From Bacteroidota bacterium (GTDB lineage: Bacteria; Bacteroidota; Bacteroidia; Bacteroidales; JABHKC01), in the NCBI GenBank assembly GCA_018692315.1, contig JABHKC010000076.1, positions 1 through 48,335 of the forward strand: DNA of 48,335 nucleotides, in the 5' to 3' direction. Every line of letters starts with the position of its first letter. The stretch's first letter is position 1. A program made the position numbers and the translations under genes. Below are positions 1 to 48,335 of the stretch, piece by piece. The notes beneath the pieces were generated by a model. That model saw nothing but the letters and a program-made list of their open reading frames with translations. It was not told the DNA's origin and did no database searches.

Positions 1-20
1 TCAGTGGCTTAGCCCAACAT

Positions 21-130
21 GATTTAAAACTCAATTGAGCGGAAGTATCCATACATTATAGCTTCAAAAAAAATGCGAAAAAAATATCAACTTTTTCGCA
101 TTTTTTTTTGGCTCAACTGAGCCTTAAATC
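21..130. repeat. Long inverted-repeat element (possible MITE or nested hairpin)
   Basis: The segment at 21-41 and the reverse complement of 110-130 agree at about 18 of 21 positions (both read GATTTAA..CTCA.TTGAGC). Between them is a second, perfect hairpin (66-108). The whole is a nested palindrome of 110 bp. It ends about 7 bp from the point where recognisable IS1 transposase homology stops, so it may have truncated that gene or be part of an element end. Neither is proven. Confidence 0.5.
66..109. terminator. Bidirectional hairpin with A/T tails
   Basis: An A-run plus ATGCG and five or more A's pairs perfectly with TTTTTCGCAT plus a T-run across a nine-base loop. The T-run on one strand and A-run on the other would let it work as an intrinsic terminator in both directions. 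It could equally be only the core of the surrounding inverted repeat. Confidence 0.45.
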
Positions 131-137
131 CTATGAT

Positions 138-535
138 GTTACCAACAAAGAAGTTGATGAATCTTTTTCCAAATCTATCAATAGCGACCCAACTCCAACT
201 GTTTTATTTTTATTTTTAATATAGCTATTCACTTCTTCAAGATCGACAAATTTTATTGAATTATTATCTGACTTTAATCCTTTAACATTATCTCCAAAGT
301 CTCTAATCCAATTTAAGATTGATACATTACTTACGTCTAAAATTCGACCTATTGAACGAAATCCTAAACCCTCTAAATACAGTTGTAATGCCTTTCTTTT
401 GGTTGCTCTTGAATATTCTCCAGAACGATTTTCAACTGTGTAGTTATAGCCACATTCTTTGCATTTGTATCTTTGTAAACCCTTTGCAAATCCATTTTTC
501 ACTCTATCTGTGCAATTACATTTTAAACATTTCAT
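138..535 (-). pseudogene. IS1-family transposase remnant (InsA/InsB-like, frameshifted, truncated)
   Basis: Starting at 535 the frame encodes a CxxC...CxxC zinc finger (MKCLKCNCTDRVKNGF, then YKCKECGYNYT) followed by a helix-turn-helix (YLEGLGFRSIGRILDVSN), the normal N-terminus of IS1-type transposases. After the run at about 195-215 the frame changes: the -1 frame reads SWVAIDRFGKRFINFFVGN, the start of the IS1 catalytic half. The canonical A-AAA-AAC slippery heptamer of IS1 is not present (the site reads AAT AAA ACA), so decay is more likely than programmed frameshifting. Homology stops near 138 beside the inverted repeat, so most of the catalytic domain is missing. I chose the start at 535 because the upstream extension to 586 shows no family character. 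Confidence 0.75.
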
Positions 536-777
536 AATTTTTTTTAGACAAAGATAATAAATCAATACTAATTTAGCAATGCCCATTTGTTAAATAAATA
601 TTATAATTGCTTGTTTAAATATTACAGCAAAATAGTAATCAGAAACTAATCAGTGTACACAAAAGCAATAGTTTAAACGGATGAAAAAAATCACACCTTA
701 AACATCTGTCCGAAATTTGGGGAGTATTATAGTAATTGGTGGATGCCCCTTATACAACAAAAAGTTTCAGCTTACTA

Positions 778-2277
778 TTAATACAGATATCTGTGGCAAT
801 CGGTACAAATGGACGTCTTCCATTCTTCTTCTATATCAACAGGATGTATAAAATCCAGTGAATCATCAAAGGGAACGGAAACTAGATTTTCATTCAATCC
901 TTGTTGTAAGATGGTATGACATAGATTGCAATCCCTTCGAATTAACTTTCCATTTTCTGCTTTATGATTGCCATCGTGACACCTGAAACAGCCATTGTAT
1001 TCAACGTGTCCAAGATGATTTGGATAAGTATCCCAACTGGATCCCATTTTCGGGAAGTTATTCGCAGTATATGCATCTATTATTCCTTGTATGCTATGTT
1101 TGATTAATTGCTGTTGGTGAGCAAAAAATTCAGGGTAATTATTTCTGCACGATTCATTAATTGCATTTGCAATAATTGCCCGAGCCGTATCATAGTTGTC
1201 ATAGGAATCAGTAAATAGCTCCATTGCTATTTTCTTTATCTCTGGAATATCAGATGATATATCACCTTTAGATATTGCATTATCAATATAATCTTGAGGT
1301 GTCAAAAACTGATGTGATGGCCTATTATGACAATCCATGCAGTCCATTGTTCTGGGAGAGCTGGTGTTTATAGTCTCTTCATCCATAGGATCTTCTATGT
1401 CATTATATACTGTAGTATCACCAGTTTCCAAATTAATGTATTTTACCCATCCGATATATTCACGGTCTGGAGTTGATTCAATGTATTCTATTTTAATATT
1501 TCTGTTTATATGCCAGTGAATTCCCTCGCTATTTCCTTGTGAGCCATGTGATGGACCGATTTTCATTAAATATGAAATATTCCATTGCGTATTGAGGCTA
1601 TCCGCTAAATAATGAATCTCGTTACGAATTCGATTAGGATAAAATTTCTCAGGCCAGTGACACTGTTCGCAAGTTTCCCGGGCAGGTCTAAGGCTGGTTA
1701 TTGGAGTTGGAATGGGTTTTGGGTATTTGTCGAATAAAACTGCATAAACCTGATATAATCCTGACATCTTCGATTTAACATACCAATCGGCACCTGGGCC
1801 AACATGACATTCAACACATTTCACGTGAGCATGAGCAGAAGTTTGATATGTAGAATATTCAGGTTCCATAACCTGATGGCAGAGCCCTCCACAAAATCGA
1901 TTTGATTCAGTATAATGGAAAGCTTCATAACTGCCAATACTTGTTAAAATCAGGAATAATATTGTTCCTACAACAAATATTATTGCAGCGTTTCTGTGCT
2001 TAGGGTTATTCATATCAATAACCATATGTGTAGGAGTTATTTCAGATTTGCCTTGTTTGATTTTTCGCACTCTCATTAACATGCCAATAGGAATCAAAAC
2101 AAGACCAAGAATGAGAAGTCCGGGGAATAACATATATAATAGTAAACCAATATAAGTTCCACCATCCATAAAAAAGGATGTGAGTATATAAATAAATAGA
2201 ATTAGTAAAAGACTAATAGCAGTAATTATTGTTCCTACATAGGAAGTTCGATTGTAATAGGATTCTGGTAATTTCAT
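778..2277 (-). CDS. Seven-haem NapC/NirT-family membrane cytochrome c (ImcH-like)
   Basis: Predicted inner-membrane quinol-oxidising cytochrome passing electrons to the periplasm. Three hydrophobic segments are visible (about residues 14-36, 41-67 and 97-115), then a periplasmic domain with seven c-type haem motifs: CGGLCH (129-134, an unusual CX3CH), CVECH (154), CEQCH, CMDCH, CFRCH, CNLCH and CTDCH at the extreme C-terminus. The block around the first two haems (CGGLCHQVMEPEYSTY, then ECHVGPGADWYVKSK) is typical of the NapC/NirT/NrfH quinol dehydrogenase fold. Length (499 aa), haem count and three membrane segments resemble Geobacter ImcH, used for extracellular or high-potential respiration. 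That parallel is from family knowledge, not a search. No partner cytochrome, porin or reductase lies beside it, so the terminal acceptor is unknown. Confidence 0.85.
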   Translation of the reverse strand: MKLPESYYNRTSYVGTIITAISLLLILFIYILTSFFMDGGTYIGLLLYMLFPGLLILGLVLIPIGMLMRVRKIKQGKSEITPTHMVIDMNNPKHRNAAIIFVVGTILFLILTSIGSYEAFHYTESNRFCGGLCHQVMEPEYSTYQTSAHAHVKCVECHVGPGADWYVKSKMSGLYQVYAVLFDKYPKPIPTPITSLRPARETCEQCHWPEKFYPNRIRNEIHYLADSLNTQWNISYLMKIGPSHGSQGNSEGIHWHINRNIKIEYIESTPDREYIGWVKYINLETGDTTVYNDIEDPMDEETINTSSPRTMDCMDCHNRPSHQFLTPQDYIDNAISKGDISSDIPEIKKIAMELFTDSYDNYDTARAIIANAINESCRNNYPEFFAHQQQLIKHSIQGIIDAYTANNFPKMGSSWDTYPNHLGHVEYNGCFRCHDGNHKAENGKLIRRDCNLCHTILQQGLNENLVSVPFDDSLDFIHPVDIEEEWKTSICTDCHRYLY

Positions 2278-2346
2278 AGTTATTTGTAGTTTAGTTTAGT
2301 AATTTAATTTTCATATAATTCATTATTATTTAGATTGATATACTTT

Positions 2347-3822
2347 TCAAAATATCTCAGAAACCGGCGTTTTATTATTGCCACTTCCATTCGTAATATT
2401 AGTATGTGCAATGTTTCTTATCATACCGTTGAAAATAAAAAAGTGAAAAGGTAAAGTTATTCCCCAATACATTCTACCAAATACACCCTTAGGTCGGAAA
2501 GTAGCAATTTGATGTAATACATTGTTCTGATCAATTTTAAACTCAAGCCAAGCTTCACCTGGAAGTTTCATTTCAGCAAAGAGTAAAAGTCTATTTTCTT
2601 GTCTGCTATCGTAAATAACACGCCAGAAATCAATGGCAGCACCTACATGAATATCAGTAGGATGCTTCCTCCCCCTTGAGAGTCCTACACCACCTACCAA
2701 TCGGTCGAAAAATCCTCTGATTTTCCATAGCCAGGTAGCATAATACCAGCCTCTTTCACCGCCTATTGACCAGATATTCTCAACAACTTGTTCTGGGTTT
2801 TCGACTTTAATTGACTTTCTGTCCATATAACAACCAAACTGTGGAACTTCAATATGCTCTGAAAGCTTTAAACTCAAATTTGAATCGTGTACTGGATCTT
2901 TCCAACTTGATATTACCATATTTTGTTTAATCTTAACAAAAGCACTCTCTATGGCCTCTTTGTAAGAAATGGGATGAATATCAAGAAGCTTTTCAAGATC
3001 ATTATTTTTACAAACTACCTCATGTTTCATGCTTTGAACCAGATTGGTGGCTAAGCGAAAAGTGGTGGATGTAATAAAGAAAAGCCAGTAAGAAGAAAAG
3101 CGAGTTGTCATAATTGGGACTGTAATAATTCTTCGTTTTAATTTTCTTACACTGGCATATTGCAATAACATTTCCTTGTAGGTAAGGATCTCAGGTCCAC
3201 CAATATCAAACGATTGGTTCATGCACTTTTCATTAAAAAGGACTTTTGAAAGATAAGAACTTATGTCTCTAATGGCTATAGGTTGAGATCTCGTAAGTAC
3301 CCATTTGGGAGTTATCATCAAGGGTAATTTTTCAACTATATCTCGTATAATCTCAAAAGATGCACTTCCGGATCCAACAATAATTCCTGTTCGCAATACC
3401 GTAATATTGTAATTTCCTGAAACAAGGATTTTTTCGACATTTTTTCTTGAAGCAAGATGATTTGAAAGTTCAGCTTGATTTACAATTCCGCTAAGATAGA
3501 TTACATGCTTTGCACTTGTACGATTAATATAATCCCTGAAATGCAGTGCACAGCTCGATTCAAGATTGTAAAAACTGTTGGCAGAAGCTTCCATTGAATG
3601 TATTAGGTAATAGGCTGCATCAATATCAAGTGGTAAAACTTTTAAAGACTGAGGGTCTAAAAAATCTACTTCAATAATTTCTACCTTTTGTAAAATACTT
3701 GAACTTACATCAAGTCTTCTTTTATCTCGAACACAGCATATGACTTTATAATCCAGATTTATTAGAACAATCAATAGTCTTCTTGCTACATATCCTGTAG
3801 CTCCTGTTAATAATATCCTCAT
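2347..3822 (-). CDS. SDR-type NAD(P)-binding protein with DUF2867 domain
   Basis: The N-terminus is an atypical short-chain dehydrogenase (NmrA-like) Rossmann fold: beta strand plus TGATGYVARR in the first 15 residues, a conserved YYLIHSM segment near residue 75, and RTGIIVGSGS near 145. The C-terminal third (from about residue 340: ENIWSIGGERGWYYATWLW, then GRKHPTDIHVGAAIDFWRV) matches the DUF2867 half that usually follows this Rossmann domain. 491 aa is the usual length of the fusion. The substrate is unknown. It lies 69 bp upstream (in transcription) of the cytochrome gene and may be cotranscribed with it. Confidence 0.8.
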   Translation of the reverse strand: MRILLTGATGYVARRLLIVLINLDYKVICCVRDKRRLDVSSSILQKVEIIEVDFLDPQSLKVLPLDIDAAYYLIHSMEASANSFYNLESSCALHFRDYINRTSAKHVIYLSGIVNQAELSNHLASRKNVEKILVSGNYNITVLRTGIIVGSGSASFEIIRDIVEKLPLMITPKWVLTRSQPIAIRDISSYLSKVLFNEKCMNQSFDIGGPEILTYKEMLLQYASVRKLKRRIITVPIMTTRFSSYWLFFITSTTFRLATNLVQSMKHEVVCKNNDLEKLLDIHPISYKEAIESAFVKIKQNMVISSWKDPVHDSNLSLKLSEHIEVPQFGCYMDRKSIKVENPEQVVENIWSIGGERGWYYATWLWKIRGFFDRLVGGVGLSRGRKHPTDIHVGAAIDFWRVIYDSRQENRLLLFAEMKLPGEAWLEFKIDQNNVLHQIATFRPKGVFGRMYWGITLPFHFFIFNGMIRNIAHTNITNGSGNNKTPVSEIF

Positions 3823-4009
3823 TAGTTTTTCAGCTCTTTATAATTGTTATTTTTATGTCTTGGAATTGTCTTTTTTTTGAGTTTTGTTTGATTTTAGAGA
3901 TTCCCTGTTTATTTTCCTTCTCCTTCCAAAACCCTCGAATTATTAAAATAAATCGGTAAATCCTACCTAATAAACCCAGCAAATTCAGTAATAATTTCGT
4001 AATTTCATC

Positions 4010-4325
4010 TTTATTAATTTATAAAATATGTAAAGATAAAAAAAGAAATGAATTTCTGTAATGAATGGTCTGAAATATTTAGCAAAATGCAAAAAATGCT
4101 TTGGGCGAGCAATCAAAATTGAAAAACTCTCAAATGAAAATAATCAATTTCAACATTTACATGAAATTCAGAAAACAAACCAGATATTTAGTTTCCTCCC
4201 AAAATCCGCAAATTATTAAAAACAAATAAGCCAAATCCTTCACTATAAGTCTGCTGGCTTGGGTTTAGTTCAATCCCGATTTTTCATCGGGATTCAGTAA
4301 TTTTATGCTGTTTTTATATTCTTAA
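4010..4325 (-). repeat. Gene-3'-end repeat, copy 1 (minus orientation)
   Basis: Read on the minus strand, this begins TTAAGAATATAAAAACAGC, overlapping the stop codon of the DUF4328 gene. It continues through a CCCGAT...ATCGGG hairpin, a CCAAGCC segment, AAGGATTTGGCTTAT, TAATAATTTG, and ends around TCTTTACAT...AATAAAGAT. The same succession occurs at 32336-32585, and a diverged shorter copy is at 37989-38067. All three copies follow directly after a stop codon. The rest of this 500-bp intergenic stretch (3823-4010) shows nothing else that I can support. Confidence 0.7.
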
Positions 4326-5026
4326 GAGTTATCACCAGTATTTATTTTTTCAAATAATAGTGTTTCATCTTGAGATATTTGTTTTATCATCATTAATGTC
4401 AATATAGCTGCAATAATGTCCAAAAAGTCCGAAACCATATAGGCTTGAGTGGAAGTTATCATTTGTTCAATTGTATCATCTTTGAAGATTGATTTAAGAG
4501 CAAATTGTCCAACATAGTTTGCTATTAAAAACAGTGCCAACCAAAATTCAAGAATTGTCTGTTTTGAAGCCGACTTATATTCAGGAAGTATCTCTGTCAA
4601 TATATTTCTTGTCTTCTTTACAATTTCTTTTGTTATTTTATAAGGTCTATAAAGGCTAACTATTGGAATACAGAAACTCCAAACTGCCATAGTTTCAGAA
4701 TATTCGAGGTTTATAACCGGAATTCTGTGGAGATTTCCGTACGCTCGCCTAAACCAGTTAAGAAATAACACTATTGAGACAATGTATAATCCAGATTGTA
4801 GTATGCCAATTACGCCCACTATTAAGTCATTAAATTCCGCTTCTTGGTAGCAATAAATTCCACCATCTCTTATCCTTTCAAGTAAATCAAATTCATAATA
4901 ACCCAATATAACTGCAATTAGATTCACGATACAAATCCCCCAAAAAATATTAATTATCAGTTTTGCCCTTCTTGAATTGTCTTATAATTCAATTCTGTCA
5001 GTATCTTGGTTTTGTATATGTTCCAT
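4322..5026 (-). pseudogene. DUF4328 membrane protein gene interrupted by an in-frame TAA
   Basis: The frame encodes several hydrophobic helices and the DUF4328 signatures FLNWFRRAYGNLHRI, then MAVWSFCIPIVSLYRPY and LEFWLALFLIANYVGQFALK. The longest uninterrupted frame starts only at a GTG (4927), inside the first membrane helix. The normal N-terminus continues upstream in the same frame (DNSRRAKLIINIFWG) to a TAA at 4982-4984. Beyond that stop the frame stays open to an ATG at 5026 (MEHIQNQDTDRIEL). A single AAA-to-TAA change would explain it. The gene is therefore probably inactivated, or the base is a sequencing error. The function of DUF4328 is unknown. Confidence 0.7.
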
Positions 5027-5131
5027 ATTATTGTTTATATTAGTGGTTGGAGTAGAGCCTGATAGCCTATTCATATTTTTTCCCACAAAAAAAAGAAAAT
5101 TATTGAGTCCTAATAAAATTAATTATCAATA

Positions 5132-5164
5132 TTTCGGCAAGATTGACAAAAAGAAGTACATTTG
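5132..5164 (+). promoter_or_regulatory. Bacteroidota-type promoter for the Gfo/Idh gene
   Basis: TACATTTG at 5157-5164 fits the -7 box TAnnTTTG. A weak -33 candidate (TTTC) lies 21 bp upstream. Transcription would begin around 5171, downstream of the long in-frame extension, which supports the start at 5181. Confidence 0.5.
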
Positions 5165-5180
5165 CAGAAAACAATTTGGA

Positions 5181-6170
5181 ATGGTTAAAATTGGTGTTTT
5201 AGGAGCAGGCTTTTTAGGAAGAATTCATATTAATCTTCTAAAAAAAATTGCAGATTTCGAACTTGTTGGTTTTTACGACCCCGATAAAAAAAATACTGAA
5301 AAAGCTATCAGTGAATATAATGTCAAATCCTTCGAATCTATTGATAGTCTGTTAGATGCAGTAGATGCAATTGATATTGTAACTCCAACCGTTTCGCATT
5401 ACGATTGTGCAGTGAAAGCTTTAAAAATGTCGAAACATATTTTCATCGAAAAGCCAATTACAAACACATTAGACGAAGCGGCCAGCCTTCTGAAACTCAC
5501 AAAGGAAGCCGGAATAATTGTACAGGTTGGACATGTCGAAAGGTTTAATCCGGCATTTATTGCTGCCAAACCCTACCTCAAAAATCCGATGTTCATAGAA
5601 TCGCACCGATTGGCACAATTCAATCCTCGCGGCACGGACGTTCCTGTAGTTCTGGATCTTATGATTCACGATATTGATATTGTTTTGAGCCTGGTTAAAT
5701 CTAACATAAAACGAATAAGTGCAAATGGTTTGGCGGTTTTGAGCAATACTCCAGACATTGCAAGTGCAAGAATAGAATTTACTAATGGTTGTGTTGCAAA
5801 CCTTACAGCAAGCCGTATTTCGATGAATAATATGCGTAGAAGCAGATTATTTCAAAAAGATGCCTTCATATCATTAGATTTTTTGAACAAAAAAACTGAG
5901 GTTTTTATGATTAAGAAAAAAAATGGCAATAAAACCAATACTTTTCATATGAATATTGACCTTGGGAACGACAAAGGTGAGAAAATCATTTATATTGAGA
6001 AGCCCAAAATTATTGAAAATAATGCCATAGAAGATGAGTTAATTGGCTTTTATTCAGCTATTAAAAACAAAACTACTCCTTTGGTTTCTATAGATGATGG
6101 TTATTCTGCTCTAAACATCGCACATTCTATTCTCGACAAAGTTAAGTCTTTTGAGGATTTGAAGATTTGA
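5181..6170 (+). CDS. Gfo/Idh/MocA-family NAD(P)-dependent oxidoreductase
   Basis: A 329-residue soluble dehydrogenase. The N-terminal Rossmann fold opens with MVKIGVLGAGFLGRIH (GxGxxG). The family EKP motif (FIEKPITNT) is near residue 95, followed by VGHVERFNP and a second domain with DLMIHDIDIVLSL. The frame is open upstream to 4977, but that extension is hydrophobic, has no family homology and precedes the likely promoter, so I chose 5181. Relatives act on sugars and UDP-sugars, for example in lipid A or cell-surface glycan synthesis. The downstream envelope gene at 7503 suggests, weakly, a cell-surface role here. Confidence 0.85.
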   Translation: MVKIGVLGAGFLGRIHINLLKKIADFELVGFYDPDKKNTEKAISEYNVKSFESIDSLLDAVDAIDIVTPTVSHYDCAVKALKMSKHIFIEKPITNTLDEAASLLKLTKEAGIIVQVGHVERFNPAFIAAKPYLKNPMFIESHRLAQFNPRGTDVPVVLDLMIHDIDIVLSLVKSNIKRISANGLAVLSNTPDIASARIEFTNGCVANLTASRISMNNMRRSRLFQKDAFISLDFLNKKTEVFMIKKKNGNKTNTFHMNIDLGNDKGEKIIYIEKPKIIENNAIEDELIGFYSAIKNKTTPLVSIDDGYSALNIAHSILDKVKSFEDLKI

Positions 6171-6396
6171 GCATTTGGAGGAAGCATTTTTTAATAATCA
6201 AATTGTGAGCTAATATAGCAGCGTATAGAATTTTAATTTGAAAAGTATTTTTATTCGTTATTTGTAAAATAAATAGTGATTATGGAAAGTAGGAATTTGA
6301 TTTTAGAATTTAGCTTTAAACCTGAAACAACGATTTTAGATAATTTGAAAAGTATCAGCAATATTTTTCAAAAACAATAATCACTTCAAATCACAA

Positions 6397-7485
6397 ATGT
6401 TGACAAATCCCAATATCATGATTTATAATACTCACATTCACATTTTTAAAACAGAAGATATTCCTGTTAAATTTCTTCCCTTGAAGTTGGTTAGATTTTT
6501 TGCGTCAAAATCAGGCTCGTTTTTTGCCTCCAAAATCCTGAACAATATAAATCCATTCTCAAACAAAGACATTTTCGATAGATACAAAAAATTTATGAGT
6601 ATTGGGAATTTAGATTCGCAAGAAGCAATTTTTGACGAATGCCAGAAATTTTATCCCCCCGATACAAAATTTGTGGTTTTGCCCATGGATATGGCATTTA
6701 TGGAAGCCGGAAAAGTTATCAGACCATATGAAAACCAAATTGAAGAACTTGCAAAACTTGCACAAAAAAATGAAAAAATTCTTCCATTTCTCCATATTGA
6801 CCCTCGACGAAAAGGAATTTTCGATTTTCTGAAAAAGTGTGTCGAAGATTGGAATTTTAAAGGTATAAAACTTTATCCACCGCTTGGCTATTTTCCTTAC
6901 GATAAAAGACTGTATCCTATTTATGAATATTGCGAAAACAACAATCTGCCGGTAATTAGCCATTGCAGTCCGTACAATTCTGTGCATTTCAGAGGAAAAA
7001 AAGAAAACTTGTTTAAATTGCTTTCTGAAGCTAAAATCAAGATTGAGACGGAAGGGAAAAACAATAAAGAATTATGTTATTATTTTGCCCATCCGAAAAA
7101 CTACGAATATGTTTTAAAAGATTTCATGAAACTTAAAATAAACCTTGCTCATTTTGGCTCAGACTATTTTTGGGACAGGTTTTTAGATTCGCCTAAAGAG
7201 AAAGAAAATTGGTTTTCGATAATCAGAAATATGATAGTTGAATATGAAAATTTATATACAGACACCTCATTTACTCTGAATAATCAGAACTACTTTTCTT
7301 TATTTAAAGTTTTGTTGGCAAACCAAAAAATAAGAGATAAAATTTTGTTTGGCTCCGACTATTACATGGTTGAAACTCAAACGAATGAGAGAAGGTTTAG
7401 TTTAGATTTACGAGCCTTCATAGGGGAGAATAATTTTAATATTATAGCACGAAAAAATCCAAAAAGGTTTTTAGGCATAAAATAA
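6397..7485 (+). CDS. Amidohydrolase-superfamily (TIM-barrel) metal-dependent hydrolase
   Basis: The N-terminus carries the HxH metal-binding motif (YNTHIHIF, residues about 9-16). VISHCSPYNS, an NLAHFGSDYFW segment and FGSDYYMVET supply later conserved His/Asp positions of the amidohydrolase_2-type barrel, and FKGIKLYPPLGYFPYD is typical of that branch. Length (362 aa) is normal. The substrate is unknown. Translation could begin at 6397 or at 6418 (MIYNTHIHIF), where the domain starts. The 226-bp gap upstream holds a possible 32-codon frame (6282-6380) with no recognised homology. Only 17 bp separate this gene from the next, so they probably form an operon. Confidence 0.75.
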   Translation: MLTNPNIMIYNTHIHIFKTEDIPVKFLPLKLVRFFASKSGSFFASKILNNINPFSNKDIFDRYKKFMSIGNLDSQEAIFDECQKFYPPDTKFVVLPMDMAFMEAGKVIRPYENQIEELAKLAQKNEKILPFLHIDPRRKGIFDFLKKCVEDWNFKGIKLYPPLGYFPYDKRLYPIYEYCENNNLPVISHCSPYNSVHFRGKKENLFKLLSEAKIKIETEGKNNKELCYYFAHPKNYEYVLKDFMKLKINLAHFGSDYFWDRFLDSPKEKENWFSIIRNMIVEYENLYTDTSFTLNNQNYFSLFKVLLANQKIRDKILFGSDYYMVETQTNERRFSLDLRAFIGENNFNIIARKNPKRFLGIK

Positions 7486-7502
7486 AAGTGAATAAAGAAT
7501 AA

Positions 7503-9332
7503 ATGAAATTGCGAATTTTCTTTTTAGTGAAATATTCATTTTTTTGGATATTTTATTTCATAATAATGAAAGCCATTTTTTTGGCATACAATTATTCACT
7601 TACAGCTGAATTGCCTGTAAACGACATTTTTCTGATTTTTTACCATGGCTTAAAAATTGATTTTTCTACCATTGGCTATTTTCTAATATTCCCAAGTTTA
7701 CTGATAATATTTTCAGTAGTTTTTTCTAATATTCATTTCTTAAAAATCATAAAAATATATAGCTTGCTGCTGATAATTCTGGCAACCATTCTCACAGTTA
7801 TCGATATGGAATTGTATAGAAACTGGGGTTTCAGACTCGACAAAACGCCCCTGCAATACATTTCAAATCCGAAAGAAATGATGGCTTCAACTGATTTGTT
7901 GTTAGTAATACTTTTAAGTTTGGCAACAATTTTCATTAGCTTTATATTTATACTGATTTACAATAAATTACATAAGGCAAAAATTGCAAAAGTTAAAGTA
8001 AGAAAGACACTAAATATAACGTTATTGATAATCATTTTCTTCAGTCTGATAATCCCAATTCGAGGAGGCTTTGGCGTTTCTACTATGAATATTGGAAGCG
8101 TATATTTTCATAAAAACCTTTACGCAAACCATGCAGCAATAAATTTGGTTTGGAATGTAATCTACTCTCTTACAAAAACTTCCGATCTAAATTCCTTTAA
8201 GTTCTTTGAACCAAAAAAAGCAACAGAGATTTTTGAAAAACTTCATTCCAATAATGACATTGATGAAAAAATTACAAACTCAAAAAATCCAAATATTATC
8301 ATAATTATTTTAGAAAGCTTCAGTTCTAAAATAATTGAACCATTAGGTGGAAAACGTGGAGTTACTCCTAATTTGAATAAATTGTGCAACGAAGGGATAT
8401 TGTTCAATAATTTTTATGCTTCGGGCGACAGATCTGATAAAGGAATTGTATCAATTTTGAGTGGTTTTCCGGCTCAACCGACTAATTCAATAATTAAATT
8501 TGCAAACAAAACACAAAACCTTCCATTCTTGAGTAAAGATTTAAAAAAAGTTGGATATAAATCAACATTTTATTATGGTGGCGACTTGAATTTTGCAAAT
8601 ATGCGATCATATTTTGTGAATGGGGAATTCGATGAAATTATAGACAAATCCAGTTTCAGAAAAAAGGACAACAATTCTAAATGGGGAGTTCATGATCATA
8701 TTGTTTTCGATAAATTATATAAAGATATTGTTAGTTCAAAAACTCAATTCTTTAAAGTGATTTTCACTTTGAGTAGCCACGAACCATTCGATGTTCCATT
8801 AAAATCGGAATTTGATGGCGAAGATGAGGGTAGCCGTTTTTTAAATTCAGCCAATTACACAGACAGATTTTTAGGAAATTTTATCAATAAACTAAAACAA
8901 ACTGAAAAGTGGGATAATACACTTATAGCAATAGTTTCCGACCATGGAAGCAGATTGCCGAACAATACGCAATACTATGAATTGGAAAAGTTCAAAATAC
9001 CTTTTCTATTGATAGGAGGAGCTATCACTAAAGCATCGACTGTAGTTTCAACAATAGCCTCTCAGACCGATATTCCAAAAATAATTTTGAATCAACTTGA
9101 AATTCCTTCAGAGAAATATTTGTTTAGCAAAAGCTTTTTTAATACCGATCCTTCATCATTTGCATTTTTTTGCTTTAACAATGGTTTTGGATTTGTTACT
9201 GAAAATTCTCAAATTGTTTACGATAATATTGGAGAAAAATTAATTCTCGATCAAGGTATCGCATCTGAAGAAAACCTAAGAAACGGGAAAGCATATCTTC
9301 AAGTTGTTGAAAGTCATTTCAATAAGCATTAA
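7503..9332 (+). CDS. LTA-synthase-like membrane sulfatase-fold transferase
   Basis: 609 residues: about five N-terminal membrane helices (roughly residues 5-190), then an extracytoplasmic sulfatase/alkaline-phosphatase-fold domain. Metal-site and catalytic landmarks are IIIILESFSS, RGVTPNLNKL, a nucleophile region GDRSDKGIVSILSGFP, SSHEPFDVP and IVSDHGSR. The family transfers phosphoglycerol or phosphoethanolamine groups to envelope glycans or lipids. In Gram-positive LtaS the nucleophile is Thr (in GKTSD); the aligned position here appears to be Ser or displaced (DRSDKG). Gram-negative relatives have varied substrates, so the product is left open. Confidence 0.8.
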   Translation: MKLRIFFLVKYSFFWIFYFIIMKAIFLAYNYSLTAELPVNDIFLIFYHGLKIDFSTIGYFLIFPSLLIIFSVVFSNIHFLKIIKIYSLLLIILATILTVIDMELYRNWGFRLDKTPLQYISNPKEMMASTDLLLVILLSLATIFISFIFILIYNKLHKAKIAKVKVRKTLNITLLIIIFFSLIIPIRGGFGVSTMNIGSVYFHKNLYANHAAINLVWNVIYSLTKTSDLNSFKFFEPKKATEIFEKLHSNNDIDEKITNSKNPNIIIIILESFSSKIIEPLGGKRGVTPNLNKLCNEGILFNNFYASGDRSDKGIVSILSGFPAQPTNSIIKFANKTQNLPFLSKDLKKVGYKSTFYYGGDLNFANMRSYFVNGEFDEIIDKSSFRKKDNNSKWGVHDHIVFDKLYKDIVSSKTQFFKVIFTLSSHEPFDVPLKSEFDGEDEGSRFLNSANYTDRFLGNFINKLKQTEKWDNTLIAIVSDHGSRLPNNTQYYELEKFKIPFLLIGGAITKASTVVSTIASQTDIPKIILNQLEIPSEKYLFSKSFFNTDPSSFAFFCFNNGFGFVTENSQIVYDNIGEKLILDQGIASEENLRNGKAYLQVVESHFNKH

Positions 9333-9402
9333 TTTCCAGGCTTTCAGCTCAATTGCTTTAGCCGGGTTTTCAATTAAAAAGTATTTGCCTGAAATTCAAA
9401 CC

Positions 9403-10122
9403 CTAAGTTTCCCAAACGGGAACAATATAGTTATCATTTTTTATAGGAATCATTCTCAGGTTTTGTTCAGTAAGGCAAAACTTTATATCCTTTTCAAGAA
9501 AATGTCTTTTAGAATTTAAACGGGGCGAGTTTTCAATCACGAATTCGAAAAGATTATTTTTCGCAGTTTTATAAATATTTCTGACAAGATTGGCAGAATC
9601 ACCATCAGAAGTAAAATATTTGCTTTCAATAAGATAATCAACAATTTTTCCTGCAAATGCAGAATCCTCAATGTTTATCTTGTTTTTCCAACCCGAACAA
9701 AGCAAGAGAACATCCATGTTTTTCTGAATTAGCCACTCACACAAAAATTGGAAATTTAGCATTGAGCCTAATACAAGAGTATTGTTTTTAGCAACAGTTT
9801 TTATAGCTTGCGTTCCATTAGTGGTGGTCATTGCCAAGGATTTACCTTTAAGTTTTTCAGTCATAAAATCGTATGGCGAGTTTCCCAAATCAAAATCTTC
9901 CAATTTGTAGCTATCTCGTTCGCCTGAAATTAGAAATCCGCCTTTTTTATATTCTAAAGCTTCAGCTATGGTTTTCACCGGAAAAACTTTCTTAACACCA
10001 TTTTCAAAAGCCACACAAATACTGCTTGTAGCTCTAATAATATCAATCACAACAACTATTGCATTTTCATTTTCATGCAAATGATATAATTCCGGCGAAA
10101 GGCAAACGTCTATATTTTTCAT
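9403..10122 (-). CDS. comB: 2-phosphosulfolactate phosphatase
   Basis: 239 residues covering the whole ComB fold. Visible motifs are VVVIDIIRATSSICVAFENG near the N-terminus, GFLISGERD, FDLGNSPYDF, and AMTTTNGTQAI (about residue 100). In methanogens ComB hydrolyses (R)-2-phospho-3-sulfolactate during coenzyme M synthesis. In bacteria it occurs in sulfolactate metabolism and often as a lone gene of uncertain role. No other sulfolactate gene is next to it. It converges with the preceding LTA-synthase-like gene (70 bp gap). A TACTTTTG box sits just upstream of the start near 10160. Confidence 0.85.
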   Translation of the reverse strand: MKNIDVCLSPELYHLHENENAIVVVIDIIRATSSICVAFENGVKKVFPVKTIAEALEYKKGGFLISGERDSYKLEDFDLGNSPYDFMTEKLKGKSLAMTTTNGTQAIKTVAKNNTLVLGSMLNFQFLCEWLIQKNMDVLLLCSGWKNKINIEDSAFAGKIVDYLIESKYFTSDGDSANLVRNIYKTAKNNLFEFVIENSPRLNSKRHFLEKDIKFCLTEQNLRMIPIKNDNYIVPVWET

Positions 10123-10304
10123 GATTTTTTCGAATTAAAGTCCTATTTCTCAAAAGTAATAACTTTTAGGGAATATAATCCCTAAATTTACAAATTGTTG
10201 TCAATAAATTAGAATGTCAATCTTATAAAGCAGATTTGTTTTTATTAGCTCAAATGGTACGACTTAACTAATTTCATGCCAAGCTACAATTATATATCAA
10301 AATT

Positions 10305-11201
10305 TCACCCACGAGGATGAAAACTAATAATTGCATCTCTAAGATATTCACGGTCAAGATGTGTATAAATTTCTGTTGTAATTATTGATTCGTGCCCAAG
10401 CATTTCTTGCACTGCCCGCAAATCGGCACCTCCTTCAATCAAATGGGTTGCAAACGAATGCCTGAAAGTGTGCGGACTGATTGCTTTTTCAAGACCAATT
10501 TTCTGTGCCAATTGTTTGATTATGGTAAAAATCATCACTCTTGTTAGCTTGTTTCCTCTCCTATTCAGAAAAACGATATTCTGGCTGTCTTTTTTAATAT
10601 CAAGTTTATTTCTATAATTTTCTATGTACAAAATAATTTCCTTTTTTGCAATCTCTCCAATTGGGACGAAGCGTTCCTTTTTTCCTTTTCCTGTAACTTT
10701 TATGTAGGATTGTTTGAAAAATAAATTCGAAATTTTTAAGTTGGTCAGTTCCGAAACTCTTAGGCCACAGCTATATAAAGTTTCAATTATTGCTTTGTTT
10801 CGCTGACCTTCCGGTTTGCTTAAATCTATAGTAGCAAGTAGTTCATCAATTTCTTCCACAGCCAAAACTTCAGGTAGCTTCATCCCAAGTTTTGGTGCTT
10901 CTAACAAACTACTTGGATCTTTTTCAATCTTTTCATCGAAAATTAAATATTTAAAAAAAGACTTGAGGCTTGAAATTATTCTGGCTTGAGTTCTTGCACT
11001 AATTCCCATTTTAGCAAGCCATTCAATGAATTTTTCAAGATCTGACAATTCTATCTCCTTGGGTTTTTTATCCTTTTTTGATAATTCTAAAAAACTATTA
11101 AATTTCTTGATATCACTGATATATGCACTTATGGAATTATGAGATAAGGCTCTTTCCAGCCTAAGAAAATTTTCATAATTATTTATTTCAAAATCCCACA
11201 T
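10305..11201 (-). CDS. xerD: Site-specific tyrosine recombinase XerD
   Basis: XerC/D recombinases resolve chromosome dimers at dif together with FtsK. This protein has the N-terminal SAM-like core-binding domain (NYENFLRLERALSHNSISAY) and all catalytic residues of the C-terminal domain: Arg in SCGLRVSEL, Lys in TGKGKKERFVP, His/Arg in HTFRHSFATHL, His in MLGHESI and Tyr in TTEIYTHLD. The frame is open to a TTG at 11225, but the ATG at 11201 gives 298 residues, the normal XerD length, with the expected N-terminus. The complete catalytic set and length favour the housekeeping enzyme over a phage integrase. Confidence 0.9.
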   Translation of the reverse strand: MWDFEINNYENFLRLERALSHNSISAYISDIKKFNSFLELSKKDKKPKEIELSDLEKFIEWLAKMGISARTQARIISSLKSFFKYLIFDEKIEKDPSSLLEAPKLGMKLPEVLAVEEIDELLATIDLSKPEGQRNKAIIETLYSCGLRVSELTNLKISNLFFKQSYIKVTGKGKKERFVPIGEIAKKEIILYIENYRNKLDIKKDSQNIVFLNRRGNKLTRVMIFTIIKQLAQKIGLEKAISPHTFRHSFATHLIEGGADLRAVQEMLGHESIITTEIYTHLDREYLRDAIISFHPRG

Positions 11202-11300
11202 ATTCAAATTTTTAATTTCCAACAAAACTATTAATTAATTATGAGTTATGAATTTTGTATCAATAGCAATTTGTAATTAGAAATTAGAAATTAGTATTTC

Positions 11301-11308
11301 TATCTTTG
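11301..11308 (+). promoter_or_regulatory. Promoter -7 box upstream of mutS
   Basis: TATCTTTG fits the Bacteroidota -7 consensus TAnnTTTG. No convincing -33 TTTG lies at the usual 18-23 bp. The surrounding 11230-11442 is made of short A/T repeats of the type AATTAGAA and AATTCATA. Predicted transcripts would have a leader of about 130 nt before the TTG start. Confidence 0.45.
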
Positions 11309-11442
11309 TAAAAATATTATTGAAAATTTGAAAACTAAATTTGAAAACATATGTTAATCTATTTATACTTAAAATGACCTGAAAACCAAGTAATTCACAA
11401 TTTTTAATTTATAATTCATAATTTATAATTCATTTTAAGATT

Positions 11443-14085
11443 TTGGCAAAGAGCAATAAACCGGTTCAAACACCTTTGATGAAACAATATAACAATATCA
11501 AGGCAAAACACCCTGATGCAATATTGTTGTTCAGAGTTGGCGATTTCTACGAAACATTTTCGGAAGATGCAATTAAAGCTGCTGATATTTTGGGAATTAC
11601 CCTAACAAAACGGGCAAATGGTGCAGCTCAATTTGTAGAACTTGCCGGATTTCCTCATCATGCTTTAGACACATATTTGCCGAAACTTGTGAGAGCCGGA
11701 CAAAGAGTGGCAATTTGCGAGCAGCTTGAAGATCCAAAACTTACAAAAAATATTGTAAAACGAGGTGTTACAGAATTAGTTACGCCCGGAGTTTCTCTCA
11801 ACGAAAATGTGTTGGAGCACAAAGAAAACAATTTTTTAGCCTGTGTTTATCTCGACAAAAACTATGGTGGAATTTCTCTTTTAGACTTATCGACCGGTGA
11901 ATTTTTACTTACTGATGGCAGTTTCGAATATATTGATAAACTTTTGAGTAGTTTCAAACCTAAAGAAATTATTTTTGACAGACAAAAAAGAAAAGACTTT
12001 ACTCAACTATTTGGAAATAAATATTATACTTATCCGCTTGATGAATGGGTTTTTAATTTTGACTCGGCAAATGAGAGATTGAATAAACACTTTAGTACCA
12101 AATCATTAAAAGGTTTTGGTGTTCAGAATTTAAAATATGGAATAATTGCAGCAGGTGCTATTCTGCATTATCTTGATTTGACAGAACACAGAGAAAATCA
12201 ACAAATTACCACTCTTTCAAGAATAGAAGTAGATCGTTTCGTATGGCTCGATAAATTTACAATCAGAAATCTTGAGCTTTTCGATTCCTTGAATGATGAT
12301 GCAAAAACCTTGATAGACATTGTGGATAAGACAATTTCACCAATGGGAGCACGAATGTTGAAACGTTGGATTTCAATGCCTCTGAAAGATATTCAACCAA
12401 TTAGTGAAAGGCTAAATGTTGTTGAATATTTTAATGAAAATGAAACTTTAAAACTTTCTGTAGAAGAACAAATTCGTCAGATAGGAGATATTGAGCGAAT
12501 TATATCGAAAGTGGCAGTAAATCGGATTTCTCCGAGAGAAGTTTTGCAACTTAAATTTGCACTTTCGGCAATTGAACCAATAAAAAAAGCTTGTCAAAAT
12601 TCTTCAGATTCTACTTTACAAAAAATTGGCGAACAACTAAATCCATGTATTTCAATAAGAGAACGTATCGAAAAAGAACTTAGCAACGATCCACCCAATC
12701 TTATCAGCAAAGGAAATATTATTAAAACTAATGTTTTGGAAGAATTGGATAATTTGAGAGAAATTTCTGGCTCAAGCAAAAATTTTATTCTTAAAATTCA
12801 AAATCGTGAAATCGAAAAAACTGGTATTAGCTCACTAAAAATTAGTTTTAATAATGTATTCGGATATTATATAGAAGTAAAAAACACACATAAAGATAAA
12901 GTGCCACCTGAATGGATTCGTAAACAAACTTTAGTTAATGCCGAAAGGTATATCACCGAAGAATTGAAAGATTATGAAACAAAAATCCTTACTGCTGAAG
13001 AAAAAATTCATGAAATTGAAATTCGTCTTTTCAACGACCTTGTTCTAGGCATTAGCGATTTTATTGTCCCAATTCAGCTTAATGCAAATCTGATTGCAAT
13101 AATTGATTGCCTTTTATCGTTTTCTACTATCTCAAAAAACAACAATTATTTCAGACCGGAAATTAATGATTCAGTCGAAATTTTCATAAAACAAGGCAGA
13201 CATCCTGTAATAGAAAAGCAACTACCGATTGACGAAGAGTATATCCCAAACGATATTTTCATAAATAACAACGACCAACAAGTTGTAATAATTACAGGTC
13301 CGAATATGGCAGGAAAATCTGCACTTCTTAGGCAGACTGCCCTGATAGTTTTGATGGCTCAAATAGGAAGTTTTGTTCCAGCTGTTGAGACAAAAGTTGG
13401 GATAGTCGATAAAATTTTCACAAGAGTGGGTGCCTCAGATAATATTTCGCTTGGCGAATCAACTTTTATGGTTGAAATGAATGAAGCTGCAAGCATCCTA
13501 AACAATTTGTCCAACAGAAGCCTTATTTTGTTCGATGAGCTCGGAAGAGGGACAAGCACCTACGATGGAATTTCTATAGCATGGGCAATTGTAGAATACA
13601 TTCATGAACACCCAAAAGTGAAAGCAAAAACTTTGTTTGCTACACATTATCATGAACTTAACGAAATGGAGAAGTCGTTTTCGCGAATAAAAAACTATAA
13701 TGTAGCCATCAAAGAATTAGATAAAAATATCATTTTTCTGAGAAAATTGAAGCGTGGAGGTAGCGAACACAGTTTTGGAATTCACGTTGCAAAAATGGCA
13801 GGAATGCCAAAAAGTATTGTTAAACGGGCAAACGAAATTTTAGGACAATTAGAAGGAAATCAAAAAGAGCAAAATCTAAGCAAACCAACCGAAGAAATTT
13901 CTAAAAATAGGGAAGGCTATCAACTAAGTTTTTTTCAATTAGACGATCCGATTCTTGAACAAATTAGAGACGAAATTCAAAAAGTTGATATAAACAACCT
14001 AACGCCTATTGAAGCTTTAAATATGCTCAATGAAGTAAAAAAACTGATTGGAAAAGAAGAGAAGAAAAAAAGAAGGAGGACTTAA
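11443..14085 (+). CDS. mutS: DNA mismatch repair protein MutS
   Basis: 880 residues, full length. The N-terminal mismatch-recognition domain has the intercalating Phe motif (RVGDFYETF, about residues 29-37). The C-terminal ABC-type ATPase has Walker [13 protein letters not shown] (about residue 620), [10 protein letters not shown], Walker [16 protein letters not shown] and [17 protein letters not shown] sequence near the C-terminus fits a beta-clamp-binding motif. Translation appears to begin at a TTG codon ([16 protein letters not shown]); the family N-terminus ([16 protein letters not shown]) lies only a few residues in, so no better start exists. Binds mismatches and recruits MutL. Confidence 0.95.
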
Positions 14086-14244
14086 TAAATTATTTCAGAT
14101 TATCATATTAGCAATTTCAAAAAATGCATTATTTTACAAAAAATATTTCTCAATTTTATTAATATTTCATTTCATTTTTTTATACATTTTTACAAAATAT
14201 ATTGTGTAGTTTTTAGTTCAGTACAGTAAATTATAATTTAGATT

Positions 14245-15627
14245 ATGAAAACTAAATATTGGATTTTTATCGCTGTGATAATAGTTGCTATTATTGCAAT
14301 GTCAATTTTCAGTTCATCGGGAACCGAAGGAATTGAAATAATTAAAACAAAGGTTTCGTATGGCGAGTTCGAGGTTGTTGTGATGACAACAGGAGAATTA
14401 AAAGCCGAAAACTCCGAAAAAATCAGAGGACCTTCCCGATTGAGAAATAATGGAATTTATAATGTTCAAATAACAGATTTAATTCCTGAAGGAACTGTAG
14501 TCGATTCGGGCGATTATGTTGCTACTTTAGATCGAACTGAAGGAACTAATCGATTGAATAATTTGAACGATGAAATTCAAAAAATTGAAGCACAGTATAT
14601 TAAAACTCAATTAGATACGACTCTACAATTGCGAAATGCGCGCGATGAATTGATAAATATGAATTATTCTCTCGAAGAACGACAAATAGAATTGGAGCAA
14701 TCTAAATATGAAACACCGGCAACAATTCGTCAGGCAAAAATCAGCTTAGATAAAGCCGAACGAGCATATTCTCAGGCGAAAAAAAACTACGAAATAAAAA
14801 AGAAACAAGCTGATGCAAATATGGTTGAAGTCTCGGCAACAAAATCGAAAAAACAAAGAGAATTAGACAATTTATTAAAAATCCTGGACGAATTTGAAAT
14901 AAAAGCACCCAAATCAGGCATGGTAATTTATAGAAAAGAATGGGGCGGGGCAAAACGTAAAGTTGGCTCAAAAATCAGTGCCTGGGATCCTGTTGTTGCT
15001 ACGCTTCCCGACCTTTCTGCCATGATATCTAAAACATATGTGAATGAAATTGATATTAGCAAAATTGAAATTGATCAGGCAGTTGAAATTGGCGTGGATG
15101 CTTTTCCCGAAAAAAAATATACAGGAATAATTTTCGATAAAGCAAATATTGGTGAACAACTTCCAAATTCTGACTCAAAAGTTTTTGAGATTCTCATCAG
15201 AGTCAATGAATATGACTCAATATTACGGCCTGCAATGACCACCAACAATGCAATACTCACAGCCAAATTTGAGGATGTTTTGTATATTCCTCTCGAAGCT
15301 GTTCACACAAACGATAGTTTAAGTTTTGTAATTAAAGAAAATGGTTTTAGTCCGACAAAACAAATTGTTGAATTAGGGGAATTTAATGAAAATGAAATTA
15401 TTGTAAATAAAGGAATTGCCAAAGATGAGGTGATACTTTTATCGACACCTGAAAATGTAGAAGAATTACAATTCGAAGGTTTGGAAATTTTTGAAGAAAT
15501 TAAAAAAAAGGAGGCCCTTAAAAAGAAGTTAAACGAAGAAAGACAAAAAGAAAGGAAGGACTCATTGAAAAAAAAGAAAAAAGTTCCGTTAGATTTAGAA
15601 CAGAAAATTAGTATAACAATAAATTGA
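14245..15627 (+). CDS. MacA/HlyD-type periplasmic adaptor protein
   Basis: 460 residues: one N-terminal membrane anchor (about residues 5-23), a barrel-sandwich half, a long coiled-coil hairpin (about 90-205, with INMNYSLEERQIELEQSKYE character), the second lipoyl half (FEIKAPKSGMVIYRKEWGG) and beta-barrel/membrane-proximal segments. The C-terminal tail is strongly charged (ERQKERKDSLKKKKK). This architecture bridges an inner-membrane ABC transporter to a TolC-like channel. The MacB-like permease gene begins 35 bp downstream, so the two surely act together. The outer-membrane component is not in this window. Confidence 0.8.
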   Translation: MKTKYWIFIAVIIVAIIAMSIFSSSGTEGIEIIKTKVSYGEFEVVVMTTGELKAENSEKIRGPSRLRNNGIYNVQITDLIPEGTVVDSGDYVATLDRTEGTNRLNNLNDEIQKIEAQYIKTQLDTTLQLRNARDELINMNYSLEERQIELEQSKYETPATIRQAKISLDKAERAYSQAKKNYEIKKKQADANMVEVSATKSKKQRELDNLLKILDEFEIKAPKSGMVIYRKEWGGAKRKVGSKISAWDPVVATLPDLSAMISKTYVNEIDISKIEIDQAVEIGVDAFPEKKYTGIIFDKANIGEQLPNSDSKVFEILIRVNEYDSILRPAMTTNNAILTAKFEDVLYIPLEAVHTNDSLSFVIKENGFSPTKQIVELGEFNENEIIVNKGIAKDEVILLSTPENVEELQFEGLEIFEEIKKKEALKKKLNEERQKERKDSLKKKKKVPLDLEQKISITIN

Positions 15628-15661
15628 TAAGATTTCGGTACTTTTATTACAAAAAACAAAA

Positions 15662-17002
15662 ATGAAAAGATATTTTCATGATATAAGCATTGCTATTGAA
15701 GCCTTATTAGCAAACAAACTCAAATCAATTCTTACAGCTTTAGGAATAATTTTTGGCGTTGCAGCAGTAATAAGTATGCTTGCAATTGGTAATGGTGCTC
15801 AGCAGGAAATCCTTGAACAAATAAAGTTGGTTGGTGTAAACAATATTGTAATTTCTCCAATTCTGAAATCAAATTTAAACGAAAATGAAAATGAGGAAGA
15901 GAGCGAGTCGAAAAAATTCTCTAAAGGTCTTACACTTAAGGATGTAAATGCTATCAAAGAAATTCTACCTAATATAAATATTGTCAGTCCTGAAATTGCC
16001 ATAGAATCTTTCATTGCAAGAGAGGGAAAAAGAACTTCTGCAAAAATGATTGGAGTAACATCAGAATATTTTGACATCTACAATATTGAATTGGAAGAAG
16101 GAAAAGTTTTTAATGATTATCAACTGGAGCACGGATTGCCGGTTTGTATTATAGGATCGAAAACACAAAAAAGGTTTTTTAACAACATAAATCCTGTTGG
16201 GCAATACATTAAATGTGGACATGTTTGGCTAAAAATTATTGGAGTTTTGAAAAATCAGAATTTTTCGAATAAGCTCACATCAGAACTTGGAATAAATGTG
16301 TCAAACAATAAAATATTTATCCCCATTCGTACTGTTTTGATGCAATATAAAAATAGGGCATTGATAAGTTCGAAACTATCAAGTACAAGTATGTTTTTTA
16401 TCGAAGGAGGCTCAATAATTTCTTCGTCGAACGGTACCGACGAAGGAAATTATAATCAATTAGACAAAATTGTAGTGCAAGTCAAAGAAACTGAACAAAT
16501 TAATAATACAGTTGAAATTCTCTCACGAATGCTACTAAGGCGACATTCAGAAGTTCCCGATTTTGAAATTAACGTTCCCGAACTTTTGCTTAAGCAACAA
16601 CAAAAGACTAAAGACATTTTTAATATTGTATTAGGAGCGATAGCAAGTATTTCGCTAATAGTAGGAGGGATAGGGATTATGAACATTATGTTAGCTTCTG
16701 TGATGGAACGCATAAAAGAAATCGGAACAAGGCAAGCTTTGGGAGCTTCAAAAAAAGATATAGTTGTACAATTTCTTGCAGAATCAACTATGATTAGTTT
16801 AACAGGAGGATTAATCGGAATTATTCTTGGATATGTTTTTACTGAACTAATTAAACAATTTGCCGATATCTTAACAATAATTTCTCCCTTTTCAGTAATT
16901 ATTGCTTTTGGAGTTTCGGCTTCCATTGGTGTAATATTCGGATACATGCCGGCAAAACGTGCAGCACAAAAAGATCCGGTTGAATCTCTTCGACACGAAT
17001 AG
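15662..17002 (+). CDS. MacB-like ABC transporter permease (FtsX fold), without ATPase domain
   Basis: 446 residues. The N-terminal membrane helix with ALLANKLKSILTALGIIFGV and MLAIGNGAQQEIL is followed by a MacB-type periplasmic core (about 50-310). The C-terminus is a three-helix FtsX domain containing IVGGIGIMNIMLASVMER, then KEIGTRQALGASKKDI and the closing PAKRAAQKDPVESL. True MacB carries an N-terminal nucleotide-binding domain; here it is absent and no ATPase gene is adjacent, so a separate ATPase must be supplied from elsewhere. Exports macrolide-like compounds, lipids or peptides in known cases; the substrate here is unknown. Confidence 0.85.
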   Translation: MKRYFHDISIAIEALLANKLKSILTALGIIFGVAAVISMLAIGNGAQQEILEQIKLVGVNNIVISPILKSNLNENENEEESESKKFSKGLTLKDVNAIKEILPNINIVSPEIAIESFIAREGKRTSAKMIGVTSEYFDIYNIELEEGKVFNDYQLEHGLPVCIIGSKTQKRFFNNINPVGQYIKCGHVWLKIIGVLKNQNFSNKLTSELGINVSNNKIFIPIRTVLMQYKNRALISSKLSSTSMFFIEGGSIISSSNGTDEGNYNQLDKIVVQVKETEQINNTVEILSRMLLRRHSEVPDFEINVPELLLKQQQKTKDIFNIVLGAIASISLIVGGIGIMNIMLASVMERIKEIGTRQALGASKKDIVVQFLAESTMISLTGGLIGIILGYVFTELIKQFADILTIISPFSVIIAFGVSASIGVIFGYMPAKRAAQKDPVESLRHE

Positions 17003-17078
17003 GTGAAATTCTACCCTCATCAATATTCACTTGAATTAAAAATTCAAAATATTTTAGTTTTATTTAAGTATAAAACTA

Positions 17079-17086
17079 TATCTTTG
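17079..17086 (+). promoter_or_regulatory. Promoter -7 box for the TPR kinase operon
   Basis: TATCTTTG matches TAnnTTTG, with T-rich sequence about 20 bp upstream but no exact -33 TTTG. It lies 26 bp before the ATG of the kinase gene, giving a short leader. Confidence 0.5.
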
Positions 17087-17111
17087 ATATTTCAAGATTT
17101 TTTGATAATTG

Positions 17112-19295
17112 ATGAAAAAAATAGTAATATTTTCAATAGTAGTATTAAGTCTTTTTTATAAACTTAATGCAGAAGACCTCAATATTGACAGCCTGTATGC
17201 AACTATTGAAAACTTTTCTAAAATAGAAAAATCTAATAAACTAAACGAATTTGCCTATAATTTCAGGAATTTGTATCCCGAAGATTGTATTACCATCGCA
17301 AACAAAGCACTACAAATTGCGAAAGAAATCGAAAATCAGAAAGCCATTGCAAAATCATACTCAAATTTAGGTTTGGCTAACCTTACTATTAGTAACTATG
17401 AGGAAGCATTAGAGTTTTTTGAAAAATCCTTAGCTATTAGCAAATCTTTGTTAGATAGAAAAGAAAGTGCGAATATTTATAGCTACATAGGAATTATATA
17501 CGATGCTACAGGCGAGTATTCAAAAGCATTCGAATTTCTTCAAAAATCGCTTGAAATATGTGAAAAACTTAACGATGAATTAGGCATAGCCAAGTCGATG
17601 ATAAATATGGCTCCAATTTTTATGTTATGGAACAAATACGACAAAGCTCAAGAATATTACGAAAAAGCATTAGAAATAGTAAAAGGTTTAGGTGAAAGAG
17701 AATTAGAAGCCTCCATCCTTAGCAATCTTGGCGATGTAGTTATAAACAGCGAATCAATAGATATTGATTATACAGAGAGAATCCACACAGCAATTGACTA
17801 TACATCACAGGCATTAACAATTGCAGAAGAAATTGACGATCTTATGGGAGTTTCGTTTTATCTAAACAATTTAGGCTATTACAACGATGAACTTGAAAAT
17901 TATGCTGAAGCTCTCAAATACTTTGAAAAAGCGTTGAATATTGCCAGAGAAATTGGCGATCAGATAGGAATTGCAGAAGCACTAATGAATATTAGTTTAA
18001 CATATTCGAATTTGGGCGAACACCAAAAAGCATTAACATACATTAATCAAAGCCTGGGGGTAGCGGAAGAATTTCAGATTCATAAAACAAAACTTTATGC
18101 AATTCAATCCCTTTCAGATATTTATGAAAATATGGGCGATTTCGAAAATGCTTTAGTTCAGTATCACGAATATACCGAAATGTACGACTCGGTTTTCACT
18201 GCCGACAATAACAAATCCATTCTTGAGCTAGAAACAAAGTACGAAACTGAAAAGAAAGAGCAAGAGAATGAAATCCTTCAGAAAGATAATGAGAAAAAGA
18301 ACCTTCAACTTTATGCATCAGTAGGTTTAGTAATCTTGCTTTTGATGATAGCAATAATTGTTTATAGAAGCTATAGTCAGAAAAAAGTTGCAAATGTTTT
18401 GTTATCGATGCAAAGAGACGAAATTGAAACCCAAAGGGACGAAATTGAAGAAAAAAGAGATATAGCTGTTAAACAAAAAAATGAAATAGAAATTCAGAAG
18501 AACAAGGTATCTGAAACTTTGATTGAACTTAAAGAAACTCAAGAACAACTTGTTGAGTCTGAAAAAATGGCATCGCTCGGAAATTTAGTTGCCGGAGTTG
18601 CACACGAAATAAATACACCGGTAGGAATTGGGATATCTGCTTCTTCATCGTTGATAAATAAAACAAAAGATTTTGCTGATCTCTACAAAAGTAAGAAAAT
18701 GAAAAAAACAGATCTCGAATCTTACTTAAATTCAGCCTATAAAGCGGGAAAATTGCTTCTTACAAATTTGGAAAGGACCGGCAATTTAGTGCAAAGTTTC
18801 AAACAAGTATCGGTTGACCAATCTACTGAAGATATTCGTGAGTTTAATTTAAAATCGTATCTCAACGATGTGATAATGAGCCTTGAACCTAAACTCAAAG
18901 AAAAACCTATTGATGTAAAAATTACATGTCCCGACGATATTCAATTAAAAAGTTTCCCAGGTGTTTTTGCACAAATCATCACCAATTTTGTAATAAATTC
19001 TATTGTTCATGGTTTCCGCGAAAAAGAGACTGGCAAAATAAACATTAATGCAGAAAAAAATAATGGTGAACTAACCATTCAGTATATCGACAATGGAAAA
19101 GGAATTCCGGAAGATGTCTTAGCAAAAGTTTTCGATCCCTTTTTTACCACAAATAAGCAACTTGGAACAGGCCTGGGAATGCACATCGTTTATAACCTAT
19201 TGACGCAAAAACTTAAGGGTTCAATAGTTGTTGAAAGCGAAGTAGAAAAGGGAGTAAATTTCACAATTCATACACCACTAGAAATAAAGACATAA
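17112..19295 (+). CDS. TPR-containing sensor histidine kinase
   Basis: 727 residues from the ATG at 17112 (a TTG lies one codon upstream). A signal-like N-terminus is followed by about seven or eight tetratricopeptide repeats (residues about 60-370; for example YEEALEFFEKSLAISKSL and YAEALKYFEKALNIAREI). Then come a coiled coil, one membrane helix (about 398-418), a second coiled coil, and the kinase core. The core has the phospho-acceptor His in LVAGVAHEINTPVG (about residue 498), N-box FVINSIVHGF, G1 YIDNGKGIP, F-box FDPFFTT and G2 GTGLGMHIV. The TPR part is probably periplasmic. The partner response regulator starts 3 bp downstream. Confidence 0.9.
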   Translation: MKKIVIFSIVVLSLFYKLNAEDLNIDSLYATIENFSKIEKSNKLNEFAYNFRNLYPEDCITIANKALQIAKEIENQKAIAKSYSNLGLANLTISNYEEALEFFEKSLAISKSLLDRKESANIYSYIGIIYDATGEYSKAFEFLQKSLEICEKLNDELGIAKSMINMAPIFMLWNKYDKAQEYYEKALEIVKGLGERELEASILSNLGDVVINSESIDIDYTERIHTAIDYTSQALTIAEEIDDLMGVSFYLNNLGYYNDELENYAEALKYFEKALNIAREIGDQIGIAEALMNISLTYSNLGEHQKALTYINQSLGVAEEFQIHKTKLYAIQSLSDIYENMGDFENALVQYHEYTEMYDSVFTADNNKSILELETKYETEKKEQENEILQKDNEKKNLQLYASVGLVILLLMIAIIVYRSYSQKKVANVLLSMQRDEIETQRDEIEEKRDIAVKQKNEIEIQKNKVSETLIELKETQEQLVESEKMASLGNLVAGVAHEINTPVGIGISASSSLINKTKDFADLYKSKKMKKTDLESYLNSAYKAGKLLLTNLERTGNLVQSFKQVSVDQSTEDIREFNLKSYLNDVIMSLEPKLKEKPIDVKITCPDDIQLKSFPGVFAQIITNFVINSIVHGFREKETGKININAEKNNGELTIQYIDNGKGIPEDVLAKVFDPFFTTNKQLGTGLGMHIVYNLLTQKLKGSIVVESEVEKGVNFTIHTPLEIKT

Positions 19296-19298
19296 AAA

Positions 19299-20693
19299 AT
19301 GGATGACGATTTATTATTTGACGATTTATTTGCAGAAGATGAGGAAGAGTCTCATGACACTAATATTGGCGAGCAATGGAAAGTTTTGATAGTTGATGAT
19401 GAAAAAGATATACACACAGTGATAAGAATGGCATTAGACGGATTTGAATTTCAATCGAAAAAAATCAAATTCTATGATGCTTATTCCGGAAAAGAAGCCA
19501 GAGAGATACTTCATAAAACGCCTGATATTGCTCTAATTTTATTAGATGTAGTTATGGAAACTCTTCATGCAGGATTAGAGTTTGTTCAGTATGTTAGAGA
19601 AAAACTTGAGAATCCCTTCATCAGAATTGTTTTATGGACAGGACAAGCCGGTCAGGCTCCAAAACGAGAAGCAGTTATTGCCTATGAAATAAACGATTAT
19701 AAGACTAAAACTGAGCTTACTACCGATAATATTTTCTCAGTTGTATTATCAAGTTTAAGGACTTACGATGCAATGATCACTGTTGAATCTTTCAGGCAAA
19801 ATCTTGAAATTAAAGTTAAAGAAAGAACAAAAGAATTAGAAGCAGAAAAAGAAAAAGTTACATATCAGAAAAAAGAAATAACAGACAGTATTAGGTATGC
19901 AAAACGAATTCAAACCGCTATTCTTCCACCACACCAATTGCTAAACGAAAATTTTAGTGATTATTTAATTTTAGATAAACCTCGTGATATTGTAAGCGGC
20001 GATTTTTATTGGCTAACAAAAAAGAAAAATAAAATATTTATTGCTGCTGCCGATTGTACAGGGCATGGAGTTCCCGGAGCTTTTATGAGTATGCTCGGGA
20101 TTGCCTTCCTTAACGAAATTGTCAATAAAGCAAATATGACTAAAGCAAGCGAAATTCTAAACCATTTAAGAGATAATGTAATTAATTCTCTAAATCAATC
20201 GGGTAGAATTGAAGAAACAAAAGACGGAATGGATATTGCCCTTTGCATAATCGACAAAGAAAGTAATATGATAGAATTTGCCGGAGCAAACAACCCAATG
20301 TATATTTACAGAAATTCAGTCAAGACATTCAGCCCCAGCGAACAAAATGAAGGAAATTTTGAAATAGTGCAAGACAAGGAATACCAATTGAGAATTCAGA
20401 AGCCAGACAGAATGCCAATAGGTGTACACGCCTTCTCAGAAATTTCTTTCACAAATAATGTAATTCCAACTGAACCTGGCGATACTATCTACATTTTTAG
20501 CGATGGATATGTCGATCAATTTGGTGGAGATCACGATAAAAAATTCAAATCAAGACCATTCAAACAACTTTTATTCCAAATACAAGAACATGATATGGCA
20601 GCACAACATGAAATTTTGTTGAAAAATCATGAAGACTGGATGGGCGACAAAGAACAAATAGATGATATTTTGATTATTGGAGTTAAAATTTAA
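19299..20693 (+). CDS. Response regulator with SpoIIE-type PP2C phosphatase output
   Basis: 464 residues. After an acidic N-terminal segment comes a receiver domain (WKVLIVDDEKDIHTVI; phospho-acceptor Asp in ALILLDVVMET near residue 83; Lys region YKTKTEL). A coiled-coil linker (about 170-205) leads to a SpoIIE/PPM phosphatase domain with DFYWLTKK, AAADCTGHGVPGAFMSMLG, DGMDIALCIID and IYIFSDGYVDQFGG, which together hold the metal-binding Asp/Gly residues. The kinase directly upstream presumably phosphorylates the receiver, and the output would dephosphorylate a target such as an anti-sigma-factor antagonist. No such partner gene is adjacent. Confidence 0.9.
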   Translation: MDDDLLFDDLFAEDEEESHDTNIGEQWKVLIVDDEKDIHTVIRMALDGFEFQSKKIKFYDAYSGKEAREILHKTPDIALILLDVVMETLHAGLEFVQYVREKLENPFIRIVLWTGQAGQAPKREAVIAYEINDYKTKTELTTDNIFSVVLSSLRTYDAMITVESFRQNLEIKVKERTKELEAEKEKVTYQKKEITDSIRYAKRIQTAILPPHQLLNENFSDYLILDKPRDIVSGDFYWLTKKKNKIFIAAADCTGHGVPGAFMSMLGIAFLNEIVNKANMTKASEILNHLRDNVINSLNQSGRIEETKDGMDIALCIIDKESNMIEFAGANNPMYIYRNSVKTFSPSEQNEGNFEIVQDKEYQLRIQKPDRMPIGVHAFSEISFTNNVIPTEPGDTIYIFSDGYVDQFGGDHDKKFKSRPFKQLLFQIQEHDMAAQHEILLKNHEDWMGDKEQIDDILIIGVKI

Positions 20694-20738
20694 ATAGAAA
20701 TAATATTGCGGAACAGTATAGATTGGCTATAATCGGAA

Positions 20739-21329
20739 ATGAGAAAAAAACTAATTATACTATTTTCATTAATTTTCAATTTTTGCTTTTCGCAAGTAGA
20801 ATTTGAATTAGCAGATTCTGCCATAGTTTTGACAGAACAGCAAGTAACATATGATCCAACTTATTTCTCAATCAGTTATCCAAATGGAGACATACCAAGC
20901 AATAAGGGAGTTTGTACAGATGTAATTATTCGAGCTTATAGAAAAATTGGAATTGATTTACAAAAAGAAGTCCACGAAGATATGAAGGATAATTTTAATC
21001 TTTATCCTAAAAATTGGGGGCTAAAAACTACAGACAAAAATATAGATCATAGAAGAGTTCCTAATTTAATGACCTTTTTTAAAAGAAAAGGAGAAGAAAA
21101 AATCATATCAGAAAAATCTGAAGATTACTTGCCCGGTGAAATTGTTTGTTGGAGTTTGGGTGGTGGAATAGTACATATTGGAATTGTGGTTAATAAAAAA
21201 TCAAATGATGGTAAACGGTTTTTAATTGTTCACAATATTGGAGATGGACAAGTTTTAGAAGATTGCCTTTTTAAATATGAAATTATTGGGCATTACAGAT
21301 ATTTGAAAAAAAGTATTTTGCCAGAATAA
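20739..21329 (+). CDS. DUF1287 exported protein
   Basis: 196 residues with a signal peptide (KLIILFSLIFNFCFSQ). The DUF1287 signature is clear: YDPTYFSISYPNGDIP, GVCTDVIIRAYRKIGIDLQ, HEDMKDNF, NIDHRRVPNLMTFF and IVHIGIVVN. A conserved Cys (in GVCTD) and His (in IVHIGIV) recall NlpC/P60-type cysteine peptidases, so a role in cell-wall peptide cleavage is plausible but not shown. It follows the phosphatase gene by 45 bp on the same strand. Confidence 0.8.
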   Translation: MRKKLIILFSLIFNFCFSQVEFELADSAIVLTEQQVTYDPTYFSISYPNGDIPSNKGVCTDVIIRAYRKIGIDLQKEVHEDMKDNFNLYPKNWGLKTTDKNIDHRRVPNLMTFFKRKGEEKIISEKSEDYLPGEIVCWSLGGGIVHIGIVVNKKSNDGKRFLIVHNIGDGQVLEDCLFKYEIIGHYRYLKKSILPE

Positions 21330-21356
21330 CAACATGAAAATGACAATTTACTAATA

Positions 21357-22523
21357 ATGAAGTTATTTGACCATAAACCTGATAAACTTCACGGTTTAGA
21401 CCATTTAAGAGCAATTGCTATTTTACTCGTCATGATTTTTCATTTTGGAAAAGGTGTTCCTTCATGGTTGGAACCTGTAAAACAAATTGGATGGACTGGA
21501 GTAGATTTATTTTTTGTGCTTAGCGGATACTTGATTGGTTATCAACTTTTAAATGAGATTCGCATATCAAATTCAATTTCATTCAAACAATTCTATTTAA
21601 AGAGATTTTTTAGAATTATACCAGCTTTCATTGCAGTTCTGATTTTATACTATTCATTGCCAAACTTACGCGAGGGTTCAGGTTTACCTCCATTATGGAG
21701 ATTTTTGACATTTACTCAAAACTTTAGTTTAGATGCTAAAACACAAAGTTCTTTTTCACACGCCTGGTCTCTTTGTATTGAGGAACAATTTTACTTATTA
21801 CTTCCAATATTAATAGTTGTAGTTTTTAAAAGTCGTACTCAAAAGTTCAGTCCATATTTGATGGTTGGATTGCTTTTTCTTGGATTTATTCTTAGGTTTT
21901 TCAGTTGGCATGAGTATGTACAACCTTTTATAGATAATGGTAATCGCAGACAAATGGCTTTAGGTTTTATTGAGAAAGTGTATTACCCAAGCTACAATAG
22001 AATAGACGGATTACTAATAGGAGTAGGAATTGCAGCTGTATTTAATTTCAAACCAAAGATTAAAGAATACATTAGCAAACATGGAAATCTTGTTTTAATT
22101 ATTGGATTATTGACATTTTTGATAGCTTATCAAGTTATTGAGAATTTTATCTCCTACAGTACTGCCATTTTTGGTTTTCCACTGATTTCATTTGCATATG
22201 GGATAATAGTTGTTGCAGCAATTAGCCCGACTTGTGTTTTGTATAGATACAAATCAAGGTTTACTTTTATTGTTGCAACATTGTCATATTCAATATATCT
22301 TACACACAAACAATTGTATTATCTTTCCAAAATTTTGATTGAAAAACTTGAAATAGAAATCACTGAAATTTGGACATTTTGGATTTGCATTGCTATAGCT
22401 ATAATTGGTGGATTCATTTTACATTTAATAATTGAAAAGCCATTTTTAAAGCTTCGAAACAGAATACTAATCCAACAGATTAAAAAACAAAGAGACAAAA
22501 GAAACTGTAATGTTAACCCATAA
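21357..22523 (+). CDS. Acyltransferase-3 (OafA/YrhL-like) membrane protein
   Basis: 388 residues, about ten hydrophobic helices. The N-terminus has the family signature LHGLDHLRAIAILLVMIFH with the conserved catalytic His, then GVDLFFVLSGYLIGYQLL, FYLKRFFRIIPAF and SFSHAWSLCIEEQFYLLLP. The family transfers acetyl or other acyl groups to extracytoplasmic glycans, such as O-antigen or peptidoglycan. There is no SGNH domain. Position 27 bp after the DUF1287 gene suggests cotranscription and a shared cell-envelope role. Confidence 0.88.
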   Translation: MKLFDHKPDKLHGLDHLRAIAILLVMIFHFGKGVPSWLEPVKQIGWTGVDLFFVLSGYLIGYQLLNEIRISNSISFKQFYLKRFFRIIPAFIAVLILYYSLPNLREGSGLPPLWRFLTFTQNFSLDAKTQSSFSHAWSLCIEEQFYLLLPILIVVVFKSRTQKFSPYLMVGLLFLGFILRFFSWHEYVQPFIDNGNRRQMALGFIEKVYYPSYNRIDGLLIGVGIAAVFNFKPKIKEYISKHGNLVLIIGLLTFLIAYQVIENFISYSTAIFGFPLISFAYGIIVVAAISPTCVLYRYKSRFTFIVATLSYSIYLTHKQLYYLSKILIEKLEIEITEIWTFWICIAIAIIGGFILHLIIEKPFLKLRNRILIQQIKKQRDKRNCNVNP

Positions 22524-22595
22524 ATAGTAAAAATATTTATATGGTCAGGCCAGAACAGTAAATACAATAGAAAAAATATCTAAATAAGTAATCAA

Positions 22596-23012
22596 ATGAA
22601 TCAAAACTTGAACTATGCAAATATGATTGCTGCATGTGGAATGAATTGTGGAATTTGTATTGGACATATGCGAGATAAAAAACCGTGTGGCGGGTGTTTT
22701 AGAAAAGATGATGATAACAAACCAAAACAATGTAGAAGCTGTAATATTGTCAATTGCGAATTTTTAAAAGAAATCAAATCAGGATTTTGTTTCGATTGCC
22801 CGAAATATCCTTGTGTAAGATTAAAAAGACTTGACAATAGATACCGAAAAAAATACAAAATGAGCATGATTGAAAACCTTGATTCAATTAAAAAAGTTGG
22901 ATTGGAGAGTTTTATAAGAAATGAAGAAAATAGGTGGATTTGCAAAGTCTGTGGCTCAGGATTGAGTGTGCATCGAGACTATTGTTTGAATTGTAAGGAA
23001 GTAAGAATTTAA
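22596..23012 (+). CDS. DUF3795 cysteine-rich protein
   Basis: 138 residues, very rich in Cys (AACGMNCGICIGHMR, PCGGCFR, QCRSCNIVNCEF, CFDCPKYPCVRLKRLD) and ending in a zinc-ribbon-like WICKVCGSGLSVHRDYC. This is the DUF3795 pattern; function unknown, probably metal-binding. It stands at the end of the plus-strand run; an inverted-repeat element follows. Confidence 0.82.
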   Translation: MNQNLNYANMIAACGMNCGICIGHMRDKKPCGGCFRKDDDNKPKQCRSCNIVNCEFLKEIKSGFCFDCPKYPCVRLKRLDNRYRKKYKMSMIENLDSIKKVGLESFIRNEENRWICKVCGSGLSVHRDYCLNCKEVRI

Positions 23013-23145
23013 AAGAGTGTGCAAATTTGTAACTAATTGTTTTACAAAATATAGAAAATATTACTTTCAAAATCTATCAATGACAAAATTTATGAATATC
23101 AGTAGATTTGAAAATATTTTCTTTTCTCCATGAAAATAAAAAAAA

Positions 23146-23343
23146 TGTAACTAATCAGTGTGTTTAAAGTGCTGAATTTATAATTATTCTGAAGTTTATT
23201 TTAACCGCAAAAAAAACGCTAAGTTATTGAATATGTTTTCTTTGCGAAACATTGCAATTTGCATGACGACCTTTACGCTTATATTATTTATTTTGCTTTA
23301 GTTTAGCATGTTACAATTTATTATCATACACTGATTAGTTACA
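23146..23343. repeat. Inverted-repeat (MITE-like) element, ~198 bp
   Basis: TGTAACTAATCAGTGT at 23146-23161 is repeated exactly in reverse complement at 23328-23343. The 13-mer AACTAATCAGTGT also occurs at 644-656, just upstream of the IS1 remnant. No coding frame is visible between the arms. A second inverted repeat (about 23052-23071 against 23104-23123, reading AGAAAATATT..TTTCAAATCTA) lies just before it. These two structures account for the 385-bp gap 23013-23397. Confidence 0.6.
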
Positions 23344-23397
23344 AAAAAAACGTATTTCTTTGTGTACAACTGAATCAAAAAAAATCAATAACAGAGC

Positions 23398-23982
23398 TTA
23401 CCAATTAATCTTCAATATTTTAACAAAAGTTTCAGTATTACATTGGCGAACCATTTCTTTGTAAACCAATCTGCACCAAACATCATCTACTTCACAAACT
23501 TTCTTAAAATCATCAAATCGTTTTGGAATAAAGCCAAAGCTGGTATCTCCAAAATTATTCAAGGCTTTATGATTGAAATCCCTAAAACTATAATAATATG
23601 TCGAATCGGTAACTCTAATAACAACAGTATAATAAATCTTGCCGTCAGTTTTCTCTGCTGCTCGTGGTGGCAGTATTTTATCTCTTAATGTTATTTTATT
23701 TTCAAAAATGAAAGAACCTCTTCCTTTAATTACTCCATTCTCCATATCGTCTTCAAATACCAAAATTTCATTGCTATGAAGCATAAACCAATTTATAGCC
23801 TTTCTACGCAATTTTTCTTTATTACGTAAAGGTTTGGAAGCAATTCGGGTTGCACTAAGATTAAATCTTTCCGTTTTAACTTCATAAAGACTTGTATAAA
23901 TGTCCGATATTCCTTCTTGAGCAAAACCATTTGAAGTCCAAACATAAAGCAAAATTATTATCGCAATAAATCTATAAAACAT
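23398..23982 (-). CDS. Secreted DUF4468-like protein
   Basis: 194 residues with a signal peptide (FYRFIAIIILLYVWTSNGFAQ). The mature part has ALKINWFMLHSN-like helices then ENGVIKGRGSFIFENKI and YYTVVIRVTDSTYYYSFRDF, the pattern of the DUF4468 (TBP-like fold) found in Bacteroidota secreted proteins. The assignment rests on pattern only. Function unknown. It is a lone minus-strand gene among plus-strand genes, with its own promoter box. Confidence 0.6.
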   Translation of the reverse strand: MFYRFIAIIILLYVWTSNGFAQEGISDIYTSLYEVKTERFNLSATRIASKPLRNKEKLRRKAINWFMLHSNEILVFEDDMENGVIKGRGSFIFENKITLRDKILPPRAAEKTDGKIYYTVVIRVTDSTYYYSFRDFNHKALNNFGDTSFGFIPKRFDDFKKVCEVDDVWCRLVYKEMVRQCNTETFVKILKINW

Positions 23983-24001
23983 ACTTTCTTATTTAATTAT
24001 T

Positions 24002-24009
24002 CAAAAGTA
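24002..24009 (-). promoter_or_regulatory. Promoter -7 box for the DUF4468-like gene
   Basis: Minus-strand TACTTTTG (TAnnTTTG), 20 bp from the ATG. No clear -33 element. The rest of 24010-24291 holds nothing I can identify. Confidence 0.4.
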
Positions 24010-24291
24010 TGAATTTATTTTAATATTAATCTTAATTCGTAGGAATCTATAATTGTTTCTAAGAAATCTAAACAATTAATAAGTCTTATTAGAAGTCCCT
24101 TAAAGCAAATGTCAAAAATCCTACAAATACCTGAATAAACTGTTTAATTTCAGAAAGTTCCGACACATCAGAATTACTAATTTAAACATGGGTATAACGA
24201 AGATAGTCCATTTTTTTATTGCCACATATTATTAAAAAAAATGGTTTATTTGCATTGAAGAAAATATTGTAGAACTAAATTTAATAAACCC

Positions 24292-27200
24292 ATGAAAATA
24301 AATGGAAATTTCAACTCTCAAATTCTAATTATATTTTTACTGTTAATTAGCTTTACAAGCTTTTCTCAAAAAGAAATAGAAAAAAAATCATCTGTTTCGC
24401 TTAGCGGACTAAAATTCCGAAGCATTGGGCCGGCATTAACCTCAGGTAGAATAGTAGATTTTGCTGTAAACTCAAACAACAGAAGCGAATATTATGTTGC
24501 AGTGGCTTCAGGAGGAGTTTGGAAAACCGAAAATGCCGGAACAACCTGGAATCCTATTTTTGATAGTCAATCGTCTTACTCAATAGGTTGCATTACAATA
24601 GACCCAAACAATGAAAACCTAATCTGGGTTGGAACTGGCGAAAACAATAGCCAAAGAAGCGTTTCATATGGCGATGGTGTTTACAAATCGGAAGATGGCG
24701 GAAAAACATGGAAAAATATGGGTCTGAAAACTTCTGAGCATATTGCCAAAATTTTTGTAGATCCTCGAAATTCAAATGTCATATATGTTGCATCGCAAGG
24801 TCCGCTGTGGCGAGCTGGAGGAGAAAGAGGTCTCTTCAAATCGACCGATGGTGGAAAAACATGGAATAACATTTTATCGATAAGCGAAAATACTGGAATA
24901 ACAGATATTGTTTTCGATCCTCGAAATCAGGATATTATCTATGCAGCATCATACCAAAGAAGACGCCATGTTTACACCCTTATAAATGGAGGACCTGAGG
25001 CTGCAATTTACAAATCGAACGATGCAGGCGAAAATTGGCAAAAACTTGCAAATGGCCTACCTTCAGGCGATTTAGGCAGAATTGGTTTAGCTATTTCTCC
25101 TGCAAATCCCGATTATGTTTTTGCATTGATAGAAGCCAGTGGTGATAAAGGTGGATTTTTCCGTTCGACAGATAAAGGAGCTTCATGGGTAGAACAATAT
25201 AATTATAAGTCGAATAGTGCCCAATATTATCAGGAAATTATTTGCCATCCAACAAAAGCAGATATTATTTACTCATTAGATACCTGGACAAAATTCAGCA
25301 AAGATGGAGGCAAAACATGGAATAATTTAGGAAACAAATCTCGCCATGTGGATGATCACGCATTATGGATAGATCCCAAAAATACCGATTACATTTTGAT
25401 AGGTGGCGATGGTGGAATTTACGAAACTTTCGACCATGCTAAAAACTGGAAATATATCGCAAACCTTCCTGTAACACAGTTCTATAGAATTACTGTTGAT
25501 AACGATTATCCATTTTATAATGTTTATGGAGGAACTCAGGACAACAGCACTTTGGGTGGACCTTCACAAACTACAAATACTGCTGGAATAGTAAACTCCG
25601 ACTGGTTTATCACGGTTGGTGGCGATGGATATGAATCGCAAGTAGATCCGACAAATCCAAATGTTGTGTATTCGCAGTGGCAATATGGTGGTTTGGTAAG
25701 ATATGATAAAGAAACCGGCGAAAGAATTGGCATCAAGCCAAAAGAAGCTAAGGATGAAGCTCCCTATCGATGGAATTGGAATTCCCCCTTAATTATAAGT
25801 CCGCATTCTCATACCAGACTATATTTTGCTGCAAATAAACTGTTTAGAAGCAACGATATGGGAAATTCATGGGAGACAATCAGTCCTGATTTGACACGTC
25901 AGTTAGACAGAAATTCTCTTCCGGTTATGGATAAAATTCAAAGCGTTGATGCTGTGGCAAAAAATGCTTCAACTTCGCTTTTCGGAAATATAGTTTCATT
26001 AGCTGAATCTCCTCTACAAGAAAATCTTATCTATATTGGAACAGACGATGGGCTAATTCAAATTACTGAAGATGCCGGAAAAAATTGGAAAAAATTTGAC
26101 AAATTCAAAGGTATTCCTGAATTGACTTATGTTAGTTGTATCTATACCTCAAATTTTGATGTAAATACAGTTTTCGCATCTTTCGATAATAGAAAAAGAG
26201 CCGATTTTAAACCCTATATTTTAAAAAGTACAGATAAAGGAAAAACATGGATTTCGATTAGCAGTAACTTGCCAGAAAATGGTACGGTGCATACAATTGC
26301 TCAAGATCATGTTAAACCTGAATTAATATTTGTAGGAACAGAATTTGGGGTTTATTTCACCAACAATGGTGGGGAAAAATGGACTCAGTTAGAGAGCGGA
26401 CTACCAACAATTTCGGTCAGAGATATTGATATTCAGAAAAGAGAAAACGATTTGGTGCTTGGGACTTTTGGAAGAGGAATTTATATTTTAGACGATTATT
26501 CTCCTCTTCGATTGATTGATGGTGAATTTAAAGAGAAAGAAAGTTTTATTTTTCCAATAAATGAGGCTTTATTGTTTTCACAAACTAGACCGCTAAACTT
26601 AAGGAATAAAGGAGTACAAGGCGAAAGCTATTACACAGCAAAAAATCCACAATATGGTGCAAGTTTTTACTATTATCTGAAAAACGATATTAAAACAGTA
26701 AAACAAAAAAGACAAAAAGCAGAAAAAGATGCTTTAGAAAAAAACACCGACATCGCTTATCCAGACTATTTAGAACTAAAAGCTGAAGATACTGAAGTCA
26801 AACCATATTTGATTTTTACAATTTTTGATAGGAATGATAAAATCATTAGAAAATTACGATCTTCTGCAAATGCAGGAATTCATAGAATTACCTGGGATTT
26901 AAGACACCCATCGACATCTCCTGCAAGATTTATTACTCCAAAACCGGGCAGATACTCATTTGGCGATGCAGGAAAATTAATTATTCCGGGAAATTACAAA
27001 ATATCACTCTCCAAATGTGTAAACGATTCAGTTTCAGAATTGTTCCCACCTACTCCATTTAAAGTTGTTCCTTTACTATCTTCTGCAGATATTGACAGAA
27101 ACAGACAGCTTCTTTCCTATTTTCTCGACGATATTGCCGAAATAAACAGAAGTATGAAAGCAGCTAACAAATTGGCTTCCGACTTGAACCACAAAGCCAA

Positions 27201-27576
27201 ACTAATAAGAATAGCTCTGAATAATTCAGGAAATACATCGCAAAAATTAGAAGCTGATGCAAAAAAACTATTGAACGAATCACAAAAAATTATTGAAATT
27301 CTAAATGGAGACCCTACTTTGAGCAAACGCAACGACAATCAAGCCCCTACAATATTGAACAGGATTAGCACAATTACTTACGAATTAAGCCTTACCAGCT
27401 CTGCCCCAACAAAAACTCACACAAATTCATTTAAAATTGCCAAAGAAGAATTTGAGATTATAATAGAAAATCTAAAAAATTTGATTGAAAAAGACCTGAA
27501 ATCAATAGAAACACGGCTCGAAGAAATAAAAGCACCTTACACTCCGGGACGATTTCCTATTTTTAATTTGAAGTAA
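24292..27576 (+). CDS. Exported Asp-box/VPS10-type beta-propeller protein
   Basis: 1094 residues with a signal peptide (ILIIFLLLISFTSFSQ). The first ~750 residues contain at least nine SxDxGxxW Asp-box motifs (for example KSEDGGKTW, KSTDGGKTW, KSNDAGENW, RSTDKGASW, SKDGGKTW, RSNDMGNSW, KSTDKGKTW, TNNGGEKW), the hallmark of sortilin/VPS10 and BNR-type propellers. LKFRSIGPALTSGRIVDFAV and YVAVASGGVWKTENAGTTWN start the fold. The C-terminal part (about 760-1094) is a beta domain plus a helical, Lys/Glu-rich tail. No sialidase active-site set and no T9SS sorting domain are seen. Such proteins are common in Bacteroidota and of unknown function. A large intergenic island follows. Confidence 0.8.
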   Translation: MKINGNFNSQILIIFLLLISFTSFSQKEIEKKSSVSLSGLKFRSIGPALTSGRIVDFAVNSNNRSEYYVAVASGGVWKTENAGTTWNPIFDSQSSYSIGCITIDPNNENLIWVGTGENNSQRSVSYGDGVYKSEDGGKTWKNMGLKTSEHIAKIFVDPRNSNVIYVASQGPLWRAGGERGLFKSTDGGKTWNNILSISENTGITDIVFDPRNQDIIYAASYQRRRHVYTLINGGPEAAIYKSNDAGENWQKLANGLPSGDLGRIGLAISPANPDYVFALIEASGDKGGFFRSTDKGASWVEQYNYKSNSAQYYQEIICHPTKADIIYSLDTWTKFSKDGGKTWNNLGNKSRHVDDHALWIDPKNTDYILIGGDGGIYETFDHAKNWKYIANLPVTQFYRITVDNDYPFYNVYGGTQDNSTLGGPSQTTNTAGIVNSDWFITVGGDGYESQVDPTNPNVVYSQWQYGGLVRYDKETGERIGIKPKEAKDEAPYRWNWNSPLIISPHSHTRLYFAANKLFRSNDMGNSWETISPDLTRQLDRNSLPVMDKIQSVDAVAKNASTSLFGNIVSLAESPLQENLIYIGTDDGLIQITEDAGKNWKKFDKFKGIPELTYVSCIYTSNFDVNTVFASFDNRKRADFKPYILKSTDKGKTWISISSNLPENGTVHTIAQDHVKPELIFVGTEFGVYFTNNGGEKWTQLESGLPTISVRDIDIQKRENDLVLGTFGRGIYILDDYSPLRLIDGEFKEKESFIFPINEALLFSQTRPLNLRNKGVQGESYYTAKNPQYGASFYYYLKNDIKTVKQKRQKAEKDALEKNTDIAYPDYLELKAEDTEVKPYLIFTIFDRNDKIIRKLRSSANAGIHRITWDLRHPSTSPARFITPKPGRYSFGDAGKLIIPGNYKISLSKCVNDSVSELFPPTPFKVVPLLSSADIDRNRQLLSYFLDDIAEINRSMKAANKLASDLNHKAKLIRIALNNSGNTSQKLEADAKKLLNESQKIIEILNGDPTLSKRNDNQAPTILNRISTITYELSLTSSAPTKTHTNSFKIAKEEFEIIIENLKNLIEKDLKSIETRLEEIKAPYTPGRFPIFNLK

Positions 27577-27812
27577 ATCAAGCTTAGCACATACAAAATT
27601 GTCATAAACTCAATATTTTATGGTTTGAAAATTAACATAGCAGGAGATTAAAGCTTTATCTATCTGTGTTTTGCAGAAACATTTCCAGATTTGTTATAGC
27701 TGTTCTTTCTTTACTTTTTTATCAGGAAAAAGTAAATATTCAGTACTATGATAGCTTACATTTTTTTATTAAATCAATAATAATAGAATCAAAGGAAAAA
27801 AGTCAAAAATAC

Positions 27813-27842
27813 TTTGTAACTATCAGGATTCTTTTATTTTTG
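27813..27842 (+). promoter_or_regulatory. Promoter in repeat copy 1
   Basis: TTTG (27813-27816), 18 bp, then TATTTTTG (27835-27842): the Bacteroidota -33/-7 arrangement. Both boxes are kept in all three repeat copies, which supports function. Confidence 0.7.
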
Positions 27843-28016
27843 CAAAAGTATTTTTAACATTAAGTTAGTTTTTAACAAGTTGAACAAAATTTTGCATTGA
27901 ATTGAGTAAAACAACAGAAATATACACATATGTATCAAATAATAATCTTGCCTATATAAAATGTCAGACAGATTTTTTATAAATTCGCAAAAAATAAATA
28001 TTGGCAACTGACTTTT

Positions 28017-28118
28017 ATGGAACAAAATATTCAAATACCTGATTTAAAGCAAACTAAATATAATTTACATATGAGTGATTTGTCAAATATTGGGCACTTG
28101 GGTGGGCATATTAGTTAG
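28017..28118 (+). CDS. Possible 33-residue peptide encoded in repeat copy 1
   Basis: ATG to TAG frame beginning MEQNIQIPDLKQTKYNLHMS and ending NIGHLGGHIS. The second repeat copy encodes the same peptide with only Ile-to-Met and Leu-to-Met changes plus one silent change, so every difference keeps the frame. It lies downstream of a conserved promoter. No known family; no ribosome-binding site is obvious, as is common in Bacteroidota. It may be a real small peptide or chance within a recently duplicated repeat. Confidence 0.35.
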   Translation: MEQNIQIPDLKQTKYNLHMSDLSNIGHLGGHIS

Positions 28119-28189
28119 TTAGAGCCTATTTAATGAAGTGTAATAAGGATATTATGTCAAAAATAATATTGTATATCTGTAGTTTAATT

Positions 28190-28732
28190 ATGAAAATAAA
28201 AATTATAAAAACTAAATATTCTAGATTTTTAAAGAACTGCATTATTGGAATGCTTGTAACTTTTATATTTAGTATTCTGTTAATTATTTTCCTTGATTCA
28301 GGTACAATAATATATAGAATACTACAGCTAATATCATTATTGCTTTTTATGGTGTTTTTACCTATATTTATAGTTAGTTCTAAAACCTATATTGAATTAG
28401 GTTTCTTGTCTATTAATAATGATATGCTTATAATTGAAACACAAGACAAAAATATTAATTTAGATTTCAATAAAATTAAAAATCTAACTATTATATATGC
28501 TGGATATAATGGAGAGTCAGACCCTGGACCAAGAAGTCCTGATCGAATAAAAAAAGGAACTAGAAATTATATTGAAATTTTGACTGATGAACAAAAAGAA
28601 TATAAATATGAATTACTCTTTGAGCATTATGCTACAATGAGATTAATTAAACAAGTTCTTTACAAGATACAAAATATTGATTTCAATATTAAACAATACA
28701 AACCTGATAATCTTATTGGATTAACGTATTGA
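28190..28732 (+). CDS. Small two-helix membrane protein, unknown function
   Basis: About 180 residues from the ATG at 28190 (MKIKIIKTKYSRFLKN); the frame is open to an ATG at 28133. Two adjacent hydrophobic helices (NCIIGMLVTFIFSILLIIFL and a second after it) are followed by a soluble C-terminal half with strand-like segments (MLIIETQDKNINLDF), suggesting a membrane-anchored PH-like or similar domain. I do not recognise the family. It sits between two copies of the promoter/leader repeat, the first of which would drive it. Codon use is more AT-rich than in the housekeeping genes. Confidence 0.55.
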   Translation: MKIKIIKTKYSRFLKNCIIGMLVTFIFSILLIIFLDSGTIIYRILQLISLLLFMVFLPIFIVSSKTYIELGFLSINNDMLIIETQDKNINLDFNKIKNLTIIYAGYNGESDPGPRSPDRIKKGTRNYIEILTDEQKEYKYELLFEHYATMRLIKQVLYKIQNIDFNIKQYKPDNLIGLTY

Positions 28733-28778
28733 TAAATAGGATAATTGTGAATATTATGAAAAGAAACATGCTCTATTA

Positions 28779-28857
28779 GAGTAGGCAGATGATGGTCAAA
28801 TAACCGCCAGTGTACATCTCACACCTCTAAGCGTACGGGTCTCGTACTTAGCGGTTC
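28779..28857 (-). ncRNA. Group II intron 3' fragment (domain V and VI remnant)
   Basis: On the minus strand GAACCGCTAAGTACG, loop AGACC, CGTACGCTTAGAGGTGTGAG forms the two-part hairpin of a bacterial group II intron domain V: lower stem CCGCTAAG/CTTAGAGG with one G-A mismatch, a two-base bulge, and upper stem GTACG/CGTAC. It is followed by a domain VI-like stretch (CACTGGCGG..TTTGACCATCATC) and the 3' end CTGCCTACTC. No reverse-transcriptase/maturase gene and no other intron domains are nearby, so this is a decayed remnant. Confidence 0.65.
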
Positions 28858-28938
28858 ATTAAGCAAAAGAAAATTTGAGTTGATGCTCTGATGGCATATC
28901 TCACAGAGATGGGATTTAAGGAAAAAAGTCAAAAATAC

Positions 28939-28969
28939 TTTGCCAACTATCAGTATTCTTTTATTTTTG
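28939..28969 (+). promoter_or_regulatory. Promoter in repeat copy 2
   Basis: TTTG (28939-28942), 19 bp, TATTTTTG (28962-28969). The spacer is one base longer than in copy 1 because of the only indel between the copies; both spacings are acceptable for this promoter type. Confidence 0.7.
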
Positions 28970-29143
28970 CAAAAGTATTTTTAACATTAAATTAATTTTT
29001 AATAAGTTGAACAAAATTTTGCATTGAATTGAGTAAAACAACAGAAATATACACATATGTATCAAATAAAAATCTTGCCTATATAAAATGTCAGACAGAT
29101 TTTTTATAAATTCGCAAAAAATAAATATAGGCAACTGACTTTT

Positions 29144-29245
29144 ATGGAACAAAATATTCAAATGCCTGATTTAAAACAAACTAAATATAATTTACATATG
29201 AGTGATATGTCAAATATTGGGCACTTGGGTGGGCATATTAGTTAG
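29144..29245 (+). CDS. Possible 33-residue peptide encoded in repeat copy 2
   Basis: Same peptide as at 28017-28118, beginning MEQNIQMPDLKQTKYNLHMS and ending NIGHLGGHIS, with only conservative replacements. Reality uncertain for the same reasons. Confidence 0.35.
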   Translation: MEQNIQMPDLKQTKYNLHMSDMSNIGHLGGHIS

Positions 29246-29274
29246 TTGTGACCAAGTTAATGAAGCGAAATAGA

Positions 29275-29345
29275 ATAGCAAATTTGCTCCAAGAAAAGAT
29301 TGAAATGAAATGTCCACGGCGCAAATAGCACATTTGGTTTTGCCG
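29275..29345 (+). repeat. Boundary repeat A, upstream of the AbiE operon
   Basis: Contains AAATTTGCTCCAAGAAAA and GCAAATAGCACATTTGGTTT followed by TGCC. A diverged copy (roughly 70-75% by eye) with the same blocks in the same order lies at 31532-31601, just after the AbiE operon. Together they bracket that module as direct repeats. The stretch 29346-29480 holds nothing else I can support. Confidence 0.55.
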
Positions 29346-29480
29346 ACACGTAAAACATCAATCCGAAAAAACCAAAAGAGCTATTTCTTGCCAACGCTCG
29401 CAAAAAAACAGATTGATTATAGTAATTAAAACAGGTTATATCTGACAATTATACTATGATTAATAATTTAACTCTATTTA

Positions 29481-29514
29481 TTGCAATTCTATTGAATTAT
29501 GTTTTATATCTTTG
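29481..29514 (+). promoter_or_regulatory. Promoter for the AbiE operon
   Basis: TATCTTTG (29507-29514) matches the -7 box; a TTG (29481-29483) lies 23 bp upstream. The AbiEi start is 28 bp downstream. Confidence 0.55.
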
Positions 29515-29542
29515 TAAGCAGTTTTAATCTGATAAAGTAACT

Positions 29543-30364
29543 ATGAGAAATAAGTACATATCAAAGCAGTCTAATGAAATCCTGACATTCTTTAATGAAC
29601 AAGACAGACATTGTTTTGACTATGAACTTGCTAAAAAAGCATTGCCCAAATCTAATGATAGTGCATTAAGAGAACTTCTTAGCGATATGACGCGCAGGGG
29701 ACTTTTAATGAGAGTAAAAAGAGGATTGTATTACGTAATTCCGTACGAACAAGATGCTGAAACATTTATGCCAGACTGGCATTTGTTAGCTGAATATTTA
29801 GTGCAAGATGCAAAATATTACATTGGCTACTATTCTGCCTTACAAGTTTACAATTTAATTACTCAACCGTCATTAAAAGAACAAATTGTAGTTTCAAGAC
29901 AAGTAAGACCATCAACAATTAAAGTTAAAGAAGTACCATTTCAATTTATCTATCATAATGAAACCCATTTTTTTGGAACAAAGAAAATATGGATAGATAA
30001 TTTTAATAAAGTTGTTTGTTCAGACCTTGAAAAAACAATTATTGATTGCCTTTTCAAACCTGATTACTCAGGTGGAATTGTTGAAATAGCAAGAGCCATT
30101 TATATTTCTCGTGATAAAATCAAATTTAATATTTTATTAGAATATGCTATTAAATTTAATTCACAAGCAGTAGTGAAAAGACTAGGATTCATTTTAGAAA
30201 TATTAAAAGTTGAAACAAATATAATTGAGGACTTACAGAAATTAAAAACAAATTCTGTTGTGATTTTAGATACTGAACTTCCAAAATCAGGAAAAATAAA
30301 AACCAAATGGAGTATTCAACAAAATATTGAAACAGAAACCATTAAAACAGCTATTTATACGTGA
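29543..30364 (+). CDS. AbiEi-type antitoxin/transcriptional regulator (type IV TA system)
   Basis: 273 residues. The N-terminal winged helix (LTFFNEQDRHCFDYELAKKA, ALRELLSDMTRRGLLMRVKRG) is followed by the AbiEi C-terminal domain (YYIGYYSALQVYNLITQ, SDLEKTIIDCLFKPDYSGGI). In characterised AbiE systems this protein represses the operon and counteracts the nucleotidyltransferase toxin. Its stop codon overlaps the GTG start of the AbiEii gene, so the two are translationally coupled. This is a phage-defence (abortive infection) or stabilisation module. Confidence 0.85.
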   Translation: MRNKYISKQSNEILTFFNEQDRHCFDYELAKKALPKSNDSALRELLSDMTRRGLLMRVKRGLYYVIPYEQDAETFMPDWHLLAEYLVQDAKYYIGYYSALQVYNLITQPSLKEQIVVSRQVRPSTIKVKEVPFQFIYHNETHFFGTKKIWIDNFNKVVCSDLEKTIIDCLFKPDYSGGIVEIARAIYISRDKIKFNILLEYAIKFNSQAVVKRLGFILEILKVETNIIEDLQKLKTNSVVILDTELPKSGKIKTKWSIQQNIETETIKTAIYT

Positions 30365-31164
30365 TAAAACCGGGAGAAATACAAAAGAAAGCAAGAGCAG
30401 TAGGTGTTCGAGACCAGCAAATTGAAAAGGATTATATTCTATCTTGGATTTTGCAAGGTGTGGCTATGCATAATGAATTATCAAAAGCAATTGCTTTTAA
30501 AGGTGGAACAGTATTGAAGAAAGTATATTTTGAAGATTATAGATTTTCGGAAGACCTTGATTTTACATTATTATATTACAAAATTTCAAATCAACAAATT
30601 TTCGATTACTTTAATGAGGTATTTGAATATATTAGAGAAGAAGCCAATATACCATTAGAAATAATTGATGATAATGAACACCAAAATGGTGGAATAAATT
30701 TCTACATCAGTTATATCGGTCCGCTTGGCGGAATGGGAATAAATAAACGTGTTAAAGTTGATATTTCGAAAAGTGAGAAATTACAGTTTGAACCAATTAA
30801 CAAACTTGTTTTCCTAACTTATACTGACCAAGAAGAACATAAATTACTTTGTTACGCTCTTGAAGAAATTCTTGTTGAAAAACTTCGTTCAGTAATGCAA
30901 AGAATGCAAGCACGAGATTTTTATGATATATGGTATTTACTTGAAACACACGGATTAGAACTTGACTTTTATATCAATGAGTTTATTGCTAAGTGTGAAA
31001 GTAAAAAGGTTAATCCAAAGGAATTTTTCATAAAATTAGAACAACGATTACCGCAATATCAAGCTCGTTGGCAGAAGTCTATGAAAGAACAAATTCAAGA
31101 TTTACCAGAGTTTGAGCAAGTAGAAAGAGAAACAATGAGATATTTAAGAAAACTGGAAATATGA
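30361..31164 (+). CDS. AbiEii/AbiGii-family nucleotidyltransferase toxin
   Basis: 267 residues starting at GTG (IKPGEIQKKARAVGV). The nucleotidyltransferase core shows AIAFKGGTVLKKVYF (GG-T motif), FSEDLDFTLLY (the DxD metal motif) and later KVDISKSE, with a conserved EILVEKLRSVMQRMQARDFYD helix. AbiEii toxins transfer nucleotides to tRNA or other targets. It overlaps the antitoxin by 4 bp and the next small gene by 4 bp, giving a three-gene coupled operon. Confidence 0.85.
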   Translation: MIKPGEIQKKARAVGVRDQQIEKDYILSWILQGVAMHNELSKAIAFKGGTVLKKVYFEDYRFSEDLDFTLLYYKISNQQIFDYFNEVFEYIREEANIPLEIIDDNEHQNGGINFYISYIGPLGGMGINKRVKVDISKSEKLQFEPINKLVFLTYTDQEEHKLLCYALEEILVEKLRSVMQRMQARDFYDIWYLLETHGLELDFYINEFIAKCESKKVNPKEFFIKLEQRLPQYQARWQKSMKEQIQDLPEFEQVERETMRYLRKLEI

Positions 31165-31502
31165 AAAGTATTTTAGACTACATAGCGAAAGAAACTAACG
31201 GGAAAAATTACAAATCGTATAAATACTGTTTTGAGAATGTTGAAGTGCCAAAACTTGAATATGATGATAAACAAGGAATAAAAGTTAAAAGAAGCGGAGA
31301 AACTGATAAAAGTCTAAAAACATCAAAATCAATTAAAACATTAGTAAAGAAAGTTCAAGGAAATACATTATTTAAGTACTTTCTTGATGGTTCAAGAAGA
31401 ACCATACAAAGTTCAATGATATTGCTAATCCTTTCGACGATATGGACATTTAAAACAAAAAATAATAATAAAGAAATAAACGGAATTTTCTGTTTATACT
31501 AA
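31161..31502 (+). CDS. Third AbiE-operon ORF, probably truncated and frameshifted
   Basis: 113 residues, start ATG overlapping the AbiEii stop (ATGA). Up to about residue 80 (NTLFKYFLDGSRRT) it looks like the N-terminus of a larger soluble protein. The remainder (a hydrophobic run IQSSMILLILS) is unlike the first part. In another frame the DNA from about 31399 reads HTKFNDIANPFDDMDI and then stops at 31451-31453, so the real protein was probably interrupted by a frameshift and deletion. Family not identified. The 3' part runs into the boundary repeat region. Confidence 0.45.
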   Translation: MKSILDYIAKETNGKNYKSYKYCFENVEVPKLEYDDKQGIKVKRSGETDKSLKTSKSIKTLVKKVQGNTLFKYFLDGSRRTIQSSMILLILSTIWTFKTKNNNKEINGIFCLY

Positions 31503-31531
31503 TGTTGGGCACAAACAAAACAGAGACCTGA

Positions 31532-31601
31532 GAATGATAAATTTGCTACAAGAAAATATAGAAATAGAAAGCCACTGCACAAATAGCACATTTGGTTTGC
31601 C
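31532..31601 (+). repeat. Boundary repeat B, downstream of the AbiE operon
   Basis: Diverged direct copy of boundary repeat A, sharing AAATTTGCT.CAAGAAAA and CAAATAGCACATTTGG. It is preceded by GTTGGGC at 31504 and followed by a GC-richer stretch with self-complementary parts (GCCTGTGTGTGCAGG, and TTGCATG/CATGCAA), suggesting a structured single strand. Confidence 0.5.
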
Positions 31602-31698
31602 TGTGTGTGCAGGGAAACATGCAAGCACAGTCCTTGGGGGACGTAAGCAACCCGGTTCACACATGCAAGAAAGAGAAAAACAGTTGAACAAAAATATG

Positions 31699-31706
31699 TA
31701 TCTTTG
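31699..31706 (+). promoter_or_regulatory. Promoter -7 box for the VapB/VapC-like pair
   Basis: TATCTTTG, 28 bp before the antitoxin ATG. The only TTG upstream is 12 bp away, too close for a normal -33, so the upstream element is unclear. Confidence 0.4.
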
Positions 31707-31734
31707 TAATTAGAATATTAAAAGTTAATGAAAT

Positions 31735-31932
31735 ATGAATGCAGATACTGTAAAAATTGAACTTATTGATTGGATTACAAAATTAAGCGACCAGTATTCA
31801 ATTAATAAATTATTATCATTAAAAAAGGAATTAAGTGTAACTTCCAAGAGCAAGTCTGCAATTTTCGGTTCGGGGAAAGATCTTATTGAATTTGTTTCCG
31901 ACGATTTTAATGAACCGATTAATGATTTTTAG
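31735..31932 (+). CDS. DUF2281-like antitoxin (VapB-type partner)
   Basis: 65 residues. The N-terminal helical part (ELIDWITKLSDQYSINKLLS) is followed by a C-terminal tail (IFGSGKDLIEFVSDDFNEPI) typical of short antitoxins paired with PIN-domain toxins in Bacteroidota and Cyanobacteria. The tail normally occupies the toxin active site. The stop codon (31930-31932) is followed, in the same reading frame, by the PIN-domain coding sequence. Confidence 0.7.
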   Translation: MNADTVKIELIDWITKLSDQYSINKLLSLKKELSVTSKSKSAIFGSGKDLIEFVSDDFNEPINDF

Positions 31933-31944
31933 GGAATATCAAAA

Positions 31945-32319
31945 ATAAATTATTTAATTGATACACACATCCTACTTTGGTATATTGTAGGCGATAAGAG
32001 AATAAAGAAAGATACGAAAATAATAATTGAAGAAAAGAGTAATACGATTTTTATAAGTAATGCTAGTCTTTGGGAAATTGCAATAAAAGTAAGCATCGGA
32101 AAACTCAAACTAAAGGTTAGCTTTAAGGATTTGGAAAACTATCTCAAAGAAAAAGAGTTCATTATCCTTGAATTTGACTTTGAAGACTTAGAAACACTTC
32201 TTACACTTCCATTTCATCACCAAGACCCATTTGACAGAATGATAATATCTCAAGTTAAAACAAAATCCCTAGAAATTATTACTAATGACGGTATCATCAA
32301 TAAGTATTTTGAAAATTAA
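31945..32319 (+). pseudogene. VapC-like PIN-domain toxin with no standard start codon
   Basis: The frame encodes a PIN ribonuclease: NYLIDTHILLWYIVGDKR (first catalytic Asp), IFISNASLWEIAIKVSIGKL (catalytic Glu), LPFHHQDPFDRMIISQV (Asp cluster) and IITNDGIINKYF. Family members usually begin with Met directly before NYLLDTH; here that codon is ATA (31945-31947), and no ATG, GTG or TTG is available before it. The frame is continuous with the antitoxin, separated by one TAG. Either the toxin is silenced, ATA is used, or TAG readthrough gives a fused product. All active-site residues are intact, so inactivation would be recent. Confidence 0.65.
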
Positions 32320-32335
32320 CTATGTGTGCTAACAC

Positions 32336-32585
32336 ATAAGAATATAAAAACAGCGAAAAACTACTGAGCCCGACTTCCCGATGAAAAATCGGGATTGGAC
32401 TAAACCCAAGCCAGTGGATTTATAATGAAGGATTTGGCTTATATATAATTTTAATAATTTGGGGAATTTGGAGGGAGGTGGAATTTATAGTGTTTTTTGT
32501 TCAACATTTCCCACAATTATTTTACCATAAATTCAATTTTTTCTCACTCTTTACATTTTATGGAAATGAATAAAGATAAAATTGT
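32336..32585 (+). repeat. Gene-3'-end repeat, copy 2
   Basis: Starts TAAGAATATAAAAACAGCG 17 bp after the PIN-domain stop. It contains TCCCGATGAAAAATCGGGA (hairpin), CTAAACCCAAGCCAG, GAAGGATTTGGCTTAT and TAATAATTTGGGGAATTTGG, and ends near TCTTTACATTTTATGG and AATAAAGATAAAATT. The order matches copy 1 (4010-4325, reverse strand). With copy 3 (37989) it brackets the HTH/methyltransferase/nuclease operon as direct repeats. Confidence 0.75.
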
Positions 32586-32586
32586 A

Positions 32587-32727
32587 GAAAAAAGACAAAA
32601 ATAGTTTGACAACCGTCAGAATTCTATTATTTTTGCAAAGGTATTATTAACATTAATAATTTATAACAAAGTTGAACGAAATTATGCTTTGAATCGAGTA
32701 AAACAACAAAAATATAAACACATGTTT
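32587..32727 (+). repeat. Promoter/leader repeat, copy 3 (partial, diverged)
   Basis: Aligns to the first ~140 bp of the 330-bp repeat: GAAAAAAGACAAAAATA, the promoter, AACATTAATAA, AAGTTGAACGAAATTATGC and GAGTAAAACAACA. The part encoding the 33-residue peptide is missing. After it, 32728-32921 has short hairpins (ATTCCCGTGAAAAGGGAAAT) and GTTAGGCTTC at 32865, then the HTH gene. Confidence 0.7.
32605..32635 (+). promoter_or_regulatory. Promoter for the HTH/methyltransferase/nuclease operon
   Basis: TTTG (32605-32608), 19 bp, TATTTTTG (32628-32635), conserved with repeat copies 1 and 2 although the flanks have diverged. It implies a leader of nearly 280 nt before the HTH gene. Confidence 0.65.
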
Positions 32728-32921
32728 GGGGGAATAATTTTATAAACTTTAAAAATCCAATAGATGACATTATTTAACAAAAGTTCAACATATTCCCGTG
32801 AAAAGGGAAATAATAGTTACCCAACTAATAAAAAAAATTAGGGGAAGTTTCCTCTTACACAGATGTTAGGCTTCATATCGGATTTCCAGCAAAGCGTGTT
32901 GAATTAAATAAATATTGAATT

Positions 32922-34898
32922 ATGAATATAGAAATTAATGGATTAGAGGAACTTGGTTATCACGTTAAAATACATCGAGAATATATTGAATTGACTCAAT
33001 CACAGTTAGCTGAAAAAATAGGAAATAATGTTAATAGATCTAATATTGCTCATTTAGAACAAGGCAAACGTCTGCCTGAAAAGGAAAAGTTCAAGCTCAT
33101 TTGTAAAGGAATCAATCTTCCAAAAGATTTGTGGGAAATGTTTACAGAAGAAAAGTCTATTTTTAGAATAAATTTTGAAGCTCAATTAACTGAATTTGTA
33201 GGATTAAGTATAAATTCAAAAAATCTTGACAAAGAAATAATTAAGGTCTTAGAGAACAATCTAAATATTCTATTTAATACAAATTTAACACCAGAACAAT
33301 CATTAGATTATTTTAATAGTATTGTTATTTATTATGGGATTAAACCTATTTACAAACCTTTTTTCGACAAATATTTAGGAAAAGATGTGTTTAGGACAAT
33401 AAAAGCTTTTGAGAGTTCTATAACTAAATTTCATATTGATGCAATAAGGTTATATAACACCATTCAAGAAGCCTTTAAACAAATGAATATTATCTCTGAT
33501 ACTTCATTTCAAACAATAATGGAGCAGTTGGAAGAAAAAAATACGGATAATTATACAAATAGAATTGAATGGGATAAAACAAATAAGATTCCTAATAAAG
33601 ACTTACCATTCTTAGGATATATAGCAGCAAGTAAGGTTAAAAATGAAGAAAAAGAAAGAAAAGTGCTTTCTTCGTTTTTAAAAGAGATTATTGAAAAAAA
33701 GAAAGAAGGAACTTTTAATATTGAAGATTATTCTTCAAAGAAACGGAGAAAAATGGACTCATTACTTCGTAAATTTAAGTCAACCTTGGAACACGGTTTG
33801 TTTTCCCCTATGTTTAATTACGATATTTCTGATTTAGAAAAAGAAGTAAAATATATTCTTCCTAAAGAATCCACTGATATTAATAAAATGGAAGAAATTC
33901 AAATACAAGCATATAACAATCTATCTAATTATTTAACAGCAGATTATATGGATGTTTATGTCGCTACTTCTATGAGAAATAATGCAGACTTTATATCTGT
34001 AAATAATTTTGTTGAAAATCTATTTCAAAATTCAGAGGTTAGGCAATTTAAACTTAGATATTTCAATCCTACTCAGTCATGGATTGAAGATAGAGTTGCA
34101 AAAGGTTTAGTAGAAGCTTTAATGTTAAAAAGAGCGAATATTTGTATATATATGGCTCAAAAAGAAGATACATTTGGTAAAGACTCTGAAGCTTCTGTGA
34201 CATTAGGACAAGGTAAGCCTGTAATTATATACGTTCCTAAATTATATTATATAAATGGAGGTATAGATTCAGAAAGATTTGGAAGATTAGAAATAAATGA
34301 ATTGGTTAGTCTTATAACTGAAATAGGTGGTGATATTACTGAAATTGATGAGTCCGAGGATGTAGAAGCCTTACATTCGAGATTATTGCATCTAAAATTA
34401 GAAAAACTTAATTCTGATGATTATTTTGAAATTGTTAAATCTCATTGGGCAGACTTTGATTTAGAGAATGAGTTTAATAAACGTATTAAAAATGAAGATG
34501 AGTTGTCTAATATTAAAGAATGGTTTGACAATACTGTAAAAAATATTAAAACTGATTTAAGTGAAGAATATAGGAGTATCTTAAAAGATATACTTGTTGG
34601 AACAGCAATACGGTTTGAGAAAAGGGCGAAAATTTTCAGAGAAGTTCACCCATTAGCTTTACAAGTAATTTTAAGTACAGGGGTTTTAAATGGGATCCTT
34701 GTAGTTCGTTCTGTAGAATCTTGTGCTATTTTGGTTAGAGATCTTATTCAAAACCAATTAAACCTTGAATTAAAGGTTGATGAAAGTAATTATCGATTAA
34801 TTGAAAAAAATACACTTTCGACTATTAGAGTTATTTCAAAGCATCAATTGATTTCTAATGCATTTAAAACCTTTTATACTTTAAATGAAGATGATTAA
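32922..34898 (+). CDS. HTH (XRE) protein with nucleoside-deoxyribosyltransferase-like domain
   Basis: 658 residues. Residues about 13-75 form a Cro/C1-type helix-turn-helix (VKIHREYIELTQSQLAEKIG, RSNIAHLEQGKRLPEKEKF). A long helical region follows (80-340, Lys/Glu-rich). Residues about 343-440 look like the nucleoside 2-deoxyribosyltransferase/TIR-like Rossmann group: DVYVATSMRNNADF, a RANICIYMAQKEDTFGKDSE segment and ASVTLGQGKPVIIYVP, with the Glu of KDSEAS at the place of the family's catalytic Glu. A further helical domain closes the protein. I infer a sensor-effector that may bind DNA and hydrolyse a nucleotide or base, and that may also autoregulate the operon as controller proteins do. 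The methyltransferase gene overlaps its end. Confidence 0.6.
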   Translation: MNIEINGLEELGYHVKIHREYIELTQSQLAEKIGNNVNRSNIAHLEQGKRLPEKEKFKLICKGINLPKDLWEMFTEEKSIFRINFEAQLTEFVGLSINSKNLDKEIIKVLENNLNILFNTNLTPEQSLDYFNSIVIYYGIKPIYKPFFDKYLGKDVFRTIKAFESSITKFHIDAIRLYNTIQEAFKQMNIISDTSFQTIMEQLEEKNTDNYTNRIEWDKTNKIPNKDLPFLGYIAASKVKNEEKERKVLSSFLKEIIEKKKEGTFNIEDYSSKKRRKMDSLLRKFKSTLEHGLFSPMFNYDISDLEKEVKYILPKESTDINKMEEIQIQAYNNLSNYLTADYMDVYVATSMRNNADFISVNNFVENLFQNSEVRQFKLRYFNPTQSWIEDRVAKGLVEALMLKRANICIYMAQKEDTFGKDSEASVTLGQGKPVIIYVPKLYYINGGIDSERFGRLEINELVSLITEIGGDITEIDESEDVEALHSRLLHLKLEKLNSDDYFEIVKSHWADFDLENEFNKRIKNEDELSNIKEWFDNTVKNIKTDLSEEYRSILKDILVGTAIRFEKRAKIFREVHPLALQVILSTGVLNGILVVRSVESCAILVRDLIQNQLNLELKVDESNYRLIEKNTLSTIRVISKHQLISNAFKTFYTLNEDD

Positions 34899-35712
34899 TA
34901 ATACAAAACCTTTCCTAAGATGGGCAGGAGGAAAAAGATGGTTGACAAAATCTATCTTGGACTTTATTCCTGAAAGTTTTAATAATTATCACGAACCATT
35001 TATTGGAGGGGGATCGATTTTTCTATTTCTGAAAAATCAAGGATTAATAAAAGGAACATCTTATATATCAGATTTTAACGAAGATTTAATCAATGCTTAC
35101 TCTGTAATTAGAGAAAACCCTGAGAAAATAATATCAAAATTAAAAACTTATAAGAATGATAAGGAATTTTATTATAAAATTCGTAGCCAAAAACCAAGAA
35201 GTCAAGTTAGTAAAGCCGTTCGATTTATTTATTTGAACAAAACATCATATAATGGTATTTATAGAGTAAATAACAAAGGGGAATATAATGTTCCATTTGG
35301 ATATAGAAAAGGTGAAAACCTATTCGGTTTTCCAAATCTACTTAATTTAAGTAAACTGTTAAATGACAATGTATTACTTAAAAATGGAGATTTTGATTTA
35401 GTTAAGAAAAATATCAGAGCAAATGATTTGATTTTCTTAGATCCCCCTTATACTGTTGCTCACGAAAATAATGGTTTTATACAATACAATCAATCAATTT
35501 TCAAATGGGAAGATCAAGAACGACTTGCAGAATTATTAAAATATATTAACTCAAAAAATGCTTTTTATATATTAACAAATGCATCACACAATAGTATTGA
35601 TGAGCTTTTTAAGAATATTGGAAAAAAGCATATTGTTCAAAGACATAGCACTATTGGGGGAAAAGGAGCTTCAAGAAATAGAGTTAATGAATTCATCTTT
35701 ACAAATATTTAG
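34885..35712 (+). CDS. D12-class (Dam-type) DNA adenine N6-methyltransferase
   Basis: 275 residues; start overlaps the HTH gene by 14 bp (a second ATG at 34891 is equally good). SAM-binding motif I region PFLRWAGGKRWL and YHEPFIGGGSIF (about residues 8-40), NKTSYNGIYRVNNKGEYNVP, GDFDLV, and the catalytic motif IV LIFLDPPYTV (DPPY, about residue 188) are all present, as is the late NASHNSIDELF/SRNRVNEFIF. This class methylates adenine, in Dam itself within GATC; the target of this protein is not predictable by eye. As part of a coupled operon with a nuclease-like protein it probably marks self DNA. Confidence 0.9.
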   Translation: MKMINNTKPFLRWAGGKRWLTKSILDFIPESFNNYHEPFIGGGSIFLFLKNQGLIKGTSYISDFNEDLINAYSVIRENPEKIISKLKTYKNDKEFYYKIRSQKPRSQVSKAVRFIYLNKTSYNGIYRVNNKGEYNVPFGYRKGENLFGFPNLLNLSKLLNDNVLLKNGDFDLVKKNIRANDLIFLDPPYTVAHENNGFIQYNQSIFKWEDQERLAELLKYINSKNAFYILTNASHNSIDELFKNIGKKHIVQRHSTIGGKGASRNRVNEFIFTNI

Positions 35713-35715
35713 AAT

Positions 35716-37986
35716 ATGAACGAAGAAACGAGGATACAATTATTAAGTAAATTAATTACAGAAAAAGATATTAAATCAAGCCTTAGACTGAGAAAAAACT
35801 CTTTTAATTTTGATAGCTTACCAATAAATGCGAAAAAATTACTTGAAAATAAAATTAAAGATGGCTGGGAAGTTGATAGAGAATACAAAACAAAAATCAG
35901 AATTAAAAAACAAAAATCACAAGATGTTTTTTTTGAAGATAAAGTTTGGCAACTTTTTGCATCTCTTGGTTTTAATTTATTAAACAAGGATAGAAACCTT
36001 CATTTGCCATACGATAGGAAAAATTTAAAATTAACAAAACAAATTGATGTATTTGCAAAAGACAAAGAAACTATCCTAATAGTTGAGTGTAAATCAGCAG
36101 TTTCAAATAAAAAGGGAGATTTTAAAGACGAACTTGAAGCAATGAAAGGAACAATCGGAGGTCTTGTTCAAACTATTAAAGATTTGTTTCCTAATGAAAA
36201 ACTTAAATTTAAGTACATTTTTGCAACTCAAAATTACGCATTAAGCAAACACGATATTGAAAGATTAGATATACTTAATGGTGTTCATTTTGACGAAGAT
36301 GCTATCGAATATTACTTGAACTTATATAAACAATTAGGCTTGGCAACTCGATATCAACTTTTAGGTTCTTTATTTTATGGACAGGAAATACCTGAAATTG
36401 ATAATCTTGTTCCTGCAATAAGAGGTAAAATGGGCGGACATACATATTATTCTTTTTCGATAGAACCTGAGAAATTATTAAAAATAGGTTATGTTTTACA
36501 TAGGAATAAGGCTAACATAAATATGATGCCAACCTATCAGAGACTAATCAAAAAATCAAGATTAAAATCAGTTCAAAAATTTATTGACGAACAAAAAGGA
36601 TATTTTCCAAATTCTATTGTAATCAGTATTGATAGTGGTGGTCGTAGATTAAACTTTGATAAAGCAAATACACAAGTAAATTCTACAATCTCAGATGTTG
36701 GTATTTTACATTTGCCTAAGAAATATAGGTCTGCATATATAATTGATGGACAACATCGTTTGTATGGTTATGCAGAAACAGAATACAAAATAAAAAATAC
36801 TATACCTGTTGTTGCATTTGTTGATTTAGATAGAAGTGAACAAGTTAAATTGTTTATGGAAATTAATGAAAATCAAAAATCTGTTTCAAAAAATCTTAGA
36901 TTAACATTAAATTCAGATCTGTTATGGACTTCCAGCAATCTAATGGAACAACAAAAAGCACTTAGTTCAAGAATTGCAATATATCTTGGTGAAACAAGAT
37001 TATCACCTCTTTTTAATAAAATATCAATAGGAGAAGATAAAAAAATAATAACATCAGAAACAATTGTCAATTCTCTTAAAAAAGGATCGTTTTTAGGAAA
37101 AGTTTCAAAAAGCAAGATTGAAAAGTTAGGAACGTTCTATAATGGAGATATAGACAATACTTTTGAAAGTTTACGCAAATACCTATTACTTTCTTTTGAT
37201 TATTTAAGAGAAAACTTAGAGGTTTTGTGGGAGGAGAAAGACAATATAATAATCATTAACAAAGGAATATATGCAGTAACTCGATTATTAAGTGATATTG
37301 TAGACCATTTATTAAACGAAAAGATTATTGACGAAAAATCAAAGCCACAAGATATTTTTAATGAAACTAAACATTATTTAGATCCAATAATAAATTTTTA
37401 TAAGAATATTAGTGATGAAGTTACAGAGAATCTAAAAAGTTCATATGGGGCAGGTGGAGATATTAAGTATTGGAGGACATTGCAAAAAGCAGTAAGTGAT
37501 AAACTAGCTGATTTTAAACCAATTGGTCTTGAAGAGTATTTGTTAAAAGAGAAAAAAGAGTTTAATACAGAAGCGTTTGAAATAATTAGAGAAATTGAAA
37601 TATATTTTAATAATGACTTTAAGGAGAAGTTATTTAGCAAATTTGAAGAAGAATGGTTTGACAATGGTGTTCCTCCAAAAATACAAGACCTAGCAGTTGT
37701 TATGGCACAGCAAAAGAAGAGGGAGACAGGCAAAAAAGTTGAACCCTGGAATTGTTTGCATATAATAGATTACCGAGAAATTGCAATTAAAAATTGGAGA
37801 GATTTATTTGAAAAACCATACACAAGACCAAATGAAAAAAGTGGTAGTAAAGAGGCCAAAACAAAGTGGATGGTAGAACTTAATCGTTTACGAAATCAGA
37901 ATTTTCATTCTTACTATGTTACGAAAGAAGAAATTGACTTTTTGAGAGAAATAATAAAATGGTTAAATAATAAAAACGAAGCCTAA
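35716..37986 (+). CDS. PD-(D/E)XK-like nuclease fused to DGQHR (DndB-like) domain
   Basis: 756 residues, starting 3 bp after the methyltransferase stop. The N-terminal part (about 60-190) has a PD-(D/E)XK-like pattern: Asp in LTKQIDVFAKDK (about 111), then ILIVECKSAV (E-C-K, about 123). The central part (about 230-560) is a DGQHR domain: NMMPTYQRLIKKSRLKSVQ, IVISIDSGGRRLNFD, YIIDGQHRLYGYAE (about 342-350) and KLFMEINENQKSV, as in DndB and DndB-like proteins. The C-terminal part is helical and unassigned. DGQHR proteins are known from phosphorothioation and other defence islands. I infer the restriction arm of the three-gene system. Its TAA stop forms part of GAAGCCTAA, an inverted match to TTAGGCTTC before the operon. 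Confidence 0.7.
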   Translation: MNEETRIQLLSKLITEKDIKSSLRLRKNSFNFDSLPINAKKLLENKIKDGWEVDREYKTKIRIKKQKSQDVFFEDKVWQLFASLGFNLLNKDRNLHLPYDRKNLKLTKQIDVFAKDKETILIVECKSAVSNKKGDFKDELEAMKGTIGGLVQTIKDLFPNEKLKFKYIFATQNYALSKHDIERLDILNGVHFDEDAIEYYLNLYKQLGLATRYQLLGSLFYGQEIPEIDNLVPAIRGKMGGHTYYSFSIEPEKLLKIGYVLHRNKANINMMPTYQRLIKKSRLKSVQKFIDEQKGYFPNSIVISIDSGGRRLNFDKANTQVNSTISDVGILHLPKKYRSAYIIDGQHRLYGYAETEYKIKNTIPVVAFVDLDRSEQVKLFMEINENQKSVSKNLRLTLNSDLLWTSSNLMEQQKALSSRIAIYLGETRLSPLFNKISIGEDKKIITSETIVNSLKKGSFLGKVSKSKIEKLGTFYNGDIDNTFESLRKYLLLSFDYLRENLEVLWEEKDNIIIINKGIYAVTRLLSDIVDHLLNEKIIDEKSKPQDIFNETKHYLDPIINFYKNISDEVTENLKSSYGAGGDIKYWRTLQKAVSDKLADFKPIGLEEYLLKEKKEFNTEAFEIIREIEIYFNNDFKEKLFSKFEEEWFDNGVPPKIQDLAVVMAQQKKRETGKKVEPWNCLHIIDYREIAIKNWRDLFEKPYTRPNEKSGSKEAKTKWMVELNRLRNQNFHSYYVTKEEIDFLREIIKWLNNKNEA

Positions 37987-37988
37987 TA

Positions 37989-38067
37989 TTTAAGAATATA
38001 AAAACAGCGAGAAACTACTGAGCCCGACTTCCCATTGAAAAATCAGGCTTGAACTAAGCCTAAGCCA
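37989..38067 (+). repeat. Gene-3'-end repeat, copy 3 (short)
   Basis: TTTAAGAATATAAAAACAGCG, then GAAACTACTGAGCCCGACTT, a degraded hairpin (CCATTGAAAAATCAGG) and CTAAGCCTAAGCCA; it begins immediately after the stop codon of the nuclease gene. Direct repeat of 32336-32418. The rest of the gap to 38329 shows nothing I can identify. Confidence 0.7.
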
Positions 38068-38329
38068 ATGTTTCTTCAATAAGTCAAACAAATATCACCA
38101 ATAAATAAAATTCCTTTCAAACAAAAAGCAGTTTTGTAATTTCTATCAGAGGAAATATATTAAAACGAAGTTTGTCCACTTATGAAAAATGACTGTACAT
38201 ATTCGGACGCTATTTGGCATGAAATATTTAACAATATTGTTCTAAATGAAATATAATCAATTCTTTATAGGATTTGGTTTGTAATTTGGTAAGTGCTCGC
38301 AAAAATTATGTTTTATTTATATATAGAGT

Positions 38330-40741
38330 ATGAGAATATTTACCATTTTGTTATTATTAATATCCTTTACAGTTTCATTTGCTCAACAATCCGGAAATTC
38401 AGTTATTTCGGGAAAAGTAATTGATTATAATCTTAATCTCCCTATTGAGTATGCAAATGTAGTTTTGTATAAGCAGCAAGATTCCTCAATGGTCGATGGC
38501 ACAATTTCCGATAGTAGTGGAACATTTCAGCTATCAAAAATTCCATATGGGAAATATTATATTGCCGCCAATTTTATTGGATATGAGAAAATGATTACCC
38601 CCGATTTGGAATTAAACAAAGAAACTCCATTTATTGATTTAAAAGAATTGAAAATTGTTCAAGCCATTGAAAATATTGAAGGCGTGGAAGTTGTAGGCGA
38701 AAAATCTTATGTAGAATACAAAATTGACAAAAAAGTAGTAAATGTAAGTAAGCACGTAAATGCAGCAGGAGGGACCGCAGCAGATGTTCTCGAAAATGTT
38801 CCGTCTGTAGTAGTCGATATAGAAGGAAATGTTTCACTACGGGGAAGTTCAAATTTCACAGTTCTAATTGATGGAAAACCAACTGTTATGAGCGGCAACG
38901 ATTTGTTAAAACAAATTCCGGCAAATGTTATTGAAAATATCGAAATCATTACAAATCCTTCGGCAAAGTACGATCCCGATGGAACTTCCGGGATAATAAA
39001 CCTTGTAATGAAAAAGGAAAAACGTAATGGTTTTAACGGAATTGTAAACCTTACTGCAGCAACAATGAACAAGTATGGGGGAGATTTTCAACTTAATTTA
39101 CGCAAAGAAAAAGTCAATTATTTTATTTCTGCAAATTATAACAGAAACACCGGTTTGGCCGAAACAGAAAACTATCGCGAGACATATTTTTCTGACACAA
39201 CAAGCTATTTAATGGAAAAAACCGATCGTAAAAACACACAACGACCCTGGCGCATAAATTTGGGTGCAGATTATTATTTGAGTGATAAAAATACACTTAC
39301 TGTTTCGGGAACATATGGTGGTTTTGGCTATTTCCGCGAATTCAATACAAAATATCATTTATGGGATGATGTTTCTTCGTATGATGATTTCTCAATATCT
39401 GACAATATTTTTGAAATTGATGGAGTATATTTTTCCGCTTCGGTGAATTTCCAGCACGATTTTGCACAAGATGAACATAAATTTGTAGTTTCTGTAAGTG
39501 GTTGGCAGTGGGACGGAAAGGACATTGAAGAATCGAACGAACAAACAACAGATTTTGGATACACTAGTTTGGGATTGCTGTCGAAAATGCGTTCAACCCA
39601 CAATCCTGTAAGAAATAACTTGAGAGCAAAAGTTGACTATACAAAACCATTTTCGAAAGGGAAACTTGAAGCTGGAATTCAAACTCACATTACCAGCGGG
39701 ACTTCCAATTTTGTATATGAAAATTTAGATCCGGATTTTAACGACTGGGTTTTCAATTCGCAATATTCCAACGAAATGCTTTTCGATAGAAATCTATATT
39801 CTGGATATACTACCTTTTCGAGCCAATTTTTTGGTTTCTCATATCAAGCAGGATTACGAGTAGAATATACCGACAGATTGTTGCACCAAAAAACAACAGA
39901 TGAAAAATATGATGTAGAAATCTTAAAGTATTATCCTTCCTGTCATATCACGAGACAACTTCCAGCAAATCAGCAAGTACAGCTTTCTTACTCACGAAGA
40001 ATAAATCGTCCTCAGCCCTGGGAATTAAATCCATTTCCAAACTATAGCGATTCATATAATTTTAGTATGGGAAATCCATTGCTGAAACCGGAAGATATTG
40101 ATTCATATGAATTTAATTATATGAACCGAATGAAAAAATCGTTTTTATCCTTAGGTTTATTTTATCGACATACCAACAATACTAAACTTTATGCTATTGA
40201 TATTGATGAAGCCGACCCGAATGTAGTTTTCATCACTTACAAAAATCTTGACAAAACCTACGCTTATGGTACAGAACTTATGTTCAATTATGACCCTTAT
40301 AAATGGTTAAATATCAATCTTGGCGGAAACCTCTACAAATATAATATAGAAGCAGATATTTACGATCAAAGTATTGATTTGGAAAGCACAAGTTGGGATT
40401 CGCGTTTGACTGCAGCTTTTAAAATCTCGTCTGCAACACGTGTTCAACTTACGGGTGTATATGTTAGTCCAGGCATTGAAGGACAAGGTACAAAAGAGGA
40501 ATATTATGTTGCAAATTTGTCAGTCCGACACGATTTTCTTGAAAGAAAAGCAAGTGTTTCACTAAATGTCAGAGATATATTTGCTACAGGAATTTATGAA
40601 GTGGAAACAAAATACGAAGATTTTTATTCGCATTTTATTTACAAAAATGAAGCTCCGGTTATACGGATAAGCCTTACATACAGAATAAACAATTACAAAA
40701 GACGACAAGATAGTGATGCAGATTCAGGTATTGGAAGATGA
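38330..40741 (+). CDS. TonB-dependent receptor-like outer-membrane beta-barrel protein
   Basis: 803 residues with a signal peptide (RIFTILLLLISFTVSFAQ). A carboxypeptidase-regulatory-like domain (SGKVIDYNLNLPIEYANVVL through FIGYEKMI, residues about 25-110) precedes a plug domain (AADVLENVPSVVVDIEGNVS, LRGSSNFTVLIDGKPTVMSG, IENIEIITNPSAKYDPDGTS) and a C-terminal barrel (OMP_b-brl_3 type) ending in strand-like ISLTYRINNYK. Likely imports or binds a nutrient at the outer membrane; the substrate is unknown. No SusD partner is adjacent. Confidence 0.85.
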   Translation: MRIFTILLLLISFTVSFAQQSGNSVISGKVIDYNLNLPIEYANVVLYKQQDSSMVDGTISDSSGTFQLSKIPYGKYYIAANFIGYEKMITPDLELNKETPFIDLKELKIVQAIENIEGVEVVGEKSYVEYKIDKKVVNVSKHVNAAGGTAADVLENVPSVVVDIEGNVSLRGSSNFTVLIDGKPTVMSGNDLLKQIPANVIENIEIITNPSAKYDPDGTSGIINLVMKKEKRNGFNGIVNLTAATMNKYGGDFQLNLRKEKVNYFISANYNRNTGLAETENYRETYFSDTTSYLMEKTDRKNTQRPWRINLGADYYLSDKNTLTVSGTYGGFGYFREFNTKYHLWDDVSSYDDFSISDNIFEIDGVYFSASVNFQHDFAQDEHKFVVSVSGWQWDGKDIEESNEQTTDFGYTSLGLLSKMRSTHNPVRNNLRAKVDYTKPFSKGKLEAGIQTHITSGTSNFVYENLDPDFNDWVFNSQYSNEMLFDRNLYSGYTTFSSQFFGFSYQAGLRVEYTDRLLHQKTTDEKYDVEILKYYPSCHITRQLPANQQVQLSYSRRINRPQPWELNPFPNYSDSYNFSMGNPLLKPEDIDSYEFNYMNRMKKSFLSLGLFYRHTNNTKLYAIDIDEADPNVVFITYKNLDKTYAYGTELMFNYDPYKWLNINLGGNLYKYNIEADIYDQSIDLESTSWDSRLTAAFKISSATRVQLTGVYVSPGIEGQGTKEEYYVANLSVRHDFLERKASVSLNVRDIFATGIYEVETKYEDFYSHFIYKNEAPVIRISLTYRINNYKRRQDSDADSGIGR

Positions 40742-40842
40742 TATTAATTGAATATTTTTAATTGAATATTGACTATTTATGTAATTCATAATTCATAACT
40801 CATAATTAACATTTACTAACATTATTAATTAAATTTTTATTG

Positions 40843-43656
40843 ATGAAAAAAAAGAAGTTATTTTTTAGCCTAATTGTCTTATTCACAATGATGACAGGCA
40901 GTATTTTCGGACAGAATTCTAATCCGAATTTTAAATTACCGATTGATCCAAACGTTATTTACGGAAAACTCGAAAACGGATTGACATATTACATACGTAG
41001 TAACGACAAACCGGAAGACAGGGCTCAGTTTTGGTTGGTCAACAATGTAGGTGCAATTCTCGAAGATGATGACCAGAATGGTTTAGCACATTTTTGCGAA
41101 CACATGGCATTTAATGGGACAAAAAATTTCGAGAAGAAAGATATAATAAACTATCTTCAACGAATAGGGATGAAATTTGGACCTGAGATTAATGCATACA
41201 CAGTTCATGATGTTACGAATTATATGCTTCAAAAAGTACCTATCGACCAGAAAGAGAATATTGATACTTCGCTCATGGTTTTATATGATTGGGCTTATAA
41301 TGTTTCTTACGAAGACGAAGAAATAGATAGCGAAAGAGGTGTTATTCACGAAGAGTGGAGAACTCGCAGGAGTGCAAATTTCAGAATGCGTTCGAAATAT
41401 GAAAAAGTTCTGTTTTCAGGCTCAAAATATGCCGAAAGAGATATTATAGGAGATATTGATATAATTGATAACTGTCCATATGATGCACTAAAAAGATTTT
41501 ATAAAACCTGGTATCGTCCCGATTTGCAGGCAATTATAGCAGTTGGCGATTTCGACACTAAAGAAATTGAAAAGAAAATAAGAACAATGTTCTCAAAAAT
41601 GCCTGCTACGAAAAATCCAGAACCAAGAAAGAGTTTCAAAATTCCGGGACACGATAAAACTCTCGTTGATATTCAGACAGATAAAGAAGCTCAATATTGT
41701 AATGTAAGTGTGTATTATAAGCATGACCCAATTTTAATAAAAAATGCAAAATATCTGAAAAGATTAACTCTTGAGCAATTATTTAGCACAATGATTAATG
41801 ACAGATTGAAAGAAATCTCATTAGATGCGAAAGCTCCGTTTATCAATGCATTTTCTTTCTATTACAATATTCGTCGAACAAAAGATGTTTATCAATCCAC
41901 AGCAATCTCAAAAAACAATCAAATTGAAGAAAGTTTGATGAGCCTTTTAGTAGAAAACGAAAGAGTCAAAAAACATGGTTTCACATCAACCGAATTAGAA
42001 CGTGCAAAAAAGGATTATTTGAAAAGCATGGAAACAGCTTTCAATGAGAGAAACAAAAGAAAATCATCAAGTTACGCATCCGAATATCAGCAACATTTTC
42101 TTCAAAACGATCCAATTCCGGGAATTGAATTTGAATATGAATTTGCAAAGAAAATTATGAAATCCATTACTGTTGAAGAAATTAATGTTCTTGCAAAAAA
42201 GTGGATTACGGAAAAAAATAGGGTTGTAGTAGTTACAGGACCAGACAATCCAGATATTGAAATTCCATCTAAAGAAAAAATATATAAAGCTCTTGAGAAT
42301 ATAAATAAAGTTGAAATAGTAGCATTTGAAGACAATGTTTCTAACGAACCTCTTTTCAATGAAAAACTTACTCCCGGCAAACTTATTTCGACAGAAAAAA
42401 ACCAAAAGCTTGGAACCACAATTTTTACTTATGAAAATGGAGCGAGAGTTGTTATTAAAACTACCGATTTTAAAGATGATGAAATTTTGATGTCGTCTTA
42501 CAGTATTGGAGGAGCTTCACTCCATAGCGATAAAGATTACATATCAGCAAGCCTTTCGGCAAATATTGTATCTTATGGAGGTTTATCAAATTTCGATAAT
42601 ATCCAACTTGACAAACTACTCTCTGATAAAGTTGTAAACGTGAATCCTTGGGTAGATGACCTTCAGGAAGGCATAAATGGAAGCTCTTCTCAGGCAGATT
42701 TTGAAACCATGCTTCAAATGGTTCATCTATATTTTACTAAGCCTAGAATTGATGAAACCGCTTTTAATTCATTGCTTACACGTTGGGGTAGCTATATGGA
42801 AAATAAAAGTAATGACCCAAATTCTGCATTTTCAGATAGCATTCAGGTAATTAACGGGAACTATCATTTCAGAGAACGACCATTTTCTAAAGAGCTGTTG
42901 AAAGAAGCAGATTTCGCCGAAGTAAGTGAGATTTATAAACAAAGATTTGCCGATCCGGGTAGTTTTACTTTTTTCTTCGTTGGTAATATTGATGAGAAAA
43001 CAGCAAAACCCTTGTTAGACAAATATATTGGAGCTTTGCCAAAGCTTTCGAACAAGGAATCATGGAAAGATCAAAATGTACGATTTCCTAAGAAGAAAGT
43101 GGAGAAAACATTTAACTTCCCTGTAGAAACCCCGAAAAGTACAGTTTATGTATGTTACCACAACGATCTAGAATATAATGTGAAAAATAGATTGCTAATA
43201 GATGCTATTGAAAGTGTTTTAGACACACGATATACCGAAACTATTCGTGAAGCTGAAAGCGGTTCTTACGGTGTGGGAATTAAGAGTAGAACTTATCATT
43301 ATCCTGTAGAACAGTTGAAATTGGAAATGAAATTTGATTGCGATCCTGAAAAAGCAGAAAAACTTTCCAAAATAATCTTTGAAGAAGTTGATAACTTAAG
43401 GAAAAATGGACCAAGCCAGAAAAATTTGGACGAGTTTAAGAAGAATAAAATTAAGGAACATAACGAGTATTTAAAAGAAAATAGATATTGGTTGAACACC
43501 TTGAAACACAACTATTTTCATAAGGAAAACCTACTTGAAGACAAGTCCAGCTTCGACAAATTAGTAAATTCCTTTACAATTAATGATATTAAGAAAGCGG
43601 CACAAAAATATTTAAACGACTCGAAAACTGTAAAATTGGTAATGAAACCTGAGTAG
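40843..43656 (+). CDS. M16-family (insulinase/pitrilysin) zinc peptidase, exported
   Basis: 937 residues from the ATG at 40843 (a TTG precedes it). Signal peptide (LFFSLIVLFTMMTGSIFGQ). The inverted zinc motif HxxEH is in LAHFCEHMAFNGTKNF (about residue 83), with the distal Glu in ERGVIHEEWRTRR. Two tandem M16 halves are present; the second (from about 500) has the usual loss of the zinc motif and carries the substrate-binding role. Full two-module length as in PqqL-type proteins. It degrades peptides in the periplasm or at the surface. It lies 98 bp after the receptor gene; a terminator follows. Confidence 0.9.
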   Translation: MKKKKLFFSLIVLFTMMTGSIFGQNSNPNFKLPIDPNVIYGKLENGLTYYIRSNDKPEDRAQFWLVNNVGAILEDDDQNGLAHFCEHMAFNGTKNFEKKDIINYLQRIGMKFGPEINAYTVHDVTNYMLQKVPIDQKENIDTSLMVLYDWAYNVSYEDEEIDSERGVIHEEWRTRRSANFRMRSKYEKVLFSGSKYAERDIIGDIDIIDNCPYDALKRFYKTWYRPDLQAIIAVGDFDTKEIEKKIRTMFSKMPATKNPEPRKSFKIPGHDKTLVDIQTDKEAQYCNVSVYYKHDPILIKNAKYLKRLTLEQLFSTMINDRLKEISLDAKAPFINAFSFYYNIRRTKDVYQSTAISKNNQIEESLMSLLVENERVKKHGFTSTELERAKKDYLKSMETAFNERNKRKSSSYASEYQQHFLQNDPIPGIEFEYEFAKKIMKSITVEEINVLAKKWITEKNRVVVVTGPDNPDIEIPSKEKIYKALENINKVEIVAFEDNVSNEPLFNEKLTPGKLISTEKNQKLGTTIFTYENGARVVIKTTDFKDDEILMSSYSIGGASLHSDKDYISASLSANIVSYGGLSNFDNIQLDKLLSDKVVNVNPWVDDLQEGINGSSSQADFETMLQMVHLYFTKPRIDETAFNSLLTRWGSYMENKSNDPNSAFSDSIQVINGNYHFRERPFSKELLKEADFAEVSEIYKQRFADPGSFTFFFVGNIDEKTAKPLLDKYIGALPKLSNKESWKDQNVRFPKKKVEKTFNFPVETPKSTVYVCYHNDLEYNVKNRLLIDAIESVLDTRYTETIREAESGSYGVGIKSRTYHYPVEQLKLEMKFDCDPEKAEKLSKIIFEEVDNLRKNGPSQKNLDEFKKNKIKEHNEYLKENRYWLNTLKHNYFHKENLLEDKSSFDKLVNSFTINDIKKAAQKYLNDSKTVKLVMKPE

Positions 43657-43676
43657 TTTTAATGTATCTTTTATTT

Positions 43677-43723
43677 AATTGGAAATTTGAAATTGCAAAG
43701 CGATCTCAAATTTCCAATTTTTG
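43677..43723 (+). terminator. Intrinsic terminator after the M16 peptidase gene
   Basis: AATTGGAAATTTGA (43677-43690) pairs perfectly with TCAAATTTCCAATT (43706-43719), followed by a T-run. It is 20 bp after the stop codon. Confidence 0.7.
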
Positions 43724-43734
43724 TATCTATTATA

Positions 43735-43854
43735 GGGACTTCTAAAAATAGCAAATTTCAAGGCGTGAGAAATTTCAAAACCGCAGTTTACTATTGTAAA
43801 TGAGGATTTTAAAATATCGAAACAACGAAGAAATTTGCATTTTTAGAAGTCGCC
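43735..43854. repeat. Palindromic short repeat element 1 (~120 bp)
   Basis: GACTTCTAAAAATAGCAAAT plus TTC at the left matches the reverse complement of the right end (GACTTCTAAAAATGCAAATTTC) with a single gap. The interior contains AAGGCGTGAGAAATTTCAAA and CGAAACAACGAAGAA. A related element lies at 45516-45637. Beyond it, two perfect short palindromes occur: CAATCCTGTATAGGATTG (43887-43904) and CCATGAATGGAATTCATGG (43916-43934). Confidence 0.65.
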
Positions 43855-44032
43855 TTATGTTCTGTGTAATTACTAAGCACCTACAACAATCCTGTATAGG
43901 ATTGAAGCTGAATAGCCATGAATGGAATTCATGGAATTGAAAAATAAACAATACATTGACAATCCTAAATGGATTAAATCTATTTGGCTTTCAGATTAAT
44001 ATTTAATTGAGTAAATTGAGTCAGAACTTCCC

Positions 44033-44068
44033 AAAAAAAGAAAAGTCTCAACGATGTGAGACTTTTCT
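44033..44068 (-). terminator. Intrinsic terminator of the rpsF-rpsR-rplI operon
   Basis: AGAAAAGTCTCA and TGAGACTTTTCT form a perfect 12-bp stem with a six-base loop. On the minus strand a run of seven T's follows. It lies about 70 bp beyond the rplI stop. Confidence 0.8.
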
Positions 44069-44139
44069 AAACCTTAAAACACTATGAAAACAAAAAGGAT
44101 TTTTAATAATTATATAACTAAAATAAATCCAATTTTTCT

Positions 44140-44586
44140 TTATTCTGCAACTACCTTAAATTCAATTTCTACTTTTACTTCTTTGTGAAGCTTGATTGTT
44201 GCAGTATAAGCACCAATTTCTTTTACAATATCGCCTTCTATACTGATATTTTTCTTGTCAACCTTAACTCCTTTCTTAGCAATAGCTTCAGCAAGTTGAA
44301 TATTTCCAACAGAACCGAAAATTTTCCCGGTGCTACTTGCTTTAGCAGAGATCTTTAGCTTTTTGTTTTCAAGCTGTGCAGCCAATGCAATTGCATCATT
44401 CTTAAGTTTTTCTTCTTTATGCGCTTTTTGACGTATATTCTCTTCGTGCATTTTCTTTACAGAAGCAGTAGCTAAAATGGCATATCCTTTCGGAATTAGA
44501 AAATTTCTTCCATAACCACTTTTTACATTAACTAAATCATTTTCATGACCTAGATTTTCCATATCTCTTTTTAATATAATCTCCAT
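44140..44586 (-). CDS. rplI: Large ribosomal subunit protein bL9
   Basis: 148 residues, the usual length. The N-terminal domain is diagnostic (MEIILKRDMENLGHENDLVN, VKSGYGRNFLIPKGYAILAT), followed by the connecting helix and the C-terminal domain (STGKIFGSVGNIQLAEAIAK). Binds 23S rRNA near the L1 stalk. Last gene of the three-gene ribosomal operon, 16 bp after rpsR, ending at an intrinsic terminator. Confidence 0.97.
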   Translation of the reverse strand: MEIILKRDMENLGHENDLVNVKSGYGRNFLIPKGYAILATASVKKMHEENIRQKAHKEEKLKNDAIALAAQLENKKLKISAKASSTGKIFGSVGNIQLAEAIAKKGVKVDKKNISIEGDIVKEIGAYTATIKLHKEVKVEIEFKVVAE

Positions 44587-44602
44587 TTTTTACCTCCAAA
44601 TT

Positions 44603-44872
44603 TTATTTCATTAAATCTGTTACATATGGAAGCAATGCCAAATGTCTGGCTCTTTTTATTGCTTGGCCAACTTTTCTTTGATATTTTAAAGAAGTCCCTG
44701 TTAGTCTTCGTGGAAGAATTTTTCCTTGTTCGTTCAAGAATTTTTTAAGAAACTCAGGATCTTTATAATCAATATATCTGATTTTATTTTTTAAAAATCT
44801 ACAATATTTTTTCTTAACTACCTCTACCGATGGGGGTGTTAAATAACGAAATTCTGATTGATTTTGTGACAT
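44603..44872 (-). CDS. rpsR: Small ribosomal subunit protein bS18
   Basis: 89 residues. [40 protein letters not shown] and [19 protein letters not shown] are the standard bS18 blocks. It binds bS6 on the 30S platform; the bS6 gene lies 3 bp upstream. Confidence 0.97.
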
Positions 44873-44875
44873 CTT

Positions 44876-45235
44876 TTAATCCTCCTTTTTTTCTTCGGTT
44901 GCTTCTTTTCTATTTTTTCTTCTCTTAATACTGTATGCAACAGCAAACTTATCCATTTTGAAAGTTAAGAACCTAATAATCATCTCATCTCTTCGATAGC
45001 TGGTTTCTAATTTTTCAATTACTTCTCCTTCGGCTTTAAATTCTAATAGTGAATAAAAACCTGAAGATTTTTTCTGAATTGGATAAGCCAATTTTTTTAG
45101 TCCCCAGTCTTCCTGATGGACAATTTCGGCTCCATTTTCTTTTAAAAAGCCTACATACTTTTGTACCGCTTCCTTTACCTGAGTGTCAGATAAAACGGGA
45201 GTCAAAATGAAAACGGTTTCGTACTGATTTACCAT
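44876..45235 (-). CDS. rpsF: Small ribosomal subunit protein bS6
   Basis: 119 residues. [40 protein letters not shown] and [19 protein letters not shown] are typical of bS6; the C-terminal tail is Lys/Glu-rich. First gene of the operon. No ssb or priB gene lies between it and rpsR, as usual in Bacteroidota. Confidence 0.97.
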
Positions 45236-45272
45236 AATTTAACTATATTTTTAATTTTCAATAAATAGCCCG

Positions 45273-45303
45273 CAAAAGTATATATTCATTTTCAAAATTC
45301 AAA
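45273..45303 (-). promoter_or_regulatory. Promoter of the rpsF-rpsR-rplI operon
   Basis: On the minus strand TTTG (45303-45300), a 19-bp spacer, then TACTTTTG (45280-45273). Near-ideal -33/-7 pair, 38 bp before the rpsF start. Confidence 0.75.
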
Positions 45304-45515
45304 ATTATTTATTTAATAATATTTTGAAAATTTTGCTTCTTCTTTTTTTGAAATTCTATAGTGAAAATATTTAAGTGAATTCATTAGCAGAAAGTGCATA
45401 AGAACTGAATTTTCAATTGGTTTCTATATCCTATTTCTCTGAATTATAGGGTTCAATATTCCTATGAATCACCAAAATCATTAATAAATAAATCGGTAGC
45501 AATTAGTAATTAGTG

Positions 45516-45637
45516 CTTGTCAATAAAATCCAACTTCTGCGTTGTTGCTCAAAATCCAAATACTTATCCCGATGCTTTAATCGGGGCTGCTTTTTGAATT
45601 TTTCACACGCCTTAAACTTGACCTTTATAGGGCAAAC
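45516..45637. repeat. Palindromic short repeat element 2 (~120 bp)
   Basis: Same general plan as the element at 43735-43854: read on the minus strand it has AAGGCGTGTGAAAAATTCAA near one end and AGCAACAACGCAGAAGTTGG near the other, with imperfectly complementary ends. The centre has a CCCGAT..AATCGGG hairpin. A 78-codon frame across it overlaps the T9SS gene and is not credible. The rest of the gap 45236-45687 holds only the rpsF promoter. Confidence 0.5.
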
Positions 45638-45687
45638 ACTAAAGTATATGGACTGACACTGATTAGAACGTAGTATTAAATTTTGCT

Positions 45688-46164
45688 TTACTCCTTCACA
45701 ATTTTCCAAGATTTTTCTTTGCCATATATTTCTACACAAAGAAAATATGCACCGGCTTTTTGCCCACTTAGGTTTATTTGCAAAACATTTGAACTTTTTG
45801 CTCCGGAAAGTATTTCTCTGCCTAATCGATCAAAAACTTTGTAAGTAACAGTACCAAGATTTTCCTCACCGGAGATTTGCACAACTACCTCTCCTTTTGT
45901 AGGATTAGGATAAACCACCAAATTGAAACTGCCGAGTTTATCGTGTAGTTTTTGTTCTTCAGTAGTTTCTTCTTCCTCAAGGATTTCCTCATCTACAAAA
46001 CTTGTATCTTGCATTGTAGCTTTGCTTGGTGGAGAAAGTGTTATAAACCTATCAGTTCTATTTCCCACATCGTCGTAAACGAAAGTAAAATCCTGAGAAA
46101 TAGCTGGGATACTGATTGAGAGGATTATTAATAATAGTTTAAATTTTGTTTTCATCTTTTTCAT
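45688..46164 (-). CDS. Small secreted protein with YD-like segment and T9SS type A sorting domain
   Basis: 158 residues: signal peptide (FKLLLIILSISIPAISQ), a short DFTFVYDDVGNRTDRFITLS segment that resembles an Rhs YD repeat, an acidic linker (EEILEEEETTEEQ), and a C-terminal T9SS type A domain (FNLVVYPNPTKGEVVVQISG, VFDRLGREILSG, GAYFLCVEIYGKEKSWKIVK). The sorting domain directs passage through the outer membrane by type IX secretion. It follows the Rhs/lipoprotein pair on the same strand after about 175 bp, so it may be linked to it. Confidence 0.8.
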   Translation of the reverse strand: MKKMKTKFKLLLIILSISIPAISQDFTFVYDDVGNRTDRFITLSPPSKATMQDTSFVDEEILEEEETTEEQKLHDKLGSFNLVVYPNPTKGEVVVQISGEENLGTVTYKVFDRLGREILSGAKSSNVLQINLSGQKAGAYFLCVEIYGKEKSWKIVKE

Positions 46165-46339
46165 ATTTTCAATATTTATTTATATAGCTCCTATTCAACA
46201 TATTATGTCTAATAGCAAATATTAACAACTAATCTTATGTTAGAATAAACCACAAATTGCAAACTTTCTACAGTTGAGAGAAACTGCCAACAACTAATAG
46301 CAAAGTTCGGAAACTTCGCTTATCCAGAGATTCTTTCAG

Positions 46340-46885
46340 TTATTTAACAAAATTATTCGTACTGTCTGGTTTTGGGCTGAACTGTTTAAACCGGTATGTT
46401 AAGTTTACTGAGTAAGTATTTCCTGTTCCATTATTCATTTTTTTATTGATAATGAATGTAGAGTCATTTAATATCTCCCCATAATTACTAAAAGTTGTTG
46501 TCCTGGCTTCCCAAATTTCAAATTCAATATCAGGATACCTAATTTGGAACACCCCAATATGTTGGGGTGTGGACTTTAAGTCAGAAATATACTCTTCGTT
46601 AAGCAAAATCTCATTCTCAATATAGATTAGTGTATCCTCCTGGCTATTAAGATGAGTACCAGTATGAATACAAAACCCATCTCTGTAAAATACGGCTATA
46701 TCAACATAACTATCATAATCGTCTGATGCTGCAGCGTAAATTGAATATTCATCCGAATAATAGTAGCCATCAATTCTCAACTCAACTCCACTATAAGGAG
46801 TTTTAGACAGAGTTAGGTCAAATAGCTTTTTACTGCAACCTACAAATAGTATTATAACTAATAATAAATAAATTCTTTTTACCAT
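46340..46885 (-). CDS. Lipoprotein, candidate immunity protein to the Rhs toxin
   Basis: 181 residues with a lipoprotein signal (KRIYLLLVIILFVGC; lipobox Cys at residue 17). The mature part is beta-rich (VELRIDGYYYSDEYSIYAAA, VNLTYRFKQF) with no family I recognise. Its ATG overlaps the stop of the Rhs gene (ATGGTAA, 7 bp shared), so translation is coupled, the usual arrangement for a polymorphic toxin and its immunity gene. The immunity role rests only on this position and on membrane anchoring. Confidence 0.6.
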   Translation of the reverse strand: MVKRIYLLLVIILFVGCSKKLFDLTLSKTPYSGVELRIDGYYYSDEYSIYAAASDDYDSYVDIAVFYRDGFCIHTGTHLNSQEDTLIYIENEILLNEEYISDLKSTPQHIGVFQIRYPDIEFEIWEARTTTFSNYGEILNDSTFIINKKMNNGTGNTYSVNLTYRFKQFSPKPDSTNNFVK

Positions 46886-48335
46886 AATGTATAAGGATTT
46901 GATGTATAATAACCTCCATAAAATCGATCCGCAATGTTTAGTACTTTAAAGTGGGAATAATCGAAAATATCATGGAATCCATTTTGAACAGGTCCTCTAA
47001 TATTTTTTTCACTATTATATCCTACTCTAAAATTATTGTATCCTCCATATACAGCTCCCAATCTATATTTGTTGGCTCCAGGTCCAATAAAAGTACCATT
47101 TCTAGATACCCCACTAGGCTGTCCAGTAAAAAGAAGCAAGCCCGCGTTGGCTCCTTTTAATTTTCCTCCTGTAATATCAATACTCAAAGCAGCAGTTCTG
47201 AATTTATCTCGATCAGATGTAGCCCCATTAAAGTCCCATAATCCCGGAACCGGAGCCCATGTATCATTTTCATATGTTAGCTTCCATTTACCACCACCGG
47301 CATAGACTTGTCCACTTAGCTGGGAAGTCTCTCCGCTTAAGAAATAGGTACTGCCTATTCCTCCTTGAATTGTAAGGTTTTTCCAAAAATTACGGTTAGA
47401 GTTCTTAAAAGGATTGTCCTTATATCCAAAACCATATCCAAGCCTACCTTCAAAACCACTTTCTCCAGTACCCGGAGCACTAGCGTAATATGTTAAACCA
47501 AGATTCACTCCTGTATTGAAACCATTGCCTAAATTACGAACAAGCGTTGAGTTGACACCCAAACCGATTCCATCAGTACCCATGGAAAAATGAGGTGTAA
47601 TACCAAATTCAAAAGCACTATTACCTATCTGCTCTGCTGGTAAAATTTCACTAAAAGCGGCATTCATATGATAAGTCATCATTACTCCACCGACAACCTG
47701 TAATATACTACCGACAGTACCCCACCCTTGTTCAATTCTACCCATACTTGCATAATCACTCATTACCTTTCCGCCAGACCAAAGTATCATGCCTGCCGCC
47801 ATTACAAAAAAAGGATTCTCCCCATTAGGATCGGTATAGATAAGTGGATTATTGTGTGCATAAGAATACCTATTATAATTCTGTGAGTTCCCTGCCATTT
47901 GCACATAATTATCAGGGCTTAACATTCGGCCAAGAACAGGATCGTAGAGGCGGCCGTTCAAATTAATTAAGCCAAAATCGCTTAAATGTTCGTGGCCGGT
48001 ATAGCCTCTGTTAAATGCTTGCAGCGGTGTAGTATAGTATAAAAACCAGTTGGTAGCGTCTCTTTGTCTTCCCCAGGCATCGTAGCTGTAGGTTGCTTCT
48101 ATCTGCCCGCTTTCATTGCTTATGGTTTGGATAGAGCCAAGGTGGTCGGTGTGGATATATTGTAATTTGTCGGTTTGCCCGGTTTCTTTTGTAAAAACTG
48201 CAAACAAACCGCTTGGGGCGGAAATGTAATGGAATTGTTTTTCGTTGCAATTTTCCACGTTTTCTAATATTTCATTTTTCAAAAACTTGCTAAAGATAAT
48301 GTTTTTGTTTGGAAATTGGAAATTAGAAATTAGAA
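46879..48335 (-). CDS. Rhs-repeat protein with C-terminal type-23-like polymorphic toxin domain (5' part outside window)
   Basis: The frame is open to the window edge; the first listed start would be a TTG at 48282, so the gene is probably partial. It contains the last YD/Rhs repeats (QYIHTDHLGSIQTISNESGQ, ATYSYDAWGRQRDATNW) and the Rhs-associated core (GYTGHEHLSDFGLINLNGRL, YDPVLGRMLSPDNYVQ, YNRYSYAHNNPLIYTDPNGE). After the core, about 310 variable residues begin with a hydrophobic stretch and continue as Gly/Tyr-rich beta segments (GNGFNTGVNLGLTYYASAPG, FEGRLGYGFGYKDNPF, NAGLLLFTGQPSGVSRNG), which resembles polymorphic toxin type 23. The lipoprotein gene overlapping its end is the likely immunity gene. 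Confidence 0.75.
   Translation of the reverse strand, partial: LISNFQFPNKNIIFSKFLKNEILENVENCNEKQFHYISAPSGLFAVFTKETGQTDKLQYIHTDHLGSIQTISNESGQIEATYSYDAWGRQRDATNWFLYYTTPLQAFNRGYTGHEHLSDFGLINLNGRLYDPVLGRMLSPDNYVQMAGNSQNYNRYSYAHNNPLIYTDPNGENPFFVMAAGMILWSGGKVMSDYASMGRIEQGWGTVGSILQVVGGVMMTYHMNAAFSEILPAEQIGNSAFEFGITPHFSMGTDGIGLGVNSTLVRNLGNGFNTGVNLGLTYYASAPGTGESGFEGRLGYGFGYKDNPFKNSNRNFWKNLTIQGGIGSTYFLSGETSQLSGQVYAGGGKWKLTYENDTWAPVPGLWDFNGATSDRDKFRTAALSIDITGGKLKGANAGLLLFTGQPSGVSRNGTFIGPGANKYRLGAVYGGYNNFRVGYNSEKNIRGPVQNGFHDIFDYSHFKVLNIADRFYGGYYTSNPYTLW

Follow-up and report, generated by a model that had tools for sequence, protein, structure and literature searches.

Rhs genes beside genes for T9SS sorting-domain proteins have already been noted in Apibacter, where PMC8125069 describes Rhs genes of the SpvB/TcdB type next to T9SS type A sorting-domain genes and proposes an association with the T9SS. 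The TANFOR polymorphic toxins of Bacteroidetes are another close case: according to PMC7073777, they carry Sec signals and polymorphic tips and lie in neighbourhoods rich in sorting domains, and export by the T9SS was proposed for them. The toxin domain Ntox23 (PF15528) was listed among the predicted metal-independent RNases in the relevant part of Zhang et al. 2012 (PMC3482391), where its motif is given as ND, DxxR, H and no immunity protein is assigned to it, and the RNase label was still in use in 2026 in the corresponding passage of PMC13288982. For LpxR, a lipid A 3′-O-deacylase, the active-site section of PMC6260217 gives the residues N9, D10, T34 and H122.

Here we analyzed a window of 48,335 nucleotides, which is the entire contig G000:C76. 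An earlier note had reported an Rhs toxin gene, an overlapping lipoprotein gene and a small protein combining a YD motif with a T9SS domain, and this observation was confirmed by ORFs and profile matches; all three genes were read on the minus strand. We tentatively interpret the locus as the 3′ part of an Rhs toxin module linked to the T9SS, in which an envelope-acting tip, a lipoprotein immunity protein and export by the small companion would work together, a joint explanation to which we give slightly less than an even chance. In analogy to Apibacter, large Rhs proteins, in which SpvB was seen in the two partners scanned here, adjoin type A sorting-domain genes, whereas the available portion of PMC8125069, compared by description only, names no YD motif, no dedicated small family and no sorting domain in trans. 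The likeness to TANFOR toxins extends to Sec signals, polymorphic tips, nearby sorting-domain genes and the proposed T9SS export, but the neighbours described in the text of PMC7073777 at hand are SprB-repeat proteins with a CTD, with neither an Rhs shell nor a minimal YD companion. Novelty was judged against open-access papers.

The toxin gene (46879..48335, minus strand) was delimited by ORF reading, profile matches and comparison with contig C20. Its frame (46879-48333) comprises 484 readable residues and is open at the contig end. The frame matched TIGR03696 Rhs_assc_core with 55.6 bits (cut-off 32.5) at residues 84-171 (47821..48084) and, directly after this core, PF15528 Ntox23 with 78.3 bits (cut-off 26.2) at residues 258-455 (46969..47562), and thus showed the RHS core with a known toxin domain right behind it that defines an Rhs polymorphic toxin. 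The Rhs 5′ part, which the earlier note placed beyond the window, was sought and not found; since the window is the whole contig, this part of the gene lies beyond reach. The first start codon in the readable frame is TTG 48282. On contig C20, a core 85% identical in protein to that of the window belongs to a short core/tip gene after an intergenic stretch, and the window frame upstream of NEKQFHYISAP bears no likeness to the matching place on C20. For these two reasons, the sequence suggests that the toxin may be a displaced or orphan tip that begins close to TTG 48282, as opposed to the terminal portion of a full-length Rhs protein. An NCBIfam scan of the window toxin, whose N-terminus is missing, gave no match to TIGR02542 (TANFOR) in the residues that can be read.

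The small gene (45688..46164, minus strand) encodes a protein of 158 aa in which ORF reading, PF18962, TIGR04183 and alignment distinguished a signal peptide, a YD motif, an acidic linker and a T9SS type A sorting domain. The sorting domain (residues 84-158; 45691..45915) matched PF18962 Por_Secre_tail with 44.6 bits (cut-off 27) and TIGR04183 with 41.2 bits (cut-off 23), and Lys157 near the C-terminus corresponds to the conserved sorting-domain lysine, present in 34/35 members. The segment FTFVYDDVGNRTDR directly follows the apparent signal peptide, and the alignment of members put the YD motif FVYDDVGNRTDR (46048..46083) at the predicted mature N-terminus; the Pfam RHS repeat gave no match to this motif at E ≤ 1. 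Architecture and length are kept across the 35 aligned members, in which the YD columns are partly fixed by the selection criterion. With a lysine-bearing sorting domain and a translocon in the genome, the companion has the features of a T9SS type A substrate, its export being predicted.

A survey in which up to 12 candidates per genome were scored revealed relatives in at least 31 of 295 genomes (own included). The YD kind occurs in 30 of these 31, own genome counted, while G048 holds large sorting-domain proteins only. Outside the own genome, 28/34 YD-bearing relatives belong to the same run of co-oriented genes as an Rhs body: 17 lie immediately 5′ of the Rhs gene, four are separated from it by one gene and seven lie on its 3′ side, as in the window. 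Dyadobacter beijingensis DSM 21582, a laboratory strain, has a companion-Rhs pair in the 524-aa variant (L192). Four of the other six are cut by contig ends, and two (L081 and L103) have full context and no Rhs; no Rhs core was among the Rhs places listed for their genomes (G037 and G031). As a control, 0/18 other sorting-domain loci of the own genome were found beside Rhs (within at most 1.5 kb). In the reverse count, a companion was present at 12 of the 18 listed Rhs places whose frame spans at least 1900 aa (seven already in the survey set, five new); at three the neighbour is a sorting-domain protein of another, non-YD type and at two there is no such neighbour, with one side of L137 and L134 cut by contig ends. 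The proposed co-occurrence of the small protein with Rhs/type-23 toxins therefore held for Rhs bodies in general and not for type 23 in particular.

All 30 large Rhs proteins of the set showed an N-terminal hydrophobic stretch in a simple script, and a sorting domain was found in 0/30 (27 with a visible C-terminus). A fixed shell site resembling the motif of the companion was sought in the same 30 proteins, and a GNR-type YD motif was present in just four. Pfam scanning of two partner Rhs proteins revealed SpvB, FG-GAP and RHS repeats, and PAAR was not among their matches at E ≤ 0.01 (in the window toxin the N-terminus is missing). This order of SpvB, FG-GAP and RHS repeats is that of the B and C parts of Tc toxins, from whose cocoon the present arrangement differs by its T9SS setting, its companion and its lipoprotein immunity.

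From these sequence features, we propose that the Rhs toxin borrows, in trans, the sorting domain of the companion. The Rhs proteins found with companions elsewhere begin with a Sec-like hydrophobic stretch and have no sorting domain of their own, since the toxin occupies the C-terminus. The companion has both the sorting domain and a Sec signal. The one YD hairpin at its mature N-terminus would dock on the YD-repeat shell, and the companion would then guide this loaded shell across the T9SS pore. Once outside, the sorting domain would be removed, and the toxin would either be released or stay tethered to LPS on the surface. The Ntox23 tip would act on the envelope of rival cells, which is also where the lipoprotein immunity protein would be placed. 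One conserved tag in trans would serve shells whose C-terminal tips keep changing and for which a fused sorting domain would be no option. Docking and export in trans are thus what we infer for a two-part T9SS substrate, in which a minimal YD-CTD adaptor plugs into the shell by strand addition; that such a substrate, a new envelope-lipid-hydrolase class of tips (Ntox23) and a family of lipoprotein immunity proteins come together here is conceivable, although somewhat less likely than not. In Rhs proteins, the toxin takes the C-terminal end at which a T9SS signal has to lie. A conserved partner that bears the sorting domain and is encoded in the same operon would offer a concrete, testable answer for Rhs export in Bacteroidota, and such toxins may leave the cell with the companion as their handle.

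The small protein might instead be a separate T9SS cargo, such as a surface anchor, an adhesin or a signal protein, that shares the operon and regulation of the Rhs gene and is not its exporter. A precedent would be PorA of Porphyromonas gingivalis, a small CTD protein for which the accessible part of PMC7712824 describes a signalling role, and the companions lie on either side of Rhs, with two of the 34 lacking it altogether. Moreover, companion and Rhs co-diverge weakly in a mirror-tree test (Spearman 0.27 over 28 pairs, reached by 17/2000 permutations), and one pair combines 89% companion identity with 34% Rhs identity. We nevertheless hold this reading to be unlikely, if a serious one: most companions do have an Rhs neighbour, and once the sorting domain and the linker, which is variable, are set aside, the mature protein amounts to hardly more than one YD motif, which is too little for an independent adhesin.

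Delivery by the proposed T9SS route agrees with the secretion genes. SprA (TIGR04189) was detected in G000, the genome of the window, and in 32/32 genomes searched, a set made up of 29 of the 31 survey genomes (G048 and G220 were left out) plus G005, G007 and G025. The T6SS sheath protein VipB (PF05943) was found in 0/32 genomes including G000, with E. coli as the only positive control, and delivery by a T6SS was not considered further for these genomes. Outside the set, G220 holds a companion-Rhs pair (L099). Elsewhere, the Ntox23 gene L157 comes after two genes that resemble Hcp/TssD by eye.

The tip of the window toxin is a member of Ntox23 by its PF15528 score, above the gathering score, and by the published ND, DxxR, H motif (PMC3482391, relevant part). 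As a query for genome scans, the window tip alone gave 35 pattern matches and no relative; a closer alignment retrieved 22 loci. The domain carries Q, ND, DxxRT and QNxxH residues in alignments A2 and A4, with Q, D, D, Q, N and H invariant in 26/26 aligned sequences. Free-standing relatives read as secreted, beta-rich proteins with aromatic C-terminal residues, resembling outer-membrane proteins. One Ntox23 relative, L164, matched PF09982 LpxR with 13.9 bits (cut-off 26) exactly over the ND...T stretch, while the window domain gave no match to this profile at E ≤ 5. The N-D...T...H pattern of the LpxR active site is nonetheless present in the window domain as N124, D125, T148 and H222, with a spacing from N to T of 24 compared to 25 in LpxR as given in the cited section of PMC6260217. 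The likeness has its bounds, as the motif lies near the N-terminus of the LpxR profile but mid-protein in Ntox23, and the match stayed below the family cut-off. On this basis, Ntox23 is probably not an RNase but a beta-rich domain, similar to outer-membrane proteins and with a residue pattern like that of the lipid hydrolase LpxR, that would act on the envelope of rivals; its target and chemistry are proposals.

Another possibility is that Ntox23 kills as a beta-barrel pore by membrane insertion, without enzymatic activity. A single-sequence fold of the window tip was discarded (pLDDT 29.5), and the model built from 26 sequences (A4) was all-beta at low confidence (pLDDT 54.7). With this model, Foldseek found nothing at E ≤ 0.001, OMPLA being its best outer-membrane barrel (E 0.25), and a second structural aligner returned the barrels NalP (an autotransporter), CymA, OmpG and OMPLA with a top Z of 9.8, slightly above the level the tool calls common; LpxR was absent among the structural matches listed. 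Searches of PDB sequences with A4 and A2 yielded 0 matches at E ≤ 10. The barrel-like matches are suggestive only, and as the invariant polar residues look catalytic, we consider a pure pore improbable.

For the RNase reading, with the adjoining lipoprotein coincidental or engaged in another task, stand the published prediction and its continued use; it appears to us a little less plausible still, since a lipoprotein would be an odd antidote to a cytoplasmic RNase and the relatives look secreted. The lipoprotein gene (46340..46885, minus strand) encodes 181 aa with a lipobox Cys17. Its overlap with the toxin frame, reported earlier as 7 bp, is real: bases 46879..46885 are common to both frames, the last codons of the toxin, Leu-Trp-stop (TTA TGG TAA), containing the lipoprotein start (ATG GTA A), and a gap of −7 recurs in three further pairs of Ntox23 and next gene (L166, L177 and L178). 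A lipobox script scored a lipoprotein directly after 30/45 Ntox23 tips, compared with 40/247 ORFs of similar size and 8/24 genes after other Rhs tails. The script is simple: 15/45 next genes fell outside, and those of L155, L157, L171, L191 and L196 are lipoprotein-like by eye yet were scored as misses. The 45 tips remained after removal of L174 (free-standing type) from 46 and retain L160, L176 and L181, which are probably free-standing; L138/L201, L159/L197, L167/L195, L177/L188 and L153/L202 are each the same record twice, and two repeats stayed in the Fisher tests.

The window lipoprotein, which has the lipobox and the place directly after the tip, matched over its full length a profile of 28 distinct Ntox23-following lipoproteins from other genomes (E 6.7e-23), so that it shares one family with them and the suggested toxin-lipoprotein pairing gains support at the sequence level. 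We therefore regard it as the probable cognate immunity protein of the Ntox23 tip. Homologues without the toxin, which would have spoken against the pair, do occur to some extent: around homologues in 8 other genomes, an Ntox23 stretch was present in only 1/9 regions fetched and an Rhs core in none. Taken together, the relatives similar to outer-membrane proteins, the LpxR-like residues and the lipoprotein after 30/45 tips argue for an envelope toxin with lipoprotein immunity. This differs from the predicted RNase lacking an immunity protein of PMC3482391 (as described in the part available) in that Ntox23 is linked with a lipoprotein family as well as with free-standing relatives. Ntox23, so far a predicted RNase of unknown immunity, would thereby become a probable envelope toxin whose immunity family can be recognised, a reassignment that bears on the reading of metagenomic toxin surveys.

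Finally, the small gene had been suggested to be either an adaptor or the decayed end of another Rhs protein. Despite its YD motif and a region with broken tips (C68 and C96), decay was rejected as highly improbable on account of the own signal peptide and sorting domain, the architecture and length conserved in 35 members, the purifying selection seen in six pairs, whose dN/dS is 0.10-0.28 (with dS close to saturation in some), and the lack of a sorting domain on the large Rhs proteins. By its sequence, the gene is a conserved companion; the adaptor reading fits better, with the adaptor function as our proposal. The dN/dS for paralogues is 0.19.

The window is one entire contig (G000:C76, 48,335 b); the genome totals about 5 Mb over 248 contigs. 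The genes at the end of the window lie on the minus strand: a toxin gene with Rhs core and Ntox23 tip, reaching from 46879 to the contig end (core and Ntox23 profiles above their cut-offs), a lipoprotein gene (46340–46885), which overlaps the toxin gene by 7 bp, and the gene of a small protein (45688–46164) with a Por_Secre_tail match above the cut-off. The same profile searches assigned no family over cut-off to the lipoprotein. The small gene adjoins a cluster that we take to be rpsF-rpsR-rplI (44140–45235); genome G228 (L079) has this cluster too, with a small gene–Rhs pair immediately 3′ of it, on the side opposite to that seen in the window. The three-gene module was repeated in the genome as broken or edge-cut copies: contig C68 (L120) held a broken Ntox23 remnant with a lipoprotein (68% identity) and a small gene (71%), the edge of C96 (L122) held the end of a tip and the start of a lipoprotein, and C236 (L121) terminated within a small gene (87%). 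Contig C20 carried a core with 85% protein identity to the window core and a different tail. On C20 an intergenic stretch precedes the core/tip gene, and the frame 5′ of the window core bears no likeness to that contig; the window toxin may thus be a displaced tip.

The small protein belongs to a conserved family that accompanies Rhs genes. When 295 genomes of the order were searched, 31 (own genome counted) held matches, and all 37 listed places outside the own genome were fetched. At 34 of these, an ORF of at most 310 aa with a YD motif was present, the remaining three being large sorting-domain proteins (L100, L108) or lacking the motif (L109). With a profile built from 26 large Rhs proteins of companion and comparison loci, an Rhs-body gene was detected in the same-strand run of 28 of the 34 companions. 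In 17 cases it was the next gene downstream (gaps −22 to 208 bp), and in four a single gene intervened on that side; the other seven had it upstream, separated by one or two genes, which is the arrangement of the window. L107 had one Rhs-body gene upstream and a second downstream, and the match in L085 was a 230-aa fragment. Of the other six regions, four (L082, L083, L089, L102) ran into a contig end, and two uncut regions (L081, L103; 2/34) had no Rhs-body gene in the companion's same-strand run. As a control, none of 18 other sorting-domain loci of the own genome had an Rhs match within at most 1.5 kb.

For the reverse test, we took the 18 places among the Rhs matches listed whose open frame reached at least 1900 aa. 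Companions with YD motif and sorting domain (CTD) occurred at 12 of them (L084, L086, L087, L096, L098, L101, L107, L131, L133, L135, L136, L138), that of L135 being a 567-aa variant. Three more of the 18, all of the 3000-aa class, had a non-YD sorting-domain gene directly 5′ of Rhs (L132, L140, L141; 516–586 aa), possibly a second companion class. Two (L137, L139) had no sorting-domain neighbour, and L134 was cut on its 5′ side. Among nine shorter Rhs genes, one had a companion (L147) and one a fused form (L148; 537 aa, with an upstream protein ending in motif and CTD). In named genomes, companions accompanied five of seven Rhs genes of at least 1900 aa: Dysgonomonas mossii (L197), Heminiphilus faecis (L201, identical to record L138 and in both counts), one MAG each of Bacteroidia (L204) and Prevotella (L209), and Dyadobacter beijingensis (L192), whose companion is a 524-aa variant. 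The two without a companion were those of a Balneolaceae MAG (L202) and Dyadobacter sp. MSC1_007 (L199).

In an alignment of 35 companions, two from the own genome, the signal peptide is followed by the YD motif, which lies at the mature N-terminus, then by a variable linker and a sorting domain with a WKIIKE-like end. Arg36 was conserved in 34/35 and Arg39 in 32/35; the YD and GN columns were in part a selection criterion. The lysine preceding the last residue was conserved in 34/35, and excerpts of PMC10994853 describe a lysine near the end of CTDs as nearly invariant and functionally important. Longer variants, including a 291-aa form (L081), retained the YD motif with the remainder altered. 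Companion dN/dS was 0.19 for the window/C68 pair and 0.10–0.28 for five further pairs, with dS near saturation in some; the two lipoproteins gave 0.39. In 14 of the 34 regions (L074, L075, L077, L078, L080, L088, L090, L091, L093, L101, L103, L104, L106, L110), a pattern script found a further gene whose product ends in a conserved coiled coil, KIEELTLYIIEQ-like or similar. Of six of these proteins that were scanned, one matched Peptidase_S74 and five gave no match; they are possibly a fibre or adhesin partner.

All 30 large Rhs proteins (at least 1900 aa, visible start, comparators without companion counted in) had an N-terminal hydrophobic stretch by script, and none had a sorting domain (profile, E 0.01; C-terminus visible in 27). 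Two scanned partners contained SpvB, FG-GAP and RHS repeats. SprA was found in 32/32 and VipB in 0/32 genomes searched (29 of the 31 from the companion search, all but G048 and G220, plus G005, G007 and G025). According to parts of PMC10994853, the CTD binds PorV and SprA within the T9SS pore. The Rhs C-terminus is occupied by the toxin tip, and a partner protein that combines a Sec signal of its own with a single shell-like YD hairpin and a CTD would offer a way around this. We infer from sequence that the companion may export Rhs via T9SS in trans, a bold but testable mechanism. Three results count against this mechanism: at E ≤ 1 the companion YD motif gave no match to the RHS repeat of Pfam, a GNR-type motif was present in only 4/30 large Rhs, and companion/Rhs co-divergence was weak. 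The simplest rival is that the companion may be an independent small cargo sharing an operon with Rhs. Excerpts of PMC8125069 place SpvB/TcdB Rhs genes beside T9SS sorting-domain genes in Apibacter, and T9SS export is proposed for TANFOR toxins in part of PMC7073777. Our searches of open-access papers (bioRxiv outside scope) gave neither a YD-CTD companion family nor a lipoprotein immunity family for Ntox23.

The lipoprotein is the probable Ntox23 immunity protein. By script, a lipoprotein gene followed 30 of 45 Ntox23 tips with a readable next gene, the corresponding numbers being 40 of 247 for ORFs of 90–260 aa (p = 2e-11) and 8 of 24 for genes behind other Rhs tails (p = 0.011), and the window lipoprotein matched a profile of 28 distinct Ntox23-following lipoproteins (E = 6.7e-23). 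Its homologues in eight other genomes count against the pairing: most had no Ntox23 nearby, with a stretch of it in 1/9 regions. Orphan immunity genes often stand without their toxin.

Ntox23 occurred in 28/393 genomes of the order and 6/395 of the phylum (own genome counted), either as tips or as free-standing proteins some 300 aa long. The latter (L163, L164, L165, L169, L170, L172, L173, L187) read as secreted, beta-rich, with an aromatic last residue, and look like resident outer-membrane proteins; a lipobox gene followed one of nine. The toxin domain could have arisen from such relatives. Invariant in 26 aligned members were Q, D, D, G, Q, N and H. Pfam LpxR aligned residues 131–167 of one relative, L164, with profile positions 20–56, the ND...T stretch, at 13.9 bits, below the cut-off of 26; in LpxR, excerpts of PMC6260217 assign calcium binding to N9, D10 and T34 and propose H122 as base. 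In parts of PMC3482391 and PMC13288982, Ntox23 is listed among predicted RNases and no immunity protein is named. We consider a function in the envelope, of whatever chemistry, likelier than an RNase. A Treponema MAG (L208 8779–9663) encodes an Ntox23 protein of 294 aa whose start is signal-like, and no lipoprotein neighbours it. In L157 (5970–7789), the two genes ahead of an Ntox23 gene look by eye like Hcp/TssD; the domain may also travel by T6SS.
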